Source: Spirochaetales bacterium (GTDB lineage Bacteria > Spirochaetota > Spirochaetia > UBA9216). From it: a stretch of 63,787 nucleotides of DNA. Under the pieces are notes generated by a model. The model was not told the origin of the DNA and did no database searches. It was given only the letters and a program-made list of their open reading frames with translations. The stretch spans positions 1-63,787 of the forward strand of contig JAEKNX010000022.1 in assembly GCA_016839055.1 (NCBI GenBank). The letters run 5' to 3'. Position 1 is the stretch's first letter. The number at the start of each line of letters is the position of its first letter. A program made the translations under genes and the position numbers. This document shows, piece after piece, positions 1 to 63,787 of the stretch.

Positions 1-375
1 GAATCCCGTACTGTACTTCATAAATAGATGACTCCTTTCTAAAAAGTTTTACTGTCATCTATCTTGACACATAGGGTCATTAAGATTTCATAAGCTAGAA
101 GGTAAGTTTTCAGAATACTATAGCGTCTCAATTAATATGACTTATAGAATTATGATCGATTTTATAATTAAAGAAAATGAAATTACTCCACTTAATGTTG
201 GAAAACATGATGAAGTATATTAAAGAATCACCATGTAACAATGCTTTAGGGCAATCCTGGAATATTGTTATAATTCTGGTGGAGAAAGAGACATGAAATA
301 TAAAGTAATTGGTTGTACTGTCAAATACATCCATGTATTTAACAAATTTATTTTTAACCAACCAAGAAAGAAACG
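1..375. other. AT-rich stretch with no convincing gene
   Basis: No complete gene can be supported here. Two short frames are worth noting. One starts at 137 and runs 28 codons to a stop at 223. The other starts at 293 behind a GGAG-type ribosome site, codes about 27 ordinary residues, then runs straight into the palindrome at 376. Both could be remnants of an integron-cassette gene, or chance. A GACACATAGG motif near 66 resembles the repeats at 495 and 520. Sequence composition is more AT-rich than the operons to the right. Confidence 0.4.
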
Positions 376-473
376 GCATCTAACACGGGGTATTTGCGCT
401 GCGCATTCGCTTCGCGGCCTCCGGCACATTTGCCCTACGGGCAAACGTCATATATCCCTGGAACGTTTGATGC
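376..473. repeat. attC-like imperfect palindrome (possible integron cassette site)
   Basis: A 98-bp element bounded by GCATCTAAC (376-384) and GTTTGATGC (465-473), which are inverted copies with one mismatch. Inside them, CGGGGTATTTG and CATATATCCCTGG pair imperfectly, and the centre carries small hairpins such as TTTGCCCTACGGGCAAA (429-445). The left end fits the attC R'' consensus RYYYAAC (ATCTAAC). The right end GTTTGAT deviates from GTTRRRY at one position. The nested layout is typical of attC sites, which are folded and recombined as single strands by IntI. No integrase gene lies in the window, so the call is structural. Confidence 0.5.
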
Positions 474-494
474 AATTTCTGTCGGTTGTGTCAG

Positions 495-531
495 GACATA
501 GGTAACGGTTTTGTCTCAAGACATAGGTAAC
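495..531. repeat. two direct copies of GACATAGGTAAC
   Basis: The 12-mer GACATAGGTAAC occurs at 495-506 and 520-531, a 25-bp period, each preceded by a TGTC-type stretch. Such short TGTC...ACATAGGTAAC motifs look like insertion-sequence ends. A related CTGTCAAGACATA stretch lies at about 609-621, where the IS3-like element begins. They may be ends of IS copies that have otherwise been lost. Confidence 0.4.
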
Positions 532-649
532 ACTTTCATAAAAATCATGGTGTAAAATCCTCCTATATGGAGGTTCTGTGATGCCGTGGAATATATGATG
601 AGCCCTACTGTCAAGACATATTTTAAAAAGGTTTAAGGTGTATCATTCC

Positions 650-1357
650 TTAAGCCGTCCAAGCTAAATCTTCTCTTTCTGAGAATGATTCATACATTAC
701 CTCTGGAGTAAGGTATCCAAGTGATTGGTGAAACCTTTCAGTGTTATAGAAGTTGAAATATTTCTTTATACCTTCCCTCAGCTCTATCATTGATTCATAT
801 GATTTCAAATATATATCTTCATATTTTAAACTCCTCCATAAACGTTCAACATAAATATTATCCAGGGCTCGTCCTTTCCCATCCATGCTGATTTCTATTT
901 CATGCTTTTTCAACACTCCTATAAATCGGTCAGATGTAAATTGGCTGCCCTGGTCTGTGTTAAAGATAGCCGGTTCTCCATAATACTCAATAGCTTCTTC
1001 AAGAGCTTCTGCGCAGAATTCCGCATCAAGGGTGTTCGACAGTCTCCAGCTTAACACCTTACGGGAATATAAATCGAGAATAGCCACCAGATATACATGC
1101 CCTCCAGGAAGGCATATATAGGTAATATCAGTTGCCCATACCTGATTTGGATGCCGTATAACCTTGCCTCTCAGAAGATAAGGATATTTTTTATGCGCTT
1201 TATTTGCTTTAGACAGGTTTCTTTTGGCATAAATAGCCCGCAATCCAAAGCGGTGCATTATCCTACGCACTCTTTTTCTGGTCATTTGAGGGTGAGCAGG
1301 TTTCAGCTTCTTCGATATTTTCCTGTAGCCATAAAATGGTATTTCGTGTAAGGCCAA
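650..1357 (-). CDS. IS3-family transposase OrfB (integrase catalytic core)
   Basis: This is the catalytic half of an IS3/IS150-type transposase, which cuts and joins the element ends. The 235-residue frame has the HTH_21 region with PFYGYRKI near the start, then an rve integrase core. The core shows WATDITYI (first Asp), FNTDQGSQF (second Asp) and a Glu in the NIYVERLWRSLKYE block, so the DDE triad is intact. The 3' end has the usual YNxxRxHxSLGYLTP motif. The listed start is a TTG. The same frame stays open upstream to 1540 without an ATG, so the real protein probably depended on OrfA through fusion or frameshift. Activity is doubtful because OrfA is interrupted. Confidence 0.8.
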   Translation of the reverse strand: MALHEIPFYGYRKISKKLKPAHPQMTRKRVRRIMHRFGLRAIYAKRNLSKANKAHKKYPYLLRGKVIRHPNQVWATDITYICLPGGHVYLVAILDLYSRKVLSWRLSNTLDAEFCAEALEEAIEYYGEPAIFNTDQGSQFTSDRFIGVLKKHEIEISMDGKGRALDNIYVERLWRSLKYEDIYLKSYESMIELREGIKKYFNFYNTERFHQSLGYLTPEVMYESFSEREDLAWTA

Positions 1358-1540
1358 TAGTATTAATTGCAGATCGATAACGTCTTGATTTTCATTTTCT
1401 GTCTGGGGTGTGTAATAATGTGCTGTTCGACTACAGATATTTCTGAAAGTCTTTATCCAATGTTGTTGAACCTGTCGGTTGATTGTGTTTAAAAATGTTT
1501 TTCCGGATAGTTTCGCATATATGCTTTCTATTTGCTGTGC

Positions 1541-1858
1541 TCAGGAATATTTGCAACAAGGGCTGAACTCTTCCGGTCTGACTGTATGAACCGAACCGCA
1601 ATCAGGGCATCTCCATCGTTTCATCCACAACCCGCAGACAAACCCTGCGAAGTATCTAAGCACGAAACCGTGCCCCCAGAGGCGGGCTCCGATGCAATTC
1701 GGGCAAATCCCTGGATTTTTCCACTTAAAATGTTTACCAAAAGCTTGAATTATTTCCAAATCCATCCGACAAATAAGTATCGTGTTTTTTCCCTTTGGGG
1801 AAGGTTTTTTAGCAGTGGGAAGCGCAAACTTCATAACCACTGCTTTTTTTGTCGGCAT
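1541..1858 (-). CDS. zinc-finger OrfA-like protein of the IS element, ended by an in-frame TGA
   Basis: A 105-residue frame with a two-CPxC zinc-binding motif: CPNC near residue 53 and CPDC near residue 85, flanked by LWGHG and WRCPDCG. This is the pattern of short DUF6431-type proteins encoded upstream of some IS3-family transposases. It ends at a TGA, but the same frame continues open for about 60 further codons into the transposase frame. The TGA therefore looks like a nonsense mutation that split a longer OrfA. Its role, presumably DNA binding at the element ends, is inferred from position and family. Confidence 0.55.
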   Translation of the reverse strand: MPTKKAVVMKFALPTAKKPSPKGKNTILICRMDLEIIQAFGKHFKWKNPGICPNCIGARLWGHGFVLRYFAGFVCGLWMKRWRCPDCGSVHTVRPEEFSPCCKYS

Positions 1859-1987
1859 TCTTGTTTAAGCATTTTGTGAATTTATTTAATCGTATCTGAT
1901 ATTTTTTATGCTGGTTTATTTAAAATAATCTGCGAGTCTACACCCCTATTTTCATTGCCGGTTTTCTTCGGCCTCTGTGTATGTACA

Positions 1988-2026
1988 ATAAAAAATTACC
2001 CGTCTTCAATGGAGAAGATGGGTAAT
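1988..2026 (-). terminator. rho-independent terminator
   Basis: On the minus strand ATTACCCATCTTC pairs with GAAGACGGGTAAT around a small loop and is followed by a run of T. It lies about 30 bp after the stop of the outer-membrane-like gene at 2055 and is well placed to end its transcript. Confidence 0.85.
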
Positions 2027-2054
2027 TAGGATGAACTTGTTTGAATTAATAGCT

Positions 2055-2906
2055 TTATTTTACAGTAATTCCAAGCGACACGGAGGTCGTAGCAAGGTAA
2101 TTGGCCGTTTCATCTTCAGCACTGTCAGTCCAGTGAAGATCCGGATACTCACTCACACCGGAAGCACTTCCACCCAGGAATCGAAAATTCAGAAAAAGAT
2201 CAATATTGTTTTTAAGGGTATAACCGGCACGGAGAGAGGCATCAAGTATAGAGCCCTCGAAGTTGAAGCTGGCGCCATTAATTAATGCTGATGAAGCATA
2301 GAGGCCTGTGATATCGGTGAGCACATAAAACCCGCCGTCGAATGAATATCTTCCAAAGAGGTGTATTGCCGGGACTGGACCAAGATTCTGGCTTACAGTC
2401 ATCTGAGTTCCGTCGAGAGATTTGAAAACAATTGAGGCATTCCTGAGCTGGAGAGCCGCTCCTAGGCCGAGATCAATATTTTCTTCCTTGAAAAAATCAT
2501 AGCCGTAAGTAATTCTGTAGAAGGGAAATCCATAGGAAACTTCCATGGGAGTTCCTGTGGCAAATGTTACACCGTCAATTACTACATTGTCCTTGAATGT
2601 TACTTCAGTAACAATTTCAAGCGGTTGGTAAAGAAATGATATTCTATGCTGATCAGCTATAACTAATCCCGCATTGTACCGCTCGAAACGGTAGAGTATC
2701 TCCTGACCGCCCTGATTGACAAAGTCGAAATCTGTAGCGGTGCCGGATGTTCCGATGCGGATTGTATGATACTGTATTCCAAGAGTTCCAAGTTCTGATT
2801 CCAGGAAGAATTTTACGGTAGCGTCTTCCTCATTAATCATTGATTCTACGGCGAAGACATTGATTGTAAGTAACAGAATAATGAGTGTCAAAAAAAGTTT
2901 TCTCAT
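2055..2906 (-). CDS. putative outer-membrane beta-barrel protein
   Basis: A 283-residue protein of unknown function with a clear Sec signal peptide: MRKLF, then a hydrophobic stretch to about residue 19 ending near VFA. The mature part alternates hydrophobic and polar residues, with many aromatic Tyr/Phe strand ends (FPFYRITYGYDFF, IHLFGRYSFDGGFYVL), and ends with a short strand, SVSLGITVK. This is the look of an 8-12 stranded outer-membrane barrel. AAAGGAG precedes the ATG by seven bases. It is a single-gene unit closed by the terminator at 1988-2026. I do not recognise a named family. Confidence 0.7.
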   Translation of the reverse strand: MRKLFLTLIILLLTINVFAVESMINEEDATVKFFLESELGTLGIQYHTIRIGTSGTATDFDFVNQGGQEILYRFERYNAGLVIADQHRISFLYQPLEIVTEVTFKDNVVIDGVTFATGTPMEVSYGFPFYRITYGYDFFKEENIDLGLGAALQLRNASIVFKSLDGTQMTVSQNLGPVPAIHLFGRYSFDGGFYVLTDITGLYASSALINGASFNFEGSILDASLRAGYTLKNNIDLFLNFRFLGGSASGVSEYPDLHWTDSAEDETANYLATTSVSLGITVK

Positions 2907-2999
2907 ATTGTTCTCCTTTTGTTTTTATTACTTATAAAATAATATAAAAAGGAGGGCTCGCAAATAAAAATATAGAAAAAATTATATATAACTGTTTTC

Positions 3000-3887
3000 T
3001 CAGGAAAAGTTGAGCTGTATTTTTGTAGAGCCGGGCTTTGATGATATTTTAAGTTTTCCGTTGAGCTGAAGGGTGAGCATCTCAATCAGCTCAAAACCGA
3101 AGCCGTTATTAACGATGCCTGGATTAACGATGCCTGGATTAAAACCTTTTCCATTATCTTCAATCTGCAGATAATTGATCTTGTCATTCTGATGGAATTT
3201 TATTTTAATTATTCCTTCAATTACATCCGGGAAAGCATGCCTGAAAGAATTAGATAATATTTCATTTAAAATTATGCCAAAAGACACCGCCTGGTCTATT
3301 GAGACAGTAATATCCTCAATATCATATTTAATAACTACCTTATCAGAATTTGGACTACAGGTTTGGAGATATGAAGCCATATCATGAATATAGGCCTTCA
3401 TATTACTCCGTGAAGGCTGATCTTCCTGATATACCTTATCGTAGATTAGCGATAGAGAGTGAATCTGTTCGATAATTTTCTCAACCTGGAATTCCCCCAT
3501 ATTTTCGGTCAGTGATCCGGATCTCAAGGTTATCAGGCTGGTGAGTGTCTGCAGATTATTTTTCACACGGTGATGAACTTCTTTTAAAAGAGCCTCTTTC
3601 TCCTCCAGTTCCTTTTCAAGCTCTGTTTCTTTAATTGTTAACTGATATATAGCCTTGTTTTTTCTTGAAATATAGACTTTAAGCAGGCTGAAAATTAGCA
3701 GAGTAGTAATTACTACATAGAACCAGCCCTTGTAAGTTTGAACCCTGGCATAAAATTCCATATCAGGACTCATTTTTTCCAGGATATTATCAGAGAAAAA
3801 AATCCAGAGTGTTCCGAAGACGAAGTAGATAAAAGAAATTGTCAGAGCGCCCTTTGAATAGGTTTTTCCACTTTTTTTTTCGTTCAT
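3000..3887 (-). CDS. membrane sensor histidine kinase, HisKA_2 type
   Basis: A 295-residue kinase anchored by two membrane segments (about residues 14-34 and 53-70, the first containing the FGTLWIFFSD pattern seen in related sensors). A short coiled coil leads to the HisKA_2 dimerisation box LLKEVHHRVKNNLQTL, with phosphoacceptor His at 105/106. The ATPase domain shows the N box (NEILSNSFRHAF), the G1 box (IEDNGKGF) and a shortened G2 region (GFGFELI). The periplasmic loop is only about 18 residues, so the signal may be sensed in the membrane. No response regulator is adjacent. Between the G boxes lies a duplicated PGIVN unit, listed separately. Confidence 0.85.
   Translation of the reverse strand: MNEKKSGKTYSKGALTISFIYFVFGTLWIFFSDNILEKMSPDMEFYARVQTYKGWFYVVITTLLIFSLLKVYISRKNKAIYQLTIKETELEKELEEKEALLKEVHHRVKNNLQTLTSLITLRSGSLTENMGEFQVEKIIEQIHSLSLIYDKVYQEDQPSRSNMKAYIHDMASYLQTCSPNSDKVVIKYDIEDITVSIDQAVSFGIILNEILSNSFRHAFPDVIEGIIKIKFHQNDKINYLQIEDNGKGFNPGIVNPGIVNNGFGFELIEMLTLQLNGKLKISSKPGSTKIQLNFS
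3108..3137 (-). repeat. 15-bp in-frame tandem duplication in the kinase ATP lid
   Basis: Two exact copies of a 15-bp unit (3108-3122 and 3123-3137) encode the repeated residues PGIVN-PGIVN just after the G1 box of the kinase. The copies are identical, so the duplication is recent or slippage-prone. It lengthens the ATP-lid loop by five residues and keeps the frame. Confidence 0.85.
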
Positions 3888-3974
3888 GATTATGTAATTA
3901 TAGGAATAATGATGTGGAGATTCAATCTGTAATGTGAGTTTTGCTAAGGATAAAGCTTCCCTTTAGAGAGGGTA

Positions 3975-4898
3975 CTATCTGCAGCCCATCTCGTCCAGCC
4001 TGAACGGAGTCTGCTGATATACGGCGTAGTTGAGCCAGTTAAAAAAAAGTAGATTCGCGTGGCTGCGCCATTTTACCATCGGCTCATTTCGGGGATCATC
4101 GCCCTGGAAGTAGTTAAGCGGAACGGATGGATTGAGTCCGCGTCCGAGATCCCGTTCGAACTCGTAACGCAGGGTCCCGGCGTCATATTCGCTGTGGCCT
4201 GTTACGAATACCCGGCGGAGATCTTCACTTGCTGAAAGGTACACTCCGGCAAGGTCTGATTCTGCAAGAATACGCAGAGCCGGCCGGCGAAGGATTTCCT
4301 CACGGCTTACTGTTGTATTGCGTGAATGGGGAACGAAGAAGCGGTCATCGAAGCCGCGTGTCAGCTGGTTCGTCTTCTCGAGCACCCTATGTTCGTAGAC
4401 CCCGGAAAGCTTCTGATTCATTTTGATTTTCGGAATGTCGTAATAGTGATAGAGGGCGGCCTGGGCTCCCCAGCAGATGGAAAGCAGCGAGTAGACATGG
4501 GTGTCTGCCCATTCGAATACAGTAACAAGCTCGTTCCAGTAATCAACATCCTCGAATTCCATCAGTTCGACCGGAGCCCCTGTTATTATCAGTCCGTCGT
4601 AACATTTTCCGATGACCTCGGAGACAGGCCGGTAGAACTCGAGAAGATGTTCTTCCGAGGTGTTTTTTGATGAGTAGCTCTCGGTTTTTAGGAGATCAAC
4701 TTCAATCTGCAATGGAGAGTTCCCCAGCAGCCGAAGCAGCTGGGTTTCGGTCTCAACCTTTGTAGGCATGAGGTTAAGGATTGCAATGCTGAGAGGCCTG
4801 ATATCCTGGGTATCCGCCCTGTCTTTATTCATTACAAAGATGTTTTCACGCTGGAGAATGCCGGTTGCCGGCAGATTTTCTGGTATTGTTATGGGCAT
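3975..4898 (-). CDS. homoserine O-acetyltransferase MetA
   Basis: Acylates homoserine in the first committed step of methionine synthesis (cytoplasmic). The 307-residue length is standard for the MetA/HTS family. Cys142 in SICWGAQAA is the acyl-enzyme nucleophile, and GHSEYD supplies the catalytic His and Glu. Residue 111 is Glu in the GAPVE motif. In this family Glu there marks acetyl-CoA use, and Gly marks succinyl-CoA use. This fits the neighbouring MetY, which takes O-acetylhomoserine. It is the last gene of the yedF-to-metA operon, 12 bp after metY. Confidence 0.93.
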
Positions 4899-4910
4899 TA
4901 TCTTTCCTAC

Positions 4911-6218
4911 CTATACTTTTGACGCTTTAAGGGCCTGATCTAGGTCAGCGATTATATCATCGATCGATTCAATTCCGATTGAAAGTCTAATGAGATCCTC
5001 TCCGACTCCGGCAGCCTCAAGCGCCTGTGAATTGAGCTGGGAATGGGTTGTCGAGGCAGGGTGGATTGCGAGGGACTTGGCGTCTCCTACATTTGCCAGG
5101 TGGCTGAAGAGTTTAAGGGAATTGATGAAGCGGCTGCCGGCATCCTTACCGCCTTTTATCCCGAATACAACCATCCCGCCGCGGCCCTTTATCTTGTCGT
5201 CGGGAGATGCGAGATAGCGTTCTGCGAGCGAGAAGGAAGGGTCAGCCTTAAGGCCGGGATAGCGAACCCATGAAATATCAGGATGCCGTGACAGATATTG
5301 TGCAGCTGAAAGGGCGTTTTCGCTGTGTCTCTCCATCCGAAGTGCGAGGGTCTCGAGCCCCTGAAGGAATAACCACGCGTTATCTGGGGAAATGCAGCCG
5401 CCGAGGTTTCTAAGAGGAACAAGACGCAGACGGACCGCGTATCCAACCGGGTTCAACTCGCCCAGGTCAAGAGCATAGCGGAGCCCGTGATAGCTTGGAT
5501 CGGGGTCGGTCATAAGCGGGAATTTACCGCTTTTCCAATCAAATGTGCCTGAGTCGATGACAATTCCGCCAATTCCGGTTCCGTGACCTCCTATCCACTT
5601 TGTGAGTGAGTGGATGACTATGTCGGCTCCATGCTCTATCGGCCTGCAGAGGTAGGGCGTAGCGAAGGTGTTGTCTACCATGAGCGGAATTCCCGCGCCG
5701 TGAGCGGTGTCCGCGAGGGCTGCAAGATCGGCTAGGTCGAGGGCAGGGTTGCCGATTGTCTCTGTAAATACAAGCTTTGTTTTGTCGGTGATTGAAGCAC
5801 TGAGGCTTTCAGCGTCAGTGAGATTAAAGAAGCGGGTTTTGATACCGTAGGAAGGCAGGATGTCGTTAAACATCGTATAAGTTCCGCCGTAGAGGTTCTT
5901 GGACGCTGCAATCTCGTCACCCTGTTTGCAGAGGTTTATCACCGCGTAGAAAATAGCGTTTGTTCCGGATGCGAGGGCTACTGCTGCGGCCCCGCCTTCG
6001 AGGGCCGCCATACGCTCCTCGAGGATGTTCTGGGTAGGATTACCGAGCCTTGTGTAGATGTTCCCTGCCTCTTCCAGATTAAAAAGGCGGGCGGCCTGGG
6101 AGGTGTCCTTAAATATATAAGCCGCGGTTCTATGTATCGGGACCGCCCTCGAGCCGGTTGACGGATCTCCTTCGAAGCCCGCATGAATCGAAATTGTTTC
6201 AAACCCTTTATATGTCAT
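4911..6218 (-). CDS. O-acetylhomoserine sulfhydrylase MetY
   Basis: A PLP enzyme that makes homocysteine from O-acetylhomoserine and sulfide. The 435-residue length fits MetY better than the roughly 390-residue MetB/MetC. The Schiff-base lysine is Lys207 in HSLTKWIGGHG, and the cofactor-binding YTRLGNPT motif is at 55-62. The long insert around residues 225-265, found in MetY homologues, is present. It follows selD by 53 bp and precedes metA. Since the enzyme family can accept other small nucleophiles, a role with selenide is conceivable here, but that is inference from context only. Confidence 0.93.
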   Translation of the reverse strand: MTYKGFETISIHAGFEGDPSTGSRAVPIHRTAAYIFKDTSQAARLFNLEEAGNIYTRLGNPTQNILEERMAALEGGAAAVALASGTNAIFYAVINLCKQGDEIAASKNLYGGTYTMFNDILPSYGIKTRFFNLTDAESLSASITDKTKLVFTETIGNPALDLADLAALADTAHGAGIPLMVDNTFATPYLCRPIEHGADIVIHSLTKWIGGHGTGIGGIVIDSGTFDWKSGKFPLMTDPDPSYHGLRYALDLGELNPVGYAVRLRLVPLRNLGGCISPDNAWLFLQGLETLALRMERHSENALSAAQYLSRHPDISWVRYPGLKADPSFSLAERYLASPDDKIKGRGGMVVFGIKGGKDAGSRFINSLKLFSHLANVGDAKSLAIHPASTTHSQLNSQALEAAGVGEDLIRLSIGIESIDDIIADLDQALKASKV

Positions 6219-6271
6219 AACCTGCCTCCGTATTAAACATTATAAAAATTGTCATGAATAAGCAAGTCTTT

Positions 6272-7318
6272 TTAGTTGAAGCTGACATAGGGCCCTCCGT
6301 CTGTATGGGGAATCACCCTGCCAATTACAATTGCAGCAGGATAGTGTTCTCTGAGCTTCATCAGTATCGACTCGGCGTTTTTCTCTTTCACACATAGAAG
6401 AATGCCGCCGGAAGTCTGAGCGTCGGCCGCGAGCATTTTGAGGTTGTAGTCAAGACTGCATCCGAATGAAACATTGTCCTCAACGTAACTCAGGTTTTTG
6501 AAAGCCGCCCCCGGGATGCAGCCGTAGTCGAGAAGTTCCAGGGTTCCGGGAAGTATCGGAAGGGCATAGCTGTCTATGTTCAGGCAAACTCCACTCTCCT
6601 TCGCAAGCTGCATACCGTGACCGAGGAGGGAGAAGCCGGTAATATCGGTGGCGCAGCTTATCTCATACTCCTGCATTATCTCTGCCGCCCAGCGGTTGAG
6701 CTGTTTCATTGACTCAAGCGCGCTCTGGTAGTCCGTGTCTGAAGCTTCGCCTATCCGCCTTCCGGCCATGATTACGCCGGTTCCGAGAGCCTTTGTCAGT
6801 ATCAATATGTCGTCTGTAACCGCCGCAGAATTAGATATTATTCTCTCAGGATGGACGGTGCCGGTTACGGCAAGACCGTATTTGGGCGGATAGTCATCTA
6901 TTGTATGTCCTCCGGTAAGAACTACGCCGGCCTCGATGCATTTATCAGCGCCTCCCTCGAGTATTTTGCGGAGAATCTCCATCGGAATCTGACTCGACGG
7001 AAACATAACAAGGTTCAGTGCGGTAAGTGCCGTTCCGCCCATGGCGTAGATATCGCTGAGCGAGTTGGCCGCAGCAATCTGGCCGAACTCATAAGGATCG
7101 GAGCAGACCGGAGGGAAGAAATCGGTAGTGGATATCAGGGCGGTGTCCTCATTTATCTTCCATACCGACGCGTCATCATGACTGTCACTGCCGATTATTA
7201 GGCGGCTGTCTTTCAGGACGGGAAGGCCCGCGAGAAGTTTTTCGAGTTCAGCCGCCGGAAGCTTCGCCGAACATCCTCCGTATTCAACTGTAGTCATGAG
7301 ATCAAATGTATTTTTCAT
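6272..7318 (-). CDS. selenide, water dikinase SelD
   Basis: Makes selenophosphate from selenide and ATP, the selenium donor for selenocysteine tRNA and 2-selenouridine. The 348 residues start with the glycine-rich catalytic loop, GGCSAKL. Cys16 is at the position that is Sec in some homologues, and Lys19 is the paired catalytic lysine. Asp-rich Mg/ATP sites (SDSHDDASV, TTDFFPPV) and ALTGG-like VVLTGGHTIDD follow. It sits between DUF3343 and metY in one operon with the YedF- and desulfurase-type genes, a recurring selenium-metabolism neighbourhood. No selenoprotein, selA, selB or tRNA-Sec is visible in this window. Confidence 0.95.
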   Translation of the reverse strand: MKNTFDLMTTVEYGGCSAKLPAAELEKLLAGLPVLKDSRLIIGSDSHDDASVWKINEDTALISTTDFFPPVCSDPYEFGQIAAANSLSDIYAMGGTALTALNLVMFPSSQIPMEILRKILEGGADKCIEAGVVLTGGHTIDDYPPKYGLAVTGTVHPERIISNSAAVTDDILILTKALGTGVIMAGRRIGEASDTDYQSALESMKQLNRWAAEIMQEYEISCATDITGFSLLGHGMQLAKESGVCLNIDSYALPILPGTLELLDYGCIPGAAFKNLSYVEDNVSFGCSLDYNLKMLAADAQTSGGILLCVKEKNAESILMKLREHYPAAIVIGRVIPHTDGGPYVSFN

Positions 7319-7340
7319 ATCTATAAGCTCCTGTGCCTGT

Positions 7341-7565
7341 TTACAGTTTGACGCTGTCCCTGTCGAAGGAATTGATGATGATAGCCATCTTAGTTAGTAG
7401 ATCTATGACTGTTTGCTCCTGTCCGTCATCCACTTCAAGGGCCATCCCGCACTGCGGTGAGATTGATCTGGGCACCGGAATGACGGTGCAGAAAATATCG
7501 GCGTCTCTGACAGCCTGTTCGGCTTTGATTACAGTCCTTGTTGATTCAAAAATAAAGACTTTCAC
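7341..7565 (-). CDS. DUF3343 protein, putative Se/S carrier
   Basis: A 74-residue protein of the DUF3343 family: a short alpha/beta fold with PVPRSISPQCGMAL, in which Cys39 is the conserved and presumably thiol-carrying residue. Family members recur beside selD, yedF and IscS-like genes and are thought to be small selenium or sulfur carrier proteins. That function is inferred from neighbourhood and not demonstrated. The gene lies 4 bp after the desulfurase-like gene and 22 bp before selD, so the three are almost certainly cotranscribed. Confidence 0.85.
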   Translation of the reverse strand: MKVFIFESTRTVIKAEQAVRDADIFCTVIPVPRSISPQCGMALEVDDGQEQTVIDLLTKMAIIINSFDRDSVKL

Positions 7566-7568
7566 AGC

Positions 7569-8699
7569 CTACCTCCTCAGCTTTAGAGCGGCCGAACCGA
7601 GTGCATAGAGCAGCCGGTCAAGGTCGGCGGGAGAATGATAGACAGACGGGGCCAGCCTGACCGTACCGCCAGGGAAGGTTCCTATGCTGCTGTGGGCAAG
7701 AGGGGCGCAGTGAAGGCCTATTCGCGTCTCCATCCCGAAGTCTTCATAGAGCATTCTTCCTATTTCTGAGGGGGAGGCAAAGTCGGCGGTGATCGAGAAG
7801 ACTTCACCCTGCCGCGTTCTGTCGGGGGAGGCCTGAACCTGAATGCCGGGAATGTCAGCGGCTCCGTCAAGAAGCCTGAAAAAATCATCTCTGCTGTGCC
7901 TTGGCTCAGGCACTGTCGTAAGGGCACCGAATAGGCCGAAGATTCCGGAAATATTGGGAGTTCCGGCTTCGAATTTATCAGGCATGAAGGAAGGAGTCTC
8001 CCAGCTGTCGGATTTACTACCGGTTCCGCCGTTTATAAGAGGCCTTAGGGACTCGCAGTCTTTCATGAACAAGCCTCCGGTACCGGTAGGTCCGAGCAGT
8101 CCCTTATGTCCGGTGAAGGCCAGGTAGTCTATGTTCCATTTGTCGGCATTTATTGGAATCAATCCAGCCGACTGGGCCGCATCGATAAGGACCGGTACTC
8201 TGCCCGCTGCCTTTTTGATTTCAGCCGCGGGTTGAATGAGTCCGGTAACATTACTCTCATGGCAGAGCACAATGAGGGCTGCGTTCGAAAGGTCTGTTTG
8301 GCTAAGTTTTTCGGTATCGACAAGGCCGCCGGGGAGGCTGGGGAGTGTTTTTATTGTTATGCCCGAAGTCCTCTCGAGCTGCTTGAGCGGTCTTGTCACG
8401 GCATTATGCTCAAGTTGTGAAATCCAGATCTCGCGGCCGGCAGTATCAAGGCCCTTGAGCACGGTATTAATTGCCTGGGTAGCATTGGCGGTGAAAACAA
8501 TATTCTCAGGACTGGCAGTGCTGAGCCTCTCGCCGAGGAGATCCCGGCAGGCCTCGACTGTCCTGGATACTTCGAGGGCACGGGCGTAGAAGCTGCGGCC
8601 GTAGGGTCCTCCAAGTTCTTCAAGATATCGCAGTGTTTCTTTGCCTACCGCTATCGGTTTAGGAAACGAAGTGGCGGCATTGTCAAAATAATTATTCAT
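7569..8699 (-). CDS. cysteine desulfurase-like aminotransferase class V protein
   Basis: A 376-residue fold-type I PLP enzyme related to NifS/SufS and selenocysteine lyases. Lys199 in FTGHKGLLGPTGTG is the Schiff-base residue. ESNVTG and DAAQSAG bind the cofactor. Cys331 in the RIGLHCAP loop is positioned as the persulfide/perselenide nucleophile. In the yedF-DUF3343-selD setting it most likely releases sulfur or selenium from (seleno)cysteine for the carriers. Whether it prefers selenocysteine cannot be read from sequence. It starts 8 bp after yedF. Confidence 0.88.
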   Translation of the reverse strand: MNNYFDNAATSFPKPIAVGKETLRYLEELGGPYGRSFYARALEVSRTVEACRDLLGERLSTASPENIVFTANATQAINTVLKGLDTAGREIWISQLEHNAVTRPLKQLERTSGITIKTLPSLPGGLVDTEKLSQTDLSNAALIVLCHESNVTGLIQPAAEIKKAAGRVPVLIDAAQSAGLIPINADKWNIDYLAFTGHKGLLGPTGTGGLFMKDCESLRPLINGGTGSKSDSWETPSFMPDKFEAGTPNISGIFGLFGALTTVPEPRHSRDDFFRLLDGAADIPGIQVQASPDRTRQGEVFSITADFASPSEIGRMLYEDFGMETRIGLHCAPLAHSSIGTFPGGTVRLAPSVYHSPADLDRLLYALGSAALKLRR

Positions 8700-8707
8700 A
8701 CGATTGC

Positions 8708-9331
8708 TCAGGGAATTATTATATGTCCGGCCTTAGTCAGACAGCTTGTAATGTCGTACATATTCGAAATTATTCCTGCGGCAATCTGATCATTTATTTC
8801 ATAGTAATCGGCACAGGTACCGCAGACGAGAATCCTGATTCCACCTTCTTCAAGCTCTTTGAGCGCGGGAAGGACCGGGGAGCTGCGGGCGGTGAGTCTA
8901 ACCCCGCTGTTGTAAAAGACCATGGCGGACGGAAGCGGTTCAGCCTCCTTTATCGTATTACAGAATGCCTGAATAAGGATTCTTCCCAGGGCCTCATCAC
9001 CTTCGCCCATCAGATCGCTCTTGAAGCAGATAACATGAGGGGGCCTTTTCGCCTGACCGGCAGTAACCGAAGGAATGGTGCAATAATTTTCAGCCGAAGT
9101 CACCTCCGCCGGAGTTCCGTCTGATGATACGAGGATGGTATAATTTTTACCATCGGATGCGGTAGTAAATGTTTTTCCGTTGTCGGTGAGAAACCTCTTA
9201 ACATTTTCGAATGCGGTCTGGTTATCAATTAGAACCTCAAGATCTCCCTCGAAATCTTTAAGGGCATTTTTAGTCATAATAAGCGGTTTAGGACAAAGCT
9301 GTCCTCGCGCGTCAGTAGTTTTTTTTCCCAT
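8708..9331 (-). CDS. YedF-like sulfurtransferase, selenium metabolism
   Basis: A 207-residue fusion. The N-terminal 75 residues are a TusA-like domain with the Cys13-Pro-x-Pro motif (GQLCPKPLI). Residues about 95-205 form a DsrE/F-like domain with LVCGTCADYY. This arrangement is the YedF family found with selD in selenium-using bacteria, where it is believed to pass selenium or sulfur from desulfurase to SelD. It is the first gene of the six-gene operon. The CPxP motif begins at residue 13, so the start cannot be moved downstream. There is no ribosome site ahead of it. Confidence 0.88.
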   Translation of the reverse strand: MGKKTTDARGQLCPKPLIMTKNALKDFEGDLEVLIDNQTAFENVKRFLTDNGKTFTTASDGKNYTILVSSDGTPAEVTSAENYCTIPSVTAGQAKRPPHVICFKSDLMGEGDEALGRILIQAFCNTIKEAEPLPSAMVFYNSGVRLTARSSPVLPALKELEEGGIRILVCGTCADYYEINDQIAAGIISNMYDITSCLTKAGHIIIP

Positions 9332-9337
9332 TCTGAA

Positions 9338-9367
9338 AGTATATCACAAGCCCTTGTTTGCCATCAA
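9338..9367 (-). promoter_or_regulatory. candidate promoter placed directly before yedF
   Basis: A -35-like TTGATG (9362-9367 on the plus strand as CATCAA) and a -10-like TATACT (9338-9343) are 18 bp apart. The -10 ends only six bases before the ATG, so a transcript from it would begin at or near the start codon. No Shine-Dalgarno sequence is seen. The operon may therefore start as a leaderless mRNA. Confidence 0.45.
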
Positions 9368-9509
9368 GCAATTGATTTTTGAATTCATTACTATGTACAG
9401 TAACTTCGGTTACTTCTTCGGGAAGAGTCTTCAAGTGAAAAATAAAATTACAGCAGCTCAGGATCTGAACATTTCCTTCGCATATCAAGAGATTGCCGGA
9501 GATGAAGAC

Positions 9510-9905
9510 TTAAAAAGTATTACTTTTTCGGCTGTCTATTCGGGTCCACTGGTAATTGCGTCTTCCTTTTTCATTGTGACCTGTGTGATAGCTCCTGCGC
9601 AGATCCTCAGCTATGACCTTCATCAAGATGAATCTGAGATCTTTCAAGGCCCTGAGCTCATGATTCTCTACACCGTTATTAAAATGCCAGTCAACCAGGG
9701 CTTGAAGGGGCGTACCGCTTCTGTCGGCGCTCATTCCTCCGAAAAGATCGGAAGTGGTGAACCAGCTGCTTTGTCCTTTGCTGTCAGTATTATTTTTGCA
9801 CCAGCAGTAGACGGCTCCCCTTATAAAATCCTTTATACGGTTCAGTTCTTTTACTGAGATATCCGCGACAATTTTTTGATGGCTGACGTTTTCTCCGATT
9901 ATCAC
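9510..9905 (-). CDS. hypothetical protein, 131 residues
   Basis: An unrecognised cytoplasmic protein. It reads as real coding sequence, with balanced composition and blocks such as GAVYCWCKNN, SSWFTTSDLFGG and GTPLQALVDWHF. It has no signal peptide or membrane segment. The frame on the opposite strand (9180-9857) overlaps it and also the start of yedF, and is judged a shadow. After its stop there is a UUCG-capped hairpin (AGTAAC-TTCG-GTTACT, near 9400) without a T-run. It might be a conserved family confined to related organisms, but I cannot assign a function. Confidence 0.5.
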   Translation of the reverse strand: MIIGENVSHQKIVADISVKELNRIKDFIRGAVYCWCKNNTDSKGQSSWFTTSDLFGGMSADRSGTPLQALVDWHFNNGVENHELRALKDLRFILMKVIAEDLRRSYHTGHNEKGRRNYQWTRIDSRKSNTF

Positions 9906-10402
9906 TATGAGATCCTTCCTGCAATTTGGTTTGTGAATTTAACATTTAAAGGATAAATTTTCTATAAGAATCGAGAATGTTTTTAATCCTTTCGAAAAGA
10001 TTCGTCCTTTTTCCTCATTGGTCAGGAGGTTGATTTTATCGGGGAGAACAGGATGAAGACTGCCGGTATCAGCCTCGCAGAGTCGATAGAAGCAGTGCTT
10101 AGTCTGCTGAAGAGGGAAAACAGCAGGGCGTCTCCACATCGACGTGATAGATCCGGGGATTTACCGACCCTCTTTCGGCCGGGCAGCATGTAGATTCTTA
10201 TTGCAGCCAGACGCCTGTGATTATTTCTGAGAGCCGGAACAGGATAATTAGACCGGTTTTCATCAAAATAGGCTCCTTGGGAAAAGTTGCTGCTTCAGGA
10301 GCCCATATTGTATTATCAGAAAGGTCCACAAGGGGTACATATGATACGAAATCTATCTTATAATTCATTATATTGTGGAATTAACCTAAAGGACCCGAAT
10401 AA
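9906..10402. other. intergenic region with possible gene debris
   Basis: About 500 bp without a gene I can support. A 66-codon minus-strand frame (9939-10139) is open but has no ribosome site or family features. Adjacent minus frames around 10100-10270 alternate between coding-like stretches and stops, as in a decayed gene. The last 60 bp before 10403 are AT-rich and may hold the promoter of the MBL-fold gene. Confidence 0.35.
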
Positions 10403-11284
10403 ATGGATAATACTGATATAACAACTGAAATTACGGTAGTAGTCGACTCCTCCTCTGTTATAGGTGATGAGTATGCCTCTTCCGGTTTGTCTCTGCTGAT
10501 AGAAAGAACGAATGAAACAGTAAATGAAAAGATTCTATTTGATACAGGATTTCAAGGTGATGCGCTTCTAAGGAATCTGGATGAACTCGATGTTGACGTT
10601 ACAAAAATCGAGAATATTGTTTTAAGTCATGGCCACTTTGATCATAGCGGAGGTCTTTCAGCGGTCCTCGGCAAGACAGAGAAAAAGCCCAGGCTATTCT
10701 GTAACGGAAAAATATTCCGAGAGAAAATCTACGGTAGGAAGGATGAAGGTAAAGATGTCGGGATAACCGCCGGCAATAATGTAGAGTTCATCTATTCCCA
10801 TGCCGAAGTTGTCCCCACCGGGGATGCTGTGGAGATAATCCCAGGACTATGGACAGTCTCCGATGTTCCCCGAATCCATGAGAACGAGAAAATCAGCGGA
10901 AAGCTTGATAATATTGAGGTTCTGAATGAGGACGGCAATTATTCAAAGGATGAACTATCCGAGGACACCTCTCTTGTCATCGAGGCAGGTCAGGATGAGA
11001 TCATACTCATCGTCGGCTGCGGTCATAGCGGGATAATGAACTTAATAGATCTAATTCACGGACGGTATCCGCAGAAGCACCTTATCGGTATAATAGGCGG
11101 CCTGCAGCTTCACGAGAAGAGCCGTGAAGTTATCCTCGAAGTCACCCAGGCAGTCCGGAGTCTTGAGCTGCTGTTTTTCTGTCCTCTTCACAGCACCGGA
11201 GACGAGGCCCTGGATATATTCGAGAAAGAATTGGGCGATGTCTTTGTCCGCGGAGGGGTAGGCCTACAGATAGTATTCAGCTGA
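10403..11284 (+). CDS. MBL-fold metallo-hydrolase
   Basis: A 293-residue metallo-beta-lactamase-fold protein. Its main metal-binding motif is SHGHFDHSGG: His76, His78, Asp80, His81. Later ligands are in GCGHSGIMNLI and CPLHSTGD, with the GGLQL motif between. This is the layout of the RFA-P-synthase-like/dihydropterin-type MBL group often found in anaerobes. The substrate cannot be deduced. It starts about 19 bp after a weak GGA-rich site and ends one base before the convergent YyaL-type gene. Confidence 0.8.
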   Translation: MDNTDITTEITVVVDSSSVIGDEYASSGLSLLIERTNETVNEKILFDTGFQGDALLRNLDELDVDVTKIENIVLSHGHFDHSGGLSAVLGKTEKKPRLFCNGKIFREKIYGRKDEGKDVGITAGNNVEFIYSHAEVVPTGDAVEIIPGLWTVSDVPRIHENEKISGKLDNIEVLNEDGNYSKDELSEDTSLVIEAGQDEIILIVGCGHSGIMNLIDLIHGRYPQKHLIGIIGGLQLHEKSREVILEVTQAVRSLELLFFCPLHSTGDEALDIFEKELGDVFVRGGVGLQIVFS

Positions 11285-13363
11285 TTACCTCAGATCCTCT
11301 ACCGTAAACACCGGAGCTTTGCAGGTGAAATCGGTGCACACATAGACCGCTGCCTTTCTGCCCTCCGGCAGGCTGTAGTAGGCGGTATAGGATGCGAGCT
11401 TCTTGAGCGCAACGGCGGTTTCCGGGGTCTTGAGCAGCACTACGGTTCCGCTCTGGAAACGGCTGTTTATTTCCTTGATAAACTCCGCCGCCGCGTCAGG
11501 CTCTCCGACAACTACAATCTCACGTCCGTCCTTCCCGGAATAATCTAAAGCGGAGAGCAGCGTGGTAAAGGCCGACGGATAGGATGATAGTTCATCGCCA
11601 AGGGTTCTTAGAATGCCCTCCGCGGCTGCCCTGTATTCGGCGCGGCCGGTGAGTTTGAAAAGCTGCATCAGGTTTTCAAACATTAAAGAGTTTCCGGATG
11701 GCACGGCATTGTCCATCATGCTTTTCTTTCTTATAAGAAGATCCGTCTGCAGTGAATCGGACTGAAAGTATCCCCCGTTTGTATTATCCTCGAAATGATT
11801 GCCGGCGTATTCTGTTAAGAGGGCGGCCTGCTCAACATAGGACGTCTTAAATCCCGCTCGGTATAATTCCAGGAGTCCTCGGATGAAGAAAGCATAATCG
11901 TCAATCATTCCGAGGGTTCCGCTCTCGCCTAGCCGGTAGCTGTGAAGAAGCGATCCGTCCGGACCTTTCATTTCATTCAGGAGAAAGCGGGCGGCGGTCT
12001 CTGCCGCCTCGTAATATTTCGGCTCGTCGAATATCCAGGCCGCCCTTGCCAGAGCGAAGATCATCAGGCCGTTCCAGTCGGTAAGGATCTTGTCATCCTT
12101 ATGAGGATGAACGCGGCCCTCCCTCTCTTTGAAAAGCAGGCTGCGGACCGCTTCATAGTCTGCCTCTGGAGCGCCGTTATTCTTTTCAGGATCGAGAAAC
12201 AGAATGTTGTCGCCGGGTTTTCGGCCGGAAGCCTCGTCAGTATAATTGCCTCCATCCTTCATATTAAAAAGTCCGGCGTATTTTTCTGCGTCCAGGCCGC
12301 TTCGCCCGATAAGGTTAGCAAATTCGTTGTAATCCCATAGATAGAATTTTCCTTCTTCTCCCTCGCTGTCAGCATCTTCGGCCGAGTAGAATCCGCCTTC
12401 AGGGGATCTCATGTCGCGAAGCACATATTCGATCACGTCCTCGGCGGTCTGCCTGAATGATCGATTTCCCGTAAGCTGCCAGGTCTCGGTGTAAGCAAGA
12501 ATAAGCATAGCCTGGTCATAGAGCATCTTCTCGAAGTGGGGGAGCGTCCACTGCCGGTCAGTGGAATACCGGTGGAAACCGTAGCCAATATGATCATATA
12601 TGCCGCCGGCTCTCATTTTCAGCAGGGTATTTTCAACCATCGTGAGAGACAGGCTGTCATCAGTGTTTTTGTAATGCCGCAGAAGAAAGAGCAGGTTCTG
12701 GGGCTGGGGGAATTTCGGCTGAAGGTTAAAGCCTCCGTATTTGGCATCATAACGTTTTTTAAGATCATTAAAGGCGGCGGCTTTTATTGAGTCAAATTGC
12801 TGCCCGGATAACTTAACCGGAAGATTGTTTTGTGTTTCCATGTTGTTATTCTTCAGTGCCTGAAGAATATTTTCGGCCGCAGCCTGTACTTCCTCCGGTC
12901 TGTCTTTCCAGACCGATTGAACCTTGGGAATCAGCTTCAGCATTCCGCCGCCTGAAGCGCTGCTGTCCTTCGGGATATAGGTGGCCGCGTAAAAAGGCTT
13001 CCTCCCTGGCGTTAGAATGAGATTCAGGGGCCATCCGCCACGTTTATTCAGCAGCATCGCAATATCCATATAGACCGAATCGAGATCGGGGCGTTCCTCC
13101 CTGTCGACTTTGATAGAGACAAAAACCCTGTTCATCAGCTGTGCAACTTCTTCATCTTCGAAGGATTCTTTTTCCATAACATGGCACCAGTGGCAGGTGG
13201 AGTAGCCGATTGACAGAAAGATCAGTTTGTTCTCGGCTTCCGCCTTTTTGAAGGCTTCATCCTCCCAGGGAAACCAGTCTACAGGATTGTGGGCATGCTG
13301 AAGCAGGTAGGGGCTGCGTTCCATGCTGAGTCTGTTAGTATATTTGTGATTTTCCGTATTCAT
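11285..13363 (-). CDS. YyaL/SPATA20-type thioredoxin-domain protein
   Basis: A 692-residue protein of the DUF255/YyaL family. The N-terminal thioredoxin-like domain has [10 protein letters not shown], Cys57 and Cys60. It is followed by a long (alpha/alpha)6-type barrel related to cellobiose epimerases ([26 protein letters not shown]) and a short Rossmann-like C-terminal part. Length and the opening motif [21 protein letters not shown] are typical. Despite wide conservation its reaction is not established. It is monocistronic on the minus strand and abuts the convergent MBL gene. Confidence 0.9.
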
Positions 13364-13459
13364 TATTAATAAAGTAATAAGAAGAATCGGCAGTGTGGGA
13401 AAGACTTTGAGTTATTTATAGCTAATATATAGAATAGATAGGACAAATTGGGACATAGA

Positions 13460-13488
13460 TTGACAAATGACTACTTTTAGAATAGCAT
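13460..13488 (+). promoter_or_regulatory. promoter of the regulator/Ehr operon
   Basis: A perfect -35 TTGACA (13460-13465), a 17-bp spacer and a -10-like TAGCAT (13483-13488) lie 32 bp before the regulator's ATG. GGAG sits six bases before that ATG. This is the only good promoter upstream of the seven tightly packed genes to 21464. Confidence 0.6.
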
Positions 13489-13520
13489 TGTTACTGGAAT
13501 AAAATTATTCGGAGTAGATA

Positions 13521-14216
13521 ATGTTTGATGTTAAGAGTCTGGCAAAGTTGTTATCAGTTTCCGAGAAGACTGTTTACCGATGGATTTCTAAAAAGGAAAT
13601 ACCGGTTTATAAGGTCGGAGAGAGTTACCGATTCAACCAGGCCGAAATTCTTGAATGGACAAGCAGGAAGAAGATTAAGGTCTCTGATAATATCTTTGAA
13701 GAGAAAAGAGCAGTTGAACTGCCTCATCCTATTCTTCATGAATGCCTGGCGAAGGGTGGAATCTACTATCACATTTCCGGGAGTACCAGAAAAGAAGTTC
13801 TTGACTCGGTTGTTAATGTAATAAATTTGCCTGAAGATGTTGACCGAGGCTTTATTGCCGATGCGCTTATAGCAAGAGAGAATCTCGGCACTACTGCTAT
13901 AGGGAACGGAATGGCAATTCCCCACGTCAGGAATCCCATTATTTTTCATCTGCAGAATCCCCTTGTCGGCCTTTGTTTTCTGGATGAGCCGATAGATTTC
14001 AAGGCTCCTGACGGCAGGCTTGTTGATACCCTCTTTACCATTATCACCTCGAATATCCATGATCATCTTTATATATTGTCGAGGCTGACCTATACTTTGA
14101 GTATACCTGAGCTTCGGAAGGAAATAGTCTCCACGCGGAACCGTCAGAGTATTATTAACACCTTCATTAACGCAATACCACCTAGGGCGGGCTCAGATTT
14201 GGAGAGTAATTTATAA
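13521..14216 (+). CDS. excisionase-type HTH fused to a PTS EIIA-2/PtsN domain
   Basis: A 231-residue regulator. Residues 1-50 form a MerR/excisionase-type DNA-binding domain (VKSLAKLLSVSEKTVYRWI...PVYKVGESYRF). Residues about 70-220 form a PTS EIIA type-2 (PtsN-like) domain with GMAIPHVRNP. His135 is the expected phosphorylation site. Phosphoryl state of the PTS could thus be linked to DNA binding. It is first in the operon, and its TAA overlaps the ATG of the next gene by one base. It is a strong candidate for the operon's own regulator. That link is inference from position. Confidence 0.85.
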   Translation: MFDVKSLAKLLSVSEKTVYRWISKKEIPVYKVGESYRFNQAEILEWTSRKKIKVSDNIFEEKRAVELPHPILHECLAKGGIYYHISGSTRKEVLDSVVNVINLPEDVDRGFIADALIARENLGTTAIGNGMAIPHVRNPIIFHLQNPLVGLCFLDEPIDFKAPDGRLVDTLFTIITSNIHDHLYILSRLTYTLSIPELRKEIVSTRNRQSIINTFINAIPPRAGSDLESNL

Positions 14217-16192
14217 TGCTGTATCCAATATTTATTTACCTGGCCTCTCTTGTTTTAACAGGGGCTTTATCGGCAGCCTTTTATAGAAACCACCGCTTTA
14301 GCAAATATTTTGCCGCAGTATCAAACGCCATTTTAAGCCTTATAATGCTTGTTTTCCTGATAAACAGGTTTGATAGTTTTCATGATGAAGTTTTCAAGAC
14401 CATCTGGTCTCTTCCAATGGCTGAGTTTCACGTCGGTGTAGATTTTCTAAGTCTGTTTTTCATGATACCTCTGCTGATCCTTGCCGCTGCATGCTCTATC
14501 TACGGTTCAGAGTATTTTAAAGAACATCGTTCCGGCAGATTCCACTGGTTTTTTTACGGGCTTCTTGTTGCCGGAATGATGATGGTTTTAATCTCCCGTA
14601 ATGTAGTTCTTTTTATGATATCCTGGGAAATAATGTCCTTTTCGTCTTTTTTACTTGTTATATCTGAGGCGCAGAAAGAGTCTGTTCGCAGGGCCGGATG
14701 GATTTATTTTGTTACGGCTCATGTCGGAACCGCATTTCTTCTGACGGCTTTTTTCCTGTTAGGCTCCGGTGCAGGCTCATTCAATTTTGAACTCTTCGGC
14801 CTTGTTCCGTTCGAGGTTGCTAAATCAAACCTGATTTTCATCTTCGCGCTGGCCGGTTTCGGCTTTAAGGCCGGATTTATTCCGTTTCATGTCTGGCTTC
14901 CTCTGGCCCATCCTGCCGCGCCCAGTCATGTCTCGGGACTTATGTCCGGTATCATGATAAAAATGGGGATCTACGGAATCCTGAGAGTCCTGATGTTTTT
15001 TACAAGCTATCAGACTTGGTGGGGAATTCTGCTTGTAATAATCGGGGCGTCTTCCGGCATTATCGGGATACTTTTCGCGGTCGGACAGCATGATATCAAG
15101 AGGCTGCTCGCATACTGCAGCGTAGAGAATATCGGTATAATACTAATCGGGCTTGGACTAGGTGTCCTAGGGAGGGCCTGGGATTATCCTCTTGTCTCAA
15201 TGTTCGGCTTCACCGGAGCTCTTCTTCACATTGTGAATCACGCGCTTTTTAAGGGTCTTTTGTTTCTCGGCGCCGGATCGGTTATCAGGCAGACTGGAAC
15301 CGGGGAAATTGACAGTCTCGGCGGACTTTTTAAAAAAATGCCGATGACGGGTTCATTGTTTCTCGCCGGATCAATTGCCGTTTCAGGATTGCCTTTTTTT
15401 AACGGTTTTATAAGTGAGCTTTTTATCTATGCCGGGGCAATCACAGGTGCGGTAGCATCAGCCGGATCTATTATGCCGATGGTGTGCGCGCTCGCTGTTA
15501 TGGCACTTGCCCTGACGGGAGGACTTGCCGCGGCAGGTTTTACGAAACTTTTCGGGATAGTATTTCAGGGAAATTCCCGGAAGACGGATATCTCATCCGC
15601 TGTTGATGTCCCATCGATGATGAAGCTCGGGATGATATTCCTGTCGGTCTTTCTGGTGTTTATAGGTATGATGAGTTTTCTGGTAATTCCCTTCATCGAA
15701 AAGCCAATGCTGCTGCTCTCCGGTGAGGCTGCCTCTCCTTTCATCTATCAGCTTTCTGATATCGGAGAAAAGGTCAGTATCCTTCTCGTCGCCCTTTTAA
15801 TATTAATGATCATCATATTTACGGTCGGCAAGATTTTCAGGAGAAAGACGGTTACAGATGTCGAAACCTGGGGCTGCGGTTACACTAAACCCGCGTCATC
15901 GATGCAGTATACCTCATCATCCTATGCTGAGCCGATTACAAGCCAGTTTGGCTTGGTATTGGCGGCGCGAAAAGAACTTCAATCTGATAATGAAATCTTC
16001 CCTGTAAAACCATGGTCTTTCAGGTCAAGTGTAGAAGACTGGTTTCTTTCCCGTGTTTTTATATGGTTTGTGAAGTTGATAGACAGGATTCTTTCCCTGC
16101 TGCGATGGTTTCAGTGCGGCCGGGCAGGTGTCTATGTCCTCTATATAGGGTGTATTATAATAATTTTATTTATCTGGAAGTTTGTTTTATGA
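14216..16192 (+). CDS. HyfB/HycC-like proton-channel subunit of an energy-converting complex
   Basis: A 658-residue membrane protein of the NuoL/M/N (MrpD-like) antiporter family with about 14-15 hydrophobic segments. It has the conserved FIPFHVWLPLAHPAAPSHVSGLMSG block and later HDIKRLLAYCSVENIG. Its C-terminal tail WGCGYTKPASSMQYTSSSYAEP is the signature that separates HyfB/HycC from NuoL. It should form part of the ion-translocating arm. Its stop overlaps the next ATG by four bases. Confidence 0.92.
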   Translation: MLYPIFIYLASLVLTGALSAAFYRNHRFSKYFAAVSNAILSLIMLVFLINRFDSFHDEVFKTIWSLPMAEFHVGVDFLSLFFMIPLLILAAACSIYGSEYFKEHRSGRFHWFFYGLLVAGMMMVLISRNVVLFMISWEIMSFSSFLLVISEAQKESVRRAGWIYFVTAHVGTAFLLTAFFLLGSGAGSFNFELFGLVPFEVAKSNLIFIFALAGFGFKAGFIPFHVWLPLAHPAAPSHVSGLMSGIMIKMGIYGILRVLMFFTSYQTWWGILLVIIGASSGIIGILFAVGQHDIKRLLAYCSVENIGIILIGLGLGVLGRAWDYPLVSMFGFTGALLHIVNHALFKGLLFLGAGSVIRQTGTGEIDSLGGLFKKMPMTGSLFLAGSIAVSGLPFFNGFISELFIYAGAITGAVASAGSIMPMVCALAVMALALTGGLAAAGFTKLFGIVFQGNSRKTDISSAVDVPSMMKLGMIFLSVFLVFIGMMSFLVIPFIEKPMLLLSGEAASPFIYQLSDIGEKVSILLVALLILMIIIFTVGKIFRRKTVTDVETWGCGYTKPASSMQYTSSSYAEPITSQFGLVLAARKELQSDNEIFPVKPWSFRSSVEDWFLSRVFIWFVKLIDRILSLLRWFQCGRAGVYVLYIGCIIIILFIWKFVL

Positions 16193-17082
16193 TTATAAAT
16201 ATAATAATTTCAACGGCAGCTGCTTTGGTTTTCTCACCCTTATTAATTGGTATAATAAACAAGACCAAGGCCTTTTTTTCCGGAAGGCGGGGCAGCCCGT
16301 TTTTTCAGATGTATTTTGATCTTTACAGGCTGTTAAAAAAAGACGCGGTGCGAAGCGGTACGACTACAATTGTTTTTATCCTAGCGCCGGTGATTGTCTT
16401 TTGTTGCACTCTTGCGGCAGCAGTCCTTATTCCGATATCCCCCGGAACCGGGATTATATCTTTCACGGGAGATTTTGTTCTTCTGTTTTACCTTCTGGGG
16501 CTTGCGAGGTTTTTCCTTATAATTTCGGCCCTCGATACCGGTTCATCATTTGAGGGGATGGGAGCCAGCAGGGAGGCTTTCTTTTCAGCCATGGCCGAAC
16601 CTGTTGTTTTCATTTCGATTCTCACAATCTTGAGACTTAACGGGACAACGAGTTTTACTGACGCGCTTGGCGGGGGGGGCGCAGGCAATTGGATTATAAT
16701 TTCACTTGCCACTGTACCTTTTTTCATTGTGATGCTGGCCGAGAACGCGAGAATCCCGTTCGATGATCCTAATACTCATCTTGAGCTTACGATGATTCAT
16801 GAGGTTATGATTCTCGACAACAGCGGACGGGGACTGGCCCTGATGGAATGGGCGGCATCAATTAAACTTTGGCTGTTTTCACTTATTATTGTAAGAATAA
16901 TCCTTCCAGGCTCAGTTTTAAGTTTTTTACTGACTTTTGTAATCGCGGTTATAATCGGAATAGTTGAGTCGGTTATAGCCAGAACGACTCTTTTGAAGAT
17001 TCCGCAGCTTCTGTTCAGCGCGGGAATAATTGCTTTTCTCGGCTTTTTTCTATCCTTCAGTAAAATCTTTGTGTGGTCTTAA
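16189..17082 (+). CDS. HyfC/HycD-like (NuoH-type) membrane subunit
   Basis: A 297-residue membrane protein with about eight hydrophobic segments, homologous to HyfC/HycD and NuoH. This subunit anchors the peripheral arm and forms the quinone-chamber-equivalent. Diagnostic stretches are SGRRGSPFFQMYFDLYRLLKK near residues 32-52, ENARIPFDDPNTHLELTMIHEVM in the middle and the Glu/Asp-rich loops beside them. The start at 16189 is chosen because it overlaps the preceding stop as ATGA and begins the hydrophobic segment. A longer in-frame start at 16012 lies inside hyfB. Confidence 0.9.
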   Translation: MIINIIISTAAALVFSPLLIGIINKTKAFFSGRRGSPFFQMYFDLYRLLKKDAVRSGTTTIVFILAPVIVFCCTLAAAVLIPISPGTGIISFTGDFVLLFYLLGLARFFLIISALDTGSSFEGMGASREAFFSAMAEPVVFISILTILRLNGTTSFTDALGGGGAGNWIIISLATVPFFIVMLAENARIPFDDPNTHLELTMIHEVMILDNSGRGLALMEWAASIKLWLFSLIIVRIILPGSVLSFLLTFVIAVIIGIVESVIARTTLLKIPQLLFSAGIIAFLGFFLSFSKIFVWS

Positions 17083-17083
17083 T

Positions 17084-17734
17084 ATGCAGAATAATTTATT
17101 GATTCTTATATCTTTACTGATAATACTAAGCAATATTTTTCTATTGGGTTCAAGTAGAACCGGCGCTATGATAAGGGGAATTGCATTTCAGGGGGTTCTT
17201 TTAAGTCTTCTGCCGCTCTTTCTTCCCTCTGAATCGGTCAGAATTTTAGATATTATTATACTTGCCGTTTTAAGCATCGCCATAAAGGGCGTGATAATCC
17301 CGCATTATCTCAGGAAGGTCACGAGAAATATCAGGACGAAGAAAGAACTGCATCCATACCTCGGTTATTCGGTATCGGTGATTTTCGGCCTGCTGGTTTC
17401 CTACGGATCTTTCTATTTTATAGGGAAACTTCCTTTCATGTATCTGAGCATTTCACCATTTAATACCTCGGCGGCCTTTGCCTCCATGATAATCGGCATG
17501 TTCATTATAGCTACCAGGCGTAACATCATTGCTCAGATTATCGGCTATCTGGTTTTTGAGAATGCCGGATTTATTCTCGGAATATCCATAGCATCGTCTC
17601 AGCCGCTTTTTATCGAGATTGGAATCCTGCTCGATCTGCTTGCAGGTATAGTTATAATGGTTGTTGCTGTAAACCATATTCATCTATATTTTGACAACGT
17701 AAATACTGATTCACTCGAGAGGCTGAATAAATGA
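17084..17734 (+). CDS. HyfE-like membrane subunit
   Basis: A 216-residue membrane protein with about six hydrophobic segments. It matches hydrogenase-4 component E, with SIAIKGVIIPHYLRK and LVFENAGFILG. HyfE is NuoK-like in its second half and contributes to ion translocation. The start at 17084, one base after the preceding stop region, gives the usual MQNNLL N-terminus. An upstream in-frame ATG at 17030 would lie inside the previous gene. Overlaps the next gene by four bases. Confidence 0.88.
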   Translation: MQNNLLILISLLIILSNIFLLGSSRTGAMIRGIAFQGVLLSLLPLFLPSESVRILDIIILAVLSIAIKGVIIPHYLRKVTRNIRTKKELHPYLGYSVSVIFGLLVSYGSFYFIGKLPFMYLSISPFNTSAAFASMIIGMFIIATRRNIIAQIIGYLVFENAGFILGISIASSQPLFIEIGILLDLLAGIVIMVVAVNHIHLYFDNVNTDSLERLNK

Positions 17735-19221
17735 CATCAATCCAGTTCATATCAATAATAATTGTAATTGTTTTTTTCTCGGGGATTCTGATTTCGCTTT
17801 TTCTAAGGGAGCAGAAGAGTCTGATTGTTGTTCCTCTCTGGAGTTCCGCAATTACTGCGATGTTGTCGATCTTTTTCGCGGTCGAGCTCAATAAGAGCGG
17901 GCCGTTCTTGTTTTTCGGAAATAATTTCATAGTTGATCAGCTTTCTATCTACCATGTTTTTCTTGTGAATATTGTTTTCCTTGCGGCCGGCATCTATATG
18001 CAGGATTATTTCGCGAAGGTTGAAGAAAAAAAAGGTGCTTCGGTTTTCCACTATCGAAGGTTTTCCATGCTGTGGCAGGCCTTTCAGCTGATGCTTCTGG
18101 TAGTAATTCTATCGAATAATATCGGGCTTACCTGGGTTGCGATGGAGGCCACGACTATATTATCTGCCTTCCTGATTATCAGCGAATCGAACTCCCTTTC
18201 TCTTGAGGCAATGTGGAAGTATCTGCTTGTATGCTCGGTCGGCATAGGACTTGCCTTCATCGGTACAATTCTCGTGGCAGCGGCCGGGAGGGAGCATGAG
18301 GCCGCTGAGCATATGAATACCTTCAGCGGTCTCTACGAGCACGCCTCGAACCTCAACCCCGCCCTGATGCTCTTTGCGTTCATCTTCATTGCCGTAGGAT
18401 ACGGCACCAAGGCGGGACTGGCACCCATGCATACCTGGCTGCCGGACGCCTACAGTCAGGCTCCAACACCTGTATTCCCCGTTTTTTCTGGTGTAATGCT
18501 GAATGCGGCTCTCTTTGTTATAATGCGCTATCTTCCTATTGTAGAAGCATCCATGGGCGAAAGCGGGGACGCGCGTTCAATCCTGCTTTTGCTCGGCTTT
18601 CTCTCGCTTCTTTTTGCTGCCGTCTTCATTCCCATCCAGCATGATCTTAAAAGGCTGCTGGCATACTCCAGTATCGAACACATAGGCATAATCACGATAG
18701 GTCTCGGCCTCGGAGGCCTTGGAACCCTTGCCGCTCTTTTCCATTGTATGAATAACTTAATTTCAAAAATACTAGTGTTTTTCTCATCCGGATCAATTAT
18801 TCAAGAATATAAAACAGATGATATGCGAAAGATCTCAGGAGTAATGAAGAGGATGCCGGTCTGGGGAAGCGCCTTTTTTGTTTCAGTTCTGGTGTTAATT
18901 GGGGTCGCGCCATTTTCTGTTTTTATGAGTGAGTTTATGATTGTGAGGGCAGCTTTTAGGCAGGGACGGTATTTGCTCTTCGGGCTCTTCATGCTGGGTA
19001 CAATAGCTATTTTTATAAGCATGCTTAAATATACGCTTGATATGGTTTTTAAACCTGGGCTCGAGGATGACGGAAGTCCGGAAAAAGTCAGATTATCCAA
19101 TATGATAATTATCATAGGCAGTATTGCTGTACTTCTTACTTTCGGGCTCTGGATGCCCCCTCAATTCCTGGATTTTCTTGAGAGCGCGGCCGCTATTATT
19201 GAAACGGGGATTAAAATATGA
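17731..19221 (+). CDS. HyfF-like proton-channel subunit
   Basis: A 496-residue NuoM/N-family antiporter-like protein with about 14 membrane segments. GTKAGLAPMHTWLPDAYSQAPTP, LVAMEATT-like TWVAMEATTILSAF and HDLKRLLAYSSIEHIGI are present, matching HyfF. The conserved Glu of the fifth helix and Lys of the seventh, used in proton transfer, appear intact by eye. Two antiporter-type subunits (this and HyfB) imply more than one ion channel in the complex. Stop and next ATG overlap by four bases. Confidence 0.9.
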   Translation: MTSIQFISIIIVIVFFSGILISLFLREQKSLIVVPLWSSAITAMLSIFFAVELNKSGPFLFFGNNFIVDQLSIYHVFLVNIVFLAAGIYMQDYFAKVEEKKGASVFHYRRFSMLWQAFQLMLLVVILSNNIGLTWVAMEATTILSAFLIISESNSLSLEAMWKYLLVCSVGIGLAFIGTILVAAAGREHEAAEHMNTFSGLYEHASNLNPALMLFAFIFIAVGYGTKAGLAPMHTWLPDAYSQAPTPVFPVFSGVMLNAALFVIMRYLPIVEASMGESGDARSILLLLGFLSLLFAAVFIPIQHDLKRLLAYSSIEHIGIITIGLGLGGLGTLAALFHCMNNLISKILVFFSSGSIIQEYKTDDMRKISGVMKRMPVWGSAFFVSVLVLIGVAPFSVFMSEFMIVRAAFRQGRYLLFGLFMLGTIAIFISMLKYTLDMVFKPGLEDDGSPEKVRLSNMIIIIGSIAVLLTFGLWMPPQFLDFLESAAAIIETGIKI

Positions 19222-20696
19222 AAGAAAGCAGCCTGATTATTAAATACAATAAAAGTAATCCGACCTCTAAAGTGCCGCTTCTCGGGGAAGATGTATTTCG
19301 GAAAAAGGTTCTTGAGATGACCCGCGGCGGAGGGAGAGTTAACTCCTTTTTTTCGGCGGAAAATGATAATGAGGATCTCGTGCTGTATCTGATAATCTCA
19401 TATGACGCCCGGGGTGAAACTCATGCGCTGTCTATGAAGGTTGAAAACAAGGCTTTTAAGTCTTTGACGAATGAGGATACGCAGTTTCATCTTTTTGAAA
19501 GGGAGATTTATGAACAGTCGGGAATAAGACCTCTCGGGCATCCATGGCTGAAACCCGTCAGATTTCCGGGCGGAAATGCCGGAGAGATGGATTTCTTTAA
19601 AATTGAAGGCCGGGAAATACACGAAGTGGCAGTAGGACCCATCCATGCCGGAATAATAGAACCGGGCCACTTCAGGTTTCAGTGTCACGGCGAGACTGTC
19701 TATCATCTTGAGACCTCCCATGGGTATCAGCACCGCGGAATTGAGAAGAAGCTCACAGGCGGTCCGTATCGCGATACAGTTTATAAAATGGGTGTTATAG
19801 CAGGCGACTCTACCGTCGCGCACTCAACTGCCTACGCCCAGATAATGGAAGCCTTTACCAGAACGGCAATTCCGGCCAGAGCACAGGCCGTCCGGGCCAT
19901 AGCTCTGGAGCTTGAGAGATGTGCAAACCATATAGGCGACATAGGCGCCTTGTCGGGTGATATCGGCTACCTGTCAACATCAGCCTACTGCGGCAGGATT
20001 AGGGGTGATTTTCTTAATATGAGTGCTCTTCTCTGTGGAAACAGGTTCTCCCGCGGCCTTGTACTTCCCGGAGGAGTCGGCGCGGATATAGATGATGATA
20101 TTAGAGAGCAGCTTGCCGCCCGGCTTGAAGCAGGGAAAAAGGATTTTCTGAGCGCGGCGTCATTATTATGGGAGACCCCCTCGGTTCTGGCAAGGTTTGA
20201 TTCAACAGGGATAATCTCTGCTGAGAGTGCCGAGCGGATTAAAATGGTAGGCCCCGCGGCAAGGGCCTGCGGGATAGAACGTGATGTCAGGCGTGATCAT
20301 CCATCAGGTTATTATCACCTGTCGTACATCCCTGTCTCAACATCGGAGATGGGGGACGTTTCATCGAGGGCCTATGTGCGCTGGCTTGAGGTGCAGGAGT
20401 CGATAAAGTTTATTGAAAAACTGCTTGCCGAACTTCCGGTTGGGGATTCAGGAAGAGAAACAGGAACAAACCTTAAGCCTGATTCCATCACTGTATCCCT
20501 GATCGAAGGCTGGAGGGGAGAGCTTTGCCATACGGCCTTGACAGACGGCACCGGAAGATTCAGGCGGTACAAGATTGTGGACCCGTCATTTCACAACTGG
20601 CTTGGACTCGCACTTGCCATGAGGGGCGGACAGATATCTGATTTTCCTGTCTGCAACAAGAGTTTTAATCTTTCATACTGCGGTTTTGATTTATAG
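19218..20696 (+). CDS. HyfG/HycE-like large subunit without the NiFe-site cysteines
   Basis: A 492-residue protein with a NuoC-like first 125 residues fused to a NuoD/HycE-like core (VGPIHAGIIEPGHFRFQ, SHGYQHRGIEKKL). In hydrogenases the first Ni-Fe motif is CGxCxxAHS. Here residues 195-203 read AGDSTVAHS, with Ala195 and Ser198 replacing the cysteines. The second motif DPCxxC reads Asp455-Pro-Ser457-Phe-His-Asn460. All four ligands are therefore absent and H2 chemistry is not expected. Such subunits define the Ehr (energy-converting hydrogenase related) complexes, whose substrate is unknown. The rest of the fold is well preserved, so it is not a pseudogene. Confidence 0.9.
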   Translation: MKESSLIIKYNKSNPTSKVPLLGEDVFRKKVLEMTRGGGRVNSFFSAENDNEDLVLYLIISYDARGETHALSMKVENKAFKSLTNEDTQFHLFEREIYEQSGIRPLGHPWLKPVRFPGGNAGEMDFFKIEGREIHEVAVGPIHAGIIEPGHFRFQCHGETVYHLETSHGYQHRGIEKKLTGGPYRDTVYKMGVIAGDSTVAHSTAYAQIMEAFTRTAIPARAQAVRAIALELERCANHIGDIGALSGDIGYLSTSAYCGRIRGDFLNMSALLCGNRFSRGLVLPGGVGADIDDDIREQLAARLEAGKKDFLSAASLLWETPSVLARFDSTGIISAESAERIKMVGPAARACGIERDVRRDHPSGYYHLSYIPVSTSEMGDVSSRAYVRWLEVQESIKFIEKLLAELPVGDSGRETGTNLKPDSITVSLIEGWRGELCHTALTDGTGRFRRYKIVDPSFHNWLGLALAMRGGQISDFPVCNKSFNLSYCGFDL

Positions 20697-20705
20697 GGGC
20701 ATCTG

Positions 20706-21464
20706 ATGATAAAAGTACTAAGAGCAAGAATTTTCCAAAAATACAGGACTATAAAATTCCCGAAGACTGTTCCGCAGCTCCCTGAGCGCTACCTCGGTAT
20801 CCCGAAAATAAATCAGGATGAATGCAAGCATGATTGCGCAGAATGTATTGAGGTCTGTCCTGTCGGGGCGATATCAAAGATTAGTGGAATAATTGATCTT
20901 GATCTCGGCAAGTGTATCTTCTGTGGTAAGTGTTCCGGGGCCTGCAGCGGTGATGCCATTGTTTTCTCAAAAGACTACCGGATGGCAGTTACCGACCGAA
21001 GCAGTCTATGCATTAGTGAAAAAATTGTCCTCCGGCGCGCCGAGACGCTTAATAAAGAGATGCTCCGGATTTTCAAACGCTCCTTGAGACTCCGGCAGGT
21101 AAGCGCGGGCGGCTGCAACGCGTGTGAGGCAGATGTGAACGTCCTGGGCACTGTAGGCTGGGATCTTGACCGTTTCGGAATAAAGTTTGTTGCCTCCCCG
21201 AGGCACGCCGACGGTCTTCTTGTAACAGGGTCTGTAACTAAAAACATGAGGAAAGCTCTGCTTAAAGCCTATGAGGCTGTACCGGAACCAAAGATAGTTA
21301 TTGCAGTCGGCAGCTGCGCGCTCTCAGGCGGACTTTTTATCAGCCATGATGAAACAGGTAACGGGGTTGATACTATTATTCCGGTAGATCTCTATATCCC
21401 CGGCTGTCCGCCGCATCCGCTGACCATCCTCGATGGCCTGCTTAGAATTCTGGGCCGCTGTTAG
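20706..21464 (+). CDS. fused ferredoxin (HyfH/NuoI-like) and small-subunit (HyfI/NuoB-like) protein
   Basis: A 252-residue fusion of two subunits that are usually separate. The N-terminal part carries two [4Fe-4S] motifs, CKHDCAECIEVCP and CIFCGKCSGACS, like HyfH/NuoI. Residues about 130-250 are NuoB/HyfI-like, with GGCNACEADVN, GSCALSGG and PGCPPHP giving the cysteines of the proximal N2-type cluster. The electron path up to the missing Ni-Fe site is thus intact. Starts 10 bp after the large subunit and ends the operon. Confidence 0.9.
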   Translation: MIKVLRARIFQKYRTIKFPKTVPQLPERYLGIPKINQDECKHDCAECIEVCPVGAISKISGIIDLDLGKCIFCGKCSGACSGDAIVFSKDYRMAVTDRSSLCISEKIVLRRAETLNKEMLRIFKRSLRLRQVSAGGCNACEADVNVLGTVGWDLDRFGIKFVASPRHADGLLVTGSVTKNMRKALLKAYEAVPEPKIVIAVGSCALSGGLFISHDETGNGVDTIIPVDLYIPGCPPHPLTILDGLLRILGRC

Positions 21465-21471
21465 CAGAGCA

Positions 21472-22917
21472 TCAGGAGTTTTTTAAGCTTTTTTTTCTGA
21501 AAATAAGGCTTACTGCCGGATTTACAGCAAGTGAAACAAGCATTCCGGCAGTGCCGGCCTCCGGAGAGGAGAATCCTGAAAAGTACATTCCGGTAGTCAC
21601 TCCGAGTCCTGCGACAGCCGAGGCCCAGGCGCCGTATTTATTGGCAAATTTCGTAAAGAGACCCCAGACAACTGGTCCCAGGAATGCCGAGCCTATCGCT
21701 CCCCATGAAATTCCCAGTATTGCGACGATGGTATCGGGTTTGATTAGAGCGATTATTACCGATAAAATAATGAAAAACACACTCGCGATTCTCATCAGCC
21801 CTGTGAGATTTTTATCTCCTGCTTCTTTGTTAATAAAACCTGCATAGAGGTCCTTTACAAGCGAAGAGCTGGAGACAAGCACCAGGGCCGCGAGAGTGGA
21901 CATCGACGCTGAGAGTATCAGGATGAGAATGATGATAAACAGAGACTCTGGAATAACCATGCTCATAAGGCTCGGCATCAGGGCATCAACATTTACTCTG
22001 CCTCCCAGGAAAACTTCGGGAGCGGTCTCAGGGTTTATAAAGAATCGGGTTGTTGAGCCGACAAAGTAGGCAATGCAGCCTATTAGCAGTGCGAAGATGG
22101 TCGAGGCAGCTATTCCGGTTTTAACGGCCTTCCTGTCTTTAATCGCAAAAAACTTCTGCATAAGCTGCGGCATAGCGAAGGGCGCGGCGCTTGTAAGGAA
22201 GATTAGGGAGAAAAGAGCCCGGAATCCCGGAGGTCCGACAGGGGCGGTGAGCCTCGGGTCGACCGCTCTGAGACCTTCGGTTAGGTTTGCCATTCCGCCT
22301 GCCTTCCCGATTGTAAAGACGAGCAGTATAATAACTCCAGCCGTCATTACCATCCCGAAGAACATATCGAGGACCGCCATTGACTTATAACCTCCGAGGA
22401 CGATGTACAATCCGGTGAACGCTCCCATGAAGACTACTGCATGCCAGTATTCAATTCCTGGAAAGGAGGTCTTGAAAAGGTAGGATAGGCCGATAAAAAC
22501 TGCTCCGGAATATGGAATGAGAAAAACAAAAATAATAAGTGAGGCAACCAGCTTTAAGGGTCGGCTGTTATAACGTTTCTCGAGAAACTCGCTCATCGTG
22601 GAAACACCAAGCTCCGACGACATCTTTCTTATTCTCCAGGCCATGAACGCCCATACGCAGAATACGCCGACGAGGCCGTTGAAGAGGCCTACCCAGACCG
22701 CGGAATATCCAAATCCCCAACCAACCTTGCCGGCAAAACCGATGAAGACAACGGCTGAGAAATATGCAGTGCCGTATGAAAATGCTGTCATCCAGGGGCC
22801 GACCTTGCCGCCGCCTAGGAAGAAATCCGAAAATGTCCTAGTTTTTTTGAGTCCCATGATTCCGAAAAAAATTATAACCAATGCGTACAGGATTATTACC
22901 AATACTCTTATTCCCAT
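21472..22917 (-). CDS. sodium/solute symporter (SSS family)
   Basis: A 481-residue transporter with about 13 membrane segments of the PutP/PanF/SGLT family. The early SDFFLGGGKVGPWMTAFSYGTAYFS block and GGYKSMAVLDMFFG are typical, the latter containing the region around helix 6 that coordinates Na+. The substrate is not identifiable from sequence. It is convergent with the Ehr operon (7 bp between stops), so not part of it, and is preceded by an AGGAGAG ribosome site at its ATG. No partner gene is visible. Confidence 0.88.
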   Translation of the reverse strand: MGIRVLVIILYALVIIFFGIMGLKKTRTFSDFFLGGGKVGPWMTAFSYGTAYFSAVVFIGFAGKVGWGFGYSAVWVGLFNGLVGVFCVWAFMAWRIRKMSSELGVSTMSEFLEKRYNSRPLKLVASLIIFVFLIPYSGAVFIGLSYLFKTSFPGIEYWHAVVFMGAFTGLYIVLGGYKSMAVLDMFFGMVMTAGVIILLVFTIGKAGGMANLTEGLRAVDPRLTAPVGPPGFRALFSLIFLTSAAPFAMPQLMQKFFAIKDRKAVKTGIAASTIFALLIGCIAYFVGSTTRFFINPETAPEVFLGGRVNVDALMPSLMSMVIPESLFIIILILILSASMSTLAALVLVSSSSLVKDLYAGFINKEAGDKNLTGLMRIASVFFIILSVIIALIKPDTIVAILGISWGAIGSAFLGPVVWGLFTKFANKYGAWASAVAGLGVTTGMYFSGFSSPEAGTAGMLVSLAVNPAVSLIFRKKSLKNS

Positions 22918-23048
22918 ATCACTCTCCTCAGGTCAAGATGGCGTAATTCAAAAAAATCATTCTTATTTTCCGTAATAAAGGCTATATAGTCAATCTACCC
23001 AGCCGCTCTTTGTTTAACAGGCTGCCGCGTAGTGACGGTGGTGAGCGG

Positions 23049-23717
23049 TTAAGGTTTTCTCATCAAAATCACATCATTTTCGATGAACTCGAGTGAGACC
23101 TTATGGAGTTCGGCCAGGTACTCGAAGGTCTGCCTGCTGAAAAAGCTTATGTGGGTATCATCCTGGATATAATGCCAGAGACTGAAGGCCTCAAGGTCAG
23201 TTGCCATCTTGGTCATTATGCCGAGATATCCTCCCGGCCTGAGCATTCCAAGAAGGCGCCCTAGCTCAAAGCCTGGAGCACTGAGGTGCTCGAGTACCTC
23301 GGTTGCCGTTATGAAATCGTAGCAGCGGTTCAGTACCTCCGGATTATTGCGGTAGTAGGGGTCGAAAAGCGTCATGCTGTGTCCTTCTTCCTCCAGCATC
23401 ATTGATAGAACCGGCCCGGGACCGCAGCCGAAGTCGAGCCCCGACTGCCTGGGCGGCAGCCTTTCTAAAAGCGGAATACTCAACCGGGAGAGAAAGCTGC
23501 GGTAACCCTCATCTTCAGAATTATTCTGATGAAGATCGTAGCGCGCCTTCTCCTCACCGGCGCTCAGCTGATACTCTGAAGGAACAAAGATCAGGGCGCA
23601 TTGCCGGCAGAGCAGATACTCCCTAGTGTTATCTTTAAAAAAAAGTGATATTCTATTCTCAGCGCAGAGCGGGCAGCTGCCGTATTCGGGAGCCTCGTCA
23701 GTTGGTTTTTTATTCAT
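23049..23717 (-). CDS. class I SAM-dependent methyltransferase with N-terminal zinc ribbon
   Basis: A 222-residue protein. Residues 14-40 hold two CxxC pairs (CPLC and CRQC) that likely bind zinc. A Rossmann methyltransferase follows, with motif I LDFGCGPGPVLS, the acidic strand-2 end FDPYY, and ITATEVLEHLSAP. The combination is common in uncharacterised methyltransferases with a CxxC lead. The start at 23717 (MNKKPTDE) is preferred because the longer frame to 23780 would overlap the divergent VF530 gene's start. Substrate unknown. Confidence 0.82.
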   Translation of the reverse strand: MNKKPTDEAPEYGSCPLCAENRISLFFKDNTREYLLCRQCALIFVPSEYQLSAGEEKARYDLHQNNSEDEGYRSFLSRLSIPLLERLPPRQSGLDFGCGPGPVLSMMLEEEGHSMTLFDPYYRNNPEVLNRCYDFITATEVLEHLSAPGFELGRLLGMLRPGGYLGIMTKMATDLEAFSLWHYIQDDTHISFFSRQTFEYLAELHKVSLEFIENDVILMRKP

Positions 23718-23772
23718 ATTCTGATAATATAGCAGAAAATCCCAAATACAAGTATCTGAATCAGGAGAACCC

Positions 23773-24018
23773 ATGAGCAAGAGTGAAAAAATTGAAGACC
23801 AGCCGAATAATCCCCTCCATGGCGTAACCCTCGAGAAAATACTTAACAGCCTGGTTGAGCATTACGGCTGGAAAGAACTTGGGATGTATATAGATATTAA
23901 TTGTTTTAATTTTGATCCATCGATAAAATCAAGCCTGAAATTCCTGCGGAAGAATCCCTGGGCCAGGAAGAAGGTAGAAAATTTATATATTAAACATCTT
24001 GAGGAGTACGATAAATGA
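23773..24018 (+). CDS. VF530 family DNA-binding protein
   Basis: An 81-residue protein matching the VF530/DUF2132 family: [22 protein letters not shown] and [16 protein letters not shown] are its two conserved blocks. The family is small, basic and reported to bind DNA, but its cellular role is not established. AGGAG lies just before the ATG. The stop overlaps the purU ATG by four bases (ATGA), so the two are translationally coupled, a pairing that says little about function. Confidence 0.85.
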
Positions 24019-24872
24019 TTAGCGAAAAAGCAATTCTGCTTATTTCATGTCAGGACAGCAGCGGAATAGTTGCGGAAATTTCCCATTTTATTTCAACTTA
24101 TAATGGAAACATCATTCATTCTGATCAGCATAATGATGACGCGTCCAATACCTTCTTCATGAGGATAGAGTGGAACCTTAACGGCTTCACTATTCCTAAG
24201 GAGAAAATAGCGCAGGCCTTTGAAGCCATCGCAATAAAATTCAATATGAGCTGGGAGCTTGAATTTTCTTCCGAGAAAACAAAGATGGCTATCTTCGTCT
24301 CAAAATATGATCACTGCCTATATGAGCTGCTCCTGCGAAACCGGGCAGGGGAACTCGATGCTGATATCGTCCAGATAATAAGCAACCACGAGGATGCAAG
24401 GAAAATAGCAGAATATTTTGATATCCCCTATGAGGTCTTTAAAATAACGAAAGAAACGAAGAAGGAGCAGGAAGACAGAGAGATTGAGCTTCTTGACTCG
24501 AAGGGGGCTGACCTCATTGTTCTTGCCAGATACATGCAGGTGCTCAGTCCTGAGTTTGAAGAGCATTTTCGGAACAGGATTATCAATATTCACCATTCGT
24601 TTCTGCCCGCTTTCATCGGAGCCAAACCTTACCACCAGGCTTATGCCCGGGGCGTGAAGATAATCGGTGCTACCTGTCATTATGTGACCGAAGACCTCGA
24701 TCAGGGGCCCATAATCGCGCAGGATGTCTCAAGAATCAGTCACCGTGATACTGTCGAAGATCTTGTGACCAAGGGGAAAAATCTTGAGAAACTCGTCCTT
24801 TCCCGAGGTGTGAAGCTGCATCTTCAGCATAAGGTACATGTGTTTGGAAATAAGACCGTGGTGTTTGATTAA
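24015..24872 (+). CDS. formyltetrahydrofolate deformylase PurU
   Basis: Hydrolyses 10-formyl-tetrahydrofolate to formate and tetrahydrofolate. The 285-residue protein has an N-terminal ACT domain ([20 protein letters not shown]) and a formyltransferase-type catalytic domain with the signature [20 protein letters not shown] and [16 protein letters not shown], holding the catalytic Asn, His and Asp. In this genome it would drain one-carbon units fed by the FtcD step of histidine degradation. It is not in that operon. Confidence 0.92.
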
Positions 24873-24921
24873 GTGAAATAAATCATTTGACTCCTGTGCT
24901 ATCTATTCCTAAAATGAAAGT

Positions 24922-27390
24922 ATGAATGGTAAAAAATGGGAACCCTTAGCGCAGGAAAAACTTGATAAAATAAATGAATTGTTTCTCGGTACATACCCTG
25001 AAAAGGAATATGGCGATCTCGGCAGAAGAATCAGCGCATTCTGGATAGAACTGCTGCGATCAAGCTGGGAGGGAAAAGATCCTCAGCTGAAAGCACTTGA
25101 TCTATCTTATAATCCGGCTGACCCGCTTTCGAGAGTTGAGCAGAAGACAACGGTAATTGCCTATGCCGACTCAATAAGCCGGGAAGGCGAGGAGAGCCTT
25201 AAGACTCTCGATGATTTTTTCAGGCAGTGGTTTCCGGCGGTCGGCGGTCTCCATATTCTGCCGGCCTGTACCCTTGTTGAGGACCGCTTCAACGACGGCT
25301 ACTTTTCACAGGTCGAACGTGACAACATCCACCGGGCCTTCGGAACGAATGAACTCTTTGCCGATATAATGCACCGGTATTTTTCGATGAATGATCTGGT
25401 GCTCGGCCATGTAGATATTGAAAATCCTGTTTTCAAAGACTATCTATCCGGCAATGATGAGGCCGGCAGGAAGTTCTATACCTTTACCATTCCGGAATAT
25501 GAAAAACTAAAAGCAGAGGGAAGCTTCAACAAGGTATTCCGGCCCCGGCCCTTTCCACTCTTCACTATTTTCAGGCGCCTTCCCGAAACTACCGCCTACA
25601 AAACTCTCACTCACAGCGGTCAGGTCGATGCGATGGAGAACCTTATCATTGAGAAAACCGGACATTCGGTTGAAACATCCCTGCTGAATATTCTGTATCT
25701 CTTTGATAAAATACAAAATGATCAGATGCTCCTCGATGATGACTATCAGTTCATCCCCAAGTTTATCGACTGGCTTGAGGTAAAGCGGATTAATAAAGAC
25801 GCTGTATTCAGACTCTCCATGACTCAGGAAGTACAGCATAAGCCCTATATTTTCATATCAGCAATTAAAACCATCCCAGATCTCCTCTCTGTCTGCGGTT
25901 TGAGTGACGGAGATGCTAGGCTGATAACGTCAGTTTTCAAGGAAAATGAGAGGATGATCTTCGGTGAGAAGATCCGTGCCCTCACCACCTTCAGCCATGT
26001 TCAGGTTGATGTGAATACCACTACCTTCGAGGGGCTCAAGGCACTGGCAGAGGACCTTGCCTGGTATCTGTCCATGGACCTCAATATGCTCCGCCTGGAT
26101 GCGGTTAACTACGCCTTCAAGAAATGGGGAACCTCCTGCTTCGGTCTGCCTGAACTCGACAAGCTGATGAAGATAGTCTATCTTTCGATGGAAGCCATGA
26201 GCCCGCGGATGATACCGAACCTGGAAGTTAACGACAGTCTGACCTCGGTTCTAAGCCAGATGAGTTCCGGCGAGGCCGCGCCTCCGATGATGCATGATTT
26301 TCATCTGGCAAGCCTGATGCCTGCGGTATTTCATTCAAAGAAGCCTGAGATACTAGGGCGTATTTTCGAGAAGATTGCCGATTACGATATTCCGAAGGAC
26401 AGCATCCGCTTTTCGCTGTCTGAGAGTCACGACGGCAAGTCAGTCCGGGGCAGTCTTGATCTTTTAACCTTTGAGGAGCGGATGGTTCTTACCTCCGCTG
26501 TAATTGAGAGTAGGGGGCATGTGAAGTATAAATCAATACCGGTGCGAGAGTGTCTTGCCGCTGAGCTTCAGCAGTTCAGCGGGCAGGTTTCGGTTGATTA
26601 TTGCATAATGGCCGATGAGCTGTTCAGATTTAGAAACGAAAACCCGCTTGTATTGAATGAAAAGGTTGAAACGCTTGATGACATTTTCACTCTATTACCC
26701 GTTCTCGGCAAGGAAAGACGCAAGGTGTCGGAGTTTTTCTTCAGGCGTGTGCTTGAAGGACGCGACCCCTATGAACTCTGCATCACAACCCGTGACTCGC
26801 TTCCTCCGCTTAACGATGAGGGGCTAGAGGCTCAGAGGTTTCTCGCTTTCGAGACCCTGGCCTTTGCCGTCATGGGCAGGAATGTCAAGACGATTTATTT
26901 TAATGATCTGCTCGCTCTTCCGAATGACCACAGGAGAGTGGAGGAGACCGGCGAGCTTCGAAATATCAAGAGAACGAAGGTGAACATAGACAGCCTGCTT
27001 CCGAAACTTGAAAACAGGAATAGTTTTGAATCTGTGGTAGCCCGGGGAATAAACAATCTAATAGCCCTTGTTGATTCAGATCCAGCGCTTCATTTCCGTG
27101 GAAATGAGGCTGCGCTTGTTGAGACGGCCCGGGGCGTTCCCGTCGCCGTCATAAAAAACAGCTGCGGAGAAAGCCGGAGTATTACGGTTGTGAATCTCTC
27201 GGATGAGAAGGCTGTTGTTTCAATTAGTCTTTCGGAAGCAGGATTCACGGGTGGTGCCAGGCTGTATGATAATATCTCCGGCAACAGAATTGATGCCGGC
27301 GGCATGGAGCTTGAAGTAAGGCTCGCGCCCTTCGGCAGGATGTGGTTGAGTCGGGAAAAAATCGAGATACAGACAGGTAAACTGGTTTAA
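24922..27390 (+). CDS. long GH13-like protein, sucrose/glucosylglycerate-phosphorylase type
   Basis: An 822-residue cytoplasmic protein related to GH13_18 phosphorylases, which are normally about 490-570 residues. Family features: TVIAYADSISREGEESLKTL, GGLHILPACTLVEDRFNDGYF, RPRPFPLFTIF, RLDAV with the likely nucleophile Asp393, Glu435 in NLEVN as acid/base candidate, SHDG at 502-505 as the third acidic site, and RNIKRTKVN. An extra segment of roughly 130 residues (about 222-355) lies between RPRPFPLFTIF and the catalytic half. The motifs are more divergent than usual, for example SHDG where GH13 has NHD-type patterns. It could be a phosphorylase of a sucrose-like or glucosylglycerate-like glycoside, or a non-catalytic relative. 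Confidence 0.6.
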   Translation: MNGKKWEPLAQEKLDKINELFLGTYPEKEYGDLGRRISAFWIELLRSSWEGKDPQLKALDLSYNPADPLSRVEQKTTVIAYADSISREGEESLKTLDDFFRQWFPAVGGLHILPACTLVEDRFNDGYFSQVERDNIHRAFGTNELFADIMHRYFSMNDLVLGHVDIENPVFKDYLSGNDEAGRKFYTFTIPEYEKLKAEGSFNKVFRPRPFPLFTIFRRLPETTAYKTLTHSGQVDAMENLIIEKTGHSVETSLLNILYLFDKIQNDQMLLDDDYQFIPKFIDWLEVKRINKDAVFRLSMTQEVQHKPYIFISAIKTIPDLLSVCGLSDGDARLITSVFKENERMIFGEKIRALTTFSHVQVDVNTTTFEGLKALAEDLAWYLSMDLNMLRLDAVNYAFKKWGTSCFGLPELDKLMKIVYLSMEAMSPRMIPNLEVNDSLTSVLSQMSSGEAAPPMMHDFHLASLMPAVFHSKKPEILGRIFEKIADYDIPKDSIRFSLSESHDGKSVRGSLDLLTFEERMVLTSAVIESRGHVKYKSIPVRECLAAELQQFSGQVSVDYCIMADELFRFRNENPLVLNEKVETLDDIFTLLPVLGKERRKVSEFFFRRVLEGRDPYELCITTRDSLPPLNDEGLEAQRFLAFETLAFAVMGRNVKTIYFNDLLALPNDHRRVEETGELRNIKRTKVNIDSLLPKLENRNSFESVVARGINNLIALVDSDPALHFRGNEAALVETARGVPVAVIKNSCGESRSITVVNLSDEKAVVSISLSEAGFTGGARLYDNISGNRIDAGGMELEVRLAPFGRMWLSREKIEIQTGKLV

Positions 27391-27501
27391 CTTATAGTCG
27401 CCGGGAGCCTGGCAACAGAGGCAGAACTTGATGAAATCCGAAAGACCGTTCAGGGGGAAAAGGCAGAAGCGGATACTATTAACATGTCTAAACTATTCTG
27501 A
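27391..27501 (+). other. open in-frame extension after the phosphorylase stop
   Basis: Directly after the TAA of the GH13-like gene the same frame continues for 36 codons without a stop, beginning LIVAGSLATE and ending NMSKLF. The composition looks protein-like (AELDEIRKTVQGEKAEAD). There is no start codon or ribosome site. It may be a lost C-terminal extension, a remnant of another gene, or chance. Confidence 0.3.
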
Positions 27502-28536
27502 GGCTTCGATGTTATAGTTGAGTCCAAGCAGATCCTTTGCAACGAAACCCAGGTATTCTTCGATCGATTTTTTATTCAGGGTATAGTAAAACCGTCTTGA
27601 TTCACCCTTGACTATATGAAGAAGTTCAGCGTCTACGAGGATGTTGATATGATAGGAGAGGGTTGCGGGTTTGACCTCAAAATGATTTGCAAGTTCGGTG
27701 CTGTACCAAGGACGCTGTGATGTGAGCCTGAGTATTTCAAGCCGTTTCGAATCTCCGAAACATGAGAAGAAAATATCAGCCTTGTCACGTGCCGAACGAT
27801 TGATAATTCGCTGATCAGTTCCTGCTCCGATGACTACTGTTTTTGTACTCCAGAAAGAGGAGATATCATTGTCCAGAAACAATGAGAAAAATAATGTAGG
27901 TTCTTCATTCTCACTAAGTGAGCTGATAAAACTATGAAGACCCAGCTGCTCAAGATATTCTTCTACACCGAGAGCCAGGCGTCTCTGATGCCACCTGAGT
28001 TTATCAGATGCGAGCTTAATCAGGCTGCTGCGTCCGGGTTTATATACAAGCCTGTAGAAATCGGAATAAGTTTTATGTAGACGATTAAGAAAGTTTTCCG
28101 GATCCTTAAGGAAGCCGTATAGTAGCTCAGCTTCTTCAGCATGATCGTATCCAGGGTGAAGTCCGTCATTAACAAGAACATCATTTAGTAATTCGATCGT
28201 CAGCTCTTTCTCTTTTTCACCGATAAGTTCGGTTTTCAGATAGTCAAGAAACTCGTCAGGTGTAATCTTTTCAAGCGTATTTAGAAAATCCTCTCCCGTC
28301 TCTATTCCCGGAGTTCTTTTAAACAGTATAAAAAGATAGACAGTTGGTAATATCATCTTTTCGATCATCAGGGATATGTCATTGAGCAGAAAGGGGGAAA
28401 GTTTTTTTTCATACTCATCGCACCAGAGAGAGAGCTCTGGTATCCCCTGGTAATTATTTTCCGGTTGTTTATTCCGATTGGCAAAGCGGTACATCGCGAA
28501 AATTAAATCCACTGCTTCATTGTTTATCAATTTCAT
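27493..28536 (-). CDS. ArsR-type winged-helix transcriptional regulator
   Basis: A 347-residue protein. The last 95 residues form an ArsR-family winged helix (CFGDSKRLEILRLTSQRPWYSTELANHFEVKPATLSYHINILVDAELL) with a wing ending KGESRRFYYTL. The first 245 residues are a helical domain I do not recognise, probably the ligand or partner domain. No metal-binding cysteine cluster of classic ArsR/SmtB proteins is seen. Its divergent neighbour is the small ORF at 28676. The intervening DNA carries inverted TCTAA/TTAGA half-sites, so autoregulation is likely (inference). Confidence 0.8.
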   Translation of the reverse strand: MKLINNEAVDLIFAMYRFANRNKQPENNYQGIPELSLWCDEYEKKLSPFLLNDISLMIEKMILPTVYLFILFKRTPGIETGEDFLNTLEKITPDEFLDYLKTELIGEKEKELTIELLNDVLVNDGLHPGYDHAEEAELLYGFLKDPENFLNRLHKTYSDFYRLVYKPGRSSLIKLASDKLRWHQRRLALGVEEYLEQLGLHSFISSLSENEEPTLFFSLFLDNDISSFWSTKTVVIGAGTDQRIINRSARDKADIFFSCFGDSKRLEILRLTSQRPWYSTELANHFEVKPATLSYHINILVDAELLHIVKGESRRFYYTLNKKSIEEYLGFVAKDLLGLNYNIEASE

Positions 28537-28573
28537 ATAACCATCTTACAATATATTTATTTGAATCGCTACT

Positions 28574-28641
28574 ATATATTAGAAAATTATCTAAAATCTA
28601 TGTAAATCAATTGACTTATGATTGAAAAATATCTAATATAT
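28574..28641. promoter_or_regulatory. operator-like cluster of TTAGA/TCTAA half-sites with a divergent promoter
   Basis: ATATATTAGA (28574-28583) and TCTAATATAT (28632-28641) are perfect inverted copies. A second inverted pair, TTAGA-6 bp-TCTAA, lies at 28579-28594. The plus-strand promoter TTGACT (28611-28616), 17 bp, TAATAT (28634-28639) overlaps the right copy. This is what a repressor site between two divergent genes looks like, and the adjacent ArsR-type regulator is the obvious candidate to bind it. Confidence 0.55.
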
Positions 28642-28675
28642 ATATAAGAATAATATAAATTACTGGAGTCAAAAT

Positions 28676-28846
28676 ATGTTCTATTCTATAAATGAGATTT
28701 ATTTCATGTCTAAGAGTCACGGTGTTGAGCTGCAGCGCTCATTTGAGAACTGTAGAGGAAATGCAAACCAGGGGAAGTTGAAACGATCTTTTCGGCTGTT
28801 ACAGGGTTTAACTGCTGTAATTTTACCGATTACTAAAAAGCTATAG
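28676..28846 (+). CDS. small hypothetical protein, 56 residues
   Basis: A 56-codon frame downstream of a good promoter (TTGACT-17-TAATAT) and a GGAG ribosome site seven bases before the ATG. The protein (starts MFYSINEIYFMSKSHG, ends ITKKL) has no recognised domain. The basic, partly hydrophobic second half could form one helix. It is divergent from the ArsR-type regulator, which may control it, and its last six bases overlap the hutI stop on the other strand. It could also be the 5' remnant of a longer gene. Confidence 0.5.
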   Translation: MFYSINEIYFMSKSHGVELQRSFENCRGNANQGKLKRSFRLLQGLTAVILPITKKL

Positions 28847-30067
28847 GATTTTTAAACCCCTCTTAAATACTCTGTGCACAGGATTTGTACCGAAGTAGTA
28901 GGGGATCTCTGCTGGTTTTTCCAGGTTTAGAATCAGAATATCGGCTTGCATTCCCGGCATCAGGCTCCCTATGCGATCTTCCCGATTAATTGCCGATGCG
29001 CCCCCGAGGGTTGCGGCCCTGATTGCCTCTGAAACTGTCAATCCGCATTGAAAAACACCCAAAGCAATCATAAACGGCATCGAGTAGGAAGGGCAGGAAC
29101 CGGGATTGTAATCGGTGGCAAGTGCCACGGTAACTCCCGCGTCTATAAGCCGGCGGCCGTCAGCATACTTTTTCCCCTGAAGAAAGAATGGGACTCCGGG
29201 CAGGAGAACTGCCACGGTACCATGCTTTGCCATTAGCTTAGCCTCACCCGGGACAAGCTCCTCGAGATGATCGGCGGATACTGCGCCAAGCGAGGCTGCC
29301 ATTCCGGCGCCTCCGAGGGCGTTGAACTGTCCCGCATGAATTTTCAAGCCGAAACCCGCCGCCTTGGCCGCCGTCAGGATAGTCCTGCTCTCCTCTAGAG
29401 TGAAGGCTCCCTCTTCGCAGAAAACATCACAGTACTCTGATAGCAGGCGAAAGTCTCTAAGCGATGGGCCGGTGAGGTCCTTCATCACCTTCTCACGGTG
29501 ACGGTCTTTCGGCAGGCTGTGGGCTCCGAGATATGTAGATACAATTTCAAGAGCGGAGCTCCGGTTCAGAGATGCAGCGCACTTTAGTATTTTCCGCTCT
29601 GCAGCTGTGTCGAGGCCGTATCCGCTTTTTATTTCTACTGTGGTCGTGCCGTGGTCGGCCATGTGATTGAGCCTCTCCAGGGCCCTGGCAGTGAGATCTT
29701 CCTGAGAAGCCTGCCTAGTCGCCTTGACGGTAGAGTGGATGCCGCCGCCGGTTTTCAGAATCTCAAGATAGGTAGCGCCTTTGAGGCGCATCACCATCTC
29801 GCCTGTACGATCTCCGCCGTGAATAAGGTGGGTGTGCGAGTCAACGAAGCCCGGCATTAAAAGACGGCCTCCGGCATCGATAGTTTCTCGGGCACAGTAC
29901 CGAGACAGAATCCCGGCAGAGCTTCCTGTTTCCAGGACAAGGCCGTTTTTAACAGCAACTGCCCCTCCGGGTATTGCTCCCAGGCTGTCTATTCCGAAGG
30001 CGGAATTAGGCGGGATAGTCAGCAGCTGGGAGCTGTTATGGATAATCAGGTCAGCTTCAGGCTTCAT
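28841..30067 (-). CDS. imidazolonepropionase HutI
   Basis: Third step of histidine degradation: hydrolysis of imidazolone-5-propionate to N-formimino-L-glutamate. The 408 residues show the amidohydrolase metal motif FVDSHTHLIHGG (His78, His80), MRLKGATYLEI and ATDYNPGSCPS, all HutI hallmarks. It is last in the operon and its start overlaps the ftcD end by 11 bp. Confidence 0.95.
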   Translation of the reverse strand: MKPEADLIIHNSSQLLTIPPNSAFGIDSLGAIPGGAVAVKNGLVLETGSSAGILSRYCARETIDAGGRLLMPGFVDSHTHLIHGGDRTGEMVMRLKGATYLEILKTGGGIHSTVKATRQASQEDLTARALERLNHMADHGTTTVEIKSGYGLDTAAERKILKCAASLNRSSALEIVSTYLGAHSLPKDRHREKVMKDLTGPSLRDFRLLSEYCDVFCEEGAFTLEESRTILTAAKAAGFGLKIHAGQFNALGGAGMAASLGAVSADHLEELVPGEAKLMAKHGTVAVLLPGVPFFLQGKKYADGRRLIDAGVTVALATDYNPGSCPSYSMPFMIALGVFQCGLTVSEAIRAATLGGASAINREDRIGSLMPGMQADILILNLEKPAEIPYYFGTNPVHRVFKRGLKIL

Positions 30068-31739
30068 TGCCGCATCTTTTCAACGCATTCCTGAGCCCCT
30101 TTTTAACGGTTGAACGCGCGGATGACAGAAGCTCTGCGGCCTCGGCTCTAATGCTTTCTGCATAGCTGCGGTCATTCAGGCCTGGAAGGTTGATCATTAC
30201 ATTGAGGTAGGCACCGTTTGCAGCAGCTTCGGCCTGAGCGAGGGCGGAGCCCGCATCTGAGCCAGCCGCTGGAATGCCTCTCCGGAGGACCGTCTCGGCA
30301 ATGGCCGCTGCTTCCTTTGAGAGTCTGAGGGTTTCAAGCGGGACTTCAGTAATTTTCTTCGAGGCAGCATCAATTGCGGCCTCACGGACAGCAATCTCTT
30401 CGCGGCTTTTATTCGGCAGCCTCATGGCGGCGATATAACCGTTAAACGCATCAGTATCTTCATCAATCATCAAAAGGGCTCTATCTTTCAGCCTCTGGGC
30501 GGCGGTAGAGAGATCCGTCATCAGCTTACCGGCCCGTCTGAAATCTTTTTTACCGAAGGTGAGGTTGGAAACCATGCTCGATAGTCCGGCTGACATTGCC
30601 AGGGAGAGAGCTGCGACACTCCCGCCTCCCGGCGCAATCGATGATGAAGAGAGTTCGTCCGCGAAATCGCTGCAGCTCAAACCGCGGAGAGTTTTTCCGG
30701 TTTCGCCGGCTGCATACTCTATAATCTTCTCATCGGGATTAAATGGTTGAGTCTCGTTCAGTCCAAGTGAGCGAATTGCCGTGTGGATTATCTCCTTCTC
30801 GGGAATTCCGGTGTTAAGTCCGGCCCTTCGAAGATAGTGGAGGCCCGCGTCGAGCAGCGCTTTCTTCGGAAGAAGGCCCACTGCTTCACTTCCAGTGACT
30901 CTGAGACCCCGGGCTCCGGCCTCTTTCTCGACTGCGTCAAATCCATGATGGAGTCCGGTTTCCTGATAATTAGTCAGATTCATCGTTACCTGAGTATAGC
31001 CGTATTCGTCAATATACCAGCCCGCCGCCTGGCAGTGTTTCAGCAGGCCCGGAATAATTATCGGAGAACCATCAGGGTTTCGGATAATTTCGCCGTTCCG
31101 ATCTCTTTTTGCCCGGCCGCGTTCACGAACTGATAGTGCAATGTCGCGGGCAAGGGCCAGGTCGCGAGTATTCAGGTTGATGTTATAGGCAAGAAGAAAA
31201 TCTCTTGCTCCTATGGCTGTTGCTCCGGAACGCGGCAGGAAGACCGCTGGTCCTGCATCCGGAGTAAAGTCCGGCCTTTTAAGCTTCTCTTTTAAAGCTT
31301 CATATTCTCCATCCCTGATGTCGGGAAGAAAGCGCCGCTGGGGGCGCTCTGCGGCGTCGCCGTAGAGATAGACGGGAAGGCCCAGTTCCTTTCCGGCCCG
31401 GCTGGCAAGTCTTCTTGCGAGTTCTGCGCATCCTTCCATGCTGATGCCGGATACCGGGATTAGGGGGCATACATCGGTTGCGCCCATTCGCGGATGGGCT
31501 CCTTTATGCCGGCTCATATCAATTTTTTCCATCGCTGTTTTTATTACCAGGAAGGCGGCTTCGAGTACCGGTTCGGGTTCCCCCACAAAGGTGATAACCG
31601 TGCGGTTCGTGTCGGCGCCGGGATCAATGCCTAGGATGGTAACCCCCTCGACACCGGCAGCGGCTGAAACTACGGCATCAATTATTTTACTGTCGCGTCC
31701 CTCGGAAATATTAGGAACGCATTCTATAATTTTTTTCAT
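30057..31739 (-). CDS. bifunctional formiminotransferase-cyclodeaminase FtcD
   Basis: A 560-residue two-domain enzyme. Residues 1 to about 325 are the glutamate formiminotransferase: ECVPNISEGRD, RHKGAHPRMGATDVCPLIP. Residues about 355-555 are the formimino-THF cyclodeaminase: SIAPGGGSVAALSLAMSAGL. It moves the formimino group of formiminoglutamate to THF, then releases ammonia to give 5,10-methenyl-THF. Many bacteria encode the halves separately or use other hydrolases. The fusion here resembles the animal-type enzyme. It lies 3 bp after hutU. Confidence 0.93.
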   Translation of the reverse strand: MKKIIECVPNISEGRDSKIIDAVVSAAAGVEGVTILGIDPGADTNRTVITFVGEPEPVLEAAFLVIKTAMEKIDMSRHKGAHPRMGATDVCPLIPVSGISMEGCAELARRLASRAGKELGLPVYLYGDAAERPQRRFLPDIRDGEYEALKEKLKRPDFTPDAGPAVFLPRSGATAIGARDFLLAYNINLNTRDLALARDIALSVRERGRAKRDRNGEIIRNPDGSPIIIPGLLKHCQAAGWYIDEYGYTQVTMNLTNYQETGLHHGFDAVEKEAGARGLRVTGSEAVGLLPKKALLDAGLHYLRRAGLNTGIPEKEIIHTAIRSLGLNETQPFNPDEKIIEYAAGETGKTLRGLSCSDFADELSSSSIAPGGGSVAALSLAMSAGLSSMVSNLTFGKKDFRRAGKLMTDLSTAAQRLKDRALLMIDEDTDAFNGYIAAMRLPNKSREEIAVREAAIDAASKKITEVPLETLRLSKEAAAIAETVLRRGIPAAGSDAGSALAQAEAAANGAYLNVMINLPGLNDRSYAESIRAEAAELLSSARSTVKKGLRNALKRCGNEA

Positions 31740-31742
31740 ATC

Positions 31743-33425
31743 TCAGTTCTCCCAGTCCGGAAGAATTCCCGCTGCCTGTCCGTTTTTCACCGCCTCCTCG
31801 TATCCCGCGTCGGCATGGCGGAAGATTCCGAGTGCCGGATCATTAAAGAGGACCCGCCGGAGCGCTCGCTCGGCACGGTCTGTGCCGTCGGCAAGGACAA
31901 CCATTCCCGCATGCTGCGAGTATCCAATTCCGACACCGCCTCCATGGTGAAATGAAACCCAGGTGGCACCCCCTCCGGTGTTAGCCATCAGGTTTAGAAG
32001 CGGCCAGTCGGACACCGCGTCGGAGCCGTCCTTCATCTTTTCGGTTTCCCTGAAGGGGGAGGCAACCGAGCCGCAGTCGAGGTGATCCCGGCCGATGACA
32101 ATTGGTGCTTTAACCTTTCCGCTGCGGACAAGCTCATTGAAGATGACGCCCGCTTTCTCCCGCTCTCCGAGCCCCAGCCAGCATATCCGGCTCGGGAGCC
32201 CCTGGAAAGCTATCTTTTCACGGGCCTTATTTAGCCAGTTTATAAGATGTTTGTTTTCAGGAAAGGCTTCAATCAGGGCTTGATCGGTTTGGTAGATGTC
32301 GTCAGGTTCCCCGGAGAGGGCAACCCAGCGAAACGGTCCTTTGCCTTCGCAGAACAAGGGTCGGATGTAGGCAGGGACAAAGCCGGGGTAATCGAATGCG
32401 TTTTTTTCTCCTCCCTGACGGGCGAACTCACGCAGGTTATTGCCGTAGTCGAAAACCTGCGCTCCGCGTTCCTTCATTCTGAGCATGAAACCCACATGAC
32501 GGGCCATACTCCTGAGAGAGCGCTCTCTATAGGCATCAGGATCCTTTTTTCGAAGATCGAGGGCCTCCCCAAGCGGAAGACCGGCCGGAACATAACCGTT
32601 CAAGGGGTCATGGGCGCTTGTCTGGTCCGTTACAATATCCGGTGTTACTCGGTCATCATAGAGACGTTCAAGGATATCTCCCACATTAGCTACAAGACCA
32701 ACCGACAGCGGCTGTTTTTTTTGTATTGAATCACTTATCCAGGATATCGCCTGCTCATAGGAGGCGGTTATGCGGTCAATGTAGCGGTCATTCAGCCGCT
32801 TTTCAATTCGGGATTTATCCACATCTACTCCCAGAAAAGAAGCACCCGCCATAGTCGCCGCCAGCGGCTGCGCGCCGCTCATCCCGCCGATGCCTCCCGA
32901 AAAGATTAGTCTTCCTGTCAGATCTCCGCCGAAATGCTGTCTTCCGCAAGCCGCGAAGGTTTCATAGGTTCCCTGAAGAATCCCCTGGGTGCCTATATAG
33001 ATCCAGCTACCAGCGGTCATCTGGCCGTACATCATCAGACCGCGGTCTTTCAGCTCGTTGAAGTGCTCCCAGTTGGCCCAGTGGGGGACAAGATTAGAGT
33101 TTGCTATCATCACCCGGGGCGCCTCCGGATGCGTCCGTACTAGTCCAACCGGTTTTCCGGACTGGATGAGCAGACTCTCTTCATTTCCCAGGGTAAGCAG
33201 AGTCTTGATAATTCTCAAGACTGATTCAGGATCTCTTGCGGCCTGTCCGGTTCCGCCATAGACTACAAGCTCCTCCGGGTTTTCAGCTACTTCCGCATCC
33301 AGGTTGTTCAGCAGCATCCGAAGCGGAGCCTCGGTCTGCCATGAACGGGCATTGAGCTGCGACCCTCTCGGGGCGCGATAATTCGGATGGGACGCGTAGG
33401 TTTTAATAAAGTCCGAATAGTTCAT
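31743..33425 (-). CDS. urocanate hydratase HutU
   Basis: Second step of histidine degradation, hydration of urocanate using tightly bound NAD+. The 560-residue protein has [43 protein letters not shown] and [14 protein letters not shown]. The NAD loop and the Cys of [13 protein letters not shown] are present. The start at 33425 is preferred: AAGGAG lies seven bases before it, whereas the in-frame ATG at 33440 includes that ribosome site. Overlaps the end of hutH by 23 bp. Confidence 0.95.
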
Positions 33426-34983
33426 GGTTTTCTCCTTCAAATAATGGAATGTCGGCCTTCAGGGCTCCCCGGGAGGCGGCTTCAGTAAGTTTCTTCGACC
33501 GGATCAATTCAAGGGCGACGTTCAGATCATCTGCGAATACGCGATCATCATCTGCATGATTAATACACTCTCTTACCTCATGATGGCATTCCTCCAGAAC
33601 CGGGCTGGAGCGCATCGGCCGGCGGAAATCGAAGGCCTGGGCTGCGCACAGGAGTTCTACAGCGAGAATCTTTTCAACATTTTCGAGGATTGTATTAAGC
33701 TTCCGGCCGGAGATTGAGCCCATAGAGACATGATCCTCCTGACCTAGCGAGGTAGGGATGGAGTCGCAGCTGGCCGGAAAGCAGAGAGTCTTGTTTTCGG
33801 TAACCAGCGAAGCTGATGTATACTGCGGGATCATAAAACCTGAGTTAATTCCGGTATTTTTCATCAGCAGCGGCGGAAGTCCGTCGTCGCTTCCTTCGAG
33901 AAGCAGGTAGATCCGGCGGTCGGAGATGTTGCCAAGCTCCGCCGCGGCGAAGGCTGCATAATCCATGGGCAGCGCAATCGGCTGACCGTGGAAGTTGCCG
34001 CCGCTAACAGCTTCTCCCGATTCGAGAATGACAGGGTTGTCGGTTACCGAGTTGATTTCAGTTTCTACTGTTTCAGACAGGTGTAGCCAGGCCTGGCGCG
34101 CAGCTCCGTGAACCTGGGGCATACAGCGGAGGCTGTAAGGATCCTGAACCTTGGAACAGGCCTTGTGAGACTCAAGCATTTCGGAGCCATTCAGAAGGAG
34201 TCTCAGTCTCCGGGCTACATGACGGCTGCCACTGTAGGGACGGAGTTCATGAAGTTCTTTGCTGAAGGGTTTTACCGAGCCCAGAAGTGATTCCAGCGTC
34301 ATCGCTCCTATAAGATCGGCACAATCAAGGCAGTTATGAAACCTCTCAACTGCCGTGATACCATGGGAAGACATAAACTGGGTACCATTTATCAGGGCAA
34401 GTCCTTCTTTCGGTCCGAGTTTGAGAGGTGCAAGATCAAGTTTTGATAAAACTTCAGCGGCCGGATACAGCCTGCCCGAATAATTCACCATTCCGAGGCC
34501 TATAAGGGGAAGGAAAAGATGGGCAAGCGGCGCCAGATCTCCGGAGGCTCCGACTGACCCCTGTGAAGGAACACTTGGAATGATGTCATTGTCAATTTGA
34601 AACTGGATTCGCTTCAGGGTTTCGGGTGCCGAACCCGAATAACCACGGGCAAGAGTGTGAAGCTTCAGAATCAGCATCAGTTTTGATTTTTCAAAATCTA
34701 TCGGAGAGCCCATTCCTGAACTATGGCTTCGCAGGATATTTTCCTGAAGTTTAACAGTATCCTCGGCGCTGATAATTGTGCGGCAGAGCGGGCCGAATCC
34801 GGTGTTGATTCCGTAAGTAACCACCCCGTCATAGACTATTTTTTCAACAGCACGCCGTGAGCGGCTTACCGCTGTGAGCGCTTTTGAGCCGAGCAGTCCG
34901 GAAAGCCTTCCCCTGGCTATTTCGAGAGCTTTACCCGAGGTCAGGTGATCACTTCCATAATAAAAATTTAAAGAGTCACTCAT
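33403..34983 (-). CDS. histidine ammonia-lyase HutH
   Basis: First step of histidine degradation, deamination to urocanate. The 526-residue protein contains the Ala146-Ser147-Gly148 triad in [14 protein letters not shown] that cyclises to the MIO cofactor, YGINTGFG near residue 57, and the QDxxS-like [17 protein letters not shown] ribosome site lies inside the 3' end of the regulator gene, whose stop overlaps this ATG by four bases. Confidence 0.95.
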
Positions 34984-35906
34984 TTTTCCTTCCTTACTGC
35001 TATAAGATTCCCCTCCCAGGAGAGGAGTTTGTAGCCTGATTTTTTTGAAGCGGATAGCATGAAACTCTGATCTCGCCGGAGGCTCAGAGTAAGTTCAGTT
35101 CTTTCTCCCGCTTGCGTCTCAATCAGGGAGATAAAGCTCTCCTCGATCCCGCAGCCTTCCCAGTCGGGACTGATGAACAAGACGGATATTTCGTATAACT
35201 TATTTCCGGATAAAACTGCAAATCCTATTACTTTCTTCGAAGCAGAGAGCAGAAGAAGTTCCATGCCCGGTAAGCTCTTTTCAGGATGCTGGAGGATGAA
35301 TTGTGAGTCGGGATTTAAGTGAACAAAGGGGGCTGATAGCAGTTCAAGCAGTACTTTTCGGTATGATTCATCGATACTGCTGCTCCATTGAGTCAAAGAC
35401 AGTTTTTCAATCAGCTGCTTCCGGCTAAGCTGGTATAGAACACGATCCCCCAGGGGGGTCTCGTCAAATTCATCCTCAAGTTCGGCCATAGCCGGAAGGA
35501 ATATTCGGCTGTTTGATCCTTCCTCAAGAAGTGATCTCATAGAGCAGGCCAACGCATTCCAGACGGGACGCACATCGTTTAAAAGCCTGCGTCCCTCTGA
35601 TGTAAAGCGAACATTTTTTGTGCGTCTGTCCCTGCCTTCGGCCTGAAATTCCTCAAGCAGCCCTTTTCTTTCAAGTCCCTTTATCAGCTGAGTCGCCCCG
35701 GATTGGGATATCTGCAGCTCTTCGGCTAACTGTGAGATCTTAACTGTTCCATCCCTTTCTATTAGAAAAAAAACAGGAAACCAGGAGGGATCAAATTCGA
35801 TGTCCAATGTCCGGTACACCCTGGAGATTTCAGATAGATAACGCTCGCTGAGCCGTTTGAGTCTTGAACCTAGAAGGAGTTCGCCAGCTTCTCTGTATAA
35901 ATTCAT
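34980..35906 (-). CDS. MarR-type regulator fused to a GNAT-like domain, likely hut regulator
   Basis: A 308-residue protein. Residues about 20-150 are a MarR winged helix (KISQLAEELQISQSGATQLIKGLERKGLLEE, with the wing RDRRTKNVRFT). Residues about 180-305 look like a degenerate GNAT acetyltransferase fold, ending in SAxKxGYKLLSWEG. It leads the hut operon. The operator-like palindrome at 35919-35941 overlaps the alternative ATG at 35921, so the ATG at 35906 is preferred. Ligand could be urocanate, as in classic Hut repressors, but HutC is GntR-type, so this is a different solution. Confidence 0.75.
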   Translation of the reverse strand: MNLYREAGELLLGSRLKRLSERYLSEISRVYRTLDIEFDPSWFPVFFLIERDGTVKISQLAEELQISQSGATQLIKGLERKGLLEEFQAEGRDRRTKNVRFTSEGRRLLNDVRPVWNALACSMRSLLEEGSNSRIFLPAMAELEDEFDETPLGDRVLYQLSRKQLIEKLSLTQWSSSIDESYRKVLLELLSAPFVHLNPDSQFILQHPEKSLPGMELLLLSASKKVIGFAVLSGNKLYEISVLFISPDWEGCGIEESFISLIETQAGERTELTLSLRRDQSFMLSASKKSGYKLLSWEGNLIAVRKEK

Positions 35907-35918
35907 AAAACATAAACC

Positions 35919-35967
35919 CATATATAAGCACTTATGTTATGTTAGATCCGGACGGTTTCGATGTCAA
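35919..35967 (-). promoter_or_regulatory. hut operon promoter with overlapping palindromic operator
   Basis: On the minus strand TTGACA (35962-35967), 17 bp, and TAACAT (35939-35944) form a good sigma-70 promoter. Immediately downstream, 35919-35941 is a near-palindrome with arms ATAAG and CTTAT around CA and outer arms CATA and TATG. A repressor there would block transcription start. The MarR-type product of the first gene is the natural candidate. Confidence 0.65.
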
Positions 35968-36092
35968 GGTTTTTATGCTGTCTACAGCAATTCCAAATTT
36001 AATCTCCGGAAGCGGCTGAATAATCTTAAAAACGTCTAAATATCTTAACCATTCCTCTTTGCCGTGTGTTGAATAGTTTTACTTCCCGCTTC

Positions 36093-36262
36093 CGGGACGT
36101 CAGTGTTTCTGAATTTGGCTGCTTTTGTATGCCGCCGCTGGGGGCCCCGGTGCCGCCTGAGAAAAATTGAGGTCTTCCGAACCTTTTTCTGATGGTATCG
36201 GGGGCAGCAAGGGCCGACATTCGGGGGAATTGCAGCCAAATTCAAAACTGCTGTGCTGTCCA
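36093..36262. repeat. long imperfect inverted repeat, possible structured RNA
   Basis: GAATTTGGCTGC (36111-36122) and GCAGCCAAATTC (36232-36243) are perfect inverted copies about 110 bp apart. Similarity continues outward (CAGTGTTTCT against the complement of AAAACTGCTG). Inward there is partial GC-rich pairing, and the centre has a hairpin with AGAAAAA (36160-36166) and AGGT facing ACCT and TTTTTCT (36184-36190). There is no T-run to make it a simple terminator. It lies between the 3' end of hydA and the hut promoter, in a 430-bp stretch with no supportable gene. Confidence 0.5.
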
Positions 36263-36336
36263 CTATGCCTCCTCATGTGGACAGTCAAGTAAAATAATTG
36301 CTTTCCTGCAGAGCCGAATAAAATCTTCGAGCTTTG

Positions 36337-38124
36337 TTAATATTTTCCTCTTGCGGTATATGAGGTGTGAAGCAGGTGGTGTGATTTTTCACCGCAGGGT
36401 TCTCCTAAGAAATCTTTATAGATGTGCAGGACTTCAGGATTCAGGTGAGATTTTCTGATTGGAAGCGCATTGTCCTCCGCATATACTGCGTCCATCCTGC
36501 TCTGTCTTATTTCAGGAGTTGTCCTGATAGGCTGACCGCCGCCGCCGAGACATCCGCCCGGACAGGCCATGAATTCAATGAAATGATAATCAGCCTCACC
36601 CTTTTTCATCAGCTGCAGTACCGTTTTTACATTGGCGAGTCCATGCGCTACGGCTACCTTCAGCTCGACCCCCTCGAGGAAGGACCATGCAGGAAGCGCG
36701 TTTTCAATCTTAATCGCTGCGCTTTTTACCCCGGCCATTCCTCTAACGGGGGTTACATCCAGGTTCGTAAAAGGAATCTCACGGCCGGTAACTATCTCCC
36801 AGGCTGTCCGGAGGGCAGCCTCCATGACACCGCCGGTTGCTCCGAATAGTACTGCTGCTCCGGTATGGGCGCCGAGCAGGCTGTCACAGCTGCTGTCTTC
36901 AAGAGAGTCAAAATCTATGCCCGCCTCTTTTATCATATGGCCGAGCTCACGGGTTGTGAGTACATAATCAACATCCCGGAATCCGCTGTCGGTCATTTCC
37001 GGGCGCTGTGCCTCAAATTTCTTCGCGGTGCACGGCATAATCGATACGACCGTTATGTCGGCAGGATCTATGCCGGCGATATCGGCATAATAGGTCTTCG
37101 CGAGAGTTCCAAACATCTGCTGAGGTGATTTGCAGGTGGAAAGATGATTCAGAAGGTCAGGATATTCATGTTCCAGATACTTTATCCATCCAGGTGAACA
37201 GGATGAAAACTGGGGCAGCGCGCCGTGGCTTTTACCTTCGCCGGTAAGCGCGTGTTTCAGACGCATAAGCAGTTCGGTTCCTTCCTCCATAATTGTAAGA
37301 TCCGCAGTGAAATTGGTATCGAATACCTTGTCAAAACCCAGTCCGCGAAGGGCTGAAACCATCTTGCCTGTAACTCTTTCTCCGGCTGGATATCCCAGGG
37401 ACTCGCCGAGTGCAATTCTGACCGCCGGAGCCGTCTGAACTACAACATGTTTCGAAGGATCATCGATGGCGTTCCATACATCGGCAACGTAATTCTTCTC
37501 CGTCAGGGCTCCGGTGGGACAGCGGTTTACGCACTGGCCGCAGTTGGTGCAGACCACATAATGAAGAGGTTTATCGAGAAAGGTCGAAATCCGCAGTTCT
37601 CCCCCCTTATTAACTACTGCAAGTGCGTTTACTCCCTGCAGCTCTTCACATGTGCGTACGCAGCGCTGACAGCGGATACATTTTGAATCATCCTTGATTA
37701 TCGCCGGTGATGAAATGTCTATTGTATAATCGGCTGAGAGCTGAATGTAGTCATTTCCGTCAACACCATACTCAGCAGCAAGGTCCTGAAGTTCACAGTT
37801 TCCGTTTTTAGGGCAGCGAAGGCAGTTGGTGTCATGTTCTGACATCAGCAGGCTTATTAACTCCTTTCGTGTCTGTCGTACACGTCGGGTGTTCGTCTGA
37901 ATCTCTACCCCTTCGGTTACCACGGTTGCGCAGGCAGGCTGAAGCAGGTGAGAGCCTGAGATGTCGACGAGACACATCCTGCAGTTTCCGGCAATTCCGA
38001 GATCGGCATGATGGCAGAGAGTCGGTATATTAATTCCATTAATTCTCGCGGCGTCAAGGATGGTCAGATCCTTGTCGACATCGAATTCCTTTGAGTTTAT
38101 TGTAATATGAACTTTATCCTGCAT
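36337..38124 (-). CDS. [FeFe] hydrogenase catalytic subunit HydA, NADH-linked multimeric type
   Basis: A 595-residue protein. N-terminal NuoG-like [2Fe-2S] (Cys37, 48, 51, 65), a His97-Cys101-Cys104-Cys110 cluster site and two [4Fe-4S] motifs (Cys149-159 and Cys192-202) lead to the H-cluster domain. H-cluster motifs: SSCSPGW at 307-313, MPCTAKKFE with Cys365, and FMACPGGCLGGGGQP. It would reduce protons to H2 with electrons from ferredoxin and NADH through HydB/HydC. The first H-cluster motif has Ser310 where many enzymes have a second Cys. It is last in the hydCBA operon. Confidence 0.93.
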   Translation of the reverse strand: MQDKVHITINSKEFDVDKDLTILDAARINGINIPTLCHHADLGIAGNCRMCLVDISGSHLLQPACATVVTEGVEIQTNTRRVRQTRKELISLLMSEHDTNCLRCPKNGNCELQDLAAEYGVDGNDYIQLSADYTIDISSPAIIKDDSKCIRCQRCVRTCEELQGVNALAVVNKGGELRISTFLDKPLHYVVCTNCGQCVNRCPTGALTEKNYVADVWNAIDDPSKHVVVQTAPAVRIALGESLGYPAGERVTGKMVSALRGLGFDKVFDTNFTADLTIMEEGTELLMRLKHALTGEGKSHGALPQFSSCSPGWIKYLEHEYPDLLNHLSTCKSPQQMFGTLAKTYYADIAGIDPADITVVSIMPCTAKKFEAQRPEMTDSGFRDVDYVLTTRELGHMIKEAGIDFDSLEDSSCDSLLGAHTGAAVLFGATGGVMEAALRTAWEIVTGREIPFTNLDVTPVRGMAGVKSAAIKIENALPAWSFLEGVELKVAVAHGLANVKTVLQLMKKGEADYHFIEFMACPGGCLGGGGQPIRTTPEIRQSRMDAVYAEDNALPIRKSHLNPEVLHIYKDFLGEPCGEKSHHLLHTSYTARGKY

Positions 38125-38133
38125 GCCGTCCTC

Positions 38134-39315
38134 CTAATATATAATTTCTTCTTTGAAATAGTCGGTTGTTGAAATAAAGGGATGGGCTACCGACTGTCCG
38201 AGTCCGCATTTAGATGCTATCGACATTGTCTCCGCAATCTCCCTGAGATTATCCAGATAAGATGAGTGTTTTGTTCCGCGTTTGACTTGCTCAATTCCCT
38301 TCAGCAGCTGTTGACATCCTATCCTGCAGGGAGTGCACTGGCCGCAGGATTCCTCAGAAAAGAATTCGAGATAATCGTGCAGCACGTTGTACATCGAACG
38401 GGAAGAATTGAACAGCATCATCGAGCCGCCGGTAGGGACACCTTCAAATCCTATGATAGTTTTACTGAAGTTTTTCCTCGGAACACAGTAGCCCGAGACT
38501 CCTCCGACCTGAACTGCCTTGGTGTCATCATCACCGAAAAGATCAACGAAGTCGGACAGCTTCATCCCCAATTCCAGCTCATAGATTCCCGGAACAGGGG
38601 TGTCCCCGGACACGCAGAATACCTTTGCTCCCCTGGATGATTTAGTTCCCATCTGAATGAAGGAATCCGTACCCTCAAGAATAATATAGACAGCGTATAC
38701 CAGGGTTTCGACATTATTTACGACGGTAGGTTTTCCCATGAATCCTTCGGTTACAGGATAAGGCGGTTTGTTCCTGGCTTCTCCGCGCCGTCCTTCGAGT
38801 GATTCAAGAAGGCTTGTTTCCTCTCCGCAGACATAGGCGCCGCTTCCCATCCTGAGCTCTATGGAGAAATCAATCTTGAAATCATTCAGCAGTTTGTGGA
38901 AGGCTTCTATTTGGGCCGACAAATCCTTTCTCATATAACTGTATTCACCCCGCAGATATATGAAGCCTTTGCGCGCGCCGACGGCTTTTGAACAGGCTGT
39001 CATTCCGAGAAGTACCTTGGCTGCCTGCTTCTGGAGAATTTCGCGGTCCTTGAATGTGCCGGGTTCGCCCTCATCGGCGTTGCATACTATATATTTCTCG
39101 GTACCCTCGGCTTCGGAGACCATCTCCCATTTTTTCCCGGTAGGAAAACCGGCGCCGCCGCGGCCTCTAAGTCCTGAGGTTATCAGCTCTGTGATAATCA
39201 GCTCAGGAGCAAGTGCGTTTATCTCCCGAAGGGCTGCTTTTATATCGAGTTCACTAAACATAAGGTGAACCCGCTTCTTGTATTTTTCGATATCATTTAT
39301 CTTTCTATTATCCAT
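38134..39315 (-). CDS. HydB, NuoF-like diaphorase subunit (short form)
   Basis: A 393-residue flavoprotein subunit with FMN/NADH motifs GRGGAGFPTG (51-60) and CNADEGEPGTFKD (78-90), an SLBB region around 230-280, and a [4Fe-4S] site, SCGQCTPCRIGC, with Cys324, 327, 330 and Cys370. It passes electrons between NADH and HydA. It lacks the N-terminal thioredoxin-like [2Fe-2S] domain and the C-terminal ferredoxin domain of the longer HydB of characterised bifurcating hydrogenases, which may limit ferredoxin coupling. It starts 9 bp after hydC. Confidence 0.9.
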   Translation of the reverse strand: MDNRKINDIEKYKKRVHLMFSELDIKAALREINALAPELIITELITSGLRGRGGAGFPTGKKWEMVSEAEGTEKYIVCNADEGEPGTFKDREILQKQAAKVLLGMTACSKAVGARKGFIYLRGEYSYMRKDLSAQIEAFHKLLNDFKIDFSIELRMGSGAYVCGEETSLLESLEGRRGEARNKPPYPVTEGFMGKPTVVNNVETLVYAVYIILEGTDSFIQMGTKSSRGAKVFCVSGDTPVPGIYELELGMKLSDFVDLFGDDDTKAVQVGGVSGYCVPRKNFSKTIIGFEGVPTGGSMMLFNSSRSMYNVLHDYLEFFSEESCGQCTPCRIGCQQLLKGIEQVKRGTKHSSYLDNLREIAETMSIASKCGLGQSVAHPFISTTDYFKEEIIY

Positions 39316-39324
39316 ATAGCACCT

Positions 39325-39774
39325 CTATTCCCATTCTTCCAGGGCTACGATTGCTTTCTCGGGGGTGAGCTCTGTGTAGACCTTATCATTTATAATCATC
39401 GCCGGTGACTGATGACACCATCCGATACAGTTTGTCTGAAGAAATGTGAACTTCTGATCGGGGGTTGTTTCTCCGAGTTTTATCCTGAGATGTTTTTCGA
39501 TGGCATTAATGATGTCGGTTTTTCCCTTTAAATCACAGGATATTGTTTTGCAAATTCTTATAACGTTGCGGCCCAGCCTGGAAACATCAATAAAAGAGTA
39601 AAATGTCGCAACTCCGTACACTTCCGCGGCCGAAATGTCAAATGCTTTGGCTATATCCCTCATTGCTGTTTCAGACAGATAATTATTCCTGCTGATAACT
39701 TCCTGCATTACCGGCAGCAGCCGATTCCTTTCCGTACCTGTTTTTGAGATGATCTCCTGAATGTCAGTGTTCAT
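39325..39774 (-). CDS. HydC, NuoE-like [2Fe-2S] subunit
   Basis: A 149-residue thioredoxin-like ferredoxin subunit with the four [2Fe-2S] cysteines Cys75, Cys80, Cys116 and Cys120 (ICKTISC and TNCIGWC). YGVATFYSFI is typical of NuoE/HydC. It is the first gene of the three-gene hydrogenase operon. AGGAGG lies five bases before the ATG. Needed with HydB for NADH oxidation. Confidence 0.92.
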   Translation of the reverse strand: MNTDIQEIISKTGTERNRLLPVMQEVISRNNYLSETAMRDIAKAFDISAAEVYGVATFYSFIDVSRLGRNVIRICKTISCDLKGKTDIINAIEKHLRIKLGETTPDQKFTFLQTNCIGWCHQSPAMIINDKVYTELTPEKAIVALEEWE

Positions 39775-39898
39775 GGCGCCTCCTGAGTATTAAGTATCCG
39801 GAGGAAGTAGAAAAGATTAGTCGAAGTGGAAGCAAGGGGGTAAAAAATCCAATTACAGCAGGTGTCTGGAAATTTAAATGCCTCCGGCAAACTGTCTA

Positions 39899-39927
39899 AT
39901 TGTAATCCAACTATTTTAGTAAGACAA
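39899..39927 (-). promoter_or_regulatory. promoter of the hydCBA operon
   Basis: Minus-strand TTGTCT (39922-39927), 17 bp, TACAAT (39899-39904), about 125 bp before hydC. The long leader between it and the ATG contains no obvious riboswitch or hairpin of note. Confidence 0.5.
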
Positions 39928-40063
39928 GAGTTTTTATTATCTATATATATTTAACTGCTTCAAGAACCCTGTTTTCCGGTTGTCAAAGGCCATTGTGGAC
40001 GGATATCTCATATGAAACCCGGTTATGCGCAAAATCAGAGTGAGAGTCTGGGCTCTATAAGTA

Positions 40064-41251
40064 TCAGGGGAGATTTTCCGGAATGTCGTAGGTCAAGAGT
40101 GAGTTATTATATGCTCTCCAACTGGCATTAATCCAGTCTTCAGATCGGACCGCGCTACTTAGATGGACCTCATCCCAAATTCCTGGAGTACATTGTCCAC
40201 TGCCTGAGTTCGCCATTATCAGGTTGCCTGATAACGGCGAACTCAGCCAGCCGAAGCCGATGTTTTCGTCCGAAGAGGCTGCGAGACTCCCGTTTAGATA
40301 GAGCTTTACCTCGCTGAGCGAAGGTGTGCCGGCCCATGTCAGGACTATCCAGGACGGACCTACCCCATACCAGTTGGCCGCGTAGTACTTTTTGGTCATT
40401 GGAAACCATGTTCGATCAATTTCTATATATAAATCATTTGCGTCGCTAGCATAGAGAGACAGATCTCCCAATACGAATAGGCGTGACCCGCCGATATTGA
40501 CTCCCTGATCCAGCCAGAAAGACAGAGTTAATGGTCCCGCGCTGAACGGTCCGGCTGATAAGCCCTGATTAGGATGAGTCTGCTCTACTGAAATCCCGTT
40601 TCCAGACCAGGCGGGAACAGTTACTGGCGCCTCAACAGATGGAACGGCATTCTCGGTTCCGGCACTATTGATCCATATTGGCCCCGTTTCGTTTAAATGC
40701 CAGACTCCAAGGTATTGATTTCCCCATACTTCTTGCGGGTTCAAGTTTCCGGTTTTGGACGCACTAGAATAGTACATCCAAAACTCGGTAAAATCATTTA
40801 TTTTCACTGTCGGAATTTTAATCCATAAATAGGAATCTCCTGAGGGGTTCCAGCTTCCGTCAATCTCATGATAGAGCGGAGTTTCATCTGACGAGATGAA
40901 AGCAATATCTGAACCATCAGGTTCTATTTTAGTATAGTCTATTAGTGAGCTGTCGAGCTTGAGCAACAAGGGGAAATCTATCAGATTATCGATAGTTGAA
41001 ACCTGGGGAATTGTTATTTTCATTCGATAGTGCCAGGAGTCAGAAAGGATGGGTGAATCTCCTGTAGCGGGAGCATTCGGGACCTCAGGAACATTCGGAA
41101 CAGGTTCTTCTGTTGGTAAGTCTTCCGGGCTCGCGGGATCGATTCCAATATTACTAAGTAAATCCCAGGCCCCTTGTTGACCGCAGGAAGAGCAGGCCAG
41201 TGTTAGCAGGATGACTGCAGTTATGGTCAAAAACAAGGAATTTTTTGTCAT
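40064..41251 (-). CDS. lipoprotein with DUF2341 and LamG-like domains
   Basis: A 395-residue secreted lipoprotein. A hydrophobic leader ends in LTLACSSC, a lipobox with Cys20 as lipidation site. A Pro/Glu-rich linker (about 40-65) follows, then a DUF2341 domain (about 73-165, with YRMKITI, DFPLLLKLDS and FWMYY), then a concanavalin-like LamG domain to about 380 (GVWHLNETG, LSFWLDQG, VKLYLNGSL, WDEVHLSSAVRS). Such architecture suggests a surface protein that binds carbohydrate or protein. It is divergent from the envelope genes at 41314. Confidence 0.8.
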   Translation of the reverse strand: MTKNSLFLTITAVILLTLACSSCGQQGAWDLLSNIGIDPASPEDLPTEEPVPNVPEVPNAPATGDSPILSDSWHYRMKITIPQVSTIDNLIDFPLLLKLDSSLIDYTKIEPDGSDIAFISSDETPLYHEIDGSWNPSGDSYLWIKIPTVKINDFTEFWMYYSSASKTGNLNPQEVWGNQYLGVWHLNETGPIWINSAGTENAVPSVEAPVTVPAWSGNGISVEQTHPNQGLSAGPFSAGPLTLSFWLDQGVNIGGSRLFVLGDLSLYASDANDLYIEIDRTWFPMTKKYYAANWYGVGPSWIVLTWAGTPSLSEVKLYLNGSLAASSDENIGFGWLSSPLSGNLIMANSGSGQCTPGIWDEVHLSSAVRSEDWINASWRAYNNSLLTYDIPENLP

Positions 41252-41313
41252 GATACTTCCGCCCTATTAAATATATATATTAAATGTATCCTCATCATGT
41301 TATAATTTCGTCA

Positions 41314-41880
41314 ATGAAAAAAATTATTATCATCATTTTTTTTCTATGTTTTTACATTTCGCAGGCTGCCGTCTCCGATGAAAGTGATAATATTGTGATC
41401 TCCCATCACGCAATAGGTTTAGGATTTGGTTTTTCACAGGAACTCGATTCCGTTGAATCTTCCTATAGTTTTCCGGCGGGAATGAGTCTGTTCTATCAAT
41501 TCACTGGTCCTTCATCGTTTCCTCTTTTGTTGGGGTTTAGCGTGACAGGCTATGGATTTTCTCCTCTTGAAGATTATTTTAATACATCTTTTATGCTTGT
41601 CCCCTTGCTTTCGGCCGGTTTCGGTTTATTAATGCCGCTTTTTCCGGAATCCTCAATTGGTATTTATCCTGTAATTAGATATGGACAATATTTCCGAACT
41701 TTTAACTATGATAACCAGGATTACTGGGGATCGAGACCTGTATTTTCAGCAGGTATTGAATTTTTAATATTCACAGAAACGAATATGTGTTTTTCAATAG
41801 ATATTTTTTATTCCATATTTTTTGATGATCAGCAAATCCACCTTCTGACATACGGGAACAGAAGCGGCTATGTCTTTTAA
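41314..41880 (+). CDS. putative outer-membrane protein
   Basis: A 188-residue protein starting MKKIIIIIFF, with a signal peptide to about residue 18 (ISQAA). The mature part has beta-barrel-like alternation: GLGFGFSQEL, MSLFYQF, SAGFGLLMPLF and SAGIEFLIF. An in-frame ATG 30 bp upstream is less likely because it would put ten polar residues before the signal. The end overlaps the start of the next gene by 11 bp, so they form one unit with the PEGA/TPR protein. No named family. Confidence 0.65.
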   Translation: MKKIIIIIFFLCFYISQAAVSDESDNIVISHHAIGLGFGFSQELDSVESSYSFPAGMSLFYQFTGPSSFPLLLGFSVTGYGFSPLEDYFNTSFMLVPLLSAGFGLLMPLFPESSIGIYPVIRYGQYFRTFNYDNQDYWGSRPVFSAGIEFLIFTETNMCFSIDIFYSIFFDDQQIHLLTYGNRSGYVF

Positions 41881-43123
41881 AAGAAATAAAATATCGGTAT
41901 TATTCCCCGTTTTTATTTTTATCCTGGCTCTTCCCTTATCTGCTGAGTCCGGAATATTCATTGTAAGCGATCCTTTAGGGGCTTCAGTCATCTTAGATGG
42001 TGATCCGGTTGACGGAAAGACTCCCTTGTTATTGGGCTCTGTCCAGGCCGGTTCCCATATCATCGAGATAGAAATTGACGGCTATTCTAAAATAAAAACA
42101 GAGTTGACAGTTCTCTGCGATGAGCCTCAGGAGTACTATTTCAGTCTCAGGCCTGAATTTATAACATTGAAACTTCCTGCAAGGGGGACAAATGAAGAAA
42201 AAGTGATAAAAGTTGTCCAGGGAGTTTATGATATTAATCCGAATACTGAAGGAATCAGCATTCAGCCTCAATATCCATTCCAGGGTATTATTGACGGCCT
42301 AAATCTCGCTATTCCTCTTTTAACGATTTTTTCTGTGGCCATGACGATTAATGAAATTCAGAATCCTCACTACAGCGAGGCTGTAGTGTCTCCGTTTGTT
42401 ATTGGTTCATTTGTCCTGGGTTCTGTTTTAACTGCTGGCGATGTCGCGCTTCATGTTCATAAAAGCAGACTAAAGGAAAACGATTTCGGTAATTTTGCCG
42501 ATGCTTCTTCCTCAAAGATGGAGGCAGAAGAAATTTTTAAAACGGGCAATATTATGCTGAGGAAAGGAGAGTTCTCATCGGCTCTCGGCGAATATGAAAA
42601 GATAATTGAGAATCACAAGACGTCAATTTATTTTCCATTAGCTATTTATAAGACTGGAACAATAAAAATGATTTTATACAGGCTTGATGAAGCAGAAGAA
42701 GATTTTCGATTTATCGTAAACAAGGTGCCATTGCCGGAAATCTTTGACAACAGTCTCCGAAAACTTGCGGAACTGGCAATTCGAAAATCCCGATATGATG
42801 AAGCATTGAGTTATCTAGATAGGATTCTCTTTATCTGTGAATCCCCCTCGAAGGAAGAAATCCAATTACGAAAATGTGAAATATTGAGTCTCAGGGCTGA
42901 TGCAAACCCGGAAAAATGTGAAGATGCAATCATTGCCTGGAAAAATATAATACTTCAATTCCAGGATTCTGATAAACAGGCAATTTTCAAATACTCTTTA
43001 GCTTTAGAGCTATCTTCTGCCGGTTTAATCGAACAGGCAGACAGTGTTTTAAATGAAATTATTTTTCCGGTAACCGATATGAGTCTTCTTAATGATATAG
43101 TCAGGCTGAAGGAAGAACTATAA
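41870..43123 (+). CDS. PEGA-domain and TPR-repeat envelope protein
   Basis: A 417-residue protein. Signal peptide to about residue 25 (LPLSAES), then a PEGA domain (about 28-95: GASVILDGDPVDGKTPLLL...AGSHIIEIEIDGY). One or two hydrophobic segments follow (about 140-190), then tetratricopeptide-like helical repeats from about 215 to the end. PEGA-TPR proteins are frequent in spirochaete envelopes and probably work in protein scaffolding, but no function is known. The 3' end overlaps the convergent HD-GYP gene by 23 bp. Confidence 0.75.
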   Translation: MSFKRNKISVLFPVFIFILALPLSAESGIFIVSDPLGASVILDGDPVDGKTPLLLGSVQAGSHIIEIEIDGYSKIKTELTVLCDEPQEYYFSLRPEFITLKLPARGTNEEKVIKVVQGVYDINPNTEGISIQPQYPFQGIIDGLNLAIPLLTIFSVAMTINEIQNPHYSEAVVSPFVIGSFVLGSVLTAGDVALHVHKSRLKENDFGNFADASSSKMEAEEIFKTGNIMLRKGEFSSALGEYEKIIENHKTSIYFPLAIYKTGTIKMILYRLDEAEEDFRFIVNKVPLPEIFDNSLRKLAELAIRKSRYDEALSYLDRILFICESPSKEEIQLRKCEILSLRADANPEKCEDAIIAWKNIILQFQDSDKQAIFKYSLALELSSAGLIEQADSVLNEIIFPVTDMSLLNDIVRLKEEL

Positions 43124-44570
43124 GTTCCTTCTGACTATTTTTGAAAATTGAAAGTACTTCATCAAAGTGTTCGAGAAATAAATCAACTATTACAGGATCA
43201 AACTGTTTTTCTTTTTCGCTCTCGAGCAGAGCTGCGGTTTTTTCAAAGGACCATGCTTTTTTATATGGCCTGGTTGATACAAGAGCATCAAAAACATCAA
43301 CCACACAGACAATTCGGCCGTCTATGGGAATATTTTCTCCTTTCAGCCCCTGCGGATAACCCTTACCGTCCCACCTTTCATGATGTGTGAGGGCGATCTC
43401 GGCGCCTTCTCGTAGAAAAATACTGTGGCTTTGCTTAAGGATATTATAGCCTATTCGGGTATGCGTCTTTATAATATTAAATTCATCTTTGGTCAGCCGT
43501 TTGGTTTTAAGAAGGATAACATCCGGAATACCTAGTTTTCCAATGTCATGAAGCGGGGCGGTATTAAGCAGCAAATGTTGGGTTTTTTCATCTCTATTCA
43601 TCGCCCGTGCTAACAATCGTGCATATTCTCCAACTCTTTGAGTGTGGGAGCCTGTTTCAGGATCTTTATAATCAGCGGCGCTGCTGAGAATATTCAGGGT
43701 TTCCATCTCCCTCATGCTGATCTGCTTACTTGCAATTGCCTCAGATAGTGCCGTGTCGCGTAAGCGGCCGTATATATTATTCAGAGTTGAGGTCATAATA
43801 TTAAATTCAAAAGCAAGTTCTCCAATTTCATCTGGAAATTCAACTTCAATTATTTTATCCATCTTCCCGGTTGTGGAGATATATTTTATTGCTTTTGTCA
43901 CCTTTTCAAGCGGATGGAGCAGGTATCGTACTGAAATAGAAATCAGAAAAATTGTGATCAGAACAAGGATGATGATTATGATATTCTCAATAAAAGTAAT
44001 CCGCTGTATCTCGTTGTAGAAATGAGTTTCCTTTTCGATAAGGAAGAATTGCAGGTTAAAGGGGACAAAATGAAAGGTATAGCCCACCCAGTTTTCTTCA
44101 TATAGATAAATAGTAAGCCAGCCGGAGTGTTTTTCCTCAAATGAATTACGTAAAACAGAAATATCCGGGACATCCGGAGTATCTTCAGTGCTTGAGATGA
44201 CAATGTTGTTGTTTTCATCAACGGCAAGAATTAATTCCTCTTTGGAATTCGAAATATCCGAGATATAATTGGATATTGAACTTATAGCGGCGTCTCTATA
44301 GATCTTCTGTTTAAAAAAATCATTTTGAACAAGAACCTCCCATTGGCTGGAAGCGTATTTTTCAAGTTGCGTGGCCTTGTATAAGGCAAAATCCTGACCC
44401 GAGCAGGTCAGGGAATCATAAAATATCTTTCGTGAAATTGTATTACTGATAAAAATGGCTGAGATCAAGATGGGTAAAATCAGGAATAGAATTTTAATCC
44501 GTAATCCTATGCCTTGTTGGTTTTTATATTTTTTTATCAAAAAAAATAATCTTCTTTTCTTTAATGACAT
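43101..44570 (-). CDS. membrane HAMP/HD-GYP protein, probable c-di-GMP phosphodiesterase
   Basis: A 489-residue protein with a membrane segment near 25-45, a periplasmic sensor region of about 130 residues, a second membrane segment near 190-210 and a HAMP linker. The HD-GYP domain (about 300-480) shows GSHTQRVGEYARLLA, HDIGKLGIPD, HTRIGY and HHERWDGKGYPQGLKG. All metal-binding residues are present. Expected to hydrolyse cyclic di-GMP in the cytoplasm in response to an external signal. It is divergent from the gene at 44583, 12 bp apart. Confidence 0.87.
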   Translation of the reverse strand: MSLKKRRLFFLIKKYKNQQGIGLRIKILFLILPILISAIFISNTISRKIFYDSLTCSGQDFALYKATQLEKYASSQWEVLVQNDFFKQKIYRDAAISSISNYISDISNSKEELILAVDENNNIVISSTEDTPDVPDISVLRNSFEEKHSGWLTIYLYEENWVGYTFHFVPFNLQFFLIEKETHFYNEIQRITFIENIIIIILVLITIFLISISVRYLLHPLEKVTKAIKYISTTGKMDKIIEVEFPDEIGELAFEFNIMTSTLNNIYGRLRDTALSEAIASKQISMREMETLNILSSAADYKDPETGSHTQRVGEYARLLARAMNRDEKTQHLLLNTAPLHDIGKLGIPDVILLKTKRLTKDEFNIIKTHTRIGYNILKQSHSIFLREGAEIALTHHERWDGKGYPQGLKGENIPIDGRIVCVVDVFDALVSTRPYKKAWSFEKTAALLESEKEKQFDPVIVDLFLEHFDEVLSIFKNSQKELIVLPSA

Positions 44571-44582
44571 CGAGAAAGTATA

Positions 44583-46163
44583 ATGGATGAAAGGGGAGCT
44601 GTCTATTTGGATTTTTTAAGTGCGGAAGAAAAAATAATTTCTCCAGATGAAGAGCTGAAGATTCTGGAAGCCCTCGATCGGGAGTTTTTTTATTACGCTG
44701 AGCATCAAAAGGATGTAGATCAGAACTTCCATCCTAAAAAAAGTGGGCTTTTGCTGCCTGTTGTTGGTTGTCTGATAGCTATTTTTGTTTCACTTTCTGT
44801 ATTAGTTCTCATGGCATTTCTTCCATTTTTTAATTCCAGGCAAAAAAACGCGGTTGTCGTTTCCAAAATAGCTGATGAGAATTCGATTTTTCAGACTTAT
44901 AAAATCGAGGCTGAAGAAGAAATAAAACAAAAAACTGAGGAAGCTGAGTTTTTTCAGCGGAGATTACAGGAATATGACAGTAAGCTTGACTATCTTCGCA
45001 GTATGATGAACCCGCATGTCAGTCACAACAGTCTGCAGGCTGAACACTTGCTTGATTTATATGAAGGAATGACATCTGCGGAGATAGAAAATGAAATTAC
45101 CAGGATTGAAAGAAAAAAAGAAAATGTGAACCTTCAGTTGGAAGAGAAATTATATGAAATAGAAGAGCTGAAAATCCCTGTTGTTGCTGATGATCCATTT
45201 CAGGAATTTGCCCGATATCAGGAATTACTCAAACGGGAATCGCTGGTAACTGATCAGATTGCTAGTTTGTATACTTTAACTTTCTCGGATTTGAAATTAT
45301 TTGATTATGAAAAAGCAGCGGAAAATCTGTCATCTTTGAAAAAATTAATTAATTCAGACTCGAATTCAGAATACACCGCTATAATTAGAAGAAAACCTAT
45401 AGATCAGGAACTAATAAGCTTTATTGAACGATATTTGGAATCAAAATCAGCGAATGAAGAAAACTCGGACGATGAATACTCACAATTGCTTACGAGGGCT
45501 CAATTATATATTCAAAACGCTGATTTCCTGGCCGAACAGGGAAAAGCAAAGGACGCAGTTAAATTCTACAAACAGGGTCTTAAAGCCATACCATTTATAG
45601 AGCGGGCGGAATCCCAAATTGAGAATCTTGAGTCCGAGAGTCAGCGTAGTGAATTTGATGAGAAGATGGATTCGGCACGGGAGTTCTACGGTAGAGGAAA
45701 TCTATCCGAGGCATCTGCTATTTATAAGGACGCACTGATTTTCCTTATAAATGATCACGATGATATTGTTAAAGAGGCTTTTCAAAATCTGGAAGATATA
45801 ATCACGGAAACATCTAAGGACCAAAATCTTATAATGATATCAGATGATAACGCTGGGGCAGAGCCGCAAGCCCCTCCTGTCATTGAAATTGACTGGCGAG
45901 TTGACCTTGGTTATGAAATGCTGGGGGTTGTCCTTGCCGAGAATGGGAACCAAATTTCTATAGAACCACTCTGCGATTTAGTCATACAGCCCGGGGCCCT
46001 TTTTTCAATCAGAAGATATTCCGCGGAAGAAGAATATAAGATTCTTGCGGAAGGAATCATTTTGTCAGTATCAGAAGGCACTGTAGCAGGTTTGATTTTC
46101 GAAAAACATAATCAGTCGGAAATCATGTCCGCTCAGGATATCGTTTATATCAAGCAGCTATGA
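44583..46163 (+). CDS. membrane-anchored coiled-coil/TPR protein of unknown function
   Basis: A 526-residue protein with one membrane segment (about 54-78) and a cytoplasmic N-terminus of about 50 residues. A long Glu/Lys-rich coiled-coil region follows (about 100-200), then helical repeats with TPR character (about 295-410), and a C-terminal beta-rich domain (about 440-525). I do not recognise a family. The arrangement resembles spirochaete envelope scaffolding proteins. It is divergent from the HD-GYP gene and its end overlaps the convergent GNAT gene by six bases. Confidence 0.65.
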   Translation: MDERGAVYLDFLSAEEKIISPDEELKILEALDREFFYYAEHQKDVDQNFHPKKSGLLLPVVGCLIAIFVSLSVLVLMAFLPFFNSRQKNAVVVSKIADENSIFQTYKIEAEEEIKQKTEEAEFFQRRLQEYDSKLDYLRSMMNPHVSHNSLQAEHLLDLYEGMTSAEIENEITRIERKKENVNLQLEEKLYEIEELKIPVVADDPFQEFARYQELLKRESLVTDQIASLYTLTFSDLKLFDYEKAAENLSSLKKLINSDSNSEYTAIIRRKPIDQELISFIERYLESKSANEENSDDEYSQLLTRAQLYIQNADFLAEQGKAKDAVKFYKQGLKAIPFIERAESQIENLESESQRSEFDEKMDSAREFYGRGNLSEASAIYKDALIFLINDHDDIVKEAFQNLEDIITETSKDQNLIMISDDNAGAEPQAPPVIEIDWRVDLGYEMLGVVLAENGNQISIEPLCDLVIQPGALFSIRRYSAEEEYKILAEGIILSVSEGTVAGLIFEKHNQSEIMSAQDIVYIKQL

Positions 46164-47045
46164 TTGATTTTTAGTTCCACCGATATCAATCGCTGCTATT
46201 CTGAAATAATCATAGCAGGCAATTGTCTCAAATCCGGCCCGCCTGTAAATTGATAACGCATCATCATTCTCAGTGAGCACTTCGAGCACTATGTCGTTGT
46301 CCGGATGATTCACAAGCGCTTCGCTCACCTTGTATTCAAGGAGTGCGGCTCCTATTCCCTGCCTTCGGGAGTCGGGGAAAACGCATAGGCCGTGTATGTA
46401 TGATCTTCCTTCTTCAAGGGCGGTGCTTATCATGCCGGCTATCTGTCCGTCAATGAGACCGACATGCTGTATGCGGCTTTTCGCCGTAAGGACGAGGTTG
46501 ATGTAGTTTTCAGCATCTTCTCTCGACTTATCGAAGGATAGAAGCGACAGCCGGACAAGTTGTTCTATATCTTCCGGTTCCGACTCCCTGATGAAAGGTT
46601 GAGAAATCGTCTTTTTTTTAAGATCAGCCTTCCTATACTTCATCATATATTCCGAGTATTCGTAGAGTGCATTCAGGTGATGGACCACATTCTGTCCATC
46701 CAGGGATTGTCTGTCACAGACAAAAAGAATCTCCCTTATGCCTCGTTTTATAACTTCGGCCGCTGCTTCCTTGAGCAGCATTTTAAAGAAACCCTTCCGC
46801 CTGTATTCGGGCAGGGTAAAAGCCGTCAATTCGGCTTCGGTTGATTTGGGTGCGAACATATCTATATAGGCTAGGAGCCTGTCTTCGCCGTAGAGAAGAA
46901 AGGTGTTTATATCATCCACGGTCTTGAATGATTCATCAACATCCACCGAGCAGTTGAGATCGTCATGTCCGTTACATATTTCTACGAGATTTTTCATGTC
47001 TGCAAGCTGCCCCTTGGATAGTTTTTCGGGTTTAAGAATTGTCAA
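46158..47045 (-). CDS. tandem GNAT acetyltransferase
   Basis: A 295-residue protein with two GNAT-like halves. The first (about 1-135) has FTLPEYRRKGFFKMLLKEA. The second (about 150-285) has the CoA-binding VFPDSRRQGIGAALLEYKV and NDDALSIYRRAGF. Likely an N-acetyltransferase of unknown substrate. The start is a TTG with GAGGAGAA overlapping the stop of the preceding MFS gene, so translation is probably coupled. No ATG of comparable quality lies nearby. Confidence 0.78.
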   Translation of the reverse strand: MTILKPEKLSKGQLADMKNLVEICNGHDDLNCSVDVDESFKTVDDINTFLLYGEDRLLAYIDMFAPKSTEAELTAFTLPEYRRKGFFKMLLKEAAAEVIKRGIREILFVCDRQSLDGQNVVHHLNALYEYSEYMMKYRKADLKKKTISQPFIRESEPEDIEQLVRLSLLSFDKSREDAENYINLVLTAKSRIQHVGLIDGQIAGMISTALEEGRSYIHGLCVFPDSRRQGIGAALLEYKVSEALVNHPDNDIVLEVLTENDDALSIYRRAGFETIACYDYFRIAAIDIGGTKNQS

Positions 47046-47046
47046 A

Positions 47047-48219
47047 TTATTCTCCTCTGGTATTTCTTATATTTCTCATTATTCCGGCTACTGTGAACAA
47101 TAGTATTCCAGAACATGAAAAAGCCGCGGTGAACTGAAACACAGCATCTATTGATGCGGTATCTGCAATCAGCCCGCCGGTTCGAGCACTCAGAAAAAAT
47201 CCGAGACTAATGGTCAGCTGTGATATGACCATGACCCTGCCGCGGAAACCTTCCGGAGCGTGATCAATAATTGCCGCGTTCAATACCGGGAACATGACCC
47301 CGTGTGCGATACCGTAGACTATAGCTGGAAATATCAGTTGATTATAGCCGGACACCGATAACAGAATAATAAAACTGACAGGAAGGAATATTAACGGAAG
47401 AATAAGCATCCTTGTCCTGGGAAATCTGTCGAAGACCCGTGCGAAGAAGAGCCTCAGCAGGATGATGGTTGATGGGAAGATGATCCAGAACAGACTTATT
47501 CTGTTAATTCCCCGGGAAAAAAGAAATCCCGGAAGGAATACCTGGAGGGTTCCGAAGGCGTAGGCAAGAATGAAGAACGAAAATAAAAACGGGTAGATGC
47601 TCTTTGATTTGAAGATAAGCATCATGTCCCTTAGACTATTCTGCATCAGGTGTGGTATTACCGGCTTTTCTTCGCGGTAAAAACGAAGGATAACAAATGA
47701 GATAATGAAGCATGAAAACGCGATTAATGTTATTACCTTGAAGCCTGCAAGGTGGTAAATTTTTTCTCCGATTCCTATGCTCAGAGGGAAAGGCAGCTGT
47801 CCCATTATTCCGAAAATAGAGAATCCCATCATTCTTTTTTCGTCAGGTACTATGTGTGAAATAAGGGTCATGAAACTGATCATAAATAGGGACAGAAGCG
47901 CTCCGCGGATGAAAAGCGGAACGGCATAGAAGGGGTAAGGAGCCGCTCCTCCAAGGTAGACGGTCTGACTTATCACAAGAATCCCTATCGCGGCACTGAG
48001 GAGGTTTTTAAGGCTGACACGGTCAATCATCATCGCGAGAGGCAGCAGTGCCGCAAAGCCCCCGAGTCCTGAGAAACTCATGATGAAGCCTATCTCTTTT
48101 TTCCCGACTGCTATCGTCTCAAGATGAAGGGGGAGAAGATCGAATAGAGTGTTTCCCAGCGCAAAGAAGAAAAAAGAAAGCGATACTATTACGAATTTTG
48201 GGGAAAGCAGCTTTTTCAT
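47047..48219 (-). CDS. MFS transporter
   Basis: A 390-residue major-facilitator protein with twelve predicted membrane segments. It shows a motif-A-like SGLGGFAALLPLAMMIDRVSLK between helices 2 and 3 and the matching FARVFDRFPRTR in the second half. The substrate cannot be read. The start at 48219 (MKKLLSPKF) is preferred over 48255 because it opens directly before the first helix. Two-gene unit with the GNAT gene, one base between stop and TTG start, so a modified-and-exported small molecule is possible. Confidence 0.82.
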   Translation of the reverse strand: MKKLLSPKFVIVSLSFFFFALGNTLFDLLPLHLETIAVGKKEIGFIMSFSGLGGFAALLPLAMMIDRVSLKNLLSAAIGILVISQTVYLGGAAPYPFYAVPLFIRGALLSLFMISFMTLISHIVPDEKRMMGFSIFGIMGQLPFPLSIGIGEKIYHLAGFKVITLIAFSCFIISFVILRFYREEKPVIPHLMQNSLRDMMLIFKSKSIYPFLFSFFILAYAFGTLQVFLPGFLFSRGINRISLFWIIFPSTIILLRLFFARVFDRFPRTRMLILPLIFLPVSFIILLSVSGYNQLIFPAIVYGIAHGVMFPVLNAAIIDHAPEGFRGRVMVISQLTISLGFFLSARTGGLIADTASIDAVFQFTAAFSCSGILLFTVAGIMRNIRNTRGE

Positions 48220-48334
48220 AATATTATTGACAGCATACGATACTTTACCTATCATTGCTAATGCAAATTACAATTATTATCCCGATAAATGTAGGTTATA
48301 ATATTTTTTCCGAATTCCGGAGATTGTTCATATT

Positions 48335-50344
48335 ATGAAGCGCAGCATTTTTATAACTTCTCTTAACCGTACAACAACCCGTTCGGGGCTCTCAATCATC
48401 CTCCTTTTTATAACAATGCTTGTTATTCTTTTTTATCTTGCCCAGAATTACCGGACTAATTTGATTGATTTCAGGAAGATGGAACTTAAGCGGCAGGTTG
48501 AGATAAGCCTGAATACAATTGACCCGATCCTTGAGAATGTGAGAAACGGCAGTCTCAGCCGGGAAGAAGCAGTCAATGAGGCGGCAAGCCTTGTGCGGAG
48601 AATGACGTATACCAGCGAGACAATGAATAATTATATTTTCATGAGTTCATACGATGGAATTATGCTCGTTCAGCCGCTTGAACCATGGCTGCAGGATACA
48701 TACCAGATGGATCTGAAGGACTCATATGGAAAATATCTTATACACGATTTGATTAAAACTGCACAGAGCCCCTCCGGGGAAGGATTCGTCTCATATTATT
48801 ATCCCCCGCCAGGTTCGGATAACCCCGGTGAAAAACTTTCTTATGTGAAAGGCATTCCCGAGTTAGACTGTTATGTAGGAACAGGAATGTTTTTTAATGA
48901 TATTAATGAGCTGTTCCGTGAATATCTTTTCGGTCCAATGATCATTATCATTATCGTATTTACATCAATATACATTCTGATTATCATGTATATGCGCCCG
49001 CTAATCCGGTGTTTTCAGTTTCTGCTTAATACCTTCCAGAAAATTTCGCTGAATCCTGATACCGTTCCGAAGATTCCTCTCGTTTCATTTCCTCAGGACT
49101 CTGATGAGAGAGAGATCTTGACCGGGTTTGAGAACATGATTGAGAAGGTTCAGCAGAGCCGTATTGAGCTGATTAACTCTGAGAAGCGTTACCGATATCT
49201 CTATGAGGAAAGTATGGGTGTCAGGATAATTGTAGATCGAAGCGGACTAGTCTCGGGTGCGAACAAGTCGTTTCTCCGGGCTTTAGGATTTAATACAGAA
49301 GAGTTTGACGGCAGAAATCTCTTCGATATTTTTAACTCCGGACAGGAGGAAGATCTCGAAGAAATGGTGAACAGGGCCTTTGACGGAACCTACACCCATG
49401 CCTGGGATTTTGATCTGGTTGATTCAGAGGGCCGTCTGCGGACAATCTTGTTTTCCGACAGCCGCATTTTACCTGAAGATGATAATAAGGTATTGATAAC
49501 TGGTGTTGATATAACAAACAGAAAAATTGCTGAACGAAGCGCTGCTATACAGAAGGAGCAGCTGCTACAGGCTGATAAACTCGCCTCCCTCGGGGTTCTC
49601 GTATCCGGAGTCGCTCATGAGATAAACAATCCGAATCAGTTTATACTTTCAAACGCGGGCTTGCTTGAAGACGTCTGGGCAGATGTTATTCCTGTTCTCG
49701 AGGAATATTATAATGATAATGGGGATTTTCTCATCAAGGGTTCAAATTATTCCGAGATGCGGAAACTGGTACCGGAATATCTCGGCGGCATGACCGAGGG
49801 AGCCCGGCGTATAGGGAAGATTGTAAGTGATCTTAAGTCTCTGTCAAGGGATGATTCCCATCATCCCTGGTCAGATGTAGATGTAAATTCGATTCTTGAA
49901 TCGGCGGTTAATCTTTGCTCCAACATGATTAAGAAGGCAACTGATAACTTTTTAATACAACTTGATGACAATATACCGCCTACCTATGGAAATTCCCAGA
50001 AGCTTGAACAGGTTTTCATAAATTTGATTCAGAATGCGGTACAGTCACTCAATGACAGCTCAGCTGAAATATCGATAAAGACAAGTTGTGCTGCAAACGG
50101 CGGCATTGAAGTGATAATAAGTGATCATGGCCGAGGTATTGAGCCTGAGAACTTAAAGCGTCTTTTTGATCCGTTTTTCACAACCAAGCGTGAATCGGGA
50201 GGTACAGGCATAGGGCTCAGCATCTCAAAAAGCATCATCGATGAGCATCGAGGCAGCCTGAAATACAGCTCATCTGTCGGAAAGGGAACTATCGCGGCTG
50301 TATATCTGCCTGATGCCGCCGGCCAGCCGAAGGAGATGAACTGA
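48335..50344 (+). CDS. sensor histidine kinase with Cache-like and PAS domains
   Basis: A 669-residue kinase. Membrane segments at about 18-37 and 200-220 enclose a periplasmic Cache-type sensor (YIFMSSYDGIMLVQP, GKYLIHDLI, YVGTGMF). A PAS domain follows (about 285-395), then the HisKA box GVLVSGVAHEINNPNQF with His428, and a full ATPase domain: N box QNAVQ, DHGRGIEP and GGTGIGLSISKS. It is paired with the sigma-54 regulator, whose ATG overlaps its stop by one base. Confidence 0.92.
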   Translation: MKRSIFITSLNRTTTRSGLSIILLFITMLVILFYLAQNYRTNLIDFRKMELKRQVEISLNTIDPILENVRNGSLSREEAVNEAASLVRRMTYTSETMNNYIFMSSYDGIMLVQPLEPWLQDTYQMDLKDSYGKYLIHDLIKTAQSPSGEGFVSYYYPPPGSDNPGEKLSYVKGIPELDCYVGTGMFFNDINELFREYLFGPMIIIIIVFTSIYILIIMYMRPLIRCFQFLLNTFQKISLNPDTVPKIPLVSFPQDSDEREILTGFENMIEKVQQSRIELINSEKRYRYLYEESMGVRIIVDRSGLVSGANKSFLRALGFNTEEFDGRNLFDIFNSGQEEDLEEMVNRAFDGTYTHAWDFDLVDSEGRLRTILFSDSRILPEDDNKVLITGVDITNRKIAERSAAIQKEQLLQADKLASLGVLVSGVAHEINNPNQFILSNAGLLEDVWADVIPVLEEYYNDNGDFLIKGSNYSEMRKLVPEYLGGMTEGARRIGKIVSDLKSLSRDDSHHPWSDVDVNSILESAVNLCSNMIKKATDNFLIQLDDNIPPTYGNSQKLEQVFINLIQNAVQSLNDSSAEISIKTSCAANGGIEVIISDHGRGIEPENLKRLFDPFFTTKRESGGTGIGLSISKSIIDEHRGSLKYSSSVGKGTIAAVYLPDAAGQPKEMN

Positions 50345-51726
50345 TGAGCACTGCATATCCGGATAAACCTGTTTATATCATAGACGATGAGACCTTCATT
50401 CTTCAATCGCTTTCAGCCGTACTCCGCTCAGACGGGATAAATAATATAGAGACAATCAGTGACAGCCGGAAACTCATAGCCCGGATCATGGAACAGCAGC
50501 CCTCGCTTGTTCTTCTTGATCTCACTATGCCTCACAGATCCGGTGAGTCGCTGCTTCCGGAAATAAAGGAGATCTATCCTGATTTGCCGGTACTGATTAT
50601 TACGGGGATCAATGAACTTTCGACAGCCGTTGAATGTATGAAAAACGGAGCGGCCGATTATCTTGTAAAGGCTATTGAGAACAGCAAGCTGCTTAGTGCG
50701 GTCAGGACCGCACTGAGTATAGATGAACTTAAAAATGAGAACCGTCTGCTGAAGAAGAGCCTTCTTGCCTCGGATGAGGGCATCGATGAATCCTTTAATG
50801 CAATAATCACCGAAGATCCAGCTATGATCTCCATCTTCAGATATCTGGCAGTCATAAGCCGCTCGAAACAGACCGTTCTTCTGCGGGGAGAAACCGGCAC
50901 CGGAAAAGAGCTTTTTGCTGAAGCTGTACATAAGGCATCTGGAAGGAGCGGTGAGTTCGTAAGTATAAATGCGGCTGGGCTTGATGATACGATGTTTTCA
51001 GATACACTTTTCGGACATAAGAAGGGCGCTTACTCAGGCGCAGACCTGACCCGACCCGGACTGATTGAGAAGGCGGCGGGAGGCACACTTTTTCTCGATG
51101 AAATAGGTGACTTATCGGCCGCGAGTCAGATAAAGCTTCTACGGTTGCTTGAGAAGAGTGAGTATTACTCCCTCGGTTCGGATACCCTCAAGAGGGCATC
51201 CTGCCGTATTATTGCCGCGACAAATTCAAATCTTGAGGAAAAGATGAAGGACGGGTCGTTCAGAAAGGATCTTTATTTCAGGCTTGCGTCACATGAGATT
51301 TTTCTTCCTCCTATTCGGCAGCGCCGTGATGATATACCTCTTCTTGTTTACCATTTTACCAAAAAGGCGGCGGCTGAACTTGGTATAAGTACACCCGAAA
51401 TCAGCTCAGGTTTCATAGAGTCCCTCTACAGAAAGGAGCTGCCGGGTAATGTCCGGGAAATAATATCAATAATTAACCGAGAAGTCGGCAGCTGCGGCGG
51501 GCGCATGACAGCTGCAGCCGGTGAGGAAGAGACGGCAATTTCCGCTGAAGGCGACTCTTCACTATTATTTCCCGAGGACCTTCCTGATCTGAAGAGCTGG
51601 TCGAATATTCTAGTCGATGAGGCATTAAGACGCGCCGGCGGAAATATTTCAACTGCCGCAGGATTTCTGGGTATCAGTCAGCCGGCCCTTAGTAAACGGC
51701 TTGCAAAAAGAAAACTTGAGTTATAA
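50344..51726 (+). CDS. sigma-54-dependent response regulator
   Basis: A 460-residue NtrC-type activator. A receiver domain (Asp59 as phospho site in LLDLTMP), an AAA+ domain with Walker A GETGTGKE and Walker B GGTLFLDEIGD, and a Fis-type HTH (GGNISTAAGFLGISQPALSKRL). The sigma-54 contact loop reads GAYSGA instead of GAFTGA. Tyr is tolerated in this loop, and Ser for Thr is conservative, so sigma-54 activation is still likely. It is the cognate partner of the adjacent kinase. A partial second copy of its 3' end lies at 52585-52670. Confidence 0.9.
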   Translation: MSTAYPDKPVYIIDDETFILQSLSAVLRSDGINNIETISDSRKLIARIMEQQPSLVLLDLTMPHRSGESLLPEIKEIYPDLPVLIITGINELSTAVECMKNGAADYLVKAIENSKLLSAVRTALSIDELKNENRLLKKSLLASDEGIDESFNAIITEDPAMISIFRYLAVISRSKQTVLLRGETGTGKELFAEAVHKASGRSGEFVSINAAGLDDTMFSDTLFGHKKGAYSGADLTRPGLIEKAAGGTLFLDEIGDLSAASQIKLLRLLEKSEYYSLGSDTLKRASCRIIAATNSNLEEKMKDGSFRKDLYFRLASHEIFLPPIRQRRDDIPLLVYHFTKKAAAELGISTPEISSGFIESLYRKELPGNVREIISIINREVGSCGGRMTAAAGEEETAISAEGDSSLLFPEDLPDLKSWSNILVDEALRRAGGNISTAAGFLGISQPALSKRLAKRKLEL

Positions 51727-51727
51727 C

Positions 51728-52003
51728 AAAAGTAATAATCTCCCCTTATAATAACGAGATGTTTTTAACAACTGCCAGGTGGATAACATCACTGCATACT
51801 TATTGATTGTAAAGCTCTTAATAACTTTAACACACTCTCAGTCGAGTTTTCCTTTGATGCTCTAGTACACTTTCCCTTCGAGGCATTTTATTATATAAAA
51901 GTGAAAAGAAAATGTAGTCTGTTTTTTGAAATGAAATAAACTTGAAAAAGTGTAACATAATAGAAAAATCGTTATATTTAATTTAAGAGTGAAGGAGGGT
52001 TCA
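51728..52003 (+). other. intergenic region between the regulator and the small membrane gene
   Basis: About 275 bp of AT-rich sequence with no supportable gene. A strong GAAGGAGGG ribosome site at its right edge serves the gene at 52004. I see AT-rich promoter-like stretches, such as TTATATTTAATTT near 51972, but no well-spaced pair. Confidence 0.4.
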
Positions 52004-52558
52004 ATGCTTTGTCCGATATTGAATTCAATTAGGAACCGTTACAATGTCCTTATGGTTTCCTTCTTTTTGATATTATTTTTCAGCATCGCTATTGATGAAG
52101 CGATAGCTGAAGACATTCAAATTCTTGAAGATGGGACTACAATTATTCATACATATGATGACTTGCAGAAGATGATAAAGGAAGAGATAATTTTAAGAAG
52201 TGGACGACATAAAACAACTTTTTTTGACTCAGAAGAAAAACCTAAATATGGTGTCGTATATACAGGTACAGGCGCTTTTGGCCTAATGTACTATGATAAA
52301 TCAGAAGCTCCACTCTTCAAGTTTTTTGATTATGGAAACAACGATAGACAGCTTTACTTTCTTTCTAACGACTTTGATAAAATTGGTACTGTCCAATTTC
52401 AATCAGAGAATAACGAACGTAGCATACTCATTCAGAAAAACGCTCCGGATTCAAAATATGCTCAAACGAATAGGAGATACTTATTTTTTATAGGGTTATT
52501 CATTGGAATACTAATCGGTCTAATTGTTCCTAAATTTTTATCTGGGAATAAAGAGTGA
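52004..52558 (+). CDS. hypothetical protein with signal-like leader and C-terminal membrane anchor
   Basis: A 184-residue protein. A hydrophobic leader (about 18-34) is followed by a soluble domain of about 110 residues (KYGVVYTGTGAFGLMYY, YGNNDRQLYFLSNDFDKIG) and a final membrane segment near 157-176 with a short tail. This suggests an exported, membrane-tethered protein. The ATG at 52004 is chosen over a GTG at 51989 because GGAGGG lies four bases ahead of it. Its codon use is AT-richer than its neighbours, and it lies between two copies of the regulator's 3' end. Function unknown. Confidence 0.65.
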   Translation: MLCPILNSIRNRYNVLMVSFFLILFFSIAIDEAIAEDIQILEDGTTIIHTYDDLQKMIKEEIILRSGRHKTTFFDSEEKPKYGVVYTGTGAFGLMYYDKSEAPLFKFFDYGNNDRQLYFLSNDFDKIGTVQFQSENNERSILIQKNAPDSKYAQTNRRYLFFIGLFIGILIGLIVPKFLSGNKE

Positions 52559-52584
52559 ATATTCGCAATAGCAGCCGTTAATAA

Positions 52585-52670
52585 AATTATTTCAACTGTC
52601 GCAGGATTTCTGGGCATCAGCCAGCCGGCGCTCAGCAAGCGCCTTACAAAAAGAAAACTGGAGTTATAAC
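52585..52670 (+). pseudogene. remnant copy of the sigma-54 regulator 3' end
   Basis: These 86 bp match the end of the regulator gene (51642-51727) at about 75 of 86 positions by hand alignment, and translate to the same Fis-type helix-turn-helix and stop. Eight of the eleven differences are silent third-position changes, so the copy diverged while still translated. No upstream part of the gene remains, so it is a fragment of a lost tandem paralogue. Confidence 0.8.
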
Positions 52671-52671
52671 T

Positions 52672-52750
52672 GTGGTTATAATTCCTGCAGTTAAAACCAC
52701 GGTTATAACTTTGGTTATAACTTTGGTTATAACTCTGGTTATAACCAGAG
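52672..52750. repeat. array of the 8-bp palindrome GTTATAAC at 12-bp spacing
   Basis: GTTATAAC occurs at 52702, 52714, 52726 and 52738, exactly 12 bp apart, plus a one-mismatch copy at 52675 and one at 52663 formed by the remnant gene's stop region. GTGGTTATAA (52672-52681) and TTAAAACCAC (52691-52700) are near-inverted copies. CTCTGGTTATAACCAGAG (52733-52750) is an 18-bp perfect palindrome. It could be an operator array, or serial duplications of the sequence around the stop codon. The palindrome could also act as a weak terminator. Confidence 0.75.
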
Positions 52751-52875
52751 CATTATTACTTTTCCCAACATTCGATTGGAATACAAGTTTTTTCACTAAG
52801 TTGTTATATAGTAGTGTTTTATATTAAAATAACGGAAAATTGGTTTTCTGGCATGATAGTTGCTTTAGTATCTGC

Positions 52876-54486
52876 ATGTTTGAACCTGATTTTATAATAA
52901 AAAACGCAATTATAAGGACAATGGATTCAGCCGGAAGCTGCTTTGAGGCTCTCGCGGTTAAAGACGGGAAATTCGTTGCCGTCGGTAGTAATTCTGATGT
53001 TTTAAACTTGTCCTCGCCCGGCGTTAAGATTATGGATGCCGGAGGAAGAACTCTCCTGCCGGGTTTCAACGATGCGCACTGTCACCTGCTGTCTCTCCGG
53101 GGAAAACAACTCCTTCAGGCAGATTGTAGTCCTGCCAAAGCTAATAATATTAACGACATCATAAATATTTTAAAAGAAAAGGCCGCGCTAACCCCGCCTG
53201 GAGAATGGGTTCTCGGAGGTAGTTATGATTTCTCAAAACTCGAAGAAAATCGGCATCCAACCAAGGTCGACCTTGATCTTGTTTCTGAAAGACACCCAAT
53301 ACATTTAAGATCCCAGACCTGTCATTGCGGAGTAGTTAACTCCAAGGCGCTTGAGATCGCGGGCATTCCTGCCGGTATTGAAAATCCTATGGGAGGTGAG
53401 TTTGTAAGAGACGACAGCGGCAGGTTAACCGGTCTCTGTCTTGAGGAGGCTCACTTCATGTTTGTTACCGGTATGGGAGCTGAAGGCTCGTTTGTTCCTT
53501 CCTACACTACCGCTCAACTTACAGAGGCTGTAAAGCTAGCCTGCCGTGAGACAGCCTCATTCGGTATAACGAGTGTGGGAGACGGTCTTGTGGGACCTCC
53601 CGAAATAGAAGCCTTCCAGGCGGCCCTGGCCGACGGTAAGCTCAGCTGCCGGGTTTATATGAACGTTCTTGAAAATTACCTGCCCAGGCTGAAAGCCCTC
53701 GGCGTGAAAACCGGATTCGGGAGCGATATGCTTCGCTTCGGCGCCGTTAAAAGTTTTGTCGACGGCGCCATTGCCGCACATACCGCCTGGCTGAAGGATG
53801 AGTATGTGCACCGGAAGGGATATCACGGAATACCTACGAAATTACCTGAAGATACAGAAGCACTCGTTATGGACGCCCACTTAAATGGTTATCAGATGGA
53901 AATTCACGCCAATGGCGATATGGCGATAGACATGGTCCTGACCGCCATAGAAAAAGCACAGAAGAAGTATCCTCTAAATTCTCTTCGGCACCGTATAGCA
54001 CATTGTACCGTCATTAACGATGACCTGCTCAGCCGGATAAAGGCCGCCGGGGTAATTCCCCTGCCGTTTACAACCTATGTCTGGGAGCATGGAGAAAAGA
54101 TGCCGGCCTACGGCAAGCGAATTGAAAACATGTTTGCCCACCGCTCATTTCTTGATGCAGGAATACCAGTCGGTGCGAGTTCTGATAATCCATGCGGAAT
54201 GCAGGATGTTATGACGGCAGTTCAGGCTATGGTAACCCGGCATAGCTCAGAGGGGCTTCCTGTAGGAACTTCACAGAAGATAAGCGCGCAGCAGGCTCTG
54301 TGGATTTATACGATGGGAAGCAGTTATGCAACTTTTGAAGAAAGGGTGAAGGGCAGTATTCAAGAGGGTAAGCTTGCTGATTTTGTTATTCTGGATTCTG
54401 ACCCTCTCAAGGTCGATCCATATTTGATAAGGGATATCCGCGTTACAGAGACCTGGCTCGGCGGCAGGCAGATTTACTCAGTTTAA
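52876..54486 (+). CDS. amidohydrolase, YtcJ-like
   Basis: A 536-residue metal-dependent amidohydrolase of the YtcJ/AMDHD3-like group. The metal motif FNDAHCHLL is near residue 60, with HANGD and HCTVIND for the later His ligands and SSDNPCGMQDV for the active-site Asp. The C-terminal LADFVILDSDP is typical. The start at 52876 (MFEPDF) fits the family, though the ribosome site is weak. It is followed 50 bp later by a two-part symporter, so it may hydrolyse the transported compound. Substrate unknown. Confidence 0.83.
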   Translation: MFEPDFIIKNAIIRTMDSAGSCFEALAVKDGKFVAVGSNSDVLNLSSPGVKIMDAGGRTLLPGFNDAHCHLLSLRGKQLLQADCSPAKANNINDIINILKEKAALTPPGEWVLGGSYDFSKLEENRHPTKVDLDLVSERHPIHLRSQTCHCGVVNSKALEIAGIPAGIENPMGGEFVRDDSGRLTGLCLEEAHFMFVTGMGAEGSFVPSYTTAQLTEAVKLACRETASFGITSVGDGLVGPPEIEAFQAALADGKLSCRVYMNVLENYLPRLKALGVKTGFGSDMLRFGAVKSFVDGAIAAHTAWLKDEYVHRKGYHGIPTKLPEDTEALVMDAHLNGYQMEIHANGDMAIDMVLTAIEKAQKKYPLNSLRHRIAHCTVINDDLLSRIKAAGVIPLPFTTYVWEHGEKMPAYGKRIENMFAHRSFLDAGIPVGASSDNPCGMQDVMTAVQAMVTRHSSEGLPVGTSQKISAQQALWIYTMGSSYATFEERVKGSIQEGKLADFVILDSDPLKVDPYLIRDIRVTETWLGGRQIYSV

Positions 54487-54495
54487 GGTCGATTA

Positions 54496-54511
54496 AGGGA
54501 CCAAGGTCCCT
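54496..54511 (+). promoter_or_regulatory. small perfect hairpin between the amidohydrolase and symporter genes
   Basis: AGGGACC-AA-GGTCCCT, a 7-bp perfect stem immediately followed by A-rich sequence and then the AAGGAGAAGG ribosome site of the next gene. Without a T-run on the plus strand it is not a typical terminator. It may set relative expression of the two genes or stabilise an mRNA end. Confidence 0.5.
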
Positions 54512-54536
54512 ATAAAAAAAACTAAGGAGAAGGTTT

Positions 54537-54785
54537 ATGTCCGACAAACAAAAAAGCTATCCGTTGAGGAAGGTTTTCTGGGCTCTTATCATAATTTGTT
54601 TTATGATTATGGAACTTCCGGGAATATTTTTCATCAACCGCATCGAACCCATGATCTTCGGAATGCCCTTTATTTACGGGTTTATTCTGATTATGTGGGC
54701 CGTCATGTGCGCAATTATGTTTATTGCCTACAAGAATAACTGGGGCAAGGGTAAAGATTTTGTAGAAGGGGAGGGCGACGAATAA
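54537..54785 (+). CDS. DUF3311-type small subunit of a sodium/solute symporter
   Basis: An 82-residue membrane protein with two hydrophobic segments (about 13-31 and 40-65). The short acidic/basic tail and ELPGIFFINRI-type loop fit DUF3311 proteins, which are encoded directly before SSS-family symporters and are thought to be their accessory subunit. A strong AGGAGAAGG ribosome site precedes it. Its TAA overlaps the next ATG by one base, consistent with a two-subunit transporter. Confidence 0.75.
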   Translation: MSDKQKSYPLRKVFWALIIICFMIMELPGIFFINRIEPMIFGMPFIYGFILIMWAVMCAIMFIAYKNNWGKGKDFVEGEGDE

Positions 54786-56260
54786 TGGAAGGCGCTATAG
54801 CTATTACTATTCTGGGACTTTTTATGCTGATTCCCCTCGTTATGGGCGGGATTGCGAACAAGAAATCTCTTCCAACTACTGAGGATTTCTTCGTACAGGG
54901 CAGAGCCATGGGGTCTCTTGCAGTTTTTTTCACCGTTGCGGCAACCTGGTGGTCATCTTTCGCCTTCCTGGGTGCTCCGTCTTATTTCTTCACCAGAGGA
55001 CCTGTCTACTGGACAGCCATTGCGTGGAACATCCTCTTTGGTCTTCTCTATTATGTTGTAGGGAAAAGAATATGGTTTTACGGTAAAAAGTTTAACCTTA
55101 TAACCCCGAGTGATTTCTTCCGGAAACTTTACGGATCAGGACCCCTTGCTGTAATCGTAGGCGTGATTATGATTCTTTTCACCCTTCCGTATCTGCAGAT
55201 TCAGCTCACTGGCGGTGCATACCTTATCGAAGTTGCCTCGGGCGGACTTATTCCCTGGAAGATTGGTGGACTATTTTTCTACGCTGTCATAGTAATTTAC
55301 GTATGGGCAGGCGGACTCCGGGCAGTCGCATGGACTGATATCTTCTACGGTGTTCTGCTTTTCTTTGGAATGATTTTCGGCGGTTTCTTTGTAGCTGCTA
55401 AGGTCGGCGGAACAGCTGAGCTGTTTCAGACCCTTAAGATGACAGCACCAGAATCATTGACTCTCCCCGGACCTCAGGGTGTTCACGGTTACGGTCTCTG
55501 GATTTCTATGTTTATCATGGTTCCAATCGGAGCATTCATGGGTCCTCAGCTATGGACCAGAATGTACTCGGTAAAATCATCTAAACTTTTTAATCTGATG
55601 CCCTTCCTTCTCGGCTTCGCTGCTATCGCCTACGTCGGTTCTATGCTTCTTGGTAATGCCGGTATAATACTCGAAGCAGACGGCCTCGACAGACCAGACC
55701 GTATTCTGCCGATAATGCTGTTCAAGTATGCGCCCTTTGCGCTTGCGAGTCTCGTCTGTGCCGGTGGAGCGGCTGCTGCGATGTCATCGGCTAATTCACA
55801 GATACACTCCATGTCGGCAGTATATACAGTTGATTTTCATCAGAGATTTATCAATAAGAACATGAGCCAGAGAGGACTTGTATGGGTTGGAAGAATTGCA
55901 ATTCTCGTATTCGCACTAATTGCATACTTCATGTCTGTTTTCATCCCAGGCCTCCTCGTAAATGTCGGACTGGTAGCGCTTAGCGGAACCGCTCAGGTTT
56001 TTGTTCCTACAGCTGGAATCCTGTTCTGGAAGAAGGCAACTTCTACAGGAGCTATTGCGGGTCTCTTAACTGGTGTGGTTCTATTATGCATCTTTACATT
56101 TACTCCCTTGAGCGTTCCCTTCGGCCTGCACTCGGGACTGTTCTGTATTATCATAAATGCTATTATCTTTTTTATAGTAAGTGCGGTAACAAAGCAGCGT
56201 GATGAGGAAATTATCACAATGCAGGAAGAACAGAAAGTGATTTATAACAAAGCATATTAA
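54785..56260 (+). CDS. sodium/solute symporter (SSS family)
   Basis: A 491-residue transporter with about 13 membrane segments, including TTEDFFVQGRAMGSL, ATWWSSFAFLGAPSYFF and GGLRAVAWTDIFYGVLLFFGM. The last overlaps the Na+-site helix region. It is the main subunit of a DUF3311/SSS pair and probably imports the substrate of the adjacent amidohydrolase, inferred only from operon position. It ends at the terminator at 56287-56318. Confidence 0.9.
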   Translation: MEGAIAITILGLFMLIPLVMGGIANKKSLPTTEDFFVQGRAMGSLAVFFTVAATWWSSFAFLGAPSYFFTRGPVYWTAIAWNILFGLLYYVVGKRIWFYGKKFNLITPSDFFRKLYGSGPLAVIVGVIMILFTLPYLQIQLTGGAYLIEVASGGLIPWKIGGLFFYAVIVIYVWAGGLRAVAWTDIFYGVLLFFGMIFGGFFVAAKVGGTAELFQTLKMTAPESLTLPGPQGVHGYGLWISMFIMVPIGAFMGPQLWTRMYSVKSSKLFNLMPFLLGFAAIAYVGSMLLGNAGIILEADGLDRPDRILPIMLFKYAPFALASLVCAGGAAAAMSSANSQIHSMSAVYTVDFHQRFINKNMSQRGLVWVGRIAILVFALIAYFMSVFIPGLLVNVGLVALSGTAQVFVPTAGILFWKKATSTGAIAGLLTGVVLLCIFTFTPLSVPFGLHSGLFCIIINAIIFFIVSAVTKQRDEEIITMQEEQKVIYNKAY

Positions 56261-56286
56261 TAACTTTTTTCGCTTATTTATCCTCT

Positions 56287-56318
56287 GGGTGGTCCGGGTT
56301 CCGGGCTGCCCTTTTTTT
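56287..56318 (+). terminator. rho-independent terminator of the symporter operon
   Basis: A 9-bp stem (GGGTGGTCC with GGGCTGCCC, including G-U pairs) and 7-base loop followed by TTTTTTT, 27 bp after the symporter stop on the plus strand. Confidence 0.85.
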
Positions 56319-56327
56319 AGGATTACT

Positions 56328-56366
56328 AAAAAAAAAGACCGCCATGAATAATCATTGGCGGTCTTT
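56328..56366 (-). terminator. rho-independent terminator of the small peptide gene
   Basis: An 11-bp perfect stem, AAAGACCGCCA with TGGCGGTCTTT, with an 11-base loop. On the minus strand it is followed by nine T. It lies 19 bp after the stop codon of the 49-residue peptide frame. Confidence 0.9.
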
Positions 56367-56384
56367 AGTCATTTCTTAGTTTAG

Positions 56385-56534
56385 TTAAAAGAATCTGAAA
56401 CCTCCCATAGCAGGAAAGCCTGTGGCTTTTACATCTGCTTTCAGGTGGTAGTTCTCAATCTTCTTGTGAAATGGAGTAACCCCTGAGAACGGTAGACATA
56501 CAATAGCTGGACGAATTGTTTTGATGTTTTTCAT
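56385..56534 (-). CDS. 49-residue peptide, unknown, strongly expressed gene
   Basis: A frame of 49 codons, starting MKNIKTIRPA and ending GFPAMGGFRFF. AGGAGG lies five bases before the ATG, a consensus promoter (TTGACA-17-TATATT) lies upstream, and a textbook terminator follows. Few small frames have all three signals, so it is very likely a real gene. The peptide is basic in its first part with one Cys (Cys13), and its last ten residues are Gly/Phe-rich with an AMGG motif. This shape resembles a ribosomal peptide precursor (leader plus short core) or a small regulatory peptide. No modification or export gene is directly beside it. I cannot name a family. Confidence 0.75.
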   Translation of the reverse strand: MKNIKTIRPAIVCLPFSGVTPFHKKIENYHLKADVKATGFPAMGGFRFF

Positions 56535-56561
56535 GACATCCTCCTAAAGTTTTATACTGAT

Positions 56562-56590
56562 AATATAATAATGTTCGTTAATTATGTCAA
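56562..56590 (-). promoter_or_regulatory. consensus sigma-70 promoter of the peptide gene
   Basis: On the minus strand TTGACA (56585-56590), 17 bp, TATATT (56562-56567), about 28 bases before the peptide's ATG. This is the best-matching promoter I found in the window. Confidence 0.8.
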
Positions 56591-56652
56591 TAATAAAATA
56601 TCGATAAAAATAAAATTTAACATGAGATTGCAAAAAAAATTATAATGTAATA

Positions 56653-56879
56653 GAGGGAATTTTAAAAGTCGGGGACTTTTGAAATTCCAACCTTAGATGT
56701 GAGTGAGTATTTTTAGCAACTTACTATGCAATAAGTATTTACTAAAAGATTGCTTAAAATACTCAAAAGCTTCTTTCAAAACTAACCGAGTTATGAAAGA
56801 AGCTCAATAGTTTGTTAAAAAACCTTCGTTTAAATATGAGGCCGGAATTTTTAAAGATCATATTTTTTAAAATTCCCTC
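56653..56879. repeat. 227-bp nested inverted-repeat element (MITE or structured RNA)
   Basis: Terminal copies GAGGGAATTTTAAAA (56653-56667) and TTTTAAAATTCCCTC (56865-56879) are perfect inverted repeats of 15 bp, preceded or followed by AAT with one mismatch. Inside are GGAATTTTAAAAGTC facing GACTTTTGAAATTCC (56656-56688), GAGTATTTT..AGCAA facing TTGCT..AAAATACTC, and GCTTCTTTC facing GAAAGAAGC. Near the right end GGAATTTTTAAA faces TTTAAAATTCC. Each terminal repeat can thus pair locally or with the far end. It may be a miniature transposable element or an RNA with alternative folds. No protein frame lies within. Confidence 0.7.
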
Positions 56880-56941
56880 GATTCATTGTTTATAAAATAT
56901 TATTATGATAGACATTTGAAGTAGCTATATAGGGAGTAGAA

Positions 56942-57688
56942 ATGAAATTATTATACGCTGTGGCATCATTATTTACCTGGTTTGAGATAGCTTTTTTATT
57001 TATTGTTATCACACCTTTTCAGGTTGTGATTTTTCTTCTTACGACATTGTTTGACAGAAAGCGGAGACTTCAGTATTACCACGGAGCTGTATACGCCTCA
57101 ATTGCCCTTTTTATTAGTCCATGCTTCAGAGTAAAGGTTATTGGAAGGGAGAATCTGGACAGATCGAAGCCTCATGTTGTCGTGATGAACCACCAGTCGC
57201 TGCTGGATATCCTGCTTTCCTTCCTCCTTTTCTATCCATCCAAGATGATCGGTAAGAAGGTCCTGGGCAAGGTTCCCTTCGTAGGCTGGGATCTTTTCCT
57301 GGGCGGGCACATCCTTGTAGATCGAAAGAACAGGAAGAGTCAGTTCGAGGCAATCAGGAAAATGGATAAAGTCCTGATAAGTGGAGATTCGCTCCTTGTC
57401 TATCCTGAAGGCACCAGAACAAAAGACGGAAAAATTGCGGAATTCAAGAAGGGTGTTTTTCGATCAGCGAGTGAAACCGGGACCGCCGTCCTTCCAGTGG
57501 TAATTGAAGGCGCTTATGAGGCCCTGCCCAAGAAAGGGCTGATAGTCGAGGGTAGGCATATTCTTACCCTGAGTGTTCTTCCTCCGATTCAGGTTGAGAA
57601 AGGAAGTTCCACCGCAGAACTTGCTCTTGAGTGTCATGACTTGATGAGTGCGGAGCTCGAGAGAATCCGTAGAGCAAGACAGGAATAA
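56942..57688 (+). CDS. 1-acylglycerol-3-phosphate acyltransferase-like protein (PlsC family), copy 1
   Basis: A 248-residue membrane-bound acyltransferase. One or two hydrophobic segments at the N-terminus are followed by the HX4D motif NHQSLLD (His84, Asp89), the second motif around FVGWDLFLGGHILVDR and the glycerophosphate-binding YPEGTRTKDG. It should acylate lysophosphatidic acid or a related acceptor. It starts with GGGAG five bases before the ATG, just right of the palindromic element. The downstream paralogue shows about two thirds identity in the catalytic core. Confidence 0.88.
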   Translation: MKLLYAVASLFTWFEIAFLFIVITPFQVVIFLLTTLFDRKRRLQYYHGAVYASIALFISPCFRVKVIGRENLDRSKPHVVVMNHQSLLDILLSFLLFYPSKMIGKKVLGKVPFVGWDLFLGGHILVDRKNRKSQFEAIRKMDKVLISGDSLLVYPEGTRTKDGKIAEFKKGVFRSASETGTAVLPVVIEGAYEALPKKGLIVEGRHILTLSVLPPIQVEKGSSTAELALECHDLMSAELERIRRARQE

Positions 57689-57793
57689 TCTCCGACTTTA
57701 TCCGGATTATGGTCTTCAGGCTATCTTTTTTTTGAAAAAAGTAGTATTTTGGCCGGACGTAATTTAATTACGAATTCACTTTTTGGAGCTGTA

Positions 57794-58531
57794 ATGCCCG
57801 TTATTAACATACTATTATCAGTTATTTCATGGCTTATATTGACTATTTGTTTTATTATTTATTTTCCAATTCATTTCATTATATTTTTGCTCACCGCACC
57901 CTTTGATAAAAAAAGACGGATAGTGCATTACAATACTTCTCTCCTTTGTGTTGTCGTTCTAACACTGGTTCCTATTTTAAGGGTTAAGGTTTTAGGCAGG
58001 GAGAATATGGACCGTTCAAAGGCTCATGTTGTTGTTATGAACCATCAGTCTTTGCTTGACATCCTCTTTGTTTTTACTCTTTTTTATCCGGCAAAAATGA
58101 TGGCAAAAAAGGCTTTAGCCGCAGTGCCGGTTGTAGGCTGGACTCTTTTTCTGAACGACCATATTTTCATAGATAGGGCGAACCGCAAGAGTCAGATTGA
58201 TGCTCTCCGAAGAATGGATCAGCTTCTGCTTGATGGTGATTCTCTAATGGTTTATCCTGAGGGCACTAGGACTATGGATGGAAATATAGCAGAATTTAAG
58301 AAGGGTGCATTCAGATCTGCAGTATCTACAGGAACATCAGTTCTTCCGGTTGTAATCGATGGTGCTTTTAACGCGCTTCCAAGAAAAACGATGGTTGTAA
58401 AAGGTTGCCATACAATAACAATGAGTGTGCTTCCGGAAATTCCGGTAGAAAAAGGATCGGCCACCGCTGACCTTGCTCTGAAATGTCATGATATTATGTC
58501 GGCGGAACTCAGACGGCTGCAACAGAGGTGA
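57794..58531 (+). CDS. 1-acylglycerol-3-phosphate acyltransferase-like protein (PlsC family), copy 2
   Basis: A 245-residue paralogue of the preceding gene, with NHQSLLD, VVGWTLFLNDHIFIDR and YPEGTRTMDG. The start at 57794 is preferred: GGAG lies five bases before the ATG, whereas the longer frame begins with a TTG at 57749. The tandem pair probably arose by duplication, and the copies differ mostly at the N-terminus and in the loop after the HX4D motif. One may serve a special lipid. Two acyltransferases close to an aryl-polyene-type cluster is suggestive, but they are 4 kb away and separately promoted. Confidence 0.86.
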   Translation: MPVINILLSVISWLILTICFIIYFPIHFIIFLLTAPFDKKRRIVHYNTSLLCVVVLTLVPILRVKVLGRENMDRSKAHVVVMNHQSLLDILFVFTLFYPAKMMAKKALAAVPVVGWTLFLNDHIFIDRANRKSQIDALRRMDQLLLDGDSLMVYPEGTRTMDGNIAEFKKGAFRSAVSTGTSVLPVVIDGAFNALPRKTMVVKGCHTITMSVLPEIPVEKGSATADLALKCHDIMSAELRRLQQR

Positions 58532-58590
58532 ATTTGGTTTTCAGGACTGAATATATTTGATAACAGCTGCCGGGAGAACCGTGATACCGA

Positions 58591-60510
58591 TTAACTTCGA
58601 GGTACCTGCGGATCTTCTTGAAGACTGCAACTGATTCTTTTAAATTCATCTTTTAGGTTTAAAAAAATATCAACAAGCAGAGGATCAAAATGAGTGCCCC
58701 TGCCTTCGATGATAATGGAAACTGCCTTCTCATGAGGAAAAGCGTTCTTATACGGGCGCTCCGAGGTTAATGCGTCGTAGACATCTGCGATCGCGGTTAT
58801 CCGGGCAGACAGAGGAATATAATACCCTTTTAATCCCTTAGGATAACCGCTGCCGTCCCATTTTTCATGATGATAGTAAGCAATCTCCTTGCCCAGGGTG
58901 AGAAATGTCTTCATATTGATTCGGCTTTCAATATTCTGAATGGCATCCCCGCCAATCCGGGTATGTTGCTGAATCTGCTTGAATTCATCCTCATTGAGTT
59001 TTCCGGTGTTTAGAAGAACTGAATCTGGGACTCCTACCTTTCCAATATCATGAAGAATCGCAGACTGATAAAGATCATTTATATATCGATCGGTTATATA
59101 TTGACTGTACTCAGTAATTTTTGAAAGCTCAACAGCAAGCAGTCTGCAGTACTCCCTTATTCTTTCCAGATGCGCTCCGGTATTCTGATCCCGGTACTCA
59201 GCCAGTTTTGCAAGTCCGAGGATTGTTCCCAGCCTTGACCTTTCAAAAAGATCTTGACTCTCCAGAAGCTCATTTCTTTGATTCTCTATAGTATGTAAAA
59301 GCATAGTTGAACGGCTTATTATAACAAGGGTCTGAGAAAAAATGAAAATGAAGAAACCTGCCGGCATGAATAAACCGGTATGAATCAGCTGGTTTGCGTG
59401 GCTTATATCATTTAAGACGATTAGGAACATGAAGGCAAATCCCAGTAGGATAGTGAATGAATTATCCCGTTTCCTGATAACTGATTTTATCAAAACAAAA
59501 ATGATATAAAATCCCGAGGCTGCTGTTAATAGCTGATATGTCTGACGCGAGTATGAAAAAACATAGGAGGGAGAGGCTATTACAAAGATGAATAATGCAA
59601 AGCTGCAAATTTGTACTGCTCTTAAAACTTTGATATTAAAATCCGTCGGAAGCAGATTCCTAAAATACATCATGAATAGCGGGAGGGATAAATAGAAGGT
59701 CAAATATTCAATCTTCTGAAGGACGCACCAGCTTAATGACGGAATTAAATCTGAAAGGAAAATTTCGCCTGTCGCGAGCGAATGTAAAGCAATAAGAAGA
59801 CAGAAAAGGCCAAAATACAAGGCTGTAGTATCAGAACGACGATGAAGGAATACACCGAAATTGTACAGCCCCATTGTTAAAATACAGCTAATGAGAAAGA
59901 TTGTGAATGCAATATTATTTACGCGGGATGATCTGAGCTCTGTTTCGAGGCCCATACTAATTCTGTCCCACATGCCGCCCTTCCTGTTATTGAAATTCGA
60001 GACCTTCATGGTAATGAGAATCTCATCATCAGGATTGTCGAGTCTAATTATGGAGGCCTTATAATCCGGGATGTAAGTCTCTCTCGATGTGCCGGGGGTT
60101 CCGACAGATAGACGAAGGTCCTCATTTATATAGAGGTTGTAGGAGGTCGCGATGTTTCTAAATTTAAGGGCGATTTCTGAGTTATTCTTCGGCAGCAGGA
60201 TTTTGAGTTGAAATGTGGCCCAACCTCTTCCCGGCAGTTTCTCACCCTTCAGTTCATAACCATTCCAGTAGGAGGGTATTTTCATATAGTCTGGAGTGCC
60301 TTTCCCGAAGAGTTTGGGTTCACGAAACTCTTTCCAGTAGAATGCCCACTGTCCTTGCAGTTCGGCTGTGCCGTCTTCCGTGAAATCCCAATTGCGAAGA
60401 TCAAGGACTCCGGACTTTGCTTGAGGAGAATGGTCTGCTATATTCGGGAATAGAATGAATACCAGCACTATAATTATGACTATCGCAAAGATTAATATTA
60501 TTATCCTCAT
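58591..60510 (-). CDS. 7TMR-DISM-type membrane HD-GYP protein
   Basis: A 639-residue protein. An N-terminal membrane segment is followed by a periplasmic beta-sandwich sensor (about 50-190: WAFYWKEF, GRGWATFQLKILLP, YNLYINEDLRLSVG) of the 7TMR-DISM extracellular type. Seven membrane segments follow (about 195-400), then an HD-GYP domain (about 430-625: GAHLERIREYCRLLA, HDIGKVGVPD, HHEKWDGSGYPKGLKG). It probably hydrolyses cyclic di-GMP in response to an extracellular ligand. The start at 60510 is chosen for the AGGACAT ribosome site and because the hydrophobic leader begins there. Confidence 0.85.
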   Translation of the reverse strand: MRIIILIFAIVIIIVLVFILFPNIADHSPQAKSGVLDLRNWDFTEDGTAELQGQWAFYWKEFREPKLFGKGTPDYMKIPSYWNGYELKGEKLPGRGWATFQLKILLPKNNSEIALKFRNIATSYNLYINEDLRLSVGTPGTSRETYIPDYKASIIRLDNPDDEILITMKVSNFNNRKGGMWDRISMGLETELRSSRVNNIAFTIFLISCILTMGLYNFGVFLHRRSDTTALYFGLFCLLIALHSLATGEIFLSDLIPSLSWCVLQKIEYLTFYLSLPLFMMYFRNLLPTDFNIKVLRAVQICSFALFIFVIASPSYVFSYSRQTYQLLTAASGFYIIFVLIKSVIRKRDNSFTILLGFAFMFLIVLNDISHANQLIHTGLFMPAGFFIFIFSQTLVIISRSTMLLHTIENQRNELLESQDLFERSRLGTILGLAKLAEYRDQNTGAHLERIREYCRLLAVELSKITEYSQYITDRYINDLYQSAILHDIGKVGVPDSVLLNTGKLNEDEFKQIQQHTRIGGDAIQNIESRINMKTFLTLGKEIAYYHHEKWDGSGYPKGLKGYYIPLSARITAIADVYDALTSERPYKNAFPHEKAVSIIIEGRGTHFDPLLVDIFLNLKDEFKRISCSLQEDPQVPRS

Positions 60511-60656
60511 ATGTCCTGTAATACTATGATATGCGGGTGGGAATTTCAAATTAAAGTATGAATTTTATTATAGACCTCCCTCGGCGTTTAAGAAGTCAAT
60601 GCAACACTCTCAACATATAAAAAAAAGGGGGGGAGGTAGAGTTTCTGTAAATACCA

Positions 60657-61568
60657 TTGATTTCAGCTTTTATAATATGTATTATCATTTCCATGATTAT
60701 CTACGATGAACCGCTTTACCGGCCGCCCTCAGAGGCAAACAGTCTAATTATTCAGGCAACACTCGGATGCAGCCATAACAGATGCACGTTCTGCACGATG
60801 TATAAATCAAAGTCTTATACGCAGCGGAGTCTCTCCGATATCTTTACTGAAATTGAATCGTCAGCCTCATACGGCAGTATAAGACGGGTCTTCCTCGCAG
60901 ACGGGGATGCCATGGCTCTCGATACAGGTAGTCTTCTAGAGATTCTTGGGAAACTTCGGAGTACCTTTCCTGGCCTGCAGCGTATCTCAATCTATGCGAA
61001 TCCCGGAAATCTCCTCAAGAAGACCGAAGTGGAGCTAAAGAGCCTGTCGGCAGCCGGGCTGACCCTGCTTTACCTCGGAATAGAATCCGGATCAGATATT
61101 ATTCTTAAAAAGATTAACAAGGGCGCTCTGCGAACGCATCACCAGGAGGCAATTACGAAAGCAATGACCTGCGGTATTGATGTTTCAGCGACTATCATAA
61201 CGGGTCTCGGAGGCCGCGAACTATGGCGCGAGCATATTGAGCAGAGTGCCGCCCTGGTAAGTTCTGCCGCCCCGACTTTTTTATCTACCCTGTCATTGAT
61301 GATAAGCCCTGAGAGTAGAAAAGAGTTCACCTCTGCTTTCGAAGGCGGCTTCACTGAGCAGACCGACGAGGGAATGCTCGAGGAAGAAAAACTCCTTATC
61401 AGCCTTATAAAACCCGAGCGGAATATTATCTTCAGATCGAATCATGCGTCCAACGCTCTAGCCCTCCGGGGGATTCTTCCGGCAGACAGGGAAAAATTGA
61501 TTTTAAAGATAGACCAGGCGTTAAAGGGAGAGATAGAAACGCGTCCGGAATGGATGCGAGGGTTATAA
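60657..61568 (+). CDS. radical SAM protein
   Basis: A 303-residue protein with the cluster motif CSHNRCTFC (a CX4CX2C spacing) in ATLGCSHNRCTFCTMYKSK, followed by FLADGDAMAL and LYLGIESGSD. This matches the B12-independent COG1032-like radical SAM group whose members usually carry this motif early. The substrate is unknown. The true start may be the ATG at 60693 (MIIYDEPLYRP), because the first 12 codons of the long frame are a hydrophobic run not seen in the family. Confidence 0.82.
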   Translation: MISAFIICIIISMIIYDEPLYRPPSEANSLIIQATLGCSHNRCTFCTMYKSKSYTQRSLSDIFTEIESSASYGSIRRVFLADGDAMALDTGSLLEILGKLRSTFPGLQRISIYANPGNLLKKTEVELKSLSAAGLTLLYLGIESGSDIILKKINKGALRTHHQEAITKAMTCGIDVSATIITGLGGRELWREHIEQSAALVSSAAPTFLSTLSLMISPESRKEFTSAFEGGFTEQTDEGMLEEEKLLISLIKPERNIIFRSNHASNALALRGILPADREKLILKIDQALKGEIETRPEWMRGL

Positions 61569-61889
61569 TTAATAATTAAGGCTCTTTTAGAAAACAGAAC
61601 CCAGCCTAGACTTCCCGGGGAAACCGGACCACTTCTTTGCTGTGAGGATCCCAGAGCGTAAGACAGGTTCAGGAGAGGTTTTAGCCTAACAGGCGGAACA
61701 GCTGAAATAGAAAGTATCTTTCCGGATTGTGTTGCCTGATGCTTTTTCTTTTAGTTGTGTTTTATCGTTTCTATTGCTATAATTTTTTCAGACTCATTCA
61801 TGTAAAATTATTATACTTGTGATTAAGATATTCATATAATTTGAAAAAATATTCACACAAAATAATTATTATAATTAACGGGGAACACT
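61569..61889 (+). other. intergenic region with possible gene debris
   Basis: About 320 bp without a gene I can support. In the first 170 bp two frames read like protein fragments (DFPGKPDHFFAVRIPERK and FRRGFSLTGGTAEIESIF) but switch frame and hit stops, suggesting a decayed gene. The last 100 bp are AT-rich and contain a likely promoter region for the methyltransferase. GGGGAA lies six bases before its ATG. Confidence 0.4.
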
Positions 61890-62975
61890 ATGCACCAAAA
61901 CTATTTTAAAGAATCACTTAAGGCTGTTGATGCAAAATTTAAAGCACAGGAAATAGCTTTTGCACCAATGACATTCCAGGTAGCAAAAACGCTTCGTGAT
62001 TCTGGTATTCTTGAGACTCTTGCGGAAAAAGGTGAAAATGGAAGTACTATTAATGAAGTTGCGGAAACGCTTGATATATCGAAATACGGTGTAGGCGTTC
62101 TTCTGGAAATGGGACTTGGAATGGAACTTGTAAAGCTTGTTTCTCCGGATGAGCCGCTCCGATTTATTTTAGGTAAGGTCGGATTTTTTATAATCGAAGA
62201 TAAAATGACACGCGTTAATATGGATTTTACAAATGATGTCTGCTACAAGGGTGCTTTTTCACTTGAGGAGTCAATTCGTAAGGGTAAGCCTGAAGGTCTT
62301 AAGGTTTTCGGTGAATGGAAAACTGTTTATGATGGACTTTCTTCTCTGAGTGAGGATGTACAGAAGAGCTGGTTTGCATTTGATCACTTCTATTCTGATG
62401 TTGCATTTCCTGAGGCTCTGCCTATAGTTTATGATAAAAAACCTGCCAGGCTATTTGATATTGGCGGTAATACTGCAAAGTGGGCAATTACTTCGTGCAA
62501 GTATGATACTGATGTTAAAGTTACTATTTTTGATCTTCCGGGGCAGATTGAGATGGCAAAGAAGCTCATTGCCGAGGAGGAGCTTTCTGATCGGATTGAC
62601 ACTGTCGCTGTGAATGTTTTGTCTGATGAGACCGTATTTCCTTCGGGCGCAGATGCTGTCTGGATGAGTCAGTTTCTCGATTGCTTTTCACTTGATGAAG
62701 TTGAGGCTATATTAAGAAAGGTTGAGGCGGCCGTTGATAAGGAATGTGATGTTTACGTTCTTGAACCTCTGTGGGATAAGCAGCGCTTTGAGGCTGCTTC
62801 TTATTCGCTGCAGGCGACATCTGTTTATTTTACATGCATCGCAAACGGCAACAGCAAGATGTACCGAAGCGGTGAGCTTATAGATGCGATTAGCGCGGCT
62901 GGTTTTGAGTTTAAAGATGCGCATCACAATCTGGGTGCTAATGCATATTCTCTGCTGAGATTCCGGAAGAAGTAA
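61890..62975 (+). CDS. class I SAM-dependent methyltransferase, aryl-polyene-cluster type
   Basis: A 361-residue two-domain O-methyltransferase. The first 100 residues form a winged-helix dimerisation domain (AKTLRDSGILETLAEKGE, EVAETLDISKYGVGVLLEMGLG). The Rossmann domain has motif I FDIGGNTAKWAI and FDLPGQIEMAK. This kind of methyltransferase recurs in aryl-polyene (APE) pigment clusters beside ketosynthase-like genes, as here. It ends three bases before the chain-length-factor gene. Likely methylates an aryl polyene head group, by family and context. Confidence 0.75.
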   Translation: MHQNYFKESLKAVDAKFKAQEIAFAPMTFQVAKTLRDSGILETLAEKGENGSTINEVAETLDISKYGVGVLLEMGLGMELVKLVSPDEPLRFILGKVGFFIIEDKMTRVNMDFTNDVCYKGAFSLEESIRKGKPEGLKVFGEWKTVYDGLSSLSEDVQKSWFAFDHFYSDVAFPEALPIVYDKKPARLFDIGGNTAKWAITSCKYDTDVKVTIFDLPGQIEMAKKLIAEEELSDRIDTVAVNVLSDETVFPSGADAVWMSQFLDCFSLDEVEAILRKVEAAVDKECDVYVLEPLWDKQRFEAASYSLQATSVYFTCIANGNSKMYRSGELIDAISAAGFEFKDAHHNLGANAYSLLRFRKK

Positions 62976-62978
62976 AAT

Positions 62979-63671
62979 ATGATAAACAAGTCTGTCTATA
63001 TAAGCAGATGGAGTGTATGGTCTCCGGGGGTTTGTACAAAGGAGGACTGGCAGGCCTGGTCCTGCGGAAAGAAGAGTCTTTCTTCATCTTTTGAAAAACC
63101 GGTCCTTGACTATGTGCCGTCTCTTTTCAAGAGGCGGCTCAGTCAGCTGACCCGGATGACCATTCAGGTTGGTCATGAAGTTCTTTCGGGACATCCTCCG
63201 ATGAAGCTTGCCTTTGCCTCGGTTTACGGAGAAATTGGGCAGCAGTTGAAGATTACAAAGAAGCTGGTGGAGGAGAATGAAGTATCTCCTGCGAATTTCA
63301 GTTTATCTGTTTTTAACACGCCTGTCGCCGCCCTATCTATCGTCGAGAAAAATACCGAAGGCTATGTTGCCTGTTATCCCGGGCCGGAGGCTTTTAAAAC
63401 AGGTTTTCTTGAATCCGCGGCGGCTATTCTTGCCGGTTCTGACAGGGATCGGCTCTTTATAACAGCTGATGAGAATATTCCGGAGGAGTATAAGGCCCTC
63501 CATGAGGGGAAATCGATGCCTTATGCTATTGCTCTTGTGCTCTCATCTTCAGAATGTGAAGGCTCTATTAAGATCGATATTGAGGATTTTATAAAATGGA
63601 TTCCAGAGGATGACGGGACTCCTGCAGCACTTCATTTTCTAAAAGAAAAAATACTTCCAGGTAGTGTATGA
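62979..63671 (+). CDS. ketosynthase-like chain-length factor, aryl-polyene type
   Basis: A 230-residue protein related to the N-terminal half of beta-ketoacyl synthases (ketoacyl-synt_2 type), with SRWSVWSPGV, MKLAFASVYGE and ANFSLSVFNTPVAALS. The active-site Cys of true ketosynthases is not evident, so it should act as a partner subunit for a ketosynthase encoded further right, setting chain length. In aryl-polyene clusters this gene sits early, followed by an acyltransferase gene, as is seen here. Overlaps the next ATG by four bases. Confidence 0.78.
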   Translation: MINKSVYISRWSVWSPGVCTKEDWQAWSCGKKSLSSSFEKPVLDYVPSLFKRRLSQLTRMTIQVGHEVLSGHPPMKLAFASVYGEIGQQLKITKKLVEENEVSPANFSLSVFNTPVAALSIVEKNTEGYVACYPGPEAFKTGFLESAAAILAGSDRDRLFITADENIPEEYKALHEGKSMPYAIALVLSSSECEGSIKIDIEDFIKWIPEDDGTPAALHFLKEKILPGSV

Positions 63672-63787
63672 AAATCATTAGAGCCCTGAGATTTTTGTGG
63701 AAAACTTTTACGGCTCCTCACAAGAATTTGAAACTGGATTCAGGTCTTGGCAACTTTCCCATACAATGATAAAGAGCAAGTTTGTAG
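63668..63787 (+). pseudogene. 5' end of a probable acyltransferase gene, disrupted
   Basis: ATG overlaps the chain-length-factor stop as ATGA. The first 14 codons (MKIIRALRFLWKTF) look like the start of a PlsC-type acyltransferase expected at this place in an aryl-polyene cluster. The frame then loses character and reaches TGA at 63767. The sequence after about 63711 shows no relation to that family. Either another element has inserted, or the window edge lies at an assembly break. Confidence 0.55.

Follow-up and report, generated by a model that had tools for sequence, protein, structure and literature searches.

What can a membrane complex built like an energy-converting hydrogenase do when all four cysteines that would hold its Ni-Fe center have been replaced? 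This question is raised by a plus-strand operon (13521-21464) in a Spirochaetales bacterium (assembly GCA_016839055.1, contig JAEKNX010000022.1), which we analyzed within a stretch of 63,787 nucleotides, hereafter the window. An initial annotation of this DNA had recognized six Hyf-like genes at 14216-21464, and had assigned them to the Ehr complexes, whose redox partner it considered as not established.

Operon and family assignment

The operon is tightly packed, with gene junctions that are either overlaps of 1-4 bases or gaps of at most 9 bases. In order, it encodes an HTH_17-PTS_EIIA protein, HyfB-, HyfC-, HyfE-, HyfF- and HyfG-like proteins, and a ferredoxin-NuoB fusion. The first gene (13521-14216) codes for a regulator that combines an N-terminal excisionase-type HTH_17 domain with a PTS EIIA(Ntr/Fru) domain (Pfam HTH_17, PTS_EIIA_2). 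Its stop codon overlaps the hyfB-like start by one nucleotide (TAATG). The unit start at 14216 proposed earlier therefore captures the six Hyf-like genes correctly but is too short, because the HTH/EIIA gene belongs to the same unit.

The other genes encode the six subunits of the Hyf-like complex, as Pfam and NCBIfam domains confirm. EhrA (14216-16192) is a HyfB/NuoL-like antiporter-type protein (PF00361) with conserved transmembrane Glu and Lys residues; it matches NCBIfam hydrogenase 4 subunit B with 566 bits, a score under the equivalog's own cut-off. EhrB (16189-17082, PF00146) is a HyfC/NuoH-like membrane anchor with charged channel segments that are conserved in 73 sequences. EhrC (17084-17734, ATG start) is a HyfE-like membrane subunit (NCBIfam hydrogenase 4 membrane subunit, E = 3.6e-19), and EhrD (17731-19221) is a HyfF/NuoN-like antiporter-type protein (PF00361; hydrogenase 4 subunit F, 344 bits). 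The large subunit EhrL (19218-20696) consists of a NuoC-like N-terminal part and a HycE/NuoD-like domain without Ni-Fe ligands. EhrS (20706-21464; Fer4, PF01058) is a HyfH-like 2x[4Fe-4S] ferredoxin domain fused to a HyfI/NuoB-like domain. The operon thus holds the HyfB-, HyfC-, HyfE- and HyfF-like membrane subunits together with the large and small subunits expected of an Ehr complex.

Ehr was defined in Geobacteraceae. In a maximum-likelihood tree of NuoD/HycE homologues, EhrL from the window adjoins spirochaete relatives and four Geobacteraceae Ehr sequences (99/97), and 26 large subunits of the window type form one clade (100/99). The sister of this clade (100/99, with a long-branch warning) is a second cysteine-less type, followed by HycE/HyfG (93/94). 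The two members of this second type, L010 (genome G019) and L013 (G028), carry the pocket sequences FSATTAFASS or FAGTTAFSHA and end in ALSVAESDR or GLSVAENDR. A Myxococcales contig (L084, 676-10498) contains a divergent Ehr-like F-G-HI set that directly precedes a complete operon of the window type.

Published work describes Ehr as devoid of Ni-Fe ligands and concurs that its redox partner is not established (PMC10284858, PMC12342949, PMC4378227). HydDB leaves Ehr out as not metabolizing H2 (PMC5037454). Ehr of Geobacter sulfurreducens corresponds to GSU0739-0745 (Coppi 2005 and Marreiros 2013, as cited in PMC4378227). The tree, the shared gene order, the literature on ligand loss and the HyfH/HyfI fusion, which the initial annotation had noted and which turns out to be a trait of the whole family, all support the Ehr assignment. 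Judged by its sequence, the window complex is a genuine new member of this known family.

The former Ni-Fe pocket

Residues 195-203 of EhrL (AGDSTVAHS, 19800-19826) align to CGICGFAHS of E. coli HycE and HyfG, in agreement with the earlier proposal that they replace a CGxCxxAHS motif. The second proposed site was out of register. DPSFHN (residues 455-460, 20580-20597) had been read as the remains of DPCxxC, but aligns to HycE AATYAN and NuoD PSF.N and is a motif common to complex I and HycE. The true equivalent of DPCYSC is NLSYCG (residues 484-489) within the C-terminal segment FPVCNKSFNLSYCGFDL (residues 476-492, 20643-20693). The claim that all four cysteines are gone survives this correction: the ligand positions are A195, S198, S486 and G489, and EhrL has neither the CxxC nor the DPCxxC ligands of a group 4 [NiFe] hydrogenase.

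The initial annotation had also asked whether close relatives retain these cysteines, which would point to a sequencing artifact or a true hydrogenase. One scan of genome contigs turned up 542 candidates for stretches that encode relatives, and the 80 best were retained. The hosts of EhrL relatives include Planctomycetota, Verrucomicrobiota, Geobacter and its relatives, Acidobacteriota, Elusimicrobiota, Spirochaetota and others. Among 89 aligned large subunits from many phyla, none retains all four cysteines, and a single sequence (L070) has Cys at position 195 only. The same state in 89 homologues rules out a sequencing artifact or chance.

The replacement residues are themselves conserved. 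Apart from rare exceptions, position 195 holds Ala or Ser; position 198 is Thr or Ser and once Ala, 486 is Ser, and 489 is Gly. G196, D197, H202, C156 and C479 are invariant across the 89 sequences, and C488 is nearly so, being Ser once and absent once from a truncated contig. Residues 475-492 rank among the most conserved 18-residue windows of EhrL, with only 9 of 475 windows scoring higher. As read from these alignments, the former Ni-Fe pocket has not decayed; its ligands have been swapped for other residues that are themselves nearly invariant. The idea that Ehr is a decaying hydrogenase without function would account for the loss of all four ligands, and Ehr has been called non-functional in Geobacter KN400 (PMC13194489). 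We find this idea hardly credible in view of the many residues that are invariant across phyla, the pocket segments, whose conservation is among the highest in the protein, and the retention of a complete operon with a conserved regulator.

An AlphaFold monomer model of EhrL (mean pLDDT 84) has HycE (7z0s_E, TM 0.86) as its best fold match, and the best PDB match of EhrS is HycG (7z0s_G). Since the EhrL model has low confidence in the loops concerned (140-150 and 478-492), no pocket geometry was taken from it. The last residue of EhrL aligns with HycE Arg537, the site where the HycE precursor is trimmed on maturation, and no aligned relative extends past it. We considered this end point as a trait of Ehr alone and rejected it: NuoD and Mbx-type proteins stop at the same alignment column, which therefore marks a general loss of Ni-Fe maturation.

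A survey of 149 genomes from the same class, each at least 90% complete, detected EhrL of the window type (E<1e-160) in 12, of which 11 are intact. In the twelfth (G051) the large-subunit gene (L122, 917-2446) is either broken or an assembly error, and continues in frame into part of EhrS. HypD of the Hyp maturation machinery is absent from the window's own genome (97% complete) and from 8 of the 11 genomes with intact Ehr, which indicates that Ni-Fe maturation is not needed.

Electron path, candidate partners and regulation

EhrS carries two intact ferredoxin-type [4Fe-4S] motifs, and a family alignment of 77 sequences identifies C137 and C140 (CxxC), C204 and C234 as the proximal-cluster cysteines. 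Together with the conserved Glu and Lys residues of the membrane subunits, this supports the earlier statement that the channel, ferredoxin and cluster motifs are intact. The membrane arm, with its HyfC-like subunit and two antiporter-type subunits, likewise appears intact by these alignments. The CxxC spacing, as aligned, is of the hydrogenase type, unlike complex I, where the two cysteines are adjacent (CC), and unlike MBS, where the motif is shortened, one Cys has ceased to be a cluster ligand and one iron is freed (PMC7684303). With this spacing retained, the proximal cluster of Ehr seems to pass electrons to a separate site rather than to be catalytic itself.

This distinction bears on the possibility that Ehr, like MBS, reduces polysulfide directly on the proximal cluster. 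MBS is indeed a Ni-Fe-free, ferredoxin-using and ion-pumping relative (PMC7684303), and Ehr has in C488 a nearly invariant cysteine in the pocket region. Sulfane-sulfur reduction is nonetheless quite unlikely, because Ehr retains the full CxxC where the MBS motif is shortened, is distant from the Mbx-like clade, and in the window's own genome coexists with a separate Mbx-like complex. This second Ni-Fe-free complex (L117, contig C1:148000-163379) combines Mrp-type antiporter subunits with NuoH/B/C/D-like proteins and an NfnB/GltD-like flavoprotein. The same genome also encodes Rnf/Nqr-type subunits.

Alternatively, Ehr could transfer electrons from ferredoxin to menaquinone or ubiquinone at the quinone site of complex I, with which it shares fold and membrane arm. 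The window's own genome contains a UbiA/UbiD/UbiX cluster, and UbiA is mildly enriched in Ehr genomes (10/12 vs 65/137, p=0.03), possibly via genome size. However, the quinone ligands of complex I, His38 and Tyr87 (T. thermophilus Nqo4), align to I147 and G196 of EhrL. The proximal cluster has CxxC in place of the adjacent CC of complex I (PMC7684303). The quinone methyltransferase MenG/UbiE is missing from 8 of the 11 intact-Ehr genomes and MqnA/D from 10; the window's own genome lacks both. G043 lacks any UbiA. G051 was dropped as a further UbiA-free example on account of its defective large-subunit gene. Quinone reduction is thus disfavored and in our judgment unlikely, with demethyl-quinones or unrecognized enzymes as possible ways around these absences. 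EhrS is the sole NuoB-family protein in 5 of the 11 genomes, which shows that Ehr does not act as an accessory to complex I.

A link to formate or formate dehydrogenase (FDH) has been proposed for Riflemargulisbacteria and Saganbacteria (PMC6349859), and Geobacter proteomics found Ehr to be more abundant on formate (PMC7894505). The presence of FdhA in the window's own genome agrees with such a link, but FdhA shows no association with Ehr across the survey (3/12 vs 28/137, p=0.71), is absent from 8 of the 11 intact-Ehr genomes, and no FDH gene is a frequent neighbor in the 80 genome-contig loci. This link therefore appears improbable. Taken together, the surveyed genomes speak against a requirement of Ehr for hydrogen, formate or quinone as a partner. 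Clustering of 614 ORFs flanking the 80 loci likewise disclosed no redox partner next door, as no cluster occurs in more than 8 loci; the lack of a conserved redox gene beside Ehr fits a soluble carrier. Elsewhere in the window, 36337-39774 (-) encodes NuoE-like, NuoF-like and [FeFe]-hydrogenase proteins, an NAD-linked and possibly bifurcating hydrogenase. By the ORF list, 28841-34983 (-) looks like a histidine-utilization cluster, with genes that resemble imidazolonepropionase, formiminotransferase, urocanase and histidine ammonia-lyase.

We propose, with a probability of roughly 60%, that Ehr is a member of the complex I/group 4 hydrogenase superfamily that works as a ferredoxin-linked oxidoreductase, translocates ions and neither makes nor uses H2. 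A low-potential carrier, most likely ferredoxin, would exchange electrons with the complex along the two ferredoxin-type [4Fe-4S] motifs and the four-Cys proximal cluster. The other redox party would be a small molecule or cofactor bound in the remodeled EhrL pocket; most likely this is a small-molecule substrate other than H2, and probably not a quinone. The exchange would be coupled to movement of H+ or Na+ through the membrane arm, such that either reduced ferredoxin builds a gradient or the gradient is spent to reduce ferredoxin.

Of the 64 loci with enough upstream sequence, 59 have an HTH-EIIA gene upstream and on the same strand, usually within 100 bases of a HyfB-like gene. The motif around its phospho-acceptor His (AIPHVRNP) is conserved in 60 copies. 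Among 60 related genomes, close homologues (E<1e-40) are confined to those that carry Ehr (G000, G003, G006, G043 and G059). A narrow literature search found no report linking such a regulator to Ehr, and an operator search upstream of the gene gave weak repeats only. It is likely that this protein adjusts expression to the phosphorylation of the PTS, and hence to carbon or nitrogen status. A bolder reading, to which we give somewhat less than even odds, is that the former Ni-Fe pocket, with GDxxxxH and the C-terminal CNKSFNLSYCGxDL as its marks, has turned into a new type of active site for a substrate foreign to known complex I relatives, in an operon wired to the PTS via this dedicated regulator.

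Beyond the known features of Ehr, this analysis brings out a pocket with invariant replacement residues, a proximal cluster of the hydrogenase type and a regulator of the PTS type, and contributes the genome survey. Ehr complexes are widespread, and their near-invariant replacement residues speak against the view of a dead hydrogenase. The candidate substrates are narrowed to exclude H2 and probably also quinone, formate and polysulfide. The conserved regulator offers a new physiological handle on Ehr, and spirochaete genomes with Ehr as their sole complex-I-type machine provide clean test systems.

Comparison with known systems

As compared via sequences from Geobacteraceae MAGs, Geobacter-type Ehr has the same gene order, the same lack of Ni-Fe ligands, and HyfE-like and NuoL-like subunits. 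The window differs in having one HyfB copy, where many relatives, including Geobacteraceae, have two. Geobacteraceae-type loci also contain a CsoSCA-like carbonic anhydrase gene (PF20686, E=2.9e-8; L052 3585-4664, L056 3677-4765, L081 1936-3021, L092 3671-4750, L101 568-1635), which, wherever both HyfB copies are complete, sits between them and recalls complex-I-type CO2 hydration systems.

MBS/Mbx of P. furiosus resembles Ehr as a Ni-Fe-free group 4 relative with a ferredoxin wire and as an ion pump, a function that Ehr would share. In contrast to Ehr, MBS has Mrp subunits, retains two cysteines in its large subunit, and differs in its proximal cluster, which is altered (PMC7684303). Mbx-like large subunits form a clade of their own in the tree, and the window complex shows neither the shortened small-subunit motif nor an Mrp-type arm. 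Respiratory complex I (NuoB/NuoD) shares the fold of large and small subunits, the PSF.N motif and the membrane arm, whereas Ehr lacks the quinone His/Tyr pair and the adjacent CC, and has no NuoEFG in its operon. Compared with E. coli hydrogenase-3/4 (HycE, HyfG), Ehr does without Ni-Fe ligands, the C-terminal extension and an operon protease gene; HyfH and HyfI are fused, and HyfA, HyfD and HyfJ have no counterpart. These hydrogenases nevertheless provide the closest solved fold, contain the same subunit types and have the same CxxC in the small subunit.
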